DNA of 64,000 bases, taken from the NCBI GenBank assembly GCA_947561715.1, contig OX387204.1, forward strand, positions 13,831,001 through 13,895,000. The letters are read 5' to 3'. The notes beneath the pieces are model-generated. The model ran no database searches. It saw nothing but the letters and a program-made list of their open reading frames with translations, and was not told where the DNA came from. The stretch comes from Ascidia mentula. Lineage: Eukaryota; Chordata; Ascidiacea; Phlebobranchia; Ascidiidae. A program made the position numbers and the translations under genes. Positions 1 to 64,000 of this stretch are shown here, in pieces. Every line of letters starts with the position of its first letter. The stretch's first letter is position 1.

Positions 1-69
1 GTGCGTTAACAGTTTGCAAACAGGACTAGAAACAAGTTTTTGCCGGATTTGTAGAGTTTAGGTAACAGC

Positions 70-3000
70 ATGATTTGTCTAGCTGTACTTGTGTTGTCTC
101 TACCAGTATGGTCGACAGCAAAGGTTGAAGATGGTAAGAATTACAAAAATGTACATCTATTTTTTGAAACATTGACAAATGTAACGACTTTCATACATTT
201 TTGTTATTTATGACTTCATTACAGTTTGATGACTTGGAAACGATTATAACCGACTTTATATCATGATAATCACGCTACGTTTTCCCAATCAAACTCGTAT
301 GGGTAAAATTCCCATAGCATACTGACAAGAGGCCAACAAATTTGTTGTTATTCAAGCAAATTTTCCTGTATCTTTATGTAACCGTATATCTTTAAGATAA
401 ACGAATCAAGTGCACAAGAACGGACGATCAAGTGATATCGGCATTTGACGGTTGGCCACAGCTTGTTAATTGCATTGATGCATCAAATGATAGTCAATAC
501 GACTACAACTACGAAGACGAAACAGTAAGGTTATATGGCATATGGAACATGAATCGTTGTGTAAGAACGTGGAGAACAAACAAATGAGTTTTCAGCGCAA
601 CCCACAATAAAATTTAGGTTTTGTTTGTCCAACACAAACTTTGCCACAATACAGGCGAAAAATTACCCGCTGTTAATCCATAAACAACAAACAGAGCGGC
701 AATTCAAAATTTCAAGTTTCAAAGCTTTGTGTTCATTCGTGCTGTATAGTTATTGTATATTTATGTGTGTGTCATTGTTTATTGATAACCCACTAAATCT
801 TCAAAAACAGATCATGTCGTGCCAAATTTGGTCAAACAACTCTCTGTTGTTCAACGAAACTTTTGACTGGACAAGTGAAAGTCGGTCCTTCATCACTCCA
901 GACCTTGAATTCAACAAAACGCAGAAATTTTTACTTCAAACACAGGTATTATCTCCAGCACACAATCAATTTATATTTTCGGTTTGCCACCATTTCATAA
1001 TACCATTTTCATATGAACTTCATGAATCGCTTGTTGGATTAGAATGGAAGTGCCAAATGCGTAGAGAGAAGCGTGTCTTTTGATGTCCGACCACTGCCCT
1101 ACACTTCTTGCAATGAATCTTTGGAATTAATTTCCCCTGGACCGATTTATGTGGTTGAACGTGAACCAACAGCTTTGAAATGCTTTGGTAAACACTTTTT
1201 TTCTTTCTTTACACCATGAAAAATTTGTTTATTTGTTTCGTAACTTAATATTTTTTAAATTCCAGTTGAAGCCACAGAGCGACCTGAATTGCAATCAATG
1301 AATTTACCCATCATTTGGCTTTATAATTGTCAATCAAATCTTCCTCTCGGGGTTGAGGTTCGCAAACAACAAGCAGAGGTGAAATTCAAATTGAGTAAAT
1401 CTAGCATCGCTTTAGGACCAAGATTCATTAGATACATTATTTTAATTAAAATCTTTAACTTTTTAATCTTTAATTGTATTGCAATCAAAACATATACACC
1501 GGTGTTTACAAAGTGAGGAATGTGGAAGTGGGGGGTAGCAACGAAAACGAATTGTGTAAATTGTGATAGCGTAGTCAGCGTATCTTGTGCGTTTGATTGC
1601 CAGAGCGCAGAGGAACTGTCAATCGATTCAGTGAGATTTGAGCATCCCGGAATTTACACTTGCGCTGTGGTGTACAAAGGAAGGACACAGTACGTCAGAC
1701 ACGTTCCCATCTGTGTAAAAGGTAATCTGTTGGCATATCTTCGTTGAGGCATAAAAACCTGGTTTCGGAATAATAAAATACGTCGTGATCATAACCAATT
1801 TTTATTTTTCTAGAGAAAAACTCTCTTTCACCTCCAAGTCTAAAATGTCAGAAATCCACTTACCTAGTGGAAAAACTTGGCCAAAATATCAGCATAGAGT
1901 GCGTGGTTGACATGGGGTTGGGTCGAGAAGACGATGTTCTCTTCACTTGGGAAAAGGTTATTTGTTTTAAAGCAAAATTTTCAAATTTACATCAACATCT
2001 GAAGCATATATGCCTGGAAAAAGAGCAAACTTCTATGCGCAAAGCTTACACAACCGCTAACGCCAATTGTCTCCTGTGCGGTTTGTAGTTATGTGTTTTA
2101 TAGTGATTGTGCATGTGGTTTTGTGCAACTAATAATTATAGGAACAACATTTGCCGCTGCTTTATTCAGGTTCGTCCTGCTGGCGCATTTAAATGTTATA
2201 ATCAACTCGGCAAAAACACGGTACCTAGAAATCCAAAGAACTCCTTACATCGTTGTCTGTAAGTCGCTTTTTCTCGGTTACACAAACACAAACTCCCTAT
2301 CTTAATTTCAAGCAATATTTACGTGTCACAAGTAATCAAATAAAAATCAAGCTCGCCAAGGTTAGAAACAAATGTATTTCGGGTAAATTTTTGATTTATT
2401 TTCTGTGCGCAAAACACATTACCTTTTACCTTTTGCAAATAACACTGTAGCTATACATGATAAAATAGTAGTGTTATTTTTTCCACAAAACCTTATTCGT
2501 TATACATGGTTTTACATTATGTAGGAGTACTCCAGGACCCCAAAAGAGCCAATGCCACCCAACCAATCAGAAAGGAAGTACTCCCCTAATCGTCAAATCG
2601 CTACTTTATTTAATGTGAGTCAAAGGAACTTCTAAATATAGAATTTGCAAATAATTTCTCCATGCAAACTTACGCTAAAGAATGGGGAAATAGATTCCAT
2701 CAAAGAAAAATGAACTAAAAAACTGTGCTGTCTCGTTAGAGTGCATACAGTGTGCTGTGGTGGTCAGATATAATCTAACATTCAACAATCTAACAGTTAC
2801 CGAGCGTTATTTGTACATACTACAAAACTTAAACTTCCGTCTCGTGCATTTAAAGTCACACGTAAAACCTCTTGAAAATATTTTTGGATACAGAAACATA
2901 CAAAAGGAAGATCTTGGAGAATACAGAATGAAGTTTAAATCGCTTTATACAGTAACAGTTAGGGTAAAATTGGATGATGCACCAAAAGTGGAACGAAGTC

Positions 3001-4293
3001 TTCTGCTTATTGAATTAGGGGTCGGAATTGCATTGTTTTTGGTCATAATTATTGCTGTCCTGTTTGTATTTCGATTTTACCTGAAGGTATATTGGAAGAT
3101 GTGGTGCGGACCTTATGAGTCAGGTGAGAGGTAGTGTTTGTTGTTATTAAATTATCTGTTTTGCGTAAACAAAATATACAAATCCATAAGTTTCTCAAAT
3201 TCTTTCCTGTGTAGCCACAGTAAGATAAAAAACACTAATTCTCAACTTACGGCAAACTAAAGCAGTTGCGAACTCACATAACTAACCTTAGCACCATACC
3301 AAACGTTTAACTAAGAACTTAGCAGTGTAATGCGTGGTAAAAATGAAATGTTTCCCGTAAGACAAAAAAGTGCTTCGAGGGGATTTATATTTGAAATTCC
3401 GGAATACGTAATTAAACTGCATCGAAACCCTTTACTATATAACTAGTGGTATAAAGTTTGGTTTAATAAATACAACGTGATGCTGAAGTGCAGGAGTTTT
3501 GTTGCAGATGATAAGACATACACTGTCTTCCTTTCTTACTATTTCAACACCGAACAAGACACATTCGCGCAACAGCAAGCACGTGATCTGTGTGCAACCA
3601 CGCGTATCCATCTAGAGACACTGAAATGCAGCGTGTACGATGAACATTTTGATGGTGGCAACTTGAGTGAGTTCCAAGCAAAACCTCTTTCCTATCTTTG
3701 ACATGATAATGAAAACCTTCTGAATTATTGCAGACCGTGCTGAGAATTTAATAACAGTTATGGACACTTGCCACCGTGTTGTGATTTTGCTTACTGCAGA
3801 TTACGTAAAAGACCACTGGAAGGTGTTTGAACTACAGCAGGTATACGTTTTTTGGCAACAATTGCATCTTCTTTAATAAGTAACAACCGTTTTTCCAAAA
3901 CATGCAAATATCTGGCATAATACTTGCAAGAAATGTTTTAGGGATTCAAGGCAATGATTGAATCTGGTTCAAAGATCATTTTTATTGTGGTTCCTGGCAT
4001 GAGACGCTACATCGATCAACAAGCATCAATCGACGACACTTTTCGAATGATTCAAAGAGCTGTCGAGGTACAAGCACTTGGAATTTCGAGGAAATATTAT
4101 CTTAAAATGATGTATTTTCAAATTAAAGATAAACAGGAACATATCTTGGTCGCCAAAAATGAATGAAAGATTTCGTTCCTTTCACTTTCATCTGCTCTAC
4201 TCTCTGCCGAAACTGCGACCTCATGTGCCAGAGGAAAAGAAAGTGTCGTTATTGTTGGATGACAGTGAAAATTACGAGGAGAAAAAGGATTAA
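70..4293 (+). CDS. Interleukin-1-receptor-like protein (Ig region, TM, TIR)
   Basis: This is a type I membrane receptor that should signal through TIR adaptors (IL-1R/Toll family). The start at 70 opens a hydrophobic signal peptide. Exons placed with closing phases are 70-133, 397-524, 811-945, 1043-1187, 1266-1378, about 1529-1721, 1814-1956, then about 2740-3123, 3508-3666, 3734-3840, 3942-4067 and 4129-4293 (TAA). Cys/Trp-bearing Ig-type exons fill 811-1956. The exon at 2740-3123 gives a last Ig strand pair, a hydrophobic helix (about 3000-3085) and a basic stop-transfer. The TIR domain follows, with box 1 YTVFLSY (cf. YDAFVSY), then DGGNLNRAENL, RVVILLTADYV and a C-terminal SLPKL. Exons between 1957 and 2739 are uncertain: possible ones are 2169-2266 and 2525-2614. 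The start of the 1529 exon is also a guess. Vertebrate IL-1R receptors have three Ig domains; the exact count here is inferred. The family call is firm and the orthologue is unknown. Confidence 0.82.
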
Positions 4294-4363
4294 TTTACCC
4301 TGGCTTGCCGGGTGGAATATTATCTTGAACAAAACGACCACAGGAAACAATCATTAATTTGTA

Positions 4364-4369
4364 AATAAA
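4364..4369 (+). promoter_or_regulatory. Probable poly(A) signal of the IL-1R-like gene
   Basis: There is an AATAAA hexamer 71 bp after the stop codon at 4291-4293. It is the first such hexamer downstream, so a short 3' UTR is likely. Confidence 0.5.
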
Positions 4370-4733
4370 TCTTTATGGCAAACCACAATATCTGAATATT
4401 TTTAGGGTCAAAGAAAAGAAACCAATTGGACTGCTTTATTGAGTTTAATCGCATGAAACTCGTACATGTTCTATTTCATCTCTTCTACATACAAGGACAA
4501 CACATAATTTTGGCCAATGATATGTTAATGTAAAGATACAATTTATAGTGTATATACTGCATCGAATATGTGTCTTCTATCTTATTTTTTGACTCGTTTC
4601 ATCGTTATTCAAAGAATTGTATATATATCATTAAATCCGTGTTTGTATAAAAGTAAAAGAATTAATAAATGACATTCAAAGCTGGATTTATTTGTGCCAT
4701 TCCGTTCCGAGACCATGTATAATTCCTTCAAAC

Positions 4734-5036
4734 CAGGGTTTCTCAAACCGTGTGCCGTGAAGCAGGTTTAGGTGTACCGCGATTTTTTTTTTATATAAAA
4801 CGTTACAGGCTACCAGTGCAATCAAAATGTTACAGGCTACAAATCGTTTTTCCTCCATGACACTAATTAAGAACAAACAACGTTCGGATTCAAAAACAGC
4901 CCCGAATTTGTTCACCTAACCAGGGCCGCCTGTTGTTTGCTTTTAAATTTTGAAATGGCTTAAAAGTCTGGTATGACGCAAACGAACTATAGAGGATCCA
5001 GTTGTGTCGCGAGCCTATAAGGTTTGAGAACACCTA
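4734..5036. mobile_element. hAT-like MITE in unit A
   Basis: The segment starts CAGGGTTTCTCAAACC and ends GGTTTGAGAACACCTA, a terminal inverted repeat of about 16 bp typical of non-autonomous hAT elements. The flanks CTTCAAAC and CTTTATAC match at 6 of 8 bases, as expected of an aged 8-bp target duplication. There is no coding capacity. The same element sits in unit B, so it inserted before the segmental duplication. Confidence 0.7.
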
Positions 5037-5301
5037 CTTTATACAGAACGCACGTTTGTTAAACAGTTCACAAAAAGCACGAAATACTCTTTATTCATTT
5101 TTTTTTAACTTGTCTGCATTGTACGTTTTGCACGTGTTCGTTGAGGCTTTGTTATGTTCATATTAGCCATCGCCATATAATACACCACAACAACAAATAT
5201 TAATAGAAGAAAACATCATTTCAGATATAGAGTAATAATAGGAATGCATATATACGTGGTAGATTATGATGTTATATGGTGCAAGCCGCACTTAACAAAA
5301 T

Positions 5302-7899
5302 TTACAAACGTTTGTAAACATAAAACATGGAAGACCACTCAGTAAACTGCTTATAGGTTTGTACTTCTTTACATTCCACTTGTACGAGCTTGCCTTGGCT
5401 TTCTAATGCGTCAACCTCAGATTTAAGTCTATCGGCGTACTCGTTTTTGTCGCCATTCCTTAAACTGAAAATCAGAATCCCACCAGGTTTTAGTGCTTTT
5501 ATGATGCCCTGAAATGCATGGAGAAGTAATATTATTTCGTAAATCGAACAAACAAATGCAGTTTTTTTTCACTACGTTATACGCGTGCCGGTAAAAGTAT
5601 GTTGAGGAATGTTTCTTGAGCATAGATTGCGTCAAACATTTTTGCGTCCTTATTGATCAAAATATTGCCACAATGTTGCTACGTTGATAGCAAAGCAATA
5701 AAGACTGCAAGAGAAACGTTGGGTTACCTTCAAGCAAGTTGTTGGAAAGTTGTTAGCGAAAAAACAAGAAATGCCCAAAACCGCGTGGTAAGAATTGTCA
5801 CGAAATGGAAGGTTGCCTTCGTCATCCACTATGTGGCGCACGATGTTTCTAAACAAATTAAATGGTGTAATTGGTTTCCCGAAAAAAAAAAATAAAAAAA
5901 AATATAGTTTCCCGAAACAGACAGTGGATAATATAAGGAAATATTTTTTCTTTTTTTTTTGTTTTGTCAGCAGCTTCTTTTGAACTCTGCAGGAAGGCTT
6001 AGTTCCGCCTGCATCCTTTCCCTCTAGTGTTCCAGTATTGAATTTCAGGAAACATGGGGCGTGGTCACAACTAGGCCTAGGAAAACATGCGTGTTGCCAC
6101 AGTACAGTCCGTGGCTTGACTGGAGTGAGAGACTGCAAGGTGCATTTTGCACACAGGGCGTTTTGTCAAATACATGCTGTTCACGAGGTGGTTGGCGGAT
6201 TTGAAGATATTCACGCAACTACAGGCGAAGGATACGCAAAAAATTGCTCGAAGCCTTATCTTCTTATGGATGGATTGTTGATCATAAAATATTTGATCAT
6301 CATTTTTTTTTGATAAATTTAGAATGCATTGACAACATTTTCACCGAGCATAATTCAGGCCTAATATCATATTACTCTGTGTTGTTATTGTTATATGTCA
6401 AATAACGTTGAAGACTGCGAATTATTTTAAAAATTAAGCCTAAAAAACTGAAGTTTAACTGTGTCTCTCGCAAGGGAAATTCCCTAAAATTACTAACTTA
6501 ATTTTGCATAATGACATCACAAAACTTCAAAGGATCTTCTAAACATGAAACATATCACCATAAATAGTGGTAGAAGACCCTATAATACAATGGGTATGTT
6601 TGTATGAAATAAGACTATGGCACTATAGTAAATATTCCAGAAAAGTGTTATGCTGGAAGGTAAAAATTAGGAAAATAGTTTTGATGTCATGAAATGACAT
6701 GGTGCATCATGACAATTTGCAAAGAAATGTACATAATCTGTCCTAATAATTGTTATACTGTATGAATAAGGGGAAATCATGCAGGATACCCAGAAAAACA
6801 TTATAATTCAACTTGATGTGATTGTGTGAAATCTGTTGTTAATGTAGGCCTACACATAAGAAAAACCCTTGAACTAAAATAAACCTTGGAAGCTAGAATC
6901 TTGGCAGTTTGCAGCAAGCATGCTTGTTTCCCGAAAAAAAATAAAATAAAATAGTTTCCCGAAACAGACAATGGATAATATAAAGAAATTTTCCATCAGA
7001 AAAGATTATTGCGCCGAAGGCTATAGGACGAATATCCACCTATCTTTAATGTACAAAACAAGGATTCGTAATTGGCTAATAGTGGTCTTATTGGCTGACA
7101 CAGCGGGTCACCAAAAGGAAATAGTTGCTCTTATAGCTATTTCATTCAGACCTTTAAGCTGTCAACCCCAAAGTTATAATGATTGCATAACATAGGCTAG
7201 CATCAAACAGAAATTTGCGACGGACAGCAATTGTAGCACCAAAAAACATAGATTTGTAAGTTTAGTGTCTTAAAAAATTGCAATTTTCTGACAGCGATTT
7301 TCCAGACACAAAAGCCTTCTGCTGCATTTTGCGGCACTTTATGCCCTGAGTACAAACCGGAATTCAAGTTTCTTTTTGAACGCGGCATACAGCATTTCAA
7401 TGTTGGCATCCAACACATCAATCTTCCCAATGAAGTTCTTCTCTCTTAGGCATAAACTTACATTTCCAGTGCCTGTGTGAAACCAAAACGTTAATGTCAC
7501 CATGAAACCACAACACAAACATGAAAATTGTGGTATTTTAAATTTTTAAACAGAATTTTAAATGTAGATCTGCCTACGTTTTCCCATTTTCAAAAACAGA
7601 CGCTCAGAAGAAGGTATTTTAAAACAATAACAGACAACAAAAAATGCACCAAATCCAACAAAACTTTAATCACCTGCTCCAAGGTCTAACACCGCTGTGG
7701 CCTCGGAATTTTGCGTGTATTTCATGCATAAATCCGCTGCAGCTTGGGGAAAGGCGGTTCCGAGAACTTTTTGCTGTATGTCGTACGTCTTGCTTCGTTC
7801 GTTGTATTGAAGTTGCGATTCGGTGAAGTTGTTGCTGTAAATGCTTCCTTTCACCGCTTTAAGTGCTTCTACGACCGTCATTTCATCATTCAGTGCCAT
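5302..7899 (-). CDS. METTL27: METTL27/WBSCR27-like methyltransferase, copy A
   Basis: This is a class I SAM-dependent methyltransferase of the Williams-Beuren region 27 family; its substrate is unknown. The four exons on the minus strand are 7674-7899, 7358-7472, 5728-5848 and 5302-5508, giving 222 codons plus stop. Human METTL27 is about 245 aa. Motif I, VLDLGAGTGNVSL (residues about 70-82), is rebuilt across the first splice. The post-I acidic segment is KIDVLDANIEML. PFRDNSYHAVL and then GIIKALKPGGILIFSLRN form the later core strands. The protein ends VYKRL. Intron 2 (about 1.5 kb) is swollen by an inserted dispersed repeat, whereas copy B has a 437-bp intron there. No frame break is visible. 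Copies A and B differ at about nine residues. Confidence 0.88.
5944..6930. repeat. Dispersed repeat R, copy 1 (inside METTL27-like intron 2)
   Basis: This insert of about 1 kb is absent from the same intron of copy B. It is related to 8990-9600 and 13641-14434. It starts after a T-rich run near GTTTTGTCAGCAGC and ends near CAAGCATGCTTG. A segment of about 65 bp containing two GTTTCCCGAAA motifs and CAGTGGATAATATAA lies on both sides, so the insertion duplicated its target. I see no protein domain and the element class is unknown. Confidence 0.75.
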
Positions 7900-8610
7900 A
7901 TTTATGAAACAAAGAAACTTTAGTACAGTACAGACCTGCAGAAAACAAAGTTTATTTCGTTTAATTGTAAATTAGTTTGTGGGCACCGACTTGGAGCTTC
8001 TATTTTTCAGTTAGGCCTACCATGAAAATCGTTTTTCGGCTAACCATGCAGTCAGTCAACCCAGATTTTATTTATACATGAAGTTTAATGCTGTAGAAGT
8101 TATGGATAGTTTGTTTAGCGTTATAGTTCGGTAAAAAAAAGGATTATTGCAACGCTTTGAAATTTTGTAATGCAAGTAAACAAGTCGATATGTATTATAC
8201 ATATATTAACCTACACGTCTGCTATGACAATCAAGATCAGAAACTGCACGATGTAATTGCGCTAAAATAATGCCCCACAATACTTCTGTTGCCCTTTGAC
8301 CACCTCACACAAGAAAAAGAATCGTCATTTAATAAATGAAATATTTGTACATATCAGTCACTTTTATGTGTGGAATACCGACACACATAAAGGCCACCCT
8401 GTTTTTCCCCAAAGCGCAAAATTAATGAAGCATAATTTGTTGGCGAACCGCCAGATATTATTGTTTCTAAAAGTGAAACTGGTGTCATGTTTCTATTCTG
8501 CTATCTTGGCGTTAAATTTATGAGCGACGTGGTGCTGGAAACCCGATTACAACTATGTAATTCCAACAAATATGAGTGCAAAGCAAATGGGCGACTCCCT
8601 CGACTTGTAC

Positions 8611-8989
8611 TGTGATCACGTCGGACGAGTTCACCAGTGCCGCGTACCACTTGATTCCGGTCGGTCGGCTGCTGTGCCAAAGCTAAAGTCTGCTTGCGTG
8701 TTCTCGCTGAAGACTATACTTGATTTGAAACTCCGTGGCAGACTTGTTTATTAATTTAAAGGCGCGATTGCAATTACCAGGTGGCTTAAGTTTAATTTGT
8801 TTCAAGCGCGTTTAACACGTTACTGAATTGCAGCGAATTTAACTATTAAACGAACGTGCGAACGTTTACAGCGCGAGAGAAAGAATAACAACAGGGCCGA
8901 GAGAGGTCGAGCGACTAAGAGAGCGAACAATTACTACGAGGGCGTTTTATAACAAACATTCAGAAAAAACGTGGTTGTCCCGCAGGGTA
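8611..8989. other. Unassigned sequence between duplication match and repeat R copy 2
   Basis: This stretch is present in unit A but deleted from unit B. It is locally richer in G and C, with GAGAGA-type purine tracts at about 8870-8935. I see no convincing gene, tRNA or element ends. Confidence 0.4.
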
Positions 8990-9600
8990 TCAGCAGCTTT
9001 TTTTTTTTTGTTTGTCTGTTTTGTCAGCAGCTTCTTTTGAACTCTGCAGGAAGGCTTAGCTCCGCCTGCATCCTTTCCCTTTAGTGTTCCAGTATTGAAT
9101 TTCAGGAAACATGGGGCGTGGTCACAACAAGGCCAGGGAAAACATGCGTCTTGCCACAGTACAGTCCGTGGCTTGACTGGAGTGAGAGACTGCAAGGTGC
9201 ATTTTGCACACAGGGCGTTGTGTCAAATACATGCTGTTCACGAGGTGGTTGGCGGATTTGAAGATATTCACGCAACTACAGGCGAAGGATACGCAAAAAA
9301 TTGCTCGAAACCTTATCTTCTTATGGATGGATTGTTGATCATAAAATGTTTGATCATAATTTTTTTTTTATAAATTTTGAATGCATTGACAACATTTTCA
9401 CCGAGCATAATTCAGGCCTAATATCATATTACTCTGTGTTGTTATTGTAATATGTCAAATGACGTTGAAGACTGCGAAATATTTTGAAAATTAAGCCTAA
9501 AAAACTGAAGTTTAACTGTGTCTCTCGCAAGGGAAATTCCCTAAAATTACTAACTTAATTTTGCATAATGACATCACAAAACTTCAAAGGATCTTCTAAA
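8990..9600. repeat. Dispersed repeat R, copy 2 (3' truncated)
   Basis: It matches repeat R copy 1 from the T-rich start through ATCTTCTAAA at 9591-9600, then homology stops. Copies 1 and 3 continue with ACATGAAACAT. The truncation point is the end of unit A. Confidence 0.75.
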
Positions 9601-10349
9601 GGCCGCATATCAGTATTAAATCCCCAAAATCTAGTTTTGAAGGCTATCACCATTAATACCCATACTGACTGATTTCCTATTTTGCCAACATCAATTCCTG
9701 TGGTCAGTCACCCATGAAGATCTACTGGTACTATTCATAGAGAAAAAAAATTGATTGCAGCTGCATCCGCCAAAACACAGCAAGGATCTGAGGAGCCTCC
9801 AGGAGGATCTTTTGTCCTACAGGATAGCACAAACAGTCCCAGGGGGCAACAAAAGCAACTTTCCTGTGACAATTTTTTTGCCATTGCGTAGAAAAGGGTT
9901 AGGGCCAACACTAAATTGCAAATTGGATGAGGTTTTTGTGATTCATTTTTTCGCAAAACCATCTTACATTTTTTTGCATCCCATTTAGCTAAAATATTGA
10001 CTGATCGGGGCCCGAAATGACCCCTAGGGGGTGCTTTAAGCAACTATCTTGAAACTAATTGTGACCTTACTGCGTAGCCAAGAGGCGGGCCTAACATAAA
10101 ATCACAAATTAAGGTATACTTCTGTGATTTAATTTTGAGCTACATCCCCTTGAACATTTTGATGGTTTTTCAACTAAACTTTTCACAGCACCCTGCACCA
10201 AATGTCTGACTGACTGAGAAGAGCAAAAATACACTAAAACTGCACCAAAACACGCTGAAATCGCCCTGGCTATACCACGTGACTTCTTGCTCATTCAACC
10301 AGAAAATTGGCCCCAATGCATGAGACTCTCTATGAGGCAGGAGTACTTG
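9601..10349. other. Spacer between duplication units
   Basis: This is 750 bp found only once in the window, between the truncated repeat R copy 2 and the start of unit B. Short open frames on both strands (for example 9735-10043 minus) show no recognisable domain, splice structure or compositional signal. It is probably a separate repeat or the filler at the duplication junction. Confidence 0.4.
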
Positions 10350-10858
10350 CTCTTCTACATACAATGACAACACATAATTTTTGCCAATGATATGTTAATG
10401 TAACGATACAATTTATAGTGTATATACTGCATCGAATATGTGGCTTCTACCTTATTTTTTGACTCGAATCATCGTTATTCAAAGAATAGTGTATATATCA
10501 GTAAGGCCGTGTTTGTATAAAAGTAAAAGAATAAAATGTCCTTCTTGTGCTCTATTACGCGGTTTCTAAAACTGTGGGCCAACACCCAATTTGGAGTCGT
10601 GAAATACAAAGGTTTTTAATGAAAAAATTTAATGTATTATTTATCATCAATAAAGTGTGTACTTATCATTAAAGCGTCGTCCAACGATTTCAGAACAAAA
10701 ATGTTTAAGAAGCATTACATCCAATGCAGTTGCAATAACTTTTTCACCTTAAATATTGATGGAGCCTCTCCATTTATAGGTGCTTTGCTACAAATGACAT
10801 TCAAAGCTGGATTTATTTGTGCCATTCCGTTCCGAGACCATGTATAATTCCTTCAAAC

Positions 10859-11163
10859 CGGGGTTTCTCAAACCGTGTGCCGTGAAGCTGGTTTATTAGG
10901 TGTGCCGCGAATTTTTTTTATATAAAACGTTACAGGCTACCAGTGCAATCAAAATGTTACAGGCTACAAATCGTTTTTCCTCAATGATACTAATTAAAAA
11001 CAAACAACGTTCGGAACCAAAAACAACCCCGAATTTGTTCACCTAACCAGGGCCACCTGTTGTTTGCTTTTAAATTTTGAAATGGCTTAAAAGTCTGGTA
11101 TGACGCAAACGAACTACAGAGGATCCAATTGTGTCGCGAGCCTATAAGGTTTGAGAACACCTA
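10859..11163. mobile_element. hAT-like MITE in unit B
   Basis: Duplicate of the MITE at 4734-5036, with the same inverted ends (GGGTTTCTCAAACC and GGTTTGAGAACACC) and the same position relative to the methyltransferase 3' end. Small differences accumulated after the duplication. Confidence 0.7.
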
Positions 11164-11418
11164 CTTTATACAGAACGCACGTTTGTGAAACAGTTTACAA
11201 AAAGCACGAAATACTCTATTCATTTTTTTAAAACTTGTCTGCATTGTACGCTTTGCAAGTGTACGTTGAGGCTTTGTTACGTTCATATTAGCCATCGCCA
11301 TATAATACACCACAACAACAAACATTAGTAGAAGGAAACATCATTTCAGATATAAAGTAATAAAAGGAATGCGTGTTAGATTTTGATGTAATATGGTGCA
11401 AGCGGCGCTTGACAAAAT

Positions 11419-12938
11419 TTACAAACGTTTGTAAACATAAAACATGGAAGACCACTCAGTAAACTGCTTATAGGTTTGTACTTCTTTACATTCCACTTGT
11501 ACGAGCTTGCCTTGGCTTTCTAATGCGTCAACCTCAGATTTAACTCTATCGGCGTACTCGTTTTTGTCGCCTTTCCTTAAACTGAAAATCAGAATCCCAC
11601 CAGGTTTTAGTGTTTTTATGATGCCCTGAAATGCATGGAGAAGTAATATTATTTCGTAAATCGAACAAACAAATACAGTTTTTTTTCACTACGTTATACG
11701 CGTGCCGGTAAAAGTATGTTGAGGAATGTTTCCTGAGCCTAGATTGCGTCTTTTTGCGTCCTTATTTAATCAAAATATTGCCACAATGTTGCTACGTTTG
11801 TGGCAAAGCAATAAGACTGCAAGAGAAACGTTGGGTTACCTTCAAGCAAGTTGTTGGAAAGTTGTTAGCGAAGAAACAAGAAATGCACAAAACCGCGTGG
11901 TAAGAATTGTCACGAAATGGAAGGTTGCCTTCGTCATCCACTATGTGGCGCACGATGTTTCTAAACAAATTAAATGGTGTAATTAGTTTCCCGAAACAGA
12001 CAGTGGATAATATAAAGAAATTTTTTTTGAGATCCATCAGCACAAAAGATTATTGCGCCGAAGGCTATAGGACGAATATCCCCCTATCTTTAATGTACAA
12101 AACAAGGATTCGTAATTGGCTAATAGTGGTCTTATTGGCCGACACAGCGGGTCACCAAAAGGAAGTAGTTGCTCTTATAGCTATTTCAGACCTTTAAGCT
12201 GTCAACCCCAAAGTTATAATGATTGCATAACATAGGCTAGCATCAAACAGAAATTTGCGACGGACAGCAATCGAAGCACCAAAACACATAGATCTGTAAG
12301 TTTAGTGTCTTAAAAATTTGCAATTCTCTGACAGCGATTTTCCAGACACAAAAGCCTTCTGCTGCATTTTGCGGCGCTTTATGTCCCGAGTACAAACCGG
12401 AATTCAAGTTTCTTTCTGAACGCGGCATACAGCATTTCAATGTTGGCATCCAACACATCAATCTTCCCAATGAAGTTCTTCTCTCTTAGGCATAAACTTA
12501 CATTTCCAGTGCCTGTGTGAAACCAAAACGTTAATGTCACCATGAAACCACAACACAAACATGAGAATTGTGGTATTTTAAATTTTTAAACAGAATTTTA
12601 AATGTAGATCTGCCTACGTTTTACCATTTTCAAAAACAGACGCTCAAAAGAAGGTATTTTAAAACAATAACAGACAACAAAAATGCACCAAATCTAACAA
12701 AACTTTAATCACCTGCTCCAAGGTCTAACACCGCTGTGGCCTCGGAATTTTCCGTGTATTTCATGCATAAATCCGCTGCAGCTTGGGGAAAGGCAGTTCC
12801 GAGAACTTTTTGCTGTATGTCGTACGTCTTGCTTCGTTCGTCGTATTGAAGTTGCGATTCGGCGAAGTTGTTGCTGTAAATGCTTCCTTTCACCGCTTCA
12901 AGTGCTTCTACGACCGTCATTTCATCATTCAGTGCCAT
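11419..12938 (-). CDS. METTL27: METTL27/WBSCR27-like methyltransferase, copy B
   Basis: This is the tandem paralogue of the gene at 5302-7899. Its exons are 12713-12938, 12398-12512, 11840-11960 and 11419-11625, with identical lengths and phases, giving 222 codons plus stop. Motif I (LDLGAGTGN), the acidic VLDANIEML strand and LKPGG are conserved. About nine substitutions separate it from copy A (for example E/K near residue 14, R/K in AAFRKK, C/G in AVLCISC, T/A in IIKTLKPGG). None hits the SAM-binding glycines. Intron 2 is the compact 437-bp version and is probably the ancestral state. The start codon lies in the context ATAAATATGGCACTG. Both copies look functional. Confidence 0.88.
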
Positions 12939-13640
12939 ATTTATTAAACAAAGAAACTTTAGTACAGTACAGGCCTGCAGAAAACAATGTTTAATTCGTT
13001 TAGTTGTAAATCAGTTTGTGGGCACCGACTTGGAGCTTCTATTTTTCAGTTGGGCCTACCATGAAAATCGTTTTTCGGCTAACCAGTCAGTCAACCCAGA
13101 TTTTATTTATACATGAAGTTTAATGCTGTAGAAGTTATGGATAGGTCGTTTGGCGTTATAGTTCGGTAAAAAAAAGGGTTATTGCAACGCTTTGAAATTT
13201 TGAAATGCAAGTAAACAAGTCGATATGTATCCTACGTATATTAACCTATACGTCTGCTATGACAATCAAGATCAGAAACTGCACGATGTATTTGCGCTAA
13301 AATAACGCCCAACAATACTTCTGTTGCTCTTTGGCCACCCACACAAGAAAAAGAATCGTCATTTCATAAATGAAACATTTGTACATATCAGTCACTTTTA
13401 TGTGTGGAATACCGACAAGGCCACCCTGTTTTTCCCAAAAAGGCGCAAAATTAATGAAGCATAATTTGTTGGCGAACCGCCAGATATTATTGTTTCTAAA
13501 AGTGAAGCTGGTATCATGTTTCTATTCTGCTATCTTGGCGTTAAATTTATGAGCGACGTGGTGCTGGAAACCCGATTACAACTATGTAATTCCGACAAAT
13601 ATAGAGTGCAAAGCAAATGGGCGACTCCCTCGACTTGTAC

Positions 13641-14434
13641 AGTCCGTGGCTTGACTGGAGTGGGAGACTGCAAGGTGCATTTTGCACACAGGGCGTTATG
13701 TCAAATACATGCAGTTCACGAGGTGTTTGACGGATTTTAAGATATTCACGCAACTACAGGCGAAGGGTACGCAAAAAATTGCTCGAAGCTTTATCTTCGT
13801 ATGGATGGATTGTTGATCATAATTTGTTTTTTTAATAAATTTAGAATGCATTGACAACATTTTCATCAAGCACAATTCAGGCCTAATATCATATTACTCT
13901 CTGTTGTTGTTGTAATATGTCAAATGACGTTGAAGACTGCGAAATATTTCAAAAATTGAGCCTGAAAAAAACTGAAGTTTAACTGTGTCTCTCGCAAGGG
14001 AAATCCCCCAAAATTACTAACTTAATTTTGCAGATAATGACATCACAAAACTTAAAAGGATCTTCTAAACATGAAACATGTCACCATAAATATTGGTAGA
14101 AGACCCAAAAAGTGTTATGCTGGAAGGTAAAAATTAGGAAAATAGTTTTGATGTCATAAAATGACATATTGCATCATGACGATTTGCAAAGAAATGTAGC
14201 CTACATAATCTGTCCTAATAATTGTTATACTGTATGAATAAGGGGAAATCATGCAGGATACCCAAAAAAACATTATAATTCAACTGGATGTGTTGTTTGA
14301 AATCTGTTGTTGTTAATGTAGGCCTACACATAAGAAAAACCCTTAAACCAAAATAAACCTTGGAAGCAAAATAATCAATATTAATGGCAGTCTAGCTTGA
14401 ATCTTGGCAGTTTGCAGCAAGCATGCTTGTTTTA
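13641..14434. repeat. Dispersed repeat R, copy 3 (5' truncated)
   Basis: It matches copy 1 from AGTCCGTGGCTTGACTGG to CAAGCATGCTTG, with internal small deletions. The 5' third is missing. The break falls at GTAC, a tetranucleotide present at both ends of the lost segment in unit A. Confidence 0.75.
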
Positions 14435-14884
14435 ATCCATTGTTAACGTTGTGTTATCAGTTTTAAAGTTGGAAGTAGTAGCTTGGTGACCAATATAATT
14501 CCCACATCATGCATTGTGGACACATACCTTAAAAAGAGTATGCCAGCAAAGTATGTGTGTCCACACCAGTTCCTTAATGATAAACACTGGTATGTAGTTA
14601 CTTATGACACACTCTTGTGGTACATATCATCGCCTAACATCTAAAGGTTGTCGAACCATCAATCCAAAATTGGTTTTTATTTGTAAACAGCTGTGTCAAA
14701 CCACACACTGCCTGCAAGCGTTAATAACTCTAACACTATATATATTTGTGTCAGCCCCCTGGCTAATTACACAACATTAAACAACACCAACTACTGGCCA
14801 GGAATAATACAGCCAAAAAAACAAATTTTACGTTAGCCATACGGAATTTCGTACACAAAATGCGTTACCGTGCGTAAATTAAAT
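14435..14884. other. Intergenic sequence before the foldback element, with one hairpin
   Basis: No gene is seen. At 14515-14527 and 14551-14565 lies an imperfect inverted repeat (TGTGGACACATAC against GTATGTGTGTCCACA) with a 23-nt loop. The rest is AT-rich and featureless. Confidence 0.4.
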
Positions 14885-15109
14885 ACTACTGTCATTCTGG
14901 CAGAATCCAAAATTATTGTTTCGCAAAATGCGTTCCGCATCAATGAGCAGCAATGCACAAGAAGGTTTAACTTGTACAAAAGAGTTTATTGTTGGTATAT
15001 AACATACCAGTAAGCATTATTTTGCAAAACATTTCACTTCTTAATCATTTCGTGCCAATACCTCTGTAAAAGTCCCAAGGTTATATTCAAAATAACCTGA
15101 AATACGGAT

Positions 15110-17205
15110 CTTATTGCTCATTTTTACATTGCTGGTGACGTCACTTTCAATCAAATGCCGAACCACTTTCCGCTTCATAGGATTTTATTTAAATCTCAGT
15201 ATCTGTCAAGGATAGAGTCCAGAATAGCGTGAAAGTAATAAAAATCGGTAGAGATCCCACGTATTCCATCAGAATGACCTGAAACACCAGTGTTTTTGCG
15301 CTTTTTTGCATTGCCGGTGACGTCACATTCAATCAAGTGCCAAACCACTTTCCGCTTCATAGGATTTTATTTAAATCTCAGTATCTGTCAAGGATGGAAT
15401 GCAGAATAGCGTGAAAGTAATAAAAATCGGTAGAGATCCCACGTATTCCATCAGAATGACCTGAAACACCAGTGTTTTTGCGCTTTTTTGCATTGCCGGT
15501 GACGTCACTTTCAATCAAGTGCCAAACCACTTTCCGCTTCATAGGATTTTATTTAAATCTCAGTATCTGTCAAGGATAGAGTGCAGAATAGCGTGAAAGT
15601 AATAAAAATCGGTAGAGATCCCACGTATTCCATCAGAATGACCTGAAACACGTGTGTTTTTGCGCTTTTTTGCATTACCGGTGACGTTACATTCAATCAA
15701 GTGCCAAACCACTTTCCGCTTCATAGGATTTTTTTTAAATCTCAGTATCTGTCAAAGATAGAGTGCAGAATAGCGTAAAAGTAATAAAAATCGGTAGAGA
15801 TCCCACGTATTCCATCAGAATGACCTGAAACACGTGTGTTTTTGCGCTTTTTTGCATTGTCGGTGACGTCACATTCAATCAAGTGCCAAACCACTTTCCG
15901 CTTCATAGGATTTTTTTTAAATCTCAGTATCTGTCAAGGATAGAGTGAAGAATAGCGTGAAAGTAATAACAATTGGTAGAGATCCCACGTATTCCATCAG
16001 AATGACCTGAAACACGGGTGTTTTTGCGCTTTTTTGCATTGCCGGTGACGTCACTTTCAATCAAGTGCCAAAACACTTTCCGCTTCATAGGATTTTTTTT
16101 AAATCTCAGTATCTGTCAAGGATAAAGTGCAGAATAGCGTGAAAGTAATAAACATCGGTAGAGATCCCACGTATTCCATCAGAATGACCTGAAACACGGG
16201 TGATTTTTCTTCGCTTTTTTGCATTGCCGGTGACGTCACTTTCAATCAAGTGCCAAAACACTTTCCGCTTCATAGGATTTTTTTTAAATCTCAGTATCTG
16301 TCAAGGATAAAGTGCAGAATAGCGTGAAAGTAATAAACATCGGTAGAGATCCCACGTATTCCATCAGAATGACCTGAAACACGGGTGATTTTTTTTCGCT
16401 TTTTTGCATTGCCGGTGACGTCACATTCAATCAAGTGCCAAACCACTTTCCGCTTCATAGGATTTTTTCTAAATCTCAGTATCTGTCAAGGATAAAGTGC
16501 AGAATAGCGTGAAAGTAATAACAATTGGTAGAGATCCCACGTATTCCATCAGAATGACCTGAAACACGGGTGTTTTTGCGCTTTTTTGCATTGCCGGTGA
16601 CGTCACTTTCAATCAAGTGCCAAAACACTTTCCGCTTCATAGGATTTTTTTTAAATCTCAGTATCTGTCAAGGATAAAGTGCAGAATAGCGTGAAAGTAA
16701 TAAACATCGGTAGAGATCCCACGTATTCCATCAGAATGACCTGAAACACCAGTGTTTTTGCGCTTTTTTGCATTGCCGGTGACGTCACATTCAATCAAGT
16801 GCCAAACCACTTTCCGCTTCATAGGATTTTTTTTAAATCTCAGTATCTGTCAAGGATAGAGTGAAGAATAGCGTAAAAGTAATAAAAATCGGTAGAGATC
16901 TCACGTATTCCATCAGAATAACCTGAAACACGTGTGTTTTTGCGCTTTTTTGCATTGCCGGTGACGTCACTTTCAATTAAGTGCCAAACCACTTTCCGCT
17001 TCATAGGATTTTTTTTAAATCTCAGTATCTGTCAAGGATGGAGTGCAGAATAGCGTGAAAGTAATAAAAATCGGTAGAGATCCCACGTATTCCATCAGAA
17101 TGACCTAAAACACGTGTGTTTTTTCGCTTTTTTGCATTGCCGGTGACGTCACTTTCAATCAAGTGCCAAACCACTTTCCGCTTCATAGGATTTTTTTAAA
17201 TCTCT
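15110..17205 (+). repeat. Left satellite array: 12 units of 182-185 bp
   Basis: CGCTTCATAGGATT recurs at 15171, 15353, 15535, 15717, 15899, 16081, 16266, 16451, 16633, 16815, 16997 and 17179. Spacing is 182 bp except for two 185-bp steps. Each unit holds GGTGACGTCAC (one unit has a single change), CCACTTTCCG, TCAGTATCTGTCAA and TCGGTAGAGATC. The CACNNGTG position varies among units: CACGTG, CACCAGTG or CACGGGTG. Confidence 0.95.
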
Positions 17206-17756
17206 ATATTTGTCCAGAATTTATGTCGTCGCAAAATCTAATGGAGTGGCACACTCGATTTTTCACACAATCTCATACATTTTCCCTTCTAATCACAATG
17301 TGTCACACTTATAAACTTGCAAAGAACGTTTTATTGTGCAATATGCGTCCAATTCTTTTTCCTTCTTTTTGTAGTGAATACAAATGACCGTAAAGGTAAT
17401 GCTTGTTAAAATAAATATTTTGATTTAACATTTTCAAATGAAATGATATTTACTCTTAAAAAATGTTAAATTTGTGCATGATGTTGATGTATCACAGGTG
17501 AAAGTCGTCTTTGCTTGTTACACAAACATATAAGAAACACAATTTTCATGGTGGCCACTAAATCTAAGAAACAAATTGGGTAAACAGGCACAATTAAAGA
17601 AAAACATTGCCCACTTTTTTTCGGACAGTTTTAGATTATCAGGAGTTTTGATAACTGCCACATCTTTGACAATTGAGTTCATGAACATTTCTGCATCATC
17701 TGTGGTTAGTACCTACTGGTAACAGGATCAAAGATTGCTGAAATTTTCATGAGTCG

Positions 17757-18810
17757 GAAACGTTCGCTATTACTGTACATGCACCTTAATAGGATACATT
17801 TTATGGCCAACCGTGTAATAAGTCAAACTCATGTACGCGTACTTAATTAACGAACATGCAACTTATTAACGTAACTAATTAACGTGCGCGCATGTTAAGT
17901 TGGCCGATAGTGTCATAATTCTATGTAAAATTACATGTACTGTCATCAGCTTATGGGCGTCGATATGCTCTTGTTTTCTGCACCTTTGCAAATATCACTC
18001 ATGTATTCATCTAGTGGCAGGTAGCGTCAGATCTATGTCAAATCCTCAAATGTTATCGCAACTGCTTAAAAATCTAAGTGTTTCATCACAGGCCCAAATA
18101 TACCATGGCCCCGCACAAATTTGTAAGTACCGGAAATGTATTTTTCACATATTTATCCTTTGTCAAATTTGTCCTCTTTTTCCAGAATTAAACATTTGAA
18201 CAGCGAAATTGCGCTGTATTCTCAGCTAACCTTGTACTTTTACGTACGCATATGTCTTTACAAATTATTTTGATTTTAAGTTATAGTAAACATGTACATA
18301 CTTTGTTTTAATGCGCATGGGCTGCCCACATTCAAAAGAATTTTACAGCGCTTGCAATGCCACACAATAATTTTACAAAGTTTGCATCTTTACGTCGCAA
18401 TTTAATCGTGTTAAGCTTGCCAAAAAGCAGAGTTGATTGCAGTAAAACCTCACGTTTTAGGTTCTCTTTGGGGTTGCGATACATCAAAGTAAACGGTGCG
18501 AACCACAGATATCCACAAGATGGATACATGAGTGATATTTGCAAAGTAAAAGCAGAAAACAAGGGCATATCGACTCCCATAAGCTTTGACTTGAAGCTAA
18601 CTATTTGTTGTTTGAAATGAAAATATACGACGATAGTACAAGTAATTTTACCTAAGATTATGACACTGTCGGCCAACTTAACATGTTACTAAGTTACAAG
18701 CACCTTAATAAGTTGCATGTTCGTTAACTAGGTACGCGTACATCAGTTTGACTTATGACGCGGTTGGCCATGAAATATATCCTGTTAAGGTACATGTACA
18801 CTAATATCGA
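17757..18810. mobile_element. Nested inverted-repeat element inside the foldback core
   Basis: Sequence at about 17757-18100 returns inverted at about 18470-18810. Shared blocks include CATGTTAAGTTGGCCGA plus TGTCATAAT, CTTATTAACG-type strings, GTACGCGTAC and ATGTACATG-rich runs. Identity between the arms looks about 75-80 percent. It is probably an older foldback or MITE that was carried in or inserted into the core. Confidence 0.65.
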
Positions 18811-18879
18811 ACGTGTTGCTTACTAACGCGCGCGTGCCTTATTATTCCACATGATGTCGCTCTTATTTGGAATTTGACA

Positions 18880-19035
18880 CTGTTGGCCAGGCTTTAGATA
18901 TCGCGCACGTTCATTATTACGACACACGCACGTTATCTAAGGTACGCGTACAATATGGCGAATTATGACACCGATGTCCCAAACAACATAACGAACGTGC
19001 TCGTTATTTCAAGCCTGGCCAACAGTATGTCCAAA
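18880..19035. mobile_element. Small MITE-like element in the foldback core
   Basis: The ends are inverted: GACACTGTTGGCCAGGCTT near 18885 and AAGCCTGGCCAACAGT near 19010. The terminal GACACTGTTGGCCA resembles the arm motif of the neighbouring nested element, suggesting one family. Confidence 0.55.
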
Positions 19036-19912
19036 ACAACATAATATACGTTTAGGGTTTGAATGTGAAGTTGCAACTTGTCACGATGATTATGCTGGCT
19101 AATTGCCTTTGAATTGTCGTTTACCAGTGCACTTGGCTAAGATGCAGGCAGTTGGGTATAATTGTTTATTGATGAAATGTAACTAAATAGCATAAAATAA
19201 AATGGAATATATTTAGAATCAAATAGAACGGTCAGAAAGGGCGAAAAGCGTTACCGTATAAACATATAGTCTCGTGATATGCGATATTGTGAGAGAAAGA
19301 CAGTGCTGGGCTCGTAAATAAAATTTGGGAAAGAAAGCCCCAGCCCATTACGTAGGGTGAAGTATCCCTGTCACAAACAAACTCCCCTAACGATGGAAAG
19401 CGATGACAAATTTTTTATCAATACAGCTTCCAGTTCTGACATTGTCCCAAATGCGGCTTGGTGAGTGTCAATGCAAATTCTTATCAACGCGATTGCGAGT
19501 ACATTTTCACCCATATGTCAAAGGCGGTTTGCATCACACGATCGCAATTTAAATCGAATGACGCTACAAAGTACTTAATCCTGATATTGGGATGTACTTC
19601 AATATGTAAAAAAAAATGTTTGAAAAATAATGTATGTTCACAGTACGTTTTACACGCAAAATTGACGATAAAGGTGTGCGCAATGCTAATAATAGGCCTA
19701 ATGGCGACCATGCACATTCGCAATACAAAAAGGAAAACAAACGAGAGAAAAAATCATTTGTTCAAACCTTACTGGATGATGGAACCAAGCTACCCTGGCA
19801 GGCTGTCGACCGATTACCGTATCTATAGTGCTGAGTAAAAGGTTTGATACTTCCTGGACCTATTTTCAAATGTTTATCACATTGCTTATATGTGTTTTGC
19901 ATTCCACGGAAA

Positions 19913-19939
19913 CTGATGACGCCCTTTACAAGGCGAAAC
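19913..19939 (+). other. Hammerhead-like hairpin motif
   Basis: CTGATGA is followed by GCC, an 8-nt loop, GGC and GAAAC. This is the order of conserved elements in the hammerhead ribozyme core with a 3-bp stem II, but an extra C sits after CTGATGA. Flanking helices I and III were not evident, so activity is not claimed. Confidence 0.35.
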
Positions 19940-20528
19940 ATAAATCTAAGCAACCTTCGTATTAAAAGGAAGTCAACATAAATGGTTACATGTACATATT
20001 CGCAAGGGTTAGGCGTGTTTATGAAAAGACTAACAAACGCGTTTGGTATGTGTATCAACATACTTTATAAAGCGACGTAAACCGAAATTAAACATGCACA
20101 ATATCGAATCAAGTCAACCAGCATGGGCAATTGGCATATTTAATCAAGAAGTGTTGCAAAGGATGTTAATGTCGGTATGGAAGTAAGGTTAGAATCCGAC
20201 GATTTCGCCACTACCATTCGTCAATACAAACTCCCAATCGGATAATATTAAGCACCTCAAAGGCTATCGCATAACGAGACAGGATCGTCACAATGAGAAA
20301 ACCCTCATTTGGCAGCTATGGTATTTATAGCATGCAATGTAAACATTTCTGTGTTGTTTGATTACAATGGTGGATATCGTAAATGCAAATTTTGCCAGGC
20401 AATTTGTGCACGAAACACTGCATAGGCCAAAATCTGACTTCTCTAATCGTTTCGATCATGTACAGCTCATCTGGTGGAGCGTTGGGCCTCATTAAAAATC
20501 GCAAAAAAGTTGAAAAGCCCTGGTTTGA

Positions 20529-23230
20529 AGTCATTCTGATGGAAAACGTGGGATCTCTACCGATTTTTATTACTTTCACGCTATTCTTCACTCTATCCTT
20601 GACAGATACTGAGATTTAAATAAAATCCTATGAAGCGGAAAGTGGTTTGGCACTTGATTGAAAGTGACGTCACCAGCAATGCAAAAAAGCGCAAAAACAC
20701 ACGTGTTTTAGGTCATTCTGATGGAATACGTGGGATCTCTACCGATTTTTATTACTTTCACGCTATTCTTCACTCTATCCTTGACAGATACTGAGATTTA
20801 AATAAAATCCTATGAAGCGGAAAGTGGTTTAGCACTTGATTGAAAGTGACGTCACCAGCAATGCAAAAAAGCGCAAAAACACACGTGTTTTAGGTCATTC
20901 TGATGGAATACGTGGGATCTCTACCGATTTTTATTACTTTCACGCTATTCTGCACTCCATCCTTGACAGATACTGAGATTTAAATAAAATCCTATGAAGC
21001 GGAAAGTGGTTTGGCACTTGATTGAATGTGACGTCACCGGCAATGCAAAAAAGCGCAAAAACACTGGTGTTTCAGGTCATTCTGATGGACTACGTGGGAT
21101 CTCTACCGATTTTTATTACTTTCACGCTATTCTGGACTCTATCCTTGACAGATACTGAGATTTAAATAAAATCCTATGAAGCGGAAAGTGGTTTGGCACT
21201 TGATTGAAAGTGACGTCACCAGCAATGCAAAAAAGCGCAAAAACACACGTGTTTTAGGTCATTCTGATGGAATACGTGCGATCTCTACCGATTTTTGTTA
21301 CTTTCACGCTATTCTGCACTCTATCCTTGACAGATACTGAGATTTTAAAAAAATCCTATGAAGCGGAAAGTGGTTTGGCACTTGATTGAAAGTGACGTCA
21401 CCGGCAATGCAAAAAAGCGAAAAAACACTGGTGTTTCAGGTCATTCTGATGGAATACGTGGGATCTCTACCGATTTTTATTACTTTCACGCTATTCTGCA
21501 CTCTATCCTTGACAGATACTGAGATTTAAATAAAATCCTATGAAGCGGAAAGTGGTTTGGCACTTGATTGAAAGTGACGTCACCAGCAATGCAAAAAAGC
21601 GCAAAAACACACGTGTTTTAGGTCATTCTGATGGAATACGTGGGATCTCTACCGATTTTTATTACTTTCACGCTATTCTTCACTCTATCCTTGACAGATA
21701 CTGAGATTTAAAAAAAATCCTATGAAGCGGAAAGTGGTTTGGCACTTGATTGAATGTGACGTCACCGGCAATGCAAAAAAGCGCAAAAACACTGGTGTTT
21801 CAGGTCATTCTGATGGAATACGTGGGATCTCTACCGATTTTTATTACTTTCACGCTATTCTGCACTCCATCCTTGACAGATACTGAGATTTAAATAAAAT
21901 CCTATGAAGCGGAAAGTGGTTTGGCACTTGATTGAATGTGACGTCACCGGCAATGCAAAAAAGCGCAAAAACACACGTGTTTTAGGTCATTCTGATGGAA
22001 TACGTGGGATCTCTACCGATTTTTATTACTTTCACGCTATTCTGCACTTTATCCTTGACAGATACTGAGATTTAAATAAAATCCTATGAAGCGGAAAGTG
22101 GTTTGGCACTTGATTGAAAGTGACGTCACCGGCAATGCAAAAAAGCGCAAAAACACACGTGTTTTAGGTCATTCTGATGGAATACGTGGGATCTCTACCG
22201 ATTTTTATTACTTTCACGCTATTCTGCACTCTATCCTTGACAGATACTGAGATTTAAATAAAATCCTATGAAGCGGAAAGTGGTTTGGCACTTGATTGAA
22301 AGTGACGTCACCGGCAATGCAAAAAAGCGCAAAAACACTGGTGTTTCAGGTCATTCTGATGGAATACGTGGGATCTCTACCGATTTTTATTACTTTCACG
22401 CTATTCTGCACTCCATCCTTGACAGATACTGAGATTTGAATAAAATCCTATGAAGCGGAAAGTGGTTTGGCACTTGATTGAATGTGACGTCACCGGCAAT
22501 GCAAAAAAGCGCAAAAACACACGTGTTTTAGGTCATTCTGATGGAATACGTGGGATCTCTACCAATTTTTGTTACTTTCACGCTATTCTGCACTTTATCC
22601 TTGACAGATACTGAGATTTAAATAAAATCCTATGAAGCGGAAAGTGGTTTGGCACTTGATTGAATGTGACGTCACCAGCAATGCAAAAAAGCGCAAAAAC
22701 ACACGTGTTTTAGGTCATTCTGATGGAATACGTGGGATCTCTACCGATTTTTGTTACTTTCACGCTATTCTGCACTCTATCCTTGACAGATACTAAGATT
22801 TAAAAAAAATCCTATGAAGCGGAAAGTGGTTTGGCACTTGATTGAAAGTGACGTCACCGGCAATGCAAAAAAGCGCAAAAACACTGGTGTTTCAGGTCAT
22901 TCTGATGGAATACGTGGGATCTCTACCGATTTTTATTACTTTCACGCTATTCTGCACTCCATCCTTGACAGATACTGAGATTTAAATAAAATCCTATGAA
23001 GCGGAAAGTGGTTTGGCACTTGATTGAATGTGACGTCACCAGCAATGCAAAAAAGCGCAAAAACACTGGTGTTTCAGGTCATTCTGATGGAATACGTGGG
23101 ATCTCTACCGATTTTTATTACTTTCACGCTATTCTGGACTCTATCCTTGACAGATACTGAGATTTAAATAAAATCCTATGAAGCGGAAAGTGGTTCAGCA
23201 TTTGATTGAATGTGACGTCACCGGCAATGC
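20529..23230 (-). repeat. Right satellite array: 15 inverted units of 182 bp
   Basis: TGAAGCGGAAAGTGG recurs every 182 bp exactly at 20631, 20813, 20995, 21177, 21359, 21541, 21723, 21905, 22087, 22269, 22451, 22633, 22815, 22997 and 23179. It is the reverse complement of the left array unit. Every unit carries TGACGTCA. Two subtypes (CACGTG and CACTGGTG) are interleaved. The CACGGGTG subtype of the left arm is absent, so the arms were homogenised separately. Confidence 0.95.
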
Positions 23231-23594
23231 AAAAATAAGCAAAAAGATCCGTATTTCAGGTTATTTTGAATATAAACTTGGGACTTCTACAGAGGTATTG
23301 GTACGAAATGATTAAGAAGTGAAATATTTTGCAAAATAATGCTTACTGGTATGATATATACCAACAATAAACTCTTTTGTACAAGTTAAACCTTCTTGTG
23401 CAATGCTGCTCATTGATGCGGAACGCATTTTGCGAAACAATAATTTTGGATTCTGCCAGAATGACAATAGTAATTAAATGCATGCGAAAACAGCCCCACA
23501 TTTTATGCTTGGCTGAGCATGTAAAAAAGGCACTTATTTCTGCAACAAAACCTCAGATTTCTGTAATTGTATCAGTGCGAATTTATTGGCGAGT

Positions 23595-23770
23595 GAATTA
23601 TTTTGCAAAATTTTCCAACCAGGTGTAATATATTATAAACCCAGCAAACATTCGATTGTATTAGTTATACTGTAGGGTATAGTTTGGTTAAACCTTCTTG
23701 TGAAATGCTACTCAATAAAGCGGAACACATTTTATGAAAAAAAATTTGATTCTTTCAGATTGATGTTTGT
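23595..23770 (+). repeat. Older diverged copy of the foldback element terminus
   Basis: Blocks such as TTAAACCTTCTTGTG, AATGCTACTCAATAAAGCGG and ATTATTTTGCAAAAT repeat, in the same orientation and order, the unique right end at about 23320-23470. They show roughly 25 percent change. The younger element therefore sits next to, or within, an older relative. Confidence 0.6.
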
Positions 23771-23874
23771 TTTGGTTAGTGGGTCGGTTTTAGTAAAAGA
23801 TTACTCTATCAGTTTAAGTTTGAGATCACTGGACTAGAAACTGTCTTAGGCATATACGTTATACAAATAAAATC

Positions 23875-26800
23875 ATGTCTGCTAAACGCCATAAACTTGA
23901 AGCTGAAATCATCAAAATTCGCAACGAACGACAATTGGAGAAGGTCAAGGAAACAATAAAACAATTTTCAATGAAATATGGAATGTCAGGTAAGTCTAAA
24001 TTTTCATGCAAACTTATTTTGGGTTATCAAATTTTCAGTTTTGAAGAATTTATCAGTATGTTTGTCATTTTAGATCCAATTGTCAAACTTGTTGAATGCG
24101 AAATAGAGCTTGAAAAATTCCTAATGGAACATGAACCAAGACCAGACAACATCACTATTGCCAACCGATCATTGGCTAACATTAAGGATAGATTGAGTGC
24201 AATTCGTAGGGCTGATTGCAAAGACACAATGGTTTGTCAAATCTTCAGTTATGTATAGTATTTAACAGAAATTGCTCTTCTGGCACTTAAGTTTCTATAG
24301 TGTTTATTAAAACCGATGTTTCGTCTACCACCTGGCGAGACTTCCTCGGGGTTAATTGTATAGTATTGTCAAGACTAGTTCTTGAATATTAAAATGTGTT
24401 TTTACATTTCTAAATGTATGCCTGATTTCACAATTATTTTGGCAAAACCAGGAAAATAATTTATAGCCATTACATCAACAGGCAAACAATGTCAGTTTGT
24501 CCACATAGTCAGCGCTTTGCAGAAAAATTCTCTGCGCAAATTACAAACTTTCAAATCTGAAATATGTGTGTGTGTGTGTGTGTCCAGACAAACTAACTTT
24601 TGCTTTTGTTTTAGTTCGATGTCTTTGCGGAATCTACATTGCTGTTGGTGAAAATCAGTTATGCCCAAGGAAACCTTATGGCTTGCCAGGAACATTTTTC
24701 TGAAATTAACCTGACATCATTGCTCAAATCAACTTCACACCTGTATCTCTTGCGAATTCTTTCTGAATGTTATGCAATTAAAGGTGGGTAATGGATGTTT
24801 TGTCATAACTTTTTGGTATATATGTCAACATGAGAAATTTTGTCAAATATTGTGCTAGGTCTGTGTCTGGAGCAGGAATCTAGTCTACCAGGGAATGATC
24901 GAATACAGGCATCTTTGGAACTGTACGAACAAGCTGGTGAACTGCTTTTCAAATACCTGATTGGAAGAGACAGAGTAACAAGGAGAAATTGATTTCAAAC
25001 ATATAGCAACCTAATATTTTTTTTCCTGAAGGCTTTTCCCAGCATCCAAGGAAGCGTTGCCAGTGATGATTCAATTGTTAGTTCTGTGACTGAGAGTTCC
25101 TTACAGCGAGCTTCCATACTCCATCTTAAAAACAAGTGAGTATCCTGAATTACATTACATACCTGAAGAAGTCTTGCCGCATAGCAGACGAAACGTCAAA
25201 GAAATACAGCATGTATATTTTATGCCAGAAGAGCAGTACAATTTTAAATAACATTACATTGATTGAACAACGCTCAACTAAAGGTCCTCTGATTGTCAGT
25301 TGTATTTTTTGTGAACCTTAAAAAGCTAAAGTTAGTCATGTGTTTGTTTGTATTTATTGGTTTGTATTGTTCTCTCCAGTGATTGTTGGAAGGGCATTGA
25401 ATTGTTGCGTCATGCAATGAAGGTGCTACACACACATACTTATCACATCAGACAGGTATGTACTGGTGCTAATAATTCAAACACAAATAAAAAGTTACTT
25501 ATTATTACTTTGAAGTACATGTTACAATTTGTGCCAAACTGTGAATTGAGCTTTGAATGAAATTTGAACTCTGAAGATGGTCCCCTTAAGCAAGAAGGCG
25601 ATATTTTTTTATTTTTACCTGCACGTTTAAACCCAAAATGCTGATTATGTTTGGGACAGAGTCTCTGCTTTCCTTTTGCAAAACTTCAATCAATCATGTG
25701 CATTGGTTTGGAAATTATTACCTGATGTTTTTAAAGGTCTGTCTTACCTTTATGGATTAAAGCAGTGCTTTTCAACCTGCAGTACCTTCTTTTCATAATT
25801 TTTTTGCATAATATTTCTCAAAAATAAAAAAAAAACAATTCTTTATTGTCTAAAAGACTGTTTGGATATTCCTATACAAATTTAAAAAGTTTTATCAAAA
25901 ATTTGAAACAAAAACAGTAATTTTTTTACCGAATACAAAGTAAATCAAAAAAAAAAAAAAAAATTTTCAATAGGGAGTATGTAGTAGTACATATAGTATC
26001 TATATCAGTGGAGAGGGATCTTCGTGCACTGCAGTAATTAAGTACACTGAAAATTTTATGTGCAAATAGAACGTTTACTATAGAATAGCAATATATTAGG
26101 ATAAATTTCGTAGTTTTCCTCCATTCATCTGTCAACTACTCTTTATACAAACGGAAATTTCAAACAATGGGGTAATCTTACCTGAACAGCATGGCATAAA
26201 ATCAACTGGATCCTTGTGCTATTTCTTTATTAAATTGTCAATGTTTCAAGGGACTGTCTTACGTGAGGGGGCCATCTTACCTCAGTTTACCCTGTTAGTT
26301 GTATGAAAGGTCTAAACATATTTGTGAAATCCAATAAATGTATTTTTTCCTAGACCTTAGCATGCCAGTTGGCAACAATCCTTCTGAGGGGCATGTCCAG
26401 GTTGGAATACAACAAAGGATTGATTGATTCCGATCACTCTCCATCTTCAAACTCACCGTACTCAATAACTGAAAAGAAGTCAGACCCTCGTAATATAGTA
26501 ACTGCTGGTGACGGTGGTTCCCCTAGTTCGGTGGCTTTGTCAAACACCAGTCAGATCAAACCCAAGTTTTTTCTTGGAGAGAAGTTAGTGATATGCTCAT
26601 AGAGCTGAGTTTTGTAGTCACGAGTGGCATGTTTTCTTACTAGCTCACTCGAGTGCATGGGTGCGCATGATCAGCATTGTGAACTGGAAATAGTACACAT
26701 GCAGTTTTGTAGCTAAACTTACCTAATACGATTTACCTATTTTACTGAAACCATTCATTGCAAGCCTTTTTCAAAAACGTTGCTGCCCCGTTAGGGTTTA

Positions 26801-29800
26801 AAAAAATAACTTCAAGATATCCACCTGATATTTTAGAAAACAACTTACAAGGTTAACAATATTGATTAGACACAATCTAAATATTTTGACGTTCTTCAGA
26901 GACTAGTGAACTAAAAATTACTCATCTATCAAATGTAACACAATTTTCACTTTTTCCCTCAATGCATAGTTTTGAACACTAAACTCTCAAACATTTGAAG
27001 AAAATCTTGACATATGGCAACCGAAAATTTATTCATTTAACCTTTTCATACCGATTTGACCTTCTTGTTCCAAACACAACATTTTCTTTTTCATGTTTCA
27101 TACAAGGTGCAACATATTTCTTTTGCATGTGTATGTAACTGCACAGAATCTGGTGTGAACAATCTAACCACTGTCACTTGCGATTTTATTATTTGTGATG
27201 TTGTTTTCACTTCCCGCTTTTTTTTATTTGCATATCTTTATTTACTCGATACAGCGGGTTTGTTAGAAGTAGATAAAAGCATTAAACACTGATTTCGTTT
27301 TTATTATACTTGACAAAATTAGCAACAGGGTAGTAGATAATTTATTTAACACATGTAAAATCACCTACAAGGTGAATCACCTTTTTTTAATGAATCATTG
27401 TGAAAGCAGTAAAGTTAGCCCAAACACCTGCGGCCAAAAAGTAAATTAGCTAATACCAAAGTTTTCTTGTCAATTATCTTTTAGTAACCCAGGATGTTTT
27501 ACCTCTATTTTCAGGTTGTTTTGTCCAACTTCGGTTGAGCAAGAGGCAATATTGCTTATTCGAATATCAGAAGCATTGGTACATACATATACTTGTTTTT
27601 ATAGCATTTCCAGTATTACTATTTGTTGCTGTTGCAAATGCTATCCTGTACAATATATCAATTAGCTGGTTTGTTTTACCCTTAAAAAAAGTTCTCAACA
27701 ACCCCACTTAACCAAACGAAATTGTAAATGGGAACTTAACTTAACCGAATAGTTGCGTAGCCCTTTTCCTTTTTGACCATTGTTATCCAAATATTTGCGT
27801 TACTTATTACCGGAAGAAAGTGGCCTTATACACAGGCATTGTAAAATATAGGAATACAGTATTTAAGTAATAATATTTTATAAACAGTTGAACATGGATC
27901 CAGTGCTTGATATGTCTCCAGTACATGCCAGCAGCAGAGAGCACACTCTACGCAATGCTGAGTTCCTCTACAATTTACTGGCAGTTGCATTGGTACCACT
28001 GGGACAGTTTGGTTTATTTAGTGCTGTAAGTTTGAATGACTGAATTCCATACTCTTTCACCAAAGCACAGATGTTTTAAATTCTTACATTTTCTCTTTAG
28101 TGCATAGAAAAGTCGCTTAAATATGCTTTTGATCATTTTCACTTGTGGAATCAGTTTGCACTCTCACTCTCAGCAGCTGGCAAGGTAAGCTTTTTTGGGG
28201 GTTCATTAACATTACTTTACATACAATCAGTAACATTGCTTTGTTTATCTGGCATTCACAGTATATCCAGGCGGTAAGTAAATATGTATCAATAACCACT
28301 GGAACATCGATATCTTTGTGTATGCTTAGTATCGCAAGTCCACTTAAACAGTCGTGGACCAGTGTACTTTGCAGATGTGTTCTTAATCGGCAAAGATAGG
28401 AAAATGATCGAGTTTTATGACAAAAATTTTCTGTGACTGCACAAAACCAAACGATCTCCTTGGTTCTAACAGGCACTGCAGCGTTTTACTATTAATGCCT
28501 TCTCCAGACTCGATGAACAATTTAACAGAGTTGTAGATACAAAAAATCCCCTATTGTTGCAAAACAATGGTGCTAACAGAAGGAAATAATGTTTTATCAT
28601 TTGCTATGAAGCTATAGTTGCAGTAGATAATGCTCGAGGTTGTTTCCCGTGATATATATTTCTATTGGCATGTTTCCTAAACATCTGCTTCTCAAGTAAC
28701 TGGTTTAAACGCATCCGTACTTTTCTTTGTTTGCAACTGCGCACATACAAATTTTAAGATATAAAATAAAATATCTTCTATACATGGATTAATTCCACAG
28801 TTCAAGCTATGCTGATAATTTACTGCGACATTTTGTATCTTTGTACATCAATATTTCTGTATATTTCAATGCAGGTTGACCGCTCCATACAAAGCTTTAA
28901 TGAGTGCTGTCGCATTGAACCTGACAATCCGGTGCCTGCACTTCTAGCTGCGAAAGCATGTTATCAACAACAGCAACCACCTAACTATGATGAAGGCATT
29001 GAGTTTAGCAACAGGGCTTTGGCTGCACTTAAAGCTGGAGAAACAGACGGGGGCGATCATGATGAGGGCTTAAAATCCGTTGCTTACATGTGCCTCGGTG
29101 TTGGTCTGTCACTAAAAGCCTCAAGAAGTATGTTGTTTGCTATTACTTTTACATGTGAAAAAGTCAAAATTTATATGATGTATATCAACGTTATAAATAT
29201 ATTGTAAAACGCATTAAATTTATTCAATTAGTAGTATTTCTGTAAAGTGAATGGAATCATTGATTGTGTGTAAAAATCTACAATATCAATAAATGCCAAA
29301 TCCAGTCATGATGTACCCAACTAGTAGGTTATTAAGTCAGGCACCCATCCGTCTAATCTGTACCTAATTCCGACCAAAACTTGCCCCTGGGATTATGCTT
29401 TTTTTATAAGTGTGCCACTGTCTCAACCACCGTCTTTTCTGCCGTCTATGTGGACGCATAGACGATATTTTATAAGAATGCTCATTTAAAGTTGCATGAT
29501 TATCCCAACTTTACCTTTCCTTCAGACTCGTCATCTTCTGAATGCGGTGAATGGCGCAGAAACTCAGTTGAAGCATTTGCAATGTAAGTCCAATCACACT
29601 ATGTGCTGTTTAGTGCAAACTTTTTGCACTTGCGGACTTGTAAAATAAAAAAACAGCTTTAGTTGGCCGGTGGTATGTTAGATTGCAGCTAAAATGTATT
29701 GAAAAGGGCTTCCCAATAAAAAAAGAATGTTTATTAAGACAATGCACTTTCAATGTGAAAATAATTTTTGCCTTATATATCCTTTTCTGATGAATGTTTT

Positions 29801-32800
29801 TTTTTGAAGAAATTAATTTGATGTGGAAATAATGTATTAGTGCAACGGTAAGATATATATATACGTGGGCCGCACTGGTTTAGCGTGCTTATACACTGGG
29901 TTTTTTTTTCGCTAAAAAATTTCTGTCAAATGACCGAAGTGCCAGCAAAAATTTAGGACATTTTCAATTTATTTTGGTCATTTACGTCATAATACTTTCG
30001 TTCGCAAAAATGTAAGCAATTTGAATAATCTACCAGCCAATTTCCTTTGGGACATTGTGTCCGAAACGGCTTTTATTTTTTGTGACGTTTCTAAAAAAAA
30101 TGGGTCAATGACAGACAAATGACACAAAAAAAACCCAGCTTATACAGTATGCGTGAATGTACAGGGCGCATGCAGCTGATCCGAACCACCACAAACCTTG
30201 TCTTTTCCTTGCACTCGAATTTGCTCGAAGCCGAAAACTGACGCAGGCTTTCAAGAAGGTGAGTTGTTGCTCATACAATTGTATGATGGAAGTTACATGC
30301 GGCACAGATGGCTGCCAACAAATTTACGAACCTCCACCTCATCGTGCTCGTATTAGGCGAAACGTGTTTATTGCCATGTTGGTCGCTTTTTTCGACATGT
30401 TTGCATTAAAATGCCCATAATTACCTGGAACATATTAACTTCCAAGGTAAACAAACCTTAGTTTTGAGATAAAGGTATTTATTTTTGTAGCCCCGTGAAT
30501 ATTTAAGCCAGTGACTTTGCCTTTTTGTAGTCATGTACCCATTATTTTAGGGAAACAAATAGATAAATGTTCGTGACATAAAAAGAAATGCAACATATCA
30601 GTAACTTTACTGCAAATAAAAGAAAATAAATGACAAAATTTATCGCAAAATTATGTTAATACAACCAAACTGGGAAAATAGAAAATAAATGTTAATTTTA
30701 ATCAGAATTTTACTCTTGTCCATACGGACACCCTATGGAAGCATCGAACGGTCACTCGAACCCGATACGTTGACAACTACTGATTCATATTCAGAAAAAA
30801 ATTCTTGCAGGTTCATCAAGCTCTTGATCTGAACCCCGAAGATCCTCAATGTCTTCACCTTCTTGCTTTACTCCAAACATCGCGAAAACAATACGGGGAG
30901 GCGAAAAACACTCTCCGATCCACCCTCCTCATGTACCCTGGCAATTTGAGGTATGTAGACTAAACATGGGGAAAATTTGGCCCATTGGGTTTTAATTCTT
31001 GCCCGCCAAACGCCGGGGTAATTTATAACACTGGTCAAAGTGTTCATGCTGCAGTAAAACGTAATTTTAGTGATCACTTTTTTCTTTTCTGTGCAACTTG
31101 TAAACGTCAATTATTGTCAATGGGTTAGTCCATAAACTGTAGTTTAAACACTGTTTGTCCACTTTATGCTCGCACTGCCCATTGGCCTATCTTTCAACTT
31201 TTGAGTAGTTTATGGCCCGTGCTGTGTCAAAAAGTGCCAATCCCTACCTAATACAGACCATACCATGACCACGTGTGTGTCCTAAATGAACTTGTTTCGT
31301 TCTGCAGTTTGCTGGCAACCAAATGTAAGCTTGAATTACACATGGGGGAAAATGACGAGGCTTTGAGAACATGCGACGAACTCCTAAATCTCTGGTCAGA
31401 AAAACCCAAGACCGACGTGTGAGTGTACATTGGTGCTTTCCATACACTTATACAGACGCGTCGTTTTTTAACGTCGTTTCAAAAACTTTTAGAATCAACA
31501 AAATCGATTCAGATACACATTTTATAAACTCCAATGTGATTTGTTTCAACTTAAATTTAACGGTTATTTTTAAAAGGTATTAGTTAAATTCGCCCAAACC
31601 TTTTTATAATACGTGTCCCGAAAACTACTGCAAAGTGTGTTTGGTTCTGGCTGAGTAATCCCATGTGTGTTGTTCTAAGGTTCGAGGCGACCGCCGATAG
31701 AACGACCAGCGATAGACGGAGCTTAGCGAATCAATCCATCGGCACGGAGCTAGAAACCGGTGTGTACTAATCCTAAACTTTTATCTCCAATAAATAACCC
31801 TACACTTTGGTGAATGCCGCGACATTTTATCACGAGAACCTATCATAGGAATTATCATCATAAGAGACACTACTTCTAACTGTTTCTGTAGGTTCAACGT
31901 TCGCTAATATTTCGCGGTGGGAGCAAGCAGCATCTGATCTCGGCTCTTACGCTGATCTTCGACCTCGGTTGGTGTTACGTGTGGACAAATGTGTTATTTA
32001 ACATATATTATAACGCAAAACCTAAGTATATGCAGTAAAGAAGTACTGACTGCTCGCCCTTCTCTTTAACACCACGCTCTGCAAAGAAAAACTGTTAGGC
32101 AGTCTGATTTAAACCGGACGTAACAAATAAATCTGTTCCGCAGGGTGGCGCTGTTGTGGTCGGTCCACAGTGAAGTTTGGCTTCAGGTTGCAGAAGTTTA
32201 TTTGGCGTTGGATCGATACGATGAAGCGGAGATGTGTGTAGCGGAGGCAAACCAACTATACCCGCTCTCGCCCAACGTGGTTTACATGGTAGGTTGTAAA
32301 TGTATACATTCTAGTGAAGACATGGGCAAACTCTGGACCATTGACTCTTGCAAACTGGCCAGCCAGGGTTTGGTATGAATTAATGTCACTCTTCATACTG
32401 CAGTTTAATGTAATTTAGGTGGGAATTTTTTTCAGTTGCAAGTTTTTAAACTTTGAACATTGTAAATATATTTAACCATATAGCGCAGAAGTAATTCCAT
32501 GCTTTCGCATAGCAAGGCAGGATCGCCCCACTGCACAGCTCTAATATTCTGATCATAAGGTTCACAGGCTTCGCAGCCAAGGCATTGCAGCCCAGCTGGA
32601 TCAGCCACTTTTCCCGACAAGTCGGAGCGAGATCTGAAAAATCAAGCTCCCGGTGAGGTTTGAACTCACGACCATGGGCTAACCAGGCCCAACGCTCTAC
32701 CAACTGAGCTACAGGAGCTCAGTGGCTTCACAGGGTATATTGTGCAAGCGCACAACTTGTCAGGCGACCTTCACATTTCAAACCTCACCGGGAGCTTGAT

Positions 32801-35481
32801 TTTTCAGATCTCGCTCCGACATGTCGGGAAAAGTGGCTGATCCAGCGTGACTGCAATGCCTTGGTTGCGAAGCCTGTGAACCTTTTAACCATATGGTGTA
32901 TGATGTAAACAGTCTTTATGCTAGCATAGACAATTGGCCAGTCTGCCAAACTGTTGGTAACTTCTGGTTGGCAAGTCGAAAAGTGTTACCACTTCTGCCC
33001 CAATGTGCTAAGGAGCTTCCTGCGTATGTTGGTGTGCTGTGTAGCGCTACGTATTTGTCACTTTTAGTAGCAAGTATAGTAATTTTTATGAAGCCTTCTG
33101 GAGACTCTGTAGGTTACATTAAATAATTTGATTGGATTTTTTATGCAAACATCCCAAAATTATAAAGCCAATCTTCATCGGTAACGTTTTTCCAACTTTA
33201 AGCATGCAAAAATATAACCAGGCTCTTTTCATTAGGGTGTGATTGATGTACACCACTGGTATAAAATTCAAAAATCACCGTATTTTCATAAAGCTCAAAA
33301 ACAAAAACACCTAAAGCAGTTTAAAATAACAGAGCAACACGTTTTCAAAGTGATTGTATTTTTTCTTGGACATTCATGTATTCAATTATAGTCACGTAGT
33401 GTGGAACGAATAGCATGACGGCGCGACTTCCCTTATGCATCCTTTCCCGTCTTACGTTCATTAATATATAATGCGATGTCAGGTTATGAAAGGGAATGCG
33501 CATGTTGCGGTTTATTGGTTTGTCTGCTAAAACCCCGAAACACAAAATAATATTTTGGACTGAAAGGCAACGCCCACGTATGTCCTATGCATTGATGCCC
33601 TTTCGTCAACCGTACAGCTGCTCTTGTTGGCATTCCAACGTTTCTAACCATAATCCCGTGAGGTAATGTGCTGTTCCTGCTGCAACGATAGGGTTTATTT
33701 TGATAATATACTCTGGTTATGCGAACAATCGTTAGATTACAGTTGCATATCACATTGTTTGTCCACTTCACGTAATACCTATTTGTGTATATATATATAT
33801 ATCTGGCAATATGCTTCCAGCAAGCTTCAACTGAAAGTTTTCCTGCTTTAGACAGATCACCATTTCGATTAAACATGACAACCCAAACTTTTCACACTTG
33901 CATGTACATCAGAATATTTAAAAACAATAACTAAAATATACCGCATTTTCGTCCAATTATTATTATGATCGGGCGTTGCAGTTGGGGTGGTTACTCTCGC
34001 TACAATGAGAGTGATATCAGAGGTTGTATAGGTTGTGTATTGTACGCTGGTATCAACAAACGTGTTTATAATACGACCATTTCATGCATAATTTCCCCTA
34101 CAGAGAGGACGGTTACATGAATACCAGAACGAACTGCAAGAAGCAAGCGTCATGTACAATAACACACTCGCCATTGATCCGGTCAATTTGAAGGGTGAGA
34201 AATCAACGCTCGGTTTTTAACGAATTTTTTTTTGTTTGTTTTCGTTTCTCGTCGACTCGCGACGTTGAATCGATGTCGCTTTGTTTTGATTTGTATTCAT
34301 CCGCGGAAAAAATAACAAATTCACGATTGTTTTTGAGCCGCGTTATGTGAGATTTGAAAGCAGCGTCGTGTTGTCATTTTGAAAAAAATAAGCAAACTGT
34401 GCGTTTAATCTAGTTACGCAAAATATCTTTAATTCAAACAAATATAGCATTAATAGCGGTGTAAACGTGGTTACCCATGCTTTTGTGACACCAAACAATT
34501 TCACTGCCAGTAATTTCACATACACTTGTATATAAACTTCTAATTTTGCTTTGTGAGCTGCACAGTCTAGTATTTATATTAACATTGCCAGCACAAACAT
34601 TATACGCGACGAGGCAACGACATAATTACATTAAAATCCTTCCGCATGGTGTGCAAACCTTTCGGGATGTTAATAAAGGTTTACTCAACGGTAGATGAAG
34701 TTGAACCAAGGTCGCAAGCATCATGTTTGACACACCTAGCGGTCGCAGAAATTAATTATGACCTTTTGGCGCACGAAATAAAACAACCACTGTTCACAGA
34801 AACATTGATGACCTACCTGACTATGAAACGTGTTGCTTTCTTTGCAGCTACAGAAAGACTTGCGGCCGTACTTCGTTGTATGGGAAAGCAAAGCTACTCT
34901 AAAAAGTTGTTACAGGATGCTGTTGCCATGGACCTCACCTCCCATACCGTTTGGTAAGTCCCATAATACATTTGATAAGTCCCAACCTTAACCCGTTCTC
35001 CCCAAAGCTTAACTGTATATTACACTAAGATATCTATGTGCCTTGTTATATGTTGTTCCTGTAAGGAAAGAGTTTAGATATTAAATCCCGTGTGTTTTTA
35101 TTCGATAATCACTTTCTTCACATACACAAACTTTTTGATGCGGATTGATCGGCTTGGAAATCATATTAACTGTAGATTAACCAACAAAATTGTTGTAATT
35201 GCGCTCCACCTTATATTGCGGTTTAACTACTATGCAATAGCTTATTTTAAGTAAACTATTCAATTAATTTAATTTATTAGGGAGTTGTTCAGCGTATAGT
35301 TAAAAAACCTTGAAATTTAAGGGTTAATGTTTTGTCTTCATCGCATTACAGGCAACAATTGGGTGAAATTCTCGAGTCGGAAAATGACGTGGAAGGAACG
35401 ATTGAATGCTCAACCCTGGCCCTCAGTTTGGAGATGACTGCTCCCGTCGTCCCTTTCTCTATAATTAATTTCGAGTTATAA
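23875..35481 (+). CDS. TTC7: Tetratricopeptide repeat protein 7 (TTC7) orthologue
   Basis: TTC7 proteins are alpha-helical TPR scaffolds that, with FAM126 and EFR3, hold PI4-kinase III alpha at the plasma membrane. The 21 exons are 23875-23989, 24074-24231, 24615-24783, 24859-24974, 25032-25135, 25380-25455, 26354-26583, 27515-27578, 27888-28025, 28101-28184, 28875-29127, 29526-29583, 30165-30258, 30811-30950, 31308-31418, 31680-31759, 31892-31967, 32144-32288, 34104-34194, 34848-34953 and 35352-35481. Phases close exactly to 845 codons plus stop; human TTC7B is 843. Family landmarks are LATILLRGM (about residue 252), HLWNQFALSLSAAGK (about 405), CLFLALEFARSRK (about 540) and the C-terminal PVVPFSIINFEL. 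Exon 7 encodes a Ser-rich loop (about residues 260-315). The foldback element ends 400 bp upstream. A CTTAG at about 23848 could be a trans-splice acceptor. Confidence 0.95.
24315..24351 (-). repeat. Dispersed hairpin motif with GAAAC (TTC7 intron 2)
   Basis: On the minus strand, GAGGAAGTCT, a short loop, AGACGAAACATC forms a GTCT/AGAC stem followed by GAAAC. It matches the motif at 25163-25197. Confidence 0.4.
24563..24582 (+). repeat. (TG)n microsatellite in TTC7 intron 2
   Basis: A run of nine or so TG dinucleotides lies 30 bp before the acceptor of TTC7 exon 3. No other function is seen. Confidence 0.85.
25163..25255 (+). repeat. Dispersed short element with GAAACGTC hairpin (TTC7 intron 5)
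   Basis: CTGAAGA, a GTCT..AGAC stem-loop and GAAACGTC are followed about 30 bp on by ATGCCAGAAGAGC and a TTTTAAAT tail. The same order appears at 53076-53165, and partly at 62945-62990. It is probably a small non-autonomous retroelement or SINE. Confidence 0.5.
32500..32718 (-). mobile_element. tRNA-derived SINE in TTC7 intron 18
   Basis: The minus-strand head at 32718-32646 folds as a 73-nt tRNA. The acceptor GCTCCTG pairs with CGGGAGC, the D arm is GCTC..GAGC, and the anticodon stem TGGGC/GCCCA has loop CTGGTTA (anticodon GGT). The T arm is GTGAG-TTCAAAC-CTCAC. An unrelated body (CTTGATTTTTCAGATC onward) follows without a terminator. That tail, and a second body copy nearby, mark a SINE and not a free tRNA gene. 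Confidence 0.7.
32776..32888 (+). mobile_element. Second, head-truncated SINE copy in inverted orientation
   Basis: From the T-arm remnant TTCAAACCTCACCGGGAGC onward it repeats the body of the SINE at 32500-32718 on the opposite strand, about 58 bp away. The transcript of this TTC7 intron could form a hairpin of about 110 bp. Confidence 0.7.
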
Positions 35482-36030
35482 CAGCGATAACATGCCTGTC
35501 GTCACATACACATTTGTGCGATGTAATGTCTGCCCGCTTTTTGAACGATTTTTTAAGCGTAATATTATTTATTGCGTATTTTATTTGTTTAGTTGTCGAC
35601 TATAGTTTCCAATTGTCAAATGTCATGTTTCTAATCTGGTACACTGGTTATATCTTGGGTTAGGTTTTGCGAAAAGCATCTATATTGCGTTCTCGCATTT
35701 CTAGCAGCTTTAAACAAAATTAGGCATGGCAGTTTGAGAAAATGTGGTCCAGTGACTATTTTCTTTACTCGTAACCCCCGATGATATTTTAGTCATCAAT
35801 CGATCACAGTTGGAATTTATCCGAAACTGGCTAAGCCCAAACTTCCTAACCGCATTACGTGATGTGGCTGAAAGTGGTTGTAATGGTGCAGATTTCCTAA
35901 TTCGGATTTCCTGGCCTTTCCCTTCAGTAGGAATGACCTTAACCTGGTGAACATGGGTATAATGACGATGTTCATTTGTGCTTTTGTGTTGTATGTTGGT
36001 TGCAGTCACTGTGCAATAAACCGTTGATTA
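35482..36030 (+). other. TTC7 3' untranslated region with poly(A) signal
   Basis: No further exon is seen. AATAAA at 36015-36020, about 535 bp after the stop, is a plausible end of the transcript. Confidence 0.4.
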
Positions 36031-38389
36031 TCTTTTGTTAAAAGAAAATGTCTCAGACACGCACAAAAATTGTGTTTTGGGGTTTATCTCCATGACAATT
36101 CATCAAATATCAAGCCTGATACTGCATATCATACAACTTTATCACTTTTATGTATTGTCTCTGTTCAGTTTTTTAATAACACGTTTTATCGGCGCAAGAC
36201 TGTTCAGCAACAAATATAGGCAAGCTTTCCGACATAATTCATTTTTCAAGAAGACAATTTTAGTTTTGTGGCCCAATTTTATAACCAGTTAAAGAAAATT
36301 AAAATATATAAAGTTAAAAATATTTTATACAAAGAAAAGCTGAAAAACAGATCTGTGCCCAGTCGGCCTTGGCGATAACAGAAAAACGGAACATATCCCA
36401 AGCTCCACAAGCGTAAACTTTAAACAGGCATTGTGATGTCATGATTGGAAAACAAGCAATAAAAGTTCTGCGTTTTTTTTATCTGACTGCTATAATTTAG
36501 TCTGGCGGAAGCGCAACCAGGGAAGTAATTGCCAAGACGCAGCGCCGTCTCAAAAGTAGGCCAATTATCTTGCGTGAACTTCAATCAATAATGCACAAAA
36601 GGGCTAGTTTTAATTTCACGGGCAACACAAATAGAGATTATCCAGCAGAGAAATTTTTTACAAGAAAAATTAGTCGGATGAAAAACTTGCCCATCTTTAC
36701 TAGATCGCTGAATGAAGTCGTTTTGAAACGATTTATACTTGATAAAAACCCAAACGTGATAAACTATCGCTTTTTGAGATCTTTAAGGAACGAACGTTCA
36801 GGTGCACCAAGAGCATATGGGTCACATGTTATCCTTGATATCCAACGGCGTAACGCTTTTGCAGCAAGAAGAAATAAAAAGAAGAATTATTTTATTACTT
36901 TCAGCACTGATCAAATATTATTAAGCTTATGGCGTGCTTTTGCAGCAGGATGTGGAATGCAATTACGGCTGATTGTATTAAAAAGTAGGAAGGGAGAATA
37001 TCATCGAGTAAGATACTAAAATTAGAGTTAGGTTTGTGTACAAAATCCCACCACTAAAATTAAAGCAATATAGCCAAGATATCAGGAAACGGCACGTATA
37101 ATGCAAGGAGCATCTGAACTGCAAATTCATGACATGAAAATGAGAAAGTTCTGTTTTCATGCGTTTGACCGATGAGTGCTTTATGCTTCGAGTTTTAGGG
37201 TCAGTCGGGTCCCCTTTACATTAGCAAAGAAACGACTGTGGTCTGAGGAAAATATTCGACAAACACATCTGATGTGGTAGTAATCTGATGATTGAGTAAA
37301 CCTTTCAACTGCATTTGCAGTAATGTACTTGTATCCGCTTGGCGGGCCAAGTATGCGCTTTATTACTTTATGTAACTATCATATATGTTTATGCCCCTTC
37401 GGGTCCTTTGTATTCCATGATCTTGAACAGCAGTTTTCAATACGTTTAGTCGCTTAAACGAGAAACATTATTGTGGCAAAATGATTATTTACTGACATTT
37501 AGAACATTGGAGGGAAGTCAGTTTATGGTCAAATTTCCGCTAAATAAAGTTCAAAATGATAAGCAATGTGGAGCCAATAATATGAATTGTGTATAAGCTA
37601 CAGACAGATGGCCACTGTTTCGACCTAAAAGGTCGAAAACTTCAACCAAAGTTCAAAATGTTCAATTAAAGCACAAGCAATTCACAATCCTGAAATGAAT
37701 AAAGAAGAAATAAATTGTTATTGCCGCTTACTTTAGCAGAATAACCTTTATTGAAAACCACCAGTTTCCCGCTTACTTCATTACTGCGTCAACTGTTTAC
37801 CCTTGAAACTTCCGTTGCGTGATATGATACTTACCCATGTCGAGACGTGACGGGAAACGACGTCGTGTTTCCCAAACAAATGATTTTACGGCGAAAATGA
37901 ACGTCCATTGTCCGTTGCTTTAAACGTGACTTTTATCAACATCCGTCTCTAAATTGTGCTAAATTGGTCTAAAGATTATGGTCCAAATGTGCTGCTCTTT
38001 TTGCAGATCATGTGCAATTACGCAGTCTGGTCTGCACTATCAGTCAAACGCATGACCTCAATGGCAATATCGCATCTTAATAATAATAACGCAAATAAGA
38101 AAGTAAATAAGGATAGTCAAAAAACAGCCATTAAAGGAATTAAAAACCAGTTTGTTTCCATACAAATTCCTCTTGAGGAATGCAGTAAATATGCAAGGGA
38201 GCTATAGCACTGTTGCAAACCGCATCCATTCTTAAACAAATGGCGTTAATATAATGTTACACACATCTACCCAAGGGTGTATTTCGAAATACATTCGACC
38301 GCAAACGTAACAATTGCAAAACAAAACGAGATATAGCCACACACTAATGGGTGATGTCACGCATCGTCTAATGGCCGTATTGCTTCCTG
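36031..38389. other. Gene-poor intergenic sequence
   Basis: AT-rich. The best open frame (36570-37018, plus, 149 codons) is Lys/Arg/Phe-rich with no recognisable motif and no flanking splice pattern, and I do not call it a gene. No tRNA or element ends are seen. Confidence 0.4.
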
Positions 38390-39450
38390 TCAATTTCCAG
38401 AGCCACCGAAACGCCAACAACAGACGGCCTCGTGGCAGTTCATGCAGTTTCCAATCGCCGCATAAGAGTCATTGGAGGGCGTCTGCCGCGTAACCAGCTT
38501 GAACGGCAAGTGCGACCTGGTTGGCACCTTCTTCGTGGGGCTTCGTAGGAGTCCCGGCATTAGATTTAGCAAACACAATAGAACGAGCGTCTGGCTGGAA
38601 GGCATTGAGGTGTAGAATGGTATGGAGTCGCGGTTGATGTCAATACTAACCATATAGGCTTGCGGGTTTGTCACTGTTTTTGTTCGCCGTCTGTTGTAAC
38701 AGAAAGGCGTTTTGTACCAACGAGCGCAAACGCATTTGGCAAAGGATCTCTTGTCTTCGAGCCCTCTGTACAAATTCTTTACCAAGAAAATTGCTTTAGC
38801 CAGTCAACCGCGGGCAGTTCTTCGTGTTGTGAATGCATAAGATGCAAACTAGTTCCTATTTACCGCCAACGCCACCGAGTTAGGAAATGAGGCTTATGTG
38901 TCTCCCGGTACATTTCAATGCAAGGTCAGGGAGAACCACAGCAGCCCATACAGCGATTTACGCGAGTTTGCTCAGTCCGTTTACGGGCGACAATGTGACA
39001 AAAAAGAATTCGAGGCTTATGTTTACTTTGGAGAATCGTTCTTCTTTATGTTTACCCCGAGAAGAGAATACGACCTTATGTAGTGGCAAAGATTTCGCGT
39101 CGCTGGTATAAGGTTGACGGTGTACCTCGTCAGCTTGGACAAACGTTTATTTTCCGCCACCTATCAAACCATCAACACGGTCATGTCTTCGCAAAGGACA
39201 CGACCCCGCAAAACGGTATCACAAGCTGTCATGTTTTGAAATGCAGACATACAAAGGCATAGGTAGATAACGGCATCGACTATTGTAAGTCCGCCGAGCC
39301 AATCAAGGAAGCTTGGATGTTAACGTGAGGTGCCTATTCAAATAGTGATGACGTTTTGACACTGCCTCGCCCTGGCCGCAATCTCGACGTTTATAAACGT
39401 TTGGTTTGCACGAGCGGTTGTGGATATAATGCAGAGATAGGAGTCAAATG
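38390..39450 (+). pseudogene. Possible decayed coding sequence, family unknown
   Basis: This patch is GC-richer than its surroundings. Its protein-like frames are interrupted by several stops. The best stretch (about 38850-39083) reads TELGNEAYVSPGTFQCKVRE, then an SDLREFAQSVYG segment and FMFTPRREYDL, faintly like a Tudor-type fold. Upstream, WQFMQFPIAA and CDLVGTFFVGLRR are in the same general direction. Introns cannot be placed. It could be a dead retrocopy, the remains of another gene, or chance. This call is weak. Confidence 0.25.
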
Positions 39451-41443
39451 CGTTTGAAGATAAATGTATTAACTTGTTGTTTTGACGCAACATTTACCCT
39501 TCCATATAATAACGTTTACTAAAAACACAAAGGTAGTAATATCATGAAGTGGAATTGCTTTCAAGCCCACGATAAAGTTGGGTTTATTTAATTCGGACAT
39601 CGTAGCTATTATATGAAAAAAAGGACGGCAAGCTTTATTGTGATAACACTTCAAAGATAGCACTTCAATGCCCCATGCAGTCGCAGCAACCCTGCGTTCG
39701 CTGGCGTTTGCGGCTCTCTCACCAGGGAATTGCAGCGTCAAAAGGCCCGAAAGGCTACGGCGACGTCCTGGACGGAAAGATTGTCGTACGCGACGATTTG
39801 TGTGATAGTGTGAATATTTAATGGGCCCGCCAGGACCATAGAATATAACTTGAGTTGACGGCTTCCTAACGCTATTCCGTATCATTCGGACGTGTTACCG
39901 CAAGAAAGTACTGACGCTTGTGGAGTCACTCCGTTTTCATTACATATCCTAATTTGCCAGCGGTTAGACGAAAATGTGTTGCTAGTTTCAAACTCTATGT
40001 TGATTATGTTGTCTCATTAGTGGTTTGGGTTTTGACCTTTGTGAAGCAACTTTGCTGGGCAGGTTTTAACAGAAATATTTGAAAGTGCGGCTACAACGCA
40101 AGCCAATGAATATTTGCAAAGAATAATATGAAAACACTTTTACAACGCAAAATTGATGAAAATGTCCGTGTTTAGCTCATGTCGTATTACAATTGAGAAT
40201 TGCTGCACTTGCTGCGCAATGCGGCATATTATAATTTTCATGTGCACGACGCTTCGTTGAAATGGAATCGTAGAGGATGTCCGTGCGCACACAACAGGTT
40301 TTGGCAACGAAAATAGATTGCCAATGTTAAAACTGCAAGTTGTGATCTCGCCCTCCGTAATTCGCAACCAGTCGTTGCATTGCGTCACCATGCAACCTTT
40401 AACCGATTTTACCAAGCTTTCTTCTTATGTTGGTCGGTCTTATAGAATCCCTCCTTCCACCCACTTCCTTGTGCTGCAAAAGCATCGCACTGAAACGACG
40501 CTCTGTTTCACTGAGAAACAATCGAAGTGTCGAAATTTCCTCTGCGTCATGTGCGGTCCGAAAGTCAACAGTTTGCTGTTTGTATGTGGGCCGAGTCTTC
40601 AAGGGCGGAGTGGGTTTTGTGACCGTTCTGTGTCCACAAAACTAACTTGTTAAAAAGGTGCGCGGAACGGTGGAATTGTTATCGCCCGTTATTCTGTTCC
40701 CGACCTCTATTGTGTTGCATGTAAAACCATTGCTATTCTGTATAATAGAGTAGATATTGACTTTCTTATGGAGCGGAGTTGTGCGTCAATTTGAGCTGAC
40801 TGAAACGAATTTACACTGTTCCACATTTGAAAACAAGATGGTCGTAAAACAAAACGACGAGACGTTAATAGGGGTCTTCTATACTTACAACGTAAATTTT
40901 TACCTGGTTGCGTCACTTCTCAGTGACAATTCAATGGCCTTTCCGTGTTACTATTGGTTATCGGCCCATCGATCAATGTCTTTGCGACGCAAGTTTGCGC
41001 ATACACTATTCGTTAACACGGGGACGTCATTAATTGCGAAGAAAAATATTAAAATTCATAAATATTTCATATGAGCTGTAGGTTTGTGCCGTTGAGCGAT
41101 AAAAAGTGCTTTCACCAACATCACATCTTCGTGCGAATATATTAACGACGCGCTTTGAAATTGTGTTCTACGCAATTGAACGTTTATCATGCGTAGGTAC
41201 AGTTTCACTGGCTTTGTGCAGTTGTTGCTTAATTGTAAAAAACAACGAAGGATCAGGATGAGAGTAATTGTGTGCATAGAAAATTGAGGCTGGTCTTACA
41301 TATCTGTAAGCAGATGTTTCGTCAACAATAAGCAAATCGTCATTTGACCACCCCTCTAAGCCAATAACCAATGCAATCTATTACTTTGACAGACTCACTG
41401 TTTACCGTAGCGTATATAATAACCTTTGCGAACAGCGCTTTAA
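39451..41443. other. Upstream region of the muscarinic-type receptor gene
   Basis: No gene is recognised. Several overlapping open frames on both strands (39469-39885 minus, 40318-40653 plus, 40757-41074 plus) lack motifs. A TATA-like TATATAAT at about 41411 lies 30 bp before the receptor start codon. It is probably too close to act as its core promoter unless the 5' UTR is nearly absent. Confidence 0.4.
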
Positions 41444-44400
41444 ATGGAATCAATGACGACTGCGGCCACCGGCGCGTTCCGGGAAGACAATTATTCCTTT
41501 CACGCCTCTAGCTGCAAGCTATCACCTGCTACTGGTCCCCAAAACGGGTCTGTTCACAGTATGGAAGTGATCGTGTTGATGTGTGTCTCGGCTGGTCTGT
41601 GCAGCTTCCTTACCATTGTGGGCAACTCCATCGTCATCCTCTCCTTCGTTATCAACAAGAACTTGCGCAATTTCAGCAACTACCTCATTCTGAGCTTGGC
41701 TGTCAGCGACCTTACCATCGGCGCTTTCTCGATGAACGTCTTTACCACTTACACTGTGAATAACTCGTGGACGCTGGGGACGGTTATGTGCAAAGCATGG
41801 CTCACAGTCGATTACACCGCCAGCAACGCCTCTGTCATGAATTTATTGGTTATCTGTTTTGACAGGTAAGGCTTTTGGTGGATTGAAAAAAAATTAAAAA
41901 TCAAGGGATTTTTCTGTATTTCGTTTTCTGTTCATTTTTTTCGTTATAGATATTGACCGACAAAACTAACGCGAAGGAACACAAGTCAATGTCATGTTTT
42001 ACTTAAACTTCCATTCTTTCATGTTTCCATTTATGTTTAAGATGTATGGCACATAGTAGAGGCTTTCCCACCATGTTTCGTTTTAACTACTTTAGTCCCT
42101 ATAACAGTAGTTCATTAAGCAAATGAAAAGCAATAAACAGACAACGGAACTCCTAAACTTTTAGATACCTCGCCATCACCAAACCGGTGAAATACCGCAA
42201 GTGGTGTACCCCGCGACGGGCAGGCATGGCCATCGCAGGAGTATGGGCTCTCTCATTCCTCATGTGGGGCCCAGCAATCATCCTGTGGGACGTTATATCA
42301 TCTGGAAGTCATATTCGAGAGAACGAGTGTTACATCCCGTTTCTGGAGGACAACGCTGTTATTACTGTGATCACAATCGGAATCGCGTTTTACTTTCCCG
42401 CTCTATTGATGTGCGCCCTCTATCGAAGTGTCATCTACAAACTAAAGAAGCGTAGACAGTAAGTTCTATGGAAAAATTTAATATGATTTCGCCCAAGTTG
42501 TTTAGTTTAGGTTGCTATGGTTATGGTTAACAACATGTTGGTGACTTCTGATTTTTTGAAAAAAACTTTTTGTCAATTATTATCATTCCAGAAAATATGT
42601 CTAAACTATAACTAAATCAGTAGACACAGGCAGTTAAACAGAGGTTAACAATACAATGTTTTTATGTTTTTCACCCTTCCCATTTCGACAACAACCTTAG
42701 GTTTGGACGTCATTGTTGTGACCTACATATAAATGCCATCAGCGGTTACTGCTTCACAGTTGGTGGCCCCACACGTAGTTAAAATTAGTTCGACATTGTA
42801 AATAGTGGTCCTGCCATTGTGTGGCCAGGAGCACAGCGTCCAGCAGCTTACCATTCAGACAACGGGTGGTCTTAAGCTAAAAAACATTAAAAGCCACCTT
42901 GAAATGATGGTAACGACGTCAGCACACGTTAAATGTAGAAAATTCGGGGCTATGACCAACTGCAGTGAGTGTAACCTGCGTGTTTGCAAACAAAAATTAT
43001 GTATACACAATGAACATATGGGGAAACCTTTAACAGGTTTGGGACAATTACGAAAAACCTATACCTGTTTGATGGAAATCATTTCATTTCGATTTTGTGA
43101 AGTTTCCACATCCATTTTGATTACGGAATATTCCCGAAAAACAGTTCATATCTCCAACTTAATGCTAATTCCGCAGTAATATAGAAACCAAAAAGAAACA
43201 TGGGAAAATCCATAGTTATACTATTTTTTCAAAACATTTTAAATTGGCGGGCGGTGTTTGGCTGGAACAGAGAGACCGCATGTAAACGAACTTTCTGCCG
43301 CCACAAAACAAACGGCTGATGCATTAAAACCTATTTGAGTTTGAAGAGGAAGCTCGGATGTCAAAATTACGGGATTAAGTGTTGGACTGAAACATGACCG
43401 CACGAACCGCATGGGGTTTTCGGTTCAATTTAGACGTGGTACCGATTTCACCAACGATATTACAAACGCTGATTTAAATAATAAACAAAGACGTGCATGC
43501 GCGAATTATTCAAAACTCCCCTTTATCCCACATAACTCCGATTTTGAGTAAAATATTTCTATGATTCATCATTACTTCTCCCTGTTGCTGCACTTTGCAG
43601 CAACGCTTTCGCAAATGGACTACACTTAAATCAATTAAAATACAAACTTGTTGTTTTTATCTCCGTTCGTTTGATAGGTGACGTATTCGACCGAGGCGAT
43701 AGAGTCGACCCCAAACCCAAATTTAACTTAAAATGGGTTTTGTGGTTTTGTACCGCGATCAATTAGGCCTCGCCTGAAATGACGTCCGTGGTTTTAGGTT
43801 ACACGGCCTTCTGTGCACGTCACCTCCCCATCGCTATAAAACTATGTCCAATCATCCCGCAGCATCGCTAACGCACTGTGGTGGAGCCAAATGGATATTT
43901 GAGAGACTCAAATTTAAGTTTCGGCCCCCACATCTGCGAGCGACCTCTTATCGATCCGTTGTAATGGACGCGCACAAAAACGGAATCTATATTTCGGGCT
44001 TACAATAGCAAAAGCACATTGCTATTATATTCGATTTTAAGCACTGCGAACTAACGACGCACTTTATTTAATCGCTTGGAAGTTGTTTATCAAGATACCA
44101 GCTATCAGATATATGTTATATATGATGCTGTTTACTGTTTCGAATTAAGTTGCCCTCATTTAGGGCTCGGTGTAATGTCCAATTCAAGTAAACAGTAAAA
44201 AATCGATTTTGCGACAATGATTTCAAATGTAAACAAACTTCGTGTATAATTAATGCGAGGTTGTGGTGTTGTAGTCGTTGCCAAATTTTCATGACCCGTG
44301 TGATGGAAAAAAATTGACGCTCCCAGCGAGTAAGAACTCACGAACACTCGGTATTATCGCAAGTGCGCCAATGAATCTTCCATTGTTTCGGAAAGTTACA

Positions 44401-46325
44401 TCATTTTCAAAATATTCCCTCTAAAAAGCTAGATAATCGGTTGCTATAAAGGTATATACGGTTTAATGATGAACTGTTTCCTCGAAGAACGTGACTGAGG
44501 TCTTAAAAACTGTGTTCAACTTTTCCCAAATGCGGCCAGACTAATTGCACTTAGCAAGATGCACCACCAAACATCTCAAAAGCAATCCAGCAGCTTAAGT
44601 TTCCCTTATGTCAGTGAATAGAAGGTTTGGAAAGGCTTGCACATGCTTTAAATTTTCTATAGGCCGGTTATGGGTGCTAACAATTTGTATGGCAGCACAA
44701 TGTAAACTGAGCCGTCAGTTTTTCCGAACTCGTTTCCTCCTTGCAGCTCGTAAGTCAGCGCATGGATGACTGTATGTATTTGCATTATACGCAGCACAAG
44801 CTACTGTATAATTGAAGGCTGAACCATCAACAAAACGCAACAGCACAACTCGGCAAGCCTATATGTTCTTCTATTTGGAAATTATACCCTGATATCCGAA
44901 TATCGAAAAAGAGAGAAAAAACGTTTTACAGCATTTTGTAAAATTGAGTTTTTTTACCCTTACAGCATTTAACCGTAGGATTTCTGAGCCTTTTCATTTG
45001 TTCAAATATCTATAACTTCGTTTGTTAAGTTCGTAAATCAGATTCAAGACCCTTACAATAGAAATGGACGAATGAGTTTTCCACAAAGAGTTGAATTTGA
45101 TATACAATTTGCACGTCTGTGTTCCCTGTCTGAACTTGGAGCGTGTTTCACTTGTGCACGCTAGGCGTTAAAGCCTTCTGTTCAAATTTGCTTAGCAGAG
45201 ATTTTAGCGCACGCGAACCTGCCAATCATTCTCCCACTTGCGACTATCGTTACTTCTTCGGTTGGTTGCTTCGTATATAGAAAGGCTCTTCTGGCAATTC
45301 ATAAGCGCTGATTTTGTCCAACATTTTGGTTGTTTTGTAAATTATCAAATTGCCCTCAAAACTAATGCAATATTTTTGTTAATTAAATCGGACATTTTGT
45401 ACAGAAAAAGACATTTACTTAAATGATCAGAGTTATCTTGATACAAACAAAGACTTATATGGATAAATTGTATCTTTTCAGTGGCGTCCGCTCGCTCATC
45501 AAGAGCACTACGTCGTCAATAGCACCACCGGACACGGAGTGTTTCGAGCATGCCAACGACGAATACAAACTTCTGCGCAAACCTACTTTCGAGAAGAAGC
45601 CACACGGAAAAGTGGAAAACGGTCGGAAGAGCAAAGTGTGTAATTCGTCTCTGAAACGCGCCAGGAGCCTTCAAATACATTCATCAGCACTATCTGCTGC
45701 CAAGGTTGAAGATAAAGAAAAGCAGGTGATTCGTCGACCTGGAGACTGCCTTCGCGACTCCACTGAACAACAGGCATCCAATGGAAGCAGGTTATCCTCG
45801 GGAGAGTCATTTAAAGGCCGGAGAACCCTCTCCACCAGCAACAACGGGGATGAGGAGGGACTTCAGAGGAGCGTAAGCTTCTCTTCCTCCTTCCGCTCGC
45901 GGGAGCACTCTTTCCGGAAGTCCCTCAAACGAGGTTCATCTAATCGCGCCTCCATGCGAATCCTCCGCGAACGGCGGGTCACTGTGCTCCTAAAGTTCAT
46001 CCTAATGTGTTTCATCATACTGTGGCTGCCCTACAGTCTCATAGTAGTGATCACAGCCTTGTGCCGCAATTGCCTCGTCCCGGCCTTTGCGTGGAACCTT
46101 GGCTACTGGCTCTGCTACCTTAATAGCACTGTCAACCCCATTTGCTACGGTCTGTGTAACGAGAACTTCCGTCGGACATTTAAGGCCATTCTCACAACCC
46201 GCTGGTGGACGAAGGAAGCACGCAAGTATTTAAGAACCGGACGAGTGGCTGGAAAACGAAATCGGTCACCGAGCAGAGAAACGTCAGAAATCAAGCGAAG
46301 GATCACGGAGATGTATCGAAAATGA
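41444..46325 (+). CDS. Muscarinic-type acetylcholine receptor (class A GPCR)
   Basis: This is a seven-helix plasma-membrane receptor, expected to bind acetylcholine and couple to G proteins. Its exons are 41444-41865, 42165-42458 and 45482-46325, giving 519 codons plus stop. The N-terminus has NYS and NGS glycosylation sites. TM3 [15 protein letters not shown] holds the amine-binding Asp123, and DRY (140-142) spans the first intron. The second loop CYIPFLED and TM5 IAFYFP are muscarinic-like. TM7 [16 protein letters not shown] is almost the muscarinic consensus, with NPICY. The third loop (about residues 228-400, Ser/Arg-rich) carries the 3 kb second intron. In TM6, WLPYS (Trp420) has Ser424 where muscarinic receptors have Asn 6.52. 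H3 histamine receptors are the alternative, but TM5 and TM7 favour muscarinic. The subtype is not assignable. Confidence 0.9.
42459..45481 (+). other. Large intron 2 of the muscarinic-type receptor
   Basis: This 3.0 kb intron splits the third cytoplasmic loop. Apart from a degenerate SINE (44240-44385) I see no gene. The open frame at 42805-43179 has no motif. Confidence 0.6.
44240..44385 (-). mobile_element. Degenerate tRNA-derived SINE
   Basis: On the minus strand TTGGCGCACTTGCG leads to a B-box-like CGTGAGTTCTTACTCG and GCTGGGAGC, followed by a T-rich and ACTACAACACC-type body. It looks like an old tRNA-headed SINE. The A box is poor. Confidence 0.4.
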
Positions 46326-49300
46326 CGTAATTTGTCCACCGCTCATGCCATTTTGAAACAAATGATAATGTACAACAGGCGTGCAGTAAATATGGGTACT
46401 AATTCAATGCCATGAGATCACAATTGTGTAGCCTATACTGACGTAACTCCAGACGACGTAAGTGTTTGAATGGTGTCGGTTTATACTGCATACTGACTTT
46501 TTGACAATTTCATGACTATTTTCGCATCATACGATGCTTTTGCTGGCTATATTATTATGGTCGAATCTGGCAATCAAGCCATTGCTGCGTTTGAATTGTG
46601 TCTTTTAATCTCTAAATTCGGATTGAATATTGGTACTTTTGCAATCCCCGATAACGCTTTGTCAAAATGCCGAAATTAAACTTTTGTCGTAAACTCAGGG
46701 TCACATACCAACATGAACATCGCACTCCGAAGGTCTCTTGACTTTCTGATGCCCTGGTATCACTGAAACATCCGACACTGCAGACTTATTGACTACTTTA
46801 CTGATTCGTGTTTCACCTTCCTGTGACATTATGACGAAGCCGTCCAGGCAGAAAGTCAAGCAATTAACTCGGAAGAATGCTTCTATGAAGTGTGTACGAC
46901 TGTTGTGTGATTTGAGACCTTGATTTGGCACATAGATATTACACAGTAAAGTTTTTGCCTTCATTTTTGCTGGTTGTTGTTGAAAGTTCCCATTGTTTAG
47001 TGTTGTTTATTCCTCGTGCAAGCAAAAATACATACACAAGGTTTGGGATTAGTTGATATTTTGATAAAGCTTTGTGGAAATGGTCAAGCTGCAAAATTAG
47101 AAATATAGTACTAGCAATATGCCAATAATGCAGTACTTCTCTGTTTCGTCGTTCGCTGCAGCAGTGTTTGGCATCAAATTTAATTTGTGCAAACACAAAA
47201 ACTAGATTCAAAACGTTTCGGTGACTTAGATAGTAAAAACGCATGCTGATAAAACGATATAACTCTGTTTTAAAAGAATGAGGCGATTTCAAAGTTGCCA
47301 AACCAACAAATCTACATCGTTTATTCGATAGGGGCCAATGTTACCCTGCCCACTTTCTGGTTCAACGCCGTTAAAATATACGACCGTAAACCATGTCAAC
47401 AAATGTGCGGCGTCATATGCCTGATACACCTATATGCGGAAGAGGCTTGGCAAATCGCAAGCTGATGAACGACCAATTGCATTGCTGCGCGATATCCAAC
47501 AGGTTATTGGGCATCGTTCATAAACACAGGTGATTCATTTGCGGATGGTGCCGTACGCCCATAAGCTTGTTTTAAATTTCAGCCGTGCAATTAGGATATA
47601 CCTACACATTGTTATATTTACAATGAATTTGTTGCTGTTGGAATCCATACCACAATAATTACAAACAAATTTGCCCCATGTTAACGCCCCGAAACGACAG
47701 TTTTCGTTACAAAAATTCCTCCGGAAAATTTGTCACAAATATTTTGCGATTACGCGGTTTAACGAAAAAAAAAATTGCTAATGAATTTTGTTCAGTCAAA
47801 AAAAGCACAACGCTACTGATCGTTATCGACCAGGTGTTAGGAAGCGCTTCCAAAAAAAATCCTTCAGTCAACAATGCCACGATTTTATTGTTTAGCATTA
47901 CTCCCAAAATATCACACGGTGTTCCCAAACACGTCATCCATCATCCTGTATTGACTAATTGTCACCAAAGGTTTTTTTTACACACGGCATCAACGCACTT
48001 TCAGTCAATTTGTCGTTGTTTTAGTCTCACTAAACAGTGAAACACACATGTCATTGCGTTATTTATTACTTTATACAAGGTCTGACGCAAAAGCCAGGTG
48101 AAAAGATTCACAGAGCACTTACATAATCGATTGCCGTCAAAGTCGTCGTCTAACGGCTGTGTTGGTTCGTTGTGTTGCGTTTGGACTTCTCCATACCGAC
48201 CGCTATTTAGGCATTTCACCCTTGATCGATTTCTATATGGTGAATTACTTGCGGGCATACGCGCGTTTTCCATAAGCCTTGGCGGCTAAATTACAAATAA
48301 AAACGGGTGACATCGTATTGTGAACAGTCCAATAATTAACAGATTGAGGTTTGAATTCCAAAAAAATGGCACCGAAATTTGTAGCTATAGGTTCTTGGTT
48401 ATTGCAATACTTTTGCAAAAAAACTTTAGATGATCATTGTCATTTGCGCAATTTGGAATTCAGTGTAATTTAATATTCAGGCTTTCCTAGTAAAGCAGTT
48501 TCTACTTCAACTGTTGTTGATAAAGATGGAAGTAATAACAAAAAATACAAGTTCAAGTTATTTTATCAATCGAGTGTCGTTAATTGTTTTCTCCTATAAA
48601 TACTTTAAATACCGAGATATAAAATCACTGCTTTTAGGACCTTCATAATTAATGCCAAAGTTCGCATTCCTTTTCAAGATCGTATAAGCTTTAAGTATTT
48701 GCAACTGTTTGAGGGCATCACAAAAATATGTAAAAGAGCTTGCAGTTTTCATGCAGAAAAAGGTCCGAAGCGACAAAGGCATAACAGCGCCGCCGCGCGA
48801 TAAAAACGATATGCACAATGTGCTGTTTGCTTGCTTGCGCTTCTACTGCTGTTTACACCAAACAAAATTCTGTAACACCATAACGATCCAATTTGGCTCT
48901 TGCTGCCGGAGAAATTAGCAATTACCCGTTCAGGCTCATGCATTATTAATCCAAGGTATTTATTTTGATGATCCAAATCTTTTTAACACTTTTTTCCTCG
49001 ACCCTTTATTTTCCAAAGCCCCGTGATGACTTTTGGTTCTCTAACTTACAGGTATCGGATGTCGTATCGTATTTTGTTACAGTTCACCGAGAAGTTGTAA
49101 AGCCATTAATATTTGACTAGCGATGGTTTTTTCTTCATCAAAATAGCGAAAAGGTCAACGAATTCACAGGCATACAATGACATTTTTGTTTTCATAACAT
49201 TTGTATTGCACTATTTATAGGCCCCTATAAGGACGAGTTAGTTATGAACATTTTTTAGGTTGCACCAGAAATTTGTTTACTGAACATGACACAACAGTGA

Positions 49301-50446
49301 TTTAAATAAATTTTTATAAAAGACGTTTGACTTTTAAATAGTCAAACGTCTTTTGGAGTTCAATACAAATTTTTATTTTGCAACGAGGAACACAACTTAA
49401 TTATGTAAAATTTTCTTAATTGGGGTTTATTTATTTTCAAGGATGACATGTAACAATTTTGTTCAAATATTCCAGAATCGGTGTTTTGACTGTTAACATG
49501 AATGAACGTTTTTTGAACATAAACTAATTTATTTGGTACATTGGTTGTTGCGCCGAAGTTGGTCTGTCAACAACAATTTCGGATGCCTCGTTAGTTTCCA
49601 TGACACAGTGTATTGAAAACAGCCCGCAGTAAAATGCAAAATTATATTCCATTTCTTTTGGGAGCTATAGTGCAATGTCTGTCATCGGCCTGGTTTCGGT
49701 CAGCTAACCCGCCGTGTCACTATCAATGTCACTGCTGTCTGCTAAGAGTCGAAAAAAGTCATTAAACATTAATGACAAAGTCTTGTTGTATTGCAACGTG
49801 AACCCAATTTCCTACGCATGGCAAATTCAGTTACTACCAATGGCATGCATGACCAACCATGACGCGAGATGTCGAATTTACCGGAAACAGTTTTATCGGC
49901 ACGACAATGCATGGTATAAAATAAAAGTGCAATCATTATCACTTTTTATTCGAAACACCTTGGTTGGGCCCAAATGTGTAGCATATTTGACAATTTAGTC
50001 CAAAATATAAAACGCTATACGTTTACAGTAAAATTGCAAAATGTAGGCTGCAACTACTTCCAAAAGCACCAAAGTTAAGTCAGGTTATTCAGTTTTCTGC
50101 GACTGAAAATTTTAAATACAGAAAATAGTCGTACTGATGGAACCAATAACGGACGTAAATCAGAGGACAAATCTTCTAATCCAGGGTCAGCGACCTCTGT
50201 ATGGCTCCATAGGGTTGGCAAGCTGATTTAAGAAAAAAATATGTGTATAAATGTCCAACTCTCGTTTTATAAGAAAAAGCAAATAATTCACAATCAGTTC
50301 GGTGCATTGCCAAATAGTTTCGACCGCGACACTCGTATGATCTTTATGGTAACCCGGTGTAAGCTCATTTAAGCGTGACGGACTAACGGGATGCATCGCA
50401 GCTTCTCTCACGTTTTGTTGTAGCGCAGTCTTACGTAAATTACAGA
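46326..50446. other. Intergenic region between receptor and fumarase genes
   Basis: This is 4.1 kb of AT-rich sequence. I see no supported gene on either strand; open frames such as 47678-48040 and 46939-47301 minus are low-complexity or motif-free. It contains the perfect hairpin at 49318-49354. AAATTACAG ends one base before the fumarase start codon and could be a trans-splice acceptor. Confidence 0.5.
49318..49354. repeat. Perfect 15-bp inverted repeat
   Basis: AAAAGACGTTTGACT, a 7-nt loop TTTAAAT, and AGTCAAACGTCTTTT form an uninterrupted hairpin. No T-run or coding context explains it. Confidence 0.85.
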
Positions 50447-55546
<5,100 letters not shown>

Positions 55547-56213
55547 AGTCTTTTTCACCGATTTTTGTGAATTGCGAAGTAACCAGTTCGTTTCTTTCCA
55601 TATATTTGTTTCTTTCCGCCTTTCGTGGTTGCGCTACGAATAAAGTTCACAAACCTTTGAGAGTCCATTTATTACATGTACTTTCTGCTTGACTTCGACC
55701 CAAGATCACGTATATGGGCTACTTTTACGCAAAAGCATCAACTAGGCTTGAGCCACCGTCTCGCTAATGACCTCGAAATAGTTACATTGTAGTACATTTT
55801 CTTTAATTCACTATAGCCAGACATTTGGCAGAAACTGAAGTAGAAACCATACATTTGAAGGAATGGTTGTGTTGTATTTACAAAAAAAATTTAGAACCAC
55901 AAAGCTCACTCCTTACTAGGCGTTTGCAGATTGTCTTGCAACTCCTGTCGGGCAAAGAAAAGCCGCCGGAAATTACCAATCATATAGCAGGAGAAAATTG
56001 CTTCAACAAATGATTTCTACATTCAATCGCGTGCCTTGCGCACTGCATTGAATGGCTGTAAAGGTGCTTTAGGCCAGCGGTGTGTTGTAAATTTACGAGA
56101 TGCTTATTCATGTACAAAATCAGGCAAAATGTTTTTCAGATTTATTCGTAGCAAAGACTTAGGATTGACGCATTGAGAAAAGCATGATGGATTCTCTAGA
56201 AAGCTGAATCAAA
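55547..56213 (+). other. FH 3' end and short intergenic region
   Basis: AATAAA at 55639-55644, 93 bp after the FH stop, is the likely poly(A) signal. The remaining roughly 570 bp before the next start codon show no gene. Confidence 0.6.
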
Positions 56214-59200
56214 ATGAGTGGGAAACTTAATACAGTGCCTGTGTTCCTGTGGGTGATTCTATTAAGCACAAGTGTTAACTGTGATCGGCGATATTTATAC
56301 GGCAAATCACCTTTCCGTCGCGTAGCCCATATAAACATAGGTGCAAAGTCAAGGTTACATTTAGGGAATGTAATATATGGTAGCAGAAATGTGGACCCAA
56401 GAACACCAAAGTTTGTTCAGATAGCAGGGTAAGAAATATTTCTTAGCACACAAAAAATGTAGTTTGTAAAACAGTTTTGCATCTTTGTAGACCAAACGTA
56501 TGTGGTGAAACGTGTTGTGATGGTTGGCAGACATCTACAAGTGGTTACTGTACATTCCGTAAGTATAACTATATGGGTGGTGTTGATATTAGCATAAAAA
56601 AATTATAGCCTAACTAGAAATTGTAGAAATATCAGTCATGGTATAGCGACACCCCATATCAACCACCTGATAATAAAACACTATTTTTGCAGCTATTTGT
56701 GAGCCTAAGTGCCGAAACAGAGGTCTGTGTATCAAGCCGATGACATGCAAATGCCAAGTGGGATATATCGGAAGTCTATGTTCATACAAAACCCGACGGA
56801 CGGGGTTACCATTACCGCTAATAGTGCGAACTAAACGTCAACATAGTATTCGTTATAGCCATCGCATTTCTGTTCCACCAACAAGTAAGCAAAAACTTCT
56901 GTTTTACTGAAAAAAGTCGTAGACCTGTTGTGTAAAAAAAAATACAACGTAAGTATTTGCTTGTCTGCTTTTCAAACTAGCCGTGTGCTTTTTCCTGTAT
57001 TTTTCAAAAAAAATTAGGGGTGTTGACCAGCCCAAGGCTGTCCAACCGGGTGCTGTGCAGGGGTGTAACTTGTTATAATGGTGGAGTGTGCATTGCTGGC
57101 GAGTGCGTATGCACTTTGTCTTACACTGGGTCAAAATGCCAGTTTCGAACATCGCGAACCCACTCACCAACTGTCCCAGTCAGACCGAGGGTATCCACCA
57201 CCTTCTCCTTGCGTAAGTATTTTCTTTTATGCTTTAAACGACATTTTCATAGTCTGTGTCGTCTGTCCATGCGGCGTTATTTTGTAAATTTAGTAACTTA
57301 ATTAATACCATAATGTAGAGGTTCCCGAATGGTGCGTCATTTTAATGTTGTTGAGGCATCGCAGGCTTACTTTAGGCTTTGGAAGCATTTTGTTTCCGTA
57401 ACGACCTGCACAACCTTTCAGCTGTTGCAGTGACAAAAAAAGAATTATCGTTTTACGAATTCGTAATTCCTAAAACTGGTCAACATATTTCGGCTGCTTC
57501 GTCGTAACAGTTTGTTAGAGATGAGTGCGTCGCCGGTTTATTAAAGTTAGAAACTTCTGCTATAATGCGTTGGTTTTTCCTTTTTAGGCACGTGTCGGGT
57601 GTTATGTGACCATGGCACTTGCACATCAACTCGTTGCATATGCGACCACGAATACAGTGGAACGTATTGTAACACCCATACCCCGCGTCTGTCAGTAAAA
57701 GCACCTGTTAGCCCGACTCATCGTTCCAGACAAACCATATACCAACGTTAGTTGACAACTAGAACTAAATCAAGATTTCAACAAAAAGTTGTTTGCAGTG
57801 CCAACTTCAGATACAGTTCCCTTGGCGAAAACCTATTTTGCATCCACGACAACTTTGGGGAAATGCTACAAGGAGTTCAACGGCATCCAGTGCGGAATGA
57901 AGCTTTCTGGATTGATGACTGCCACACTGTGCTGCAGGCGATTTGGCGACGCTTGGGGGACACTGTGTACATCATGTTCTCAAATCACTGGTATTCAAAG
58001 CTATAGTTTTTTAAATAAGAATTACCTTTTTAAAACTCACTGTAGGAATAGTTGTAGGTAGTAACAACGCCAGTCGGTTTCCGAGTCTTCCTTTGAAATA
58101 CGACCATTTTTCGACCAAAAATCAGGACGTGCAACCTATAACTATTCCTAGTAATTCTTGTCAACTTTATGACGCGAAGGAAGTTGTCGAAATTGTTACG
58201 TCATAGTGATAACAATAAAAGTAGAGTCAGCTGTTGTGGAATCATAATTGTCGCCCGGTAAGGTTGGCATTGCTTTAGTTCATTGAAAGTTTGATTCATG
58301 GCTGTGGCTGACCTTACGTTTTATGCAAGATGTCTGCAACATTTCAGGAAAGCCACGGACGAGGCCTGTCGTTGAATGCGCCCGTGGATTTGCGACAGTC
58401 AATGGAAACTGTGAAGGTGATGCTGAATTTTCTTTCATTGGATCGCCATAAAACTGCTGAAAACCTCATGATCAATCTTATATTTTCGCTTAGATATCAA
58501 CGAATGTGCTCGATTATCTGAAAGCATTTGTAGACACGGAATATGCCACAACTCGCTTGGTTCCTATTGGTGCCAATGTAATTCTGGCTACAGGCATCAG
58601 TCCACCAACACCCAATGCGTCCGTAAGTACAACAAAATGTATAAAGCATTCATGAGTTTGAAAAGGAAAGAAAAACTACCATTGTAGTACTGATGATAAA
58701 CCCAGTATGAGTTCGAAACGTTACTTAGAATATGATTAACAGCATCCTAGCTTTGGCTTTCCTTTTCAAAGTTATTAACTCACTTATTTTGCACCCATTC
58801 ATGAGTGTTTCCCAATATACAAATGTGGAAACATGCCAAATATGTTTCTGACAGTTGATAAACATAAATAAACATACTTTTTCGTTTTTATTTCACCTGC
58901 GCTGCTAAACAATTTACTCAGTGATTTGTGTGGTGTTATTCTAATATACACCCCTAAAATGTAGGCTATACCATCACAATACTGCAACCCTATATTCAAT
59001 TATTATGGCAATATTTAAACATATTTCTCGCAGCTGCGGAACCGACTTTTGATTCTTGTCACTTGTCTGTGAACAGCAATGGTGTTTGTGAGGAACAATC
59101 AACCATCAAAGGAAGCAGAGCGGCTTGCTGCTGTTCGATTGGTGTGGCTTGGGGAAGAAATTGTCAACCGTGTCCTATCATAGGATCAAGTAAGTGATCT

Positions 59201-62200
59201 GCTAGCCACGCGCCTGAAATGCTCTGTGATATTTTAAAGAAACACTTAATGTTTTTTCTAAACATTTTTTTACGCTGGGAACACTACAACAACAAAAATT
59301 TGATTCAAAGAAAGATATTTGTGCTTAAATCGATTCGTACCATTTATAGCAAGCGTCAGGTGGCGCCATTGGAGACTTTGGTGCCCCATACACGTGTACT
59401 TCAAACCACAACCAATAAACCACACTTGTATTCGTAATAGGAACTGGCGATGCCCTTTGGTCGAAATATATTTTTCTGCACACTGTAATTTTAGACTGAT
59501 TATGGCTTTAAAGCAAGTATGTCCCTTAAAGATAAACAAAGCTAACAGTAAGGAAAAAAGAAATTTTAATTCGCATACATCTGAGAAGTTATACCCCTAA
59601 CAGCGCAAGATTAGTGAATATGTAGTACCCCCTCCTCTTAGTGCCATAAACAGGCATCTGTTTTGCTCGAATGGTTAAATCGACCTTGCTCATACCAAAG
59701 TTGTTGTTCTTGTGTTATTAAAAGGTGCCAATTCCGTTTCATGCAAAACAGCACAAATTGCCCATTGTATTTTATAGGGGAACACAAGAATCTTTGTCCG
59801 TTCGGCTCTGGCTACTTCAAAGTACCAACACGAGCAACGACGCAAGCTCCTGAGAACAGAACTTCCTACGTCAGCCAAGCTCAGACAGCGAAAACTCACA
59901 CAAAATCCAACGCCAGCATAGCGTTAACAACACAAGCAGCAAATTTACACAGTGCTACTACAGGTATAGGTGACACTTACCCGTTCAGTACAACATCGTT
60001 TAGTAGAATCACGGACGGCAATATCCTACGTACAACAAAGAACAGTTTGTGGATATCAGAAAGAAATTCACCATCGAACACAGTAGAAGCCACAACTGAG
60101 ACCCTTCAACCAGAAGAGACAGCTATTCACGTGCTTAAGAATATCCAAAATACGTTTCAAACAAACGCTCCAAAAAGACCCACCACTGTTCCAGCGGCTA
60201 CGTCCGAAGGCCATCTACAAACAACTGCGTTCAGAAAAAGTCCCCATGCCAGTTTTGGTGTATCGGAAAAAGGGCTGTTTTTGCTCACAAAGAAGTCTCT
60301 TATACCAACCATATCGAATACAGCATCTACAAAACAAGTCCCAATAAAGAAATATAACAGAAAACCCAGCACTTCCAGGATCAGCGACGTCACAGTCGCG
60401 GTGACTTCTAATCCACCAGGACATGATTTTGAAAAAAGTTCTGTGAAAAGTGTCACCTCTTCTACAAGAGCAAAGATGAAAGCAGCTCACAGTAGCACAC
60501 TTGCTACAAGAACCACAAAAATGAATCTTTTAACAAGAAAAGCCATCACGTTGAACGAAGGATGGTTAAAACATAAATACTTTGTTACAACACCCAATCC
60601 AACCAGCGCTTTCCCGACCACCCGTGTTATATCACCAGACGTTGTAAAACCAACTGCATTAACTTCAAACTCAATTTCCGGGTTCACGCCAACAAGAAAA
60701 GATATTAACGAAGCAGTTTTGATCCAAGACCCTTCTGTGGAAAAGAGTGTGGATACGTTAGCCCCGAAACTTGACAAAAGCACTACTCGGGCGGTTTTAA
60801 ATACACCTGTTTATTCAATAGTCAGAACAAATAATGGTCCTGTTTATCATTCACAAAGCACCAATGCAATCAAATCCATGCTTGAGAAACCTTTGACAAG
60901 AAGCTCAACGATAAAAATCACAACCGGTAAAAACGTGCACATAACAATCAATGACCAACAGGCTTCTGTCACAGTGGAAACCACTGCACCGGCATCAACG
61001 CGTGATCAACACAGCACTGACAACATATATTTACAAACTACCAAGCCTGTTCGACGAACAACAACAACAACAACAACATCAAGAAAGCCAGTGAGTAGAA
61101 ACACTCCTGAATCTGGTGCAAAAACCGCAAAAAATAATGATAATACAAGGCCCCCAAAAACGTCTGACGCCTTTCCGAGATTCGCTGGGGAATATTATGG
61201 ATCAGATATCGGTTTTGAGGATTCGTTTATCGAAAAGATTAACCCTCTGATTACGAAGGAAGAAGAAGACTCTTGGGATGCTTTGTACGCTTTTGTGCCA
61301 AAACCACAGTATGCAAGGGTGGGGGGATTTGGCGGAGGGCTTCTACAGTTTCCCGTTTCCGAAGCTCCTCCTGTCATCCAACGTAGTCCCAGTGTCATGA
61401 CGTCACGTGCGGGTAAAATATTTAGTGCGGCTTCTATTTCGTCACAGCCACCGCCGATCGAACAAAGGTATTTTTTGTTGTTCTATACTAAATTAGTTGG
61501 GATTTGTAAGCTGGTGGCCTTTTTCGATCTCAAAAAGAATTATTTCCGTGTATCAATACTTTCAAATATTTGCACAACGCACTTTACGAAGGCAACACTT
61601 TTGTTATAGTCCTGAAGACGAAGGAACAAACGAATACATCGCTGACAATACAATCGAAGTATACGATTATGACGAAGACATGGACGCCTGCAATCCAACT
61701 CCGTGCGTCAATGATGGATTTTGTGTTTTAATGGCGGATGGGGAATTCTCGTGTGAATGCGACAGAGGTTTCATCGGCGAATTGTGTGAAGCTGGTAAAA
61801 ACCATTTAAGAATTATATATAAAATAAAAGAATAAAATTCGTTTGAACAGTTGGGTATTTGAAGGACGTATTTCTTTACCGTTTATGTATTATATACGCT
61901 ATGGGTTCCAAGCATTTTATGTACTAATGACCGGTAATACGCATACGGGCCGGCCTTTAAGGTGTGTCGGATAATCACAGTATGAATTTAGCAGCCAATG
62001 TAAATTACAACTCTACATTACGCTGTTTTATGCAAAGACTGTACAGTGTAACAATTCCATTGCTGGCTGGATTTAACGCAGAAATGTTACATGCTATCAC
62101 ATGACAAGGAACGATTAAACGTGCAACCTGTATAAACCCTAAATTGTTACCAGTATTTTTTCTTTTTGTACCGGTTACAAAAGTGTCCCAGAGACCTTTA

Positions 62201-63816
62201 CCGGTACACTACCCTGATGCTGAGACCCCACATGAAAACTGAATGGCATTTTTTATTAACTTGGCCAGTATACAGTTATTTTTTTTATATTTTCCCTCAT
62301 TGCAGTGGATTGGTGCGTCTCCCGGCCGTGTGAGAACGACGGTGTTTGCGAAACCACTGAAGACTCGTACATTTGCACTTGTCATCACCCTTATTCCGGC
62401 CCCAACTGTGAGATAGGTATGAAGGGTACAAAATAAATATGATTTAAAGAATTTTCTTGATACTTTCTTTATTCATAATCGTGCAATTGTATATCTATCA
62501 TAAAATATTCTGTCATAGCAAGAAGACACTGCAGTTGTACAGTTTTCGCCTACCGGCTGTTCTCGTATATAGGCTACAGCCTAAAAAATGTGTGGTAATT
62601 GTTTGCTAATCGTTTTACACGCGGTCTTTGTTAAATATTCGCAGATTTACTCTTATGTACGAACAACTCTTGCGTACACGGAAGATGCCAAAACTTTCGC
62701 GGGAAATTTCGATGTCTGTGTGAAGCTGGTTATACGGGACCGATGTGCGAAGCAGGTACGTTATGTACATATAGGGCACTTGAGAGTGAAAATATGTGCG
62801 GAGGCGTGCAGGACCTTTTTTGAGATCACGTTAGTTTGTAGGGGGCACAAAGCCTACATGCTGTTGAAATTCCCCAGTTTCTATGCAAACAATCGTATTC
62901 ATCTTAGACTGAACTTATAGAATAAAATTAATGTACTATATTCTTCCGACGTTTCGTGCCAGAAGACCAGTCTATTTTAAATTGTGACATGCCTGGAAGC
63001 AATAGTAGTATAATCCTATTCATCGTTTGTGCCCTGGTTCGCCTTGTCGGCTGCACGTCCTCTCGTAGGCCCTGTGTCCAGCTATCGTTTCTAGGAGTTC
63101 AGTGCATAAATGTGAGGTTTTCTTGTGTAGATGTAGACGAATGTGAGGTGAATCGGTATGCATGCGACAGATCATCCCCGTGTGTAAATACCATCGGTTC
63201 GTACAGATGCCTTAAAGATCTACACTGCAACGTCGGATTTGCAGCCAACGCCGATGCCACTGATTGTCTGGGTTAGTTATACTTGTACACACACATGCGT
63301 TACACACAGCATAGCAAATACTTTCGACCATCTAAATACTTTGTGACGTTTATTGAGGCCAACCTGGTGACAGCATAATTAACAGCATAAGTTAATAACC
63401 CTGCTAAATCGTTATATCCACGTAGAAAGACTATTATAGCATGTAGTCTTGCACAGCAGGCCTTGGCGTTCGATGTTATTGTTTTTTAATGTTATTCGAC
63501 CCCATTTTAAATTAAAATTTCTGTGCGACCCATTTAAAAAATAAATTTATTTTCTCCTTTTTAAACAATTCGAAAGGGGTACAAAATCCGAAACCCCAAA
63601 ATTACATTTGGTTAACCCAAATGGGTTGGCGCATTACGAAGAGTTCGAACCCCAGTCTAGTGAAAACTTAAGTTGGTTGGATGTTTGTAGACATGGACGA
63701 ATGCCTGGACAACTCGACACGTTGTGTTGGAGGAAGTTGCACGAACACTGTGGGATCTTTTGTGTGCGTGTGCACGTTAGGATATGCAGCAACTGCTGAC
63801 GGAACCGAATGCAATG
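56214..63816 (+). CDS. LTBP/fibrillin-like extracellular matrix protein (3' end beyond window)
   Basis: This is a secreted matrix protein of the fibrillin/latent TGF-beta-binding family. It starts with a signal peptide ending near VNC (residue 23). The visible exons are 56214-56428, 56491-56558, 56693-56884, 57018-57212, 57588-57746, 57799-57990, 58046-58150, 58348-58416, 58494-58622, 59034-59189, 59778-61467, 61610-61794, 62306-62416, 62645-62755, 63131-63271 and 63691-63816, with all phases consistent. That is about 1281 codons, still open. In order they give: basic N-terminus; VCGETCCDGW plus EGF as in fibrillin/LTBP N-termini; two EGFs; a six-Cys TB/hybrid-like domain (about 290-335); a cbEGF beginning DINEC (about 399); an eight-Cys TB domain with CCC (about 447-500); a Thr/Ser-rich stretch (about 505-1050); three EGFs; and two cbEGFs (DVDEC, DMDEC). 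Intron 5 is only about 52 bp. Whether it is an LTBP or a fibrillin orthologue is undecided. Confidence 0.88.
58690..58720 (+). other. Hammerhead-like motif in LTBP-like intron 9
   Basis: CTGATGA, then a weak AAC/GTT stem and CGAAACG. The spacing resembles a hammerhead core but the stem is poor. Confidence 0.3.
62945..62990 (+). repeat. Fragment of the GAAACGTC dispersed element
   Basis: GACGTTTCGTGCCAGAAGACC and TTTTAAATTGTGAC match the CCAGAAGA plus TTTTAAAT tail of 25163-25255. The GAAACGTC box here is inverted relative to the tail. Confidence 0.35.
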
Positions 63817-64000
63817 GTAATAATGCATGGTTTATGGATACTCATAATCCTGTGTTTTAGCTTTTGTTAGTGTTCAATGCTCGTGTTTTTAATTTTGAAG
63901 TAACATAAAATTTCAATATTTAAAAACAAAATTAAAAAATATCAAAAAGTTAGATATACACTGCTTTTAGTTGTGTTGCTTGTACCTTTCACAAACATCA
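63817..64000. other. Intron or downstream sequence at window edge
   Basis: AT-rich, following a GTAATA donor after the last visible cbEGF exon. No further exon is seen before the window ends. Confidence 0.5.

Follow-up and report, generated by a model that had tools for sequence, protein, structure and literature searches.

A foldback-type mobile element with satellite-length repeat arms in the tunicate Ascidia mentula, and larger coding elements as its candidate autonomous partners

The window analysed here is a stretch of 64,000 nucleotides from the tunicate Ascidia mentula (GCA_947561715.1, contig OX387204.1, positions 13,831,001 to 13,895,000), in which an earlier note had read a foldback transposon with opposed arrays of a 182-bp unit and an exact 8-bp target duplication, possibly of an undescribed tunicate family. 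The element occupies 14885-23471 (8,587 bp) between exact copies of AATTAAAT, and its features are as follows.

14877-14884, no strand: left 8-bp target-site duplication AATTAAAT (from the sequence and from duplication statistics on 25 end pairs)
14885-15086, + strand: outer, non-array part of the left terminal inverted repeat, beginning ACTACTGTCATTCTGGCAGA (from reading of the end and genome matches)
15087-17204, + strand: left arm array, 11.6 copies of 182 bp, 95% match (Tandem Repeats Finder)
17221-20500, no strand: non-coding core of 3.28 kb, common to other copies in either orientation (sequence comparison)
17760-17761, no strand: inferred internal-deletion junction, core position 540/541 (comparison with 22-kb coding copies)
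17760-18017, + strand: inner inverted-repeat arm, belonging to a separate multi-copy repeat X (73% inverted match to 18513-18814)
18513-18814, - strand: partner arm of inner inverted repeat X (inverted match; X copies elsewhere)
20523-23235, - strand: right arm array, 14.9 copies of 182 bp, 96% match (Tandem Repeats Finder)
23236-23471, - strand: outer, non-array part of the right terminal inverted repeat, ending ACAATAGT (from reading of the end and genome matches)
23472-23479, no strand: right 8-bp target-site duplication AATTAAAT (sequence)

The left end reads ACTACTGTCATTCTGG and the right end, read inward, ACTATTGTCATTCTGG, and the 16-base end pattern has one occurrence per strand in the window. 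The outer non-array parts measure 202 bp on the left and 236 bp on the right by the array coordinates, the 200-bp termini of the two sides are 96.5% identical, and the consensus units of the two arrays, as obtained with Tandem Repeats Finder, are the same 182-bp unit in opposed orientation. The window copy itself is non-coding, which refines the earlier note: the longest stop-to-stop frame in the core has 132 aa, and Pfam analysis of the core frame gave weak matches only (best E 0.041), none of them above the cut-off.

Searching the genome with the 20-bp end returned 190 matches at two or fewer mismatches, compared with one for the reversed control. The terminal 221 bp, used in the search that the earlier note had proposed for the terminal 220 bp, gave at least 41 matches genome-wide, at more than one locus (40 of 132 candidates scored). 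An exact 8-bp duplication was found at 17 of 25 end pairs and at none of 600 mispaired combinations, and a duplication with at least 6 of 8 bases matching at 20 of 25 end pairs and 8 of 600 mispaired controls; these are the independent insertions that the earlier note had predicted, ending at the same base and each with its own duplication. A further refinement is that five of the 25 end pairs (L011, L014, L023, L024 and L033) have no convincing duplication. The duplication is 8 and not 9 bp long: the flanks disagree at the ninth base, both in the window copy and in others. When the flanks of the window copy were joined and compared with the assembly, a paralogous empty site was not found; the matches were the flanks' own two places and two weak partial ones (72-75% over about 100-125 bp).

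Arrays with a period of 181-184 bp were detected by Tandem Repeats Finder in all 15 elements compared, at 3.6-27 copies per arm, and in these as in the window copy inverted tandem-repeat ends flank a middle part. In one of the 15, E15, there is almost no middle part. The 3.28-kb core is common to nine compared copies with a mean divergence of 1.29%, and its variable sites (137 singleton versus 20 shared) give a star-like pattern. Together, the data show that the element belongs to a multi-copy family with sister copies at unrelated sites and confirm the observation in the window: the mobile DNA element is real. The exact duplication, the opposed 182-bp arrays and the tunicate host in the earlier note were all correct, and its description as a foldback transposon holds for inverted tandem-repeat arms, fixed ends and duplications at independent insertions.

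Eight larger elements of 15-22 kb were found whose ends are those of the family, with 0-1 mismatches over 20 bp. All eight have exact 8-bp duplications and carry the gene for a giant protein, reaching about 2,600 residues, which is broken in one of them. Two are 22-kb copies, on C2 and C73. Their flanks differ, with ATGTGAAT and GTTTGGTT as the duplications, and both have the family ends, a right arm built of the 182-bp unit and an uninterrupted frame of 2,596 aa. The six further gene-carrying elements, including the one with the broken protein, have exact duplications in 6 of 6 cases. In a search with a 1,166-aa piece the giant protein was recovered inside eight separate end pairs at 79-100% identity. 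Satellite arms are shown for the A/B subfamily only, since the genome-wide count of units is too low for this exact 182-bp unit to be present in quantity in the six other large elements. The 15-22 kb elements are candidate autonomous partners of the non-coding copies, and through their giant ORF they bear out the expectation that some copies would have a coding core, its role as a transposase being predicted. At core position 540/541 the 22-kb coding copies have about 10.1 kb of extra DNA, with a 2-bp GT overlap. Repeat X has further copies elsewhere in the genome; because in the coding copy the homology of its inner inverted repeat extends beyond the junction, over 305 bp at 81%, and in the core it is truncated there, the window copy is probably related to the coding form through an internal deletion.

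Pfam analysis of the giant protein identified a PHD finger (PF00628; E 1.1e-5, 25.8 bits against a cut-off of 24) and a UCH, ubiquitin-protease-like, domain (PF00443; E 1.1e-7). Across nine sequences, namely the first and eight relatives at 28-86% identity to it, residues D67, D141, C187, H190 and E400 are invariant, and on these residues the conserved domain, which a cysteine/histidine-rich segment precedes, is read as a putative DDE domain; three of the nine (L059-L061) are mutual near-duplicates, included irrespective of family ends. In the comparison of L037 with L062, the sole one of four codon comparisons with unsaturated dS, dN/dS was 0.21 (NG86) and 0.25 (YN00), which suggests purifying selection on the putative DDE domain in the one pair tested; the other three were saturated or partly failed, with NG86 dN/dS of 0.114 and 0.087 at dS 2.7 and 3.6 and a third pair yielding no dS. 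None of the nine members of the putative catalytic domain matched a transposase in Pfam, nor did the putative transposase match in NCBIfam. Against solved structures, the catalytic profile gave chance-like matches only, and two long pieces recovered PHD and UCH along with weak matches; a phage search with the putative catalytic domain returned one chance-like match (E 0.6). Two by-the-way leads are a Ulp1-like stretch with a DSSCG motif, read by eye and with no such match in Pfam, and GDSL-like pieces upstream of the giant ORF, which lie below the Pfam cut-off.

As to superfamily, the residue order D, D, C/H, E in the giant protein matches that of one MULE of this genome, L063, in whose translation D stands at 38 and again at 107-108, followed by C/H near 128-131 and E near 220. 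The MULE model PF10551 matched 0 of 9 members of the putative catalytic domain, its 49 genome-wide matches (48 above cut-off) being located elsewhere than the eight large elements, and hhalign of the domain against two single MULE relatives of this genome, a comparison of low power, gave no similarity; MULE membership was not adopted. Duplications of 8 bp, as found here, are reported among KDZ elements for Zisupton and a Dileera lineage (PMC12730594). KDZ membership, suggested by this length and the PHD finger, was dropped for lack of support, as PF18758 matched 0 of 9 members and the six matches in the genome lie elsewhere. The Pfam scan of three giant-ORF pieces and the catalytic-domain alignment found no THAP domain or P-type transposase.

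We also asked how the arrays behave. The 182-bp unit has 536 matches genome-wide and none for the control; 489 of the 536 were placed in the window and in loci L009-L038 around element ends, the locations of the remaining 47 lying outside this count, and the 100 unit places listed, all on C1, lie inside five elements by by-eye comparison. Two copies show 0 differences over 4,264 bp and yet have 29 versus 27 unit positions and a rearranged inner half of the array, so that, in this one sister pair and with assembly error inside the arrays still possible, arms can be remodelled at a quicker pace than that of point mutation. Over 318 units, mean identity was 0.958 for adjacent and 0.957 for non-adjacent units of the same arm, 0.953 for the other arm and 0.950 for other elements; with values this nearly equal, concerted evolution within arms is weak. 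Arm-to-arm conversion gave no signal: across 11 elements, E09 and E13-E15 having been left out, left and right termini had an identity of 0.958 when taken from a single element and of 0.961 when taken from different ones. A terminal-like motif (GTCATTCTG, 9 of 9) occurs in each 182-bp unit; its reading as a repeated transposase site was not adopted, since an equal score arose in 172 of 2000 dinucleotide shuffles of the unit.

Inverted ends of tandem repeats are also a feature of the FB elements of Drosophila and the TU elements of sea urchins, whose repeat units are shorter. Precedents for satellite-length repeats within inverted transposon ends exist, according to the accounts consulted, in Tetris of Drosophila virilis, a non-autonomous foldback element with TIR tandem repeats of about 220 bp and duplications of 8-10 bp (PMC4079207), and in Rehavkus-1_TC of Tribolium, which is 9.5 kb long and has a 164-bp repeat in its inverted termini, mostly in 5 and 8 copies (PMC10218199). 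Tetris resembles the present family in its non-autonomous copies, satellite-length TIR repeats and duplication length (8 bp here); it differs in that its authors report finding no autonomous copy (PMC4079207) whereas a candidate was found in Ascidia mentula, and in that its repeats also form free satellite arrays, of which none have been seen here so far. Galileo, of the P superfamily in Drosophila, likewise has long, internally repetitive TIRs, the left and right TIR of one copy differing in repeat number (PMC3573991), and its repeats contain transposase-binding sites (PMC3688188), but as described its transposase has a THAP domain, its TIRs reach about 1.25 kb and its repeat region of about 210 bp comes in two or three copies. 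Tm1, a Mutator/Foldback element of root-knot nematodes, shares foldback ends between coding and non-coding copies (PMC3169594) as does the family here; it is described with repeats of a motif of about 14 bp, a 9-bp duplication and a transposase of 496 aa that matches MULE in Pfam.

We put at roughly 0.85 the probability that the element is a non-autonomous foldback-type DNA transposon of Ascidia mentula that originated by deletion, that has the giant protein as its transposase and whose arrays turn over. From the comparisons above we infer that the giant protein acts as the transposase. It would bind to the ends of copies whether they are coding or not, excise the elements and reinsert them through cuts staggered by 8 bp, with the repeat arrays offering many binding or pairing sites. 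In the lineage of the window copy, a coding ancestor would have lost about 10 kb of coding DNA before a spread in one burst, and the arrays, to judge by the one sister pair, would gain, lose and reorder whole units through slippage or unequal exchange.

A different transposase, for example an ordinary MULE of this genome, might instead move the element, with the giant ORF a captured passenger. The ORF matches no transposase model and bears the non-transposase domains PHD and UCH, and MULE-type genes are present in the genome; against this, the giant protein recurs in eight separate end pairs, broken in one, it has the invariant D, D, C/H, E set and signs of purifying selection in the tested pair, and among the matches listed no MULE or KDZ lies inside the eight elements, so that we regard a foreign mover as unlikely. 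Still less probable, indeed very improbable, is that the element captured or seeded a genomic satellite made of the 182-bp unit, which would also be present as free arrays: Tetris did seed such arrays in Drosophila virilis (PMC4079207), but most unit matches here lie in the window or in loci around element ends, and the listed ones on C1 are inside elements. An assembly mis-join, or a local palindromic rearrangement, is scarcely credible as the origin of the inverted arms. Long inverted tandem arrays are hard to assemble, but the assembly is described as built on 74-fold HiFi long reads with Hi-C, and 17 end pairs with their own exact duplications and an arm anatomy repeated in 15 of 15 elements already contradict this reading for the family.

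Whether the family truly belongs to the Rehavkus group or only looks like it is, in our judgement, an even question. Rehavkus, which is MULE-related and described in Repbase, is the nearest described kind, compared by description only: it is listed with a PHD finger, one ORF, 9-bp duplications and a minisatellite within or before the TIR (PMC6446971), and the tandem repeat in the TIR, of satellite length in both (164 bp in Rehavkus-1_TC, 182 bp here), and the PHD finger in the encoded protein are found in Ascidia mentula too. In contrast, the duplication here is 8 bp (17 of 25 exact), the coding copies have 15-22 kb and not 9.5 kb, the arms have 3.6-27 monomers and not mostly 5 and 8, and the hosts on record in the sources consulted are arthropods and annelids, not tunicates. 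The giant protein of Ascidia mentula also has the ubiquitin-protease-like domain, for which no Rehavkus counterpart is claimed. As to the suggestion of an undescribed tunicate family, the architecture has precedents in Tetris and Rehavkus-1_TC; the titles and abstracts searched in the open-licence literature held no description of the family, and a Repbase entry may exist. More speculative, and in our view rather doubtful, is a chordate lineage that would combine in a single giant ORF a catalytic domain unrecognised by Pfam, a PHD finger and one or two ubiquitin/SUMO-protease-like domains, with the satellite arms as adjustable transposase-loading arrays rebuilt at or soon after each move.

Satellite-arm foldback elements can be known solely as non-autonomous copies, as in the account of Tetris, which leaves the purpose of the arms and the mover open. 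In Ascidia mentula, copies with and without coding capacity share their ends within one long-read, chromosome-scale genome, and two of the insertions are identical across the compared part of the coding region. Three matters are now directly testable: the identity of the protein that moves the elements, a possible role of the array as a binding platform, and the rate at which arrays are reshaped in transposons. A chordate host and the combination of chromatin-reader and protease domains are added to the little-studied Rehavkus-like kind, and a poorly known class of transposons is now open to study together with its likely helper.

The window copy, a non-coding foldback-type transposon, extends over 14885-23471 between its AATTAAAT duplications, and the positions given in the earlier note for both ends, for these duplications and for two opposed 182-bp arrays were all borne out in the window sequence. 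From left to right, the copy comprises:

outer terminus, 202 bp
array of 11.6 units of the 182-bp tandem repeat
core, 3.28 kb
array of 14.9 units
outer terminus, 236 bp

The location is read as A. mentula chromosome 8. Since the published kaAscMent1.1 assembly (197.0 Mb, 95 scaffolds) is described as built from 74-fold HiFi reads and Hi-C (PMC11109543), a mis-join of the arms is unlikely. Our genome searches covered 195.8 Mb in 79 contigs of this assembly, probably short of a few of its small scaffolds, and a joined-flank search of it returned no paralogous empty site of the window copy. About 210 bp past the right end, a 77-bp stretch (23687-23763) with 80% identity to the element terminal repeat probably represents an old remnant of a related end. 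Host features near the element are a minus-strand tRNA gene (32645-32718), an exon-like frame with a rhodopsin-type receptor match and another with a Lyase_1 match (45423-46325 and 52911-53393).

The proposal that a search with the terminal ~220 bp would recover independent insertions ending at the same base was upheld. The terminal 221 bp gave at least 41 matches genome-wide (40 of 132 candidates scored), and a 20-bp end pattern with up to two mismatches matched 97 and 93 times, against 1 and 0 for a reversed-pattern control. Target-site duplications (TSDs) were counted in 25 end pairs with both terminal bases placed, 17 from fetched loci and the window and eight from larger elements. Omitted were L016, where matches end before the terminal base; L025, L027, L028, L030, L031, L032, L034 and L035, with a single end within the fetched piece; and weak extra end-like matches at L012, L032 and window 23687-23763. 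The results showed an exact 8-bp TSD, each insertion having its own, in 17 of the 25 pairs (8/8 larger elements) and agreement at six or more of eight positions in 20, the remaining five being L011, L014, L023, L024 and L033; among 600 mispaired-end controls, none was exact and eight reached 6/8. The family thus has fixed ends, an 8-bp TSD and independent insertions. Some end pairs share flanks: L027 and L028 are 99% identical over 5.3 kb that take in the element, L030 and L031 share theirs in inverted orientation at a distance of 1.5 Mb, and L024 and L035 have the right flank in common. These are segmental duplications or rearrangements involving elements. Open frames matching Pao peptidase, DUF1759 or reverse transcriptase at L033:3947-8728 and L034:5574-8716 are retrotransposons adjoining element ends.

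Arrays of period 181-184 bp were found in all 15 elements compared, with 3.6 to 27 copies per arm. The core, which runs forward in some elements and reversed in others with respect to the assembly, was near-complete in ten, interrupted by a 2.7-kb insertion in one (E11), partial in three (E07, E08 and E14) and absent from E15. Nine cores diverged by a mean of 1.29% (range 0.65-1.77%), with 137 singleton against 20 shared two-state sites; a star-like burst of core copies is suggested. In E11 (L019 and L020, C1:1931976-1944571), the insertion measures 2,693 bp. Direct repeats of 807 bp, 99.9% identical to each other, form its two ends, and on either side of it stands the same 215 bp of core sequence, exactly duplicated. 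In structure the insertion resembles a non-coding element bounded by long direct terminal repeats, although this does not account for the 215-bp duplication. Window 17760-18814, within the core, is part of a separate multi-copy repeat that has inverted arms of its own and occurs at many sites outside the family. Because an A-type end is paired with a B-type end (~76-78% identical to A) at six loci (L023, L024, L026, L029, L033 and L038) and in both 22-kb copies described below, the symmetric A-A form appears to be derived.

The earlier note had also predicted copies with a transposase-coding core, of which the coding part holds: larger elements with family ends carry a conserved gene, and its product is a candidate transposase. 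Two 22-kb coding copies with differing flanks were identified:

C2:8728268-8750140, exact TSD ATGTGAAT, family ends, right end with 1 mismatch
C73:9080907-9102415, exact TSD GTTTGGTT, family ends, right end with 1 mismatch

In both, the core is split at core position 540/541 by ~10.1 kb containing a 2,596-aa open frame. The gene was also present in six further end pairs lying 15-22 kb apart (protein identity 79-84%), all with exact TSDs; frames of 1,562 to 2,519 aa were found in five, and the protein is broken in the sixth (C2:15107864-15129491). An extra match at C71:5414371 (frame 2,332 aa) was counted apart from elements with paired ends. Upstream of the giant frame, at L042:1139-1925, two short frames resemble GDSL/SGNH hydrolases below the Pfam cut-off.

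The N-terminal part of the protein contains, by eye, a 17-residue tandem repeat and then a hydrophobic segment, followed by a PHD finger (PF00628, E 1.1e-5), a cysteine/histidine-rich stretch (by eye), a putative catalytic domain, a segment that may be Ulp1-like (seen by eye only), and a C-terminal UCH domain (PF00443, E 1.1e-7). The putative catalytic domain matched no family model in Pfam or NCBIfam. Residues D67, D141, C187, H190 and E400 were invariant in nine aligned sequences, eight of them at 28-86% identity to the first and three of the nine being near-duplicates. MULE-type transposases show the residue order D, D, C/H, E, as does one such transposase of the A. mentula genome. For one pair of elements, dN/dS was 0.21-0.25 over the 566-codon domain, indicating purifying selection on it in that pair.

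As to the origin of the non-coding core, inner inverted-repeat homology extends beyond the junction in the coding copy (core 1442-1760 vs L042 1-305, 81%) and stops at the junction in the non-coding core, where there is a 2-bp GT overlap. We infer from these sequences that a related ancestor lost its coding part and so gave rise to the non-coding core. The C2 and C73 copies themselves are not that ancestor, since their cores are only 86-92% identical to the non-coding core.

These two copies are identical across 4,264 bp of ORF plus core, while their right arrays have 29 and 27 unit positions. Apart from the first, the 14 outermost unit variants agree between the two arrays; in the inner half the order of units differs, and aligning the arrays with a single gap leaves, at best, 67 mismatches in 5,061 bp. 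Arrays therefore change at the level of whole units in this pair, and multi-unit block duplications are visible in other arms. The unit had 536 genome matches against none for the control, and 489 of these fall in the window or in loci L009-L038; among the 100 matches listed, all on C1, every one falls inside five elements, and none lies outside the element within the 64-kb window. With 489 of 536 matches placed, the unit seems confined to elements. Among its best-conserved stretches is GGTGACGTCAC with the palindrome TGACGTCA (e.g., window 15316-15326), which is the ATF/CREB-type site and may have a promoter or enhancer role.

Compared by description, the closest known system is Rehavkus, for which a 9.5-kb element, Rehavkus-1_TC, is reported with a 164-bp repeat, mostly in 5 and 8 copies, in its inverted termini (PMC10218199), and for which a PHD finger, one ORF and a 9-bp duplication are listed (PMC6446971). 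Because the Ascidia duplication is 8 bp rather than 9 bp and the comparison is drawn from description rather than catalytic homology, we describe the element as Rehavkus-like without assigning it to that group. The same source describes limited evidence for MULEs in chordates, one Ciona sequence excepted, and includes Tunicata among hosts of the Phantom group (PMC6446971). In the mechanism we propose, the product of the giant ORF would be the transposase and would act in trans on the window copy, and the arrays may aid its binding, for which the binding sites described within the TIR repeats of Galileo offer a precedent (PMC3688188).
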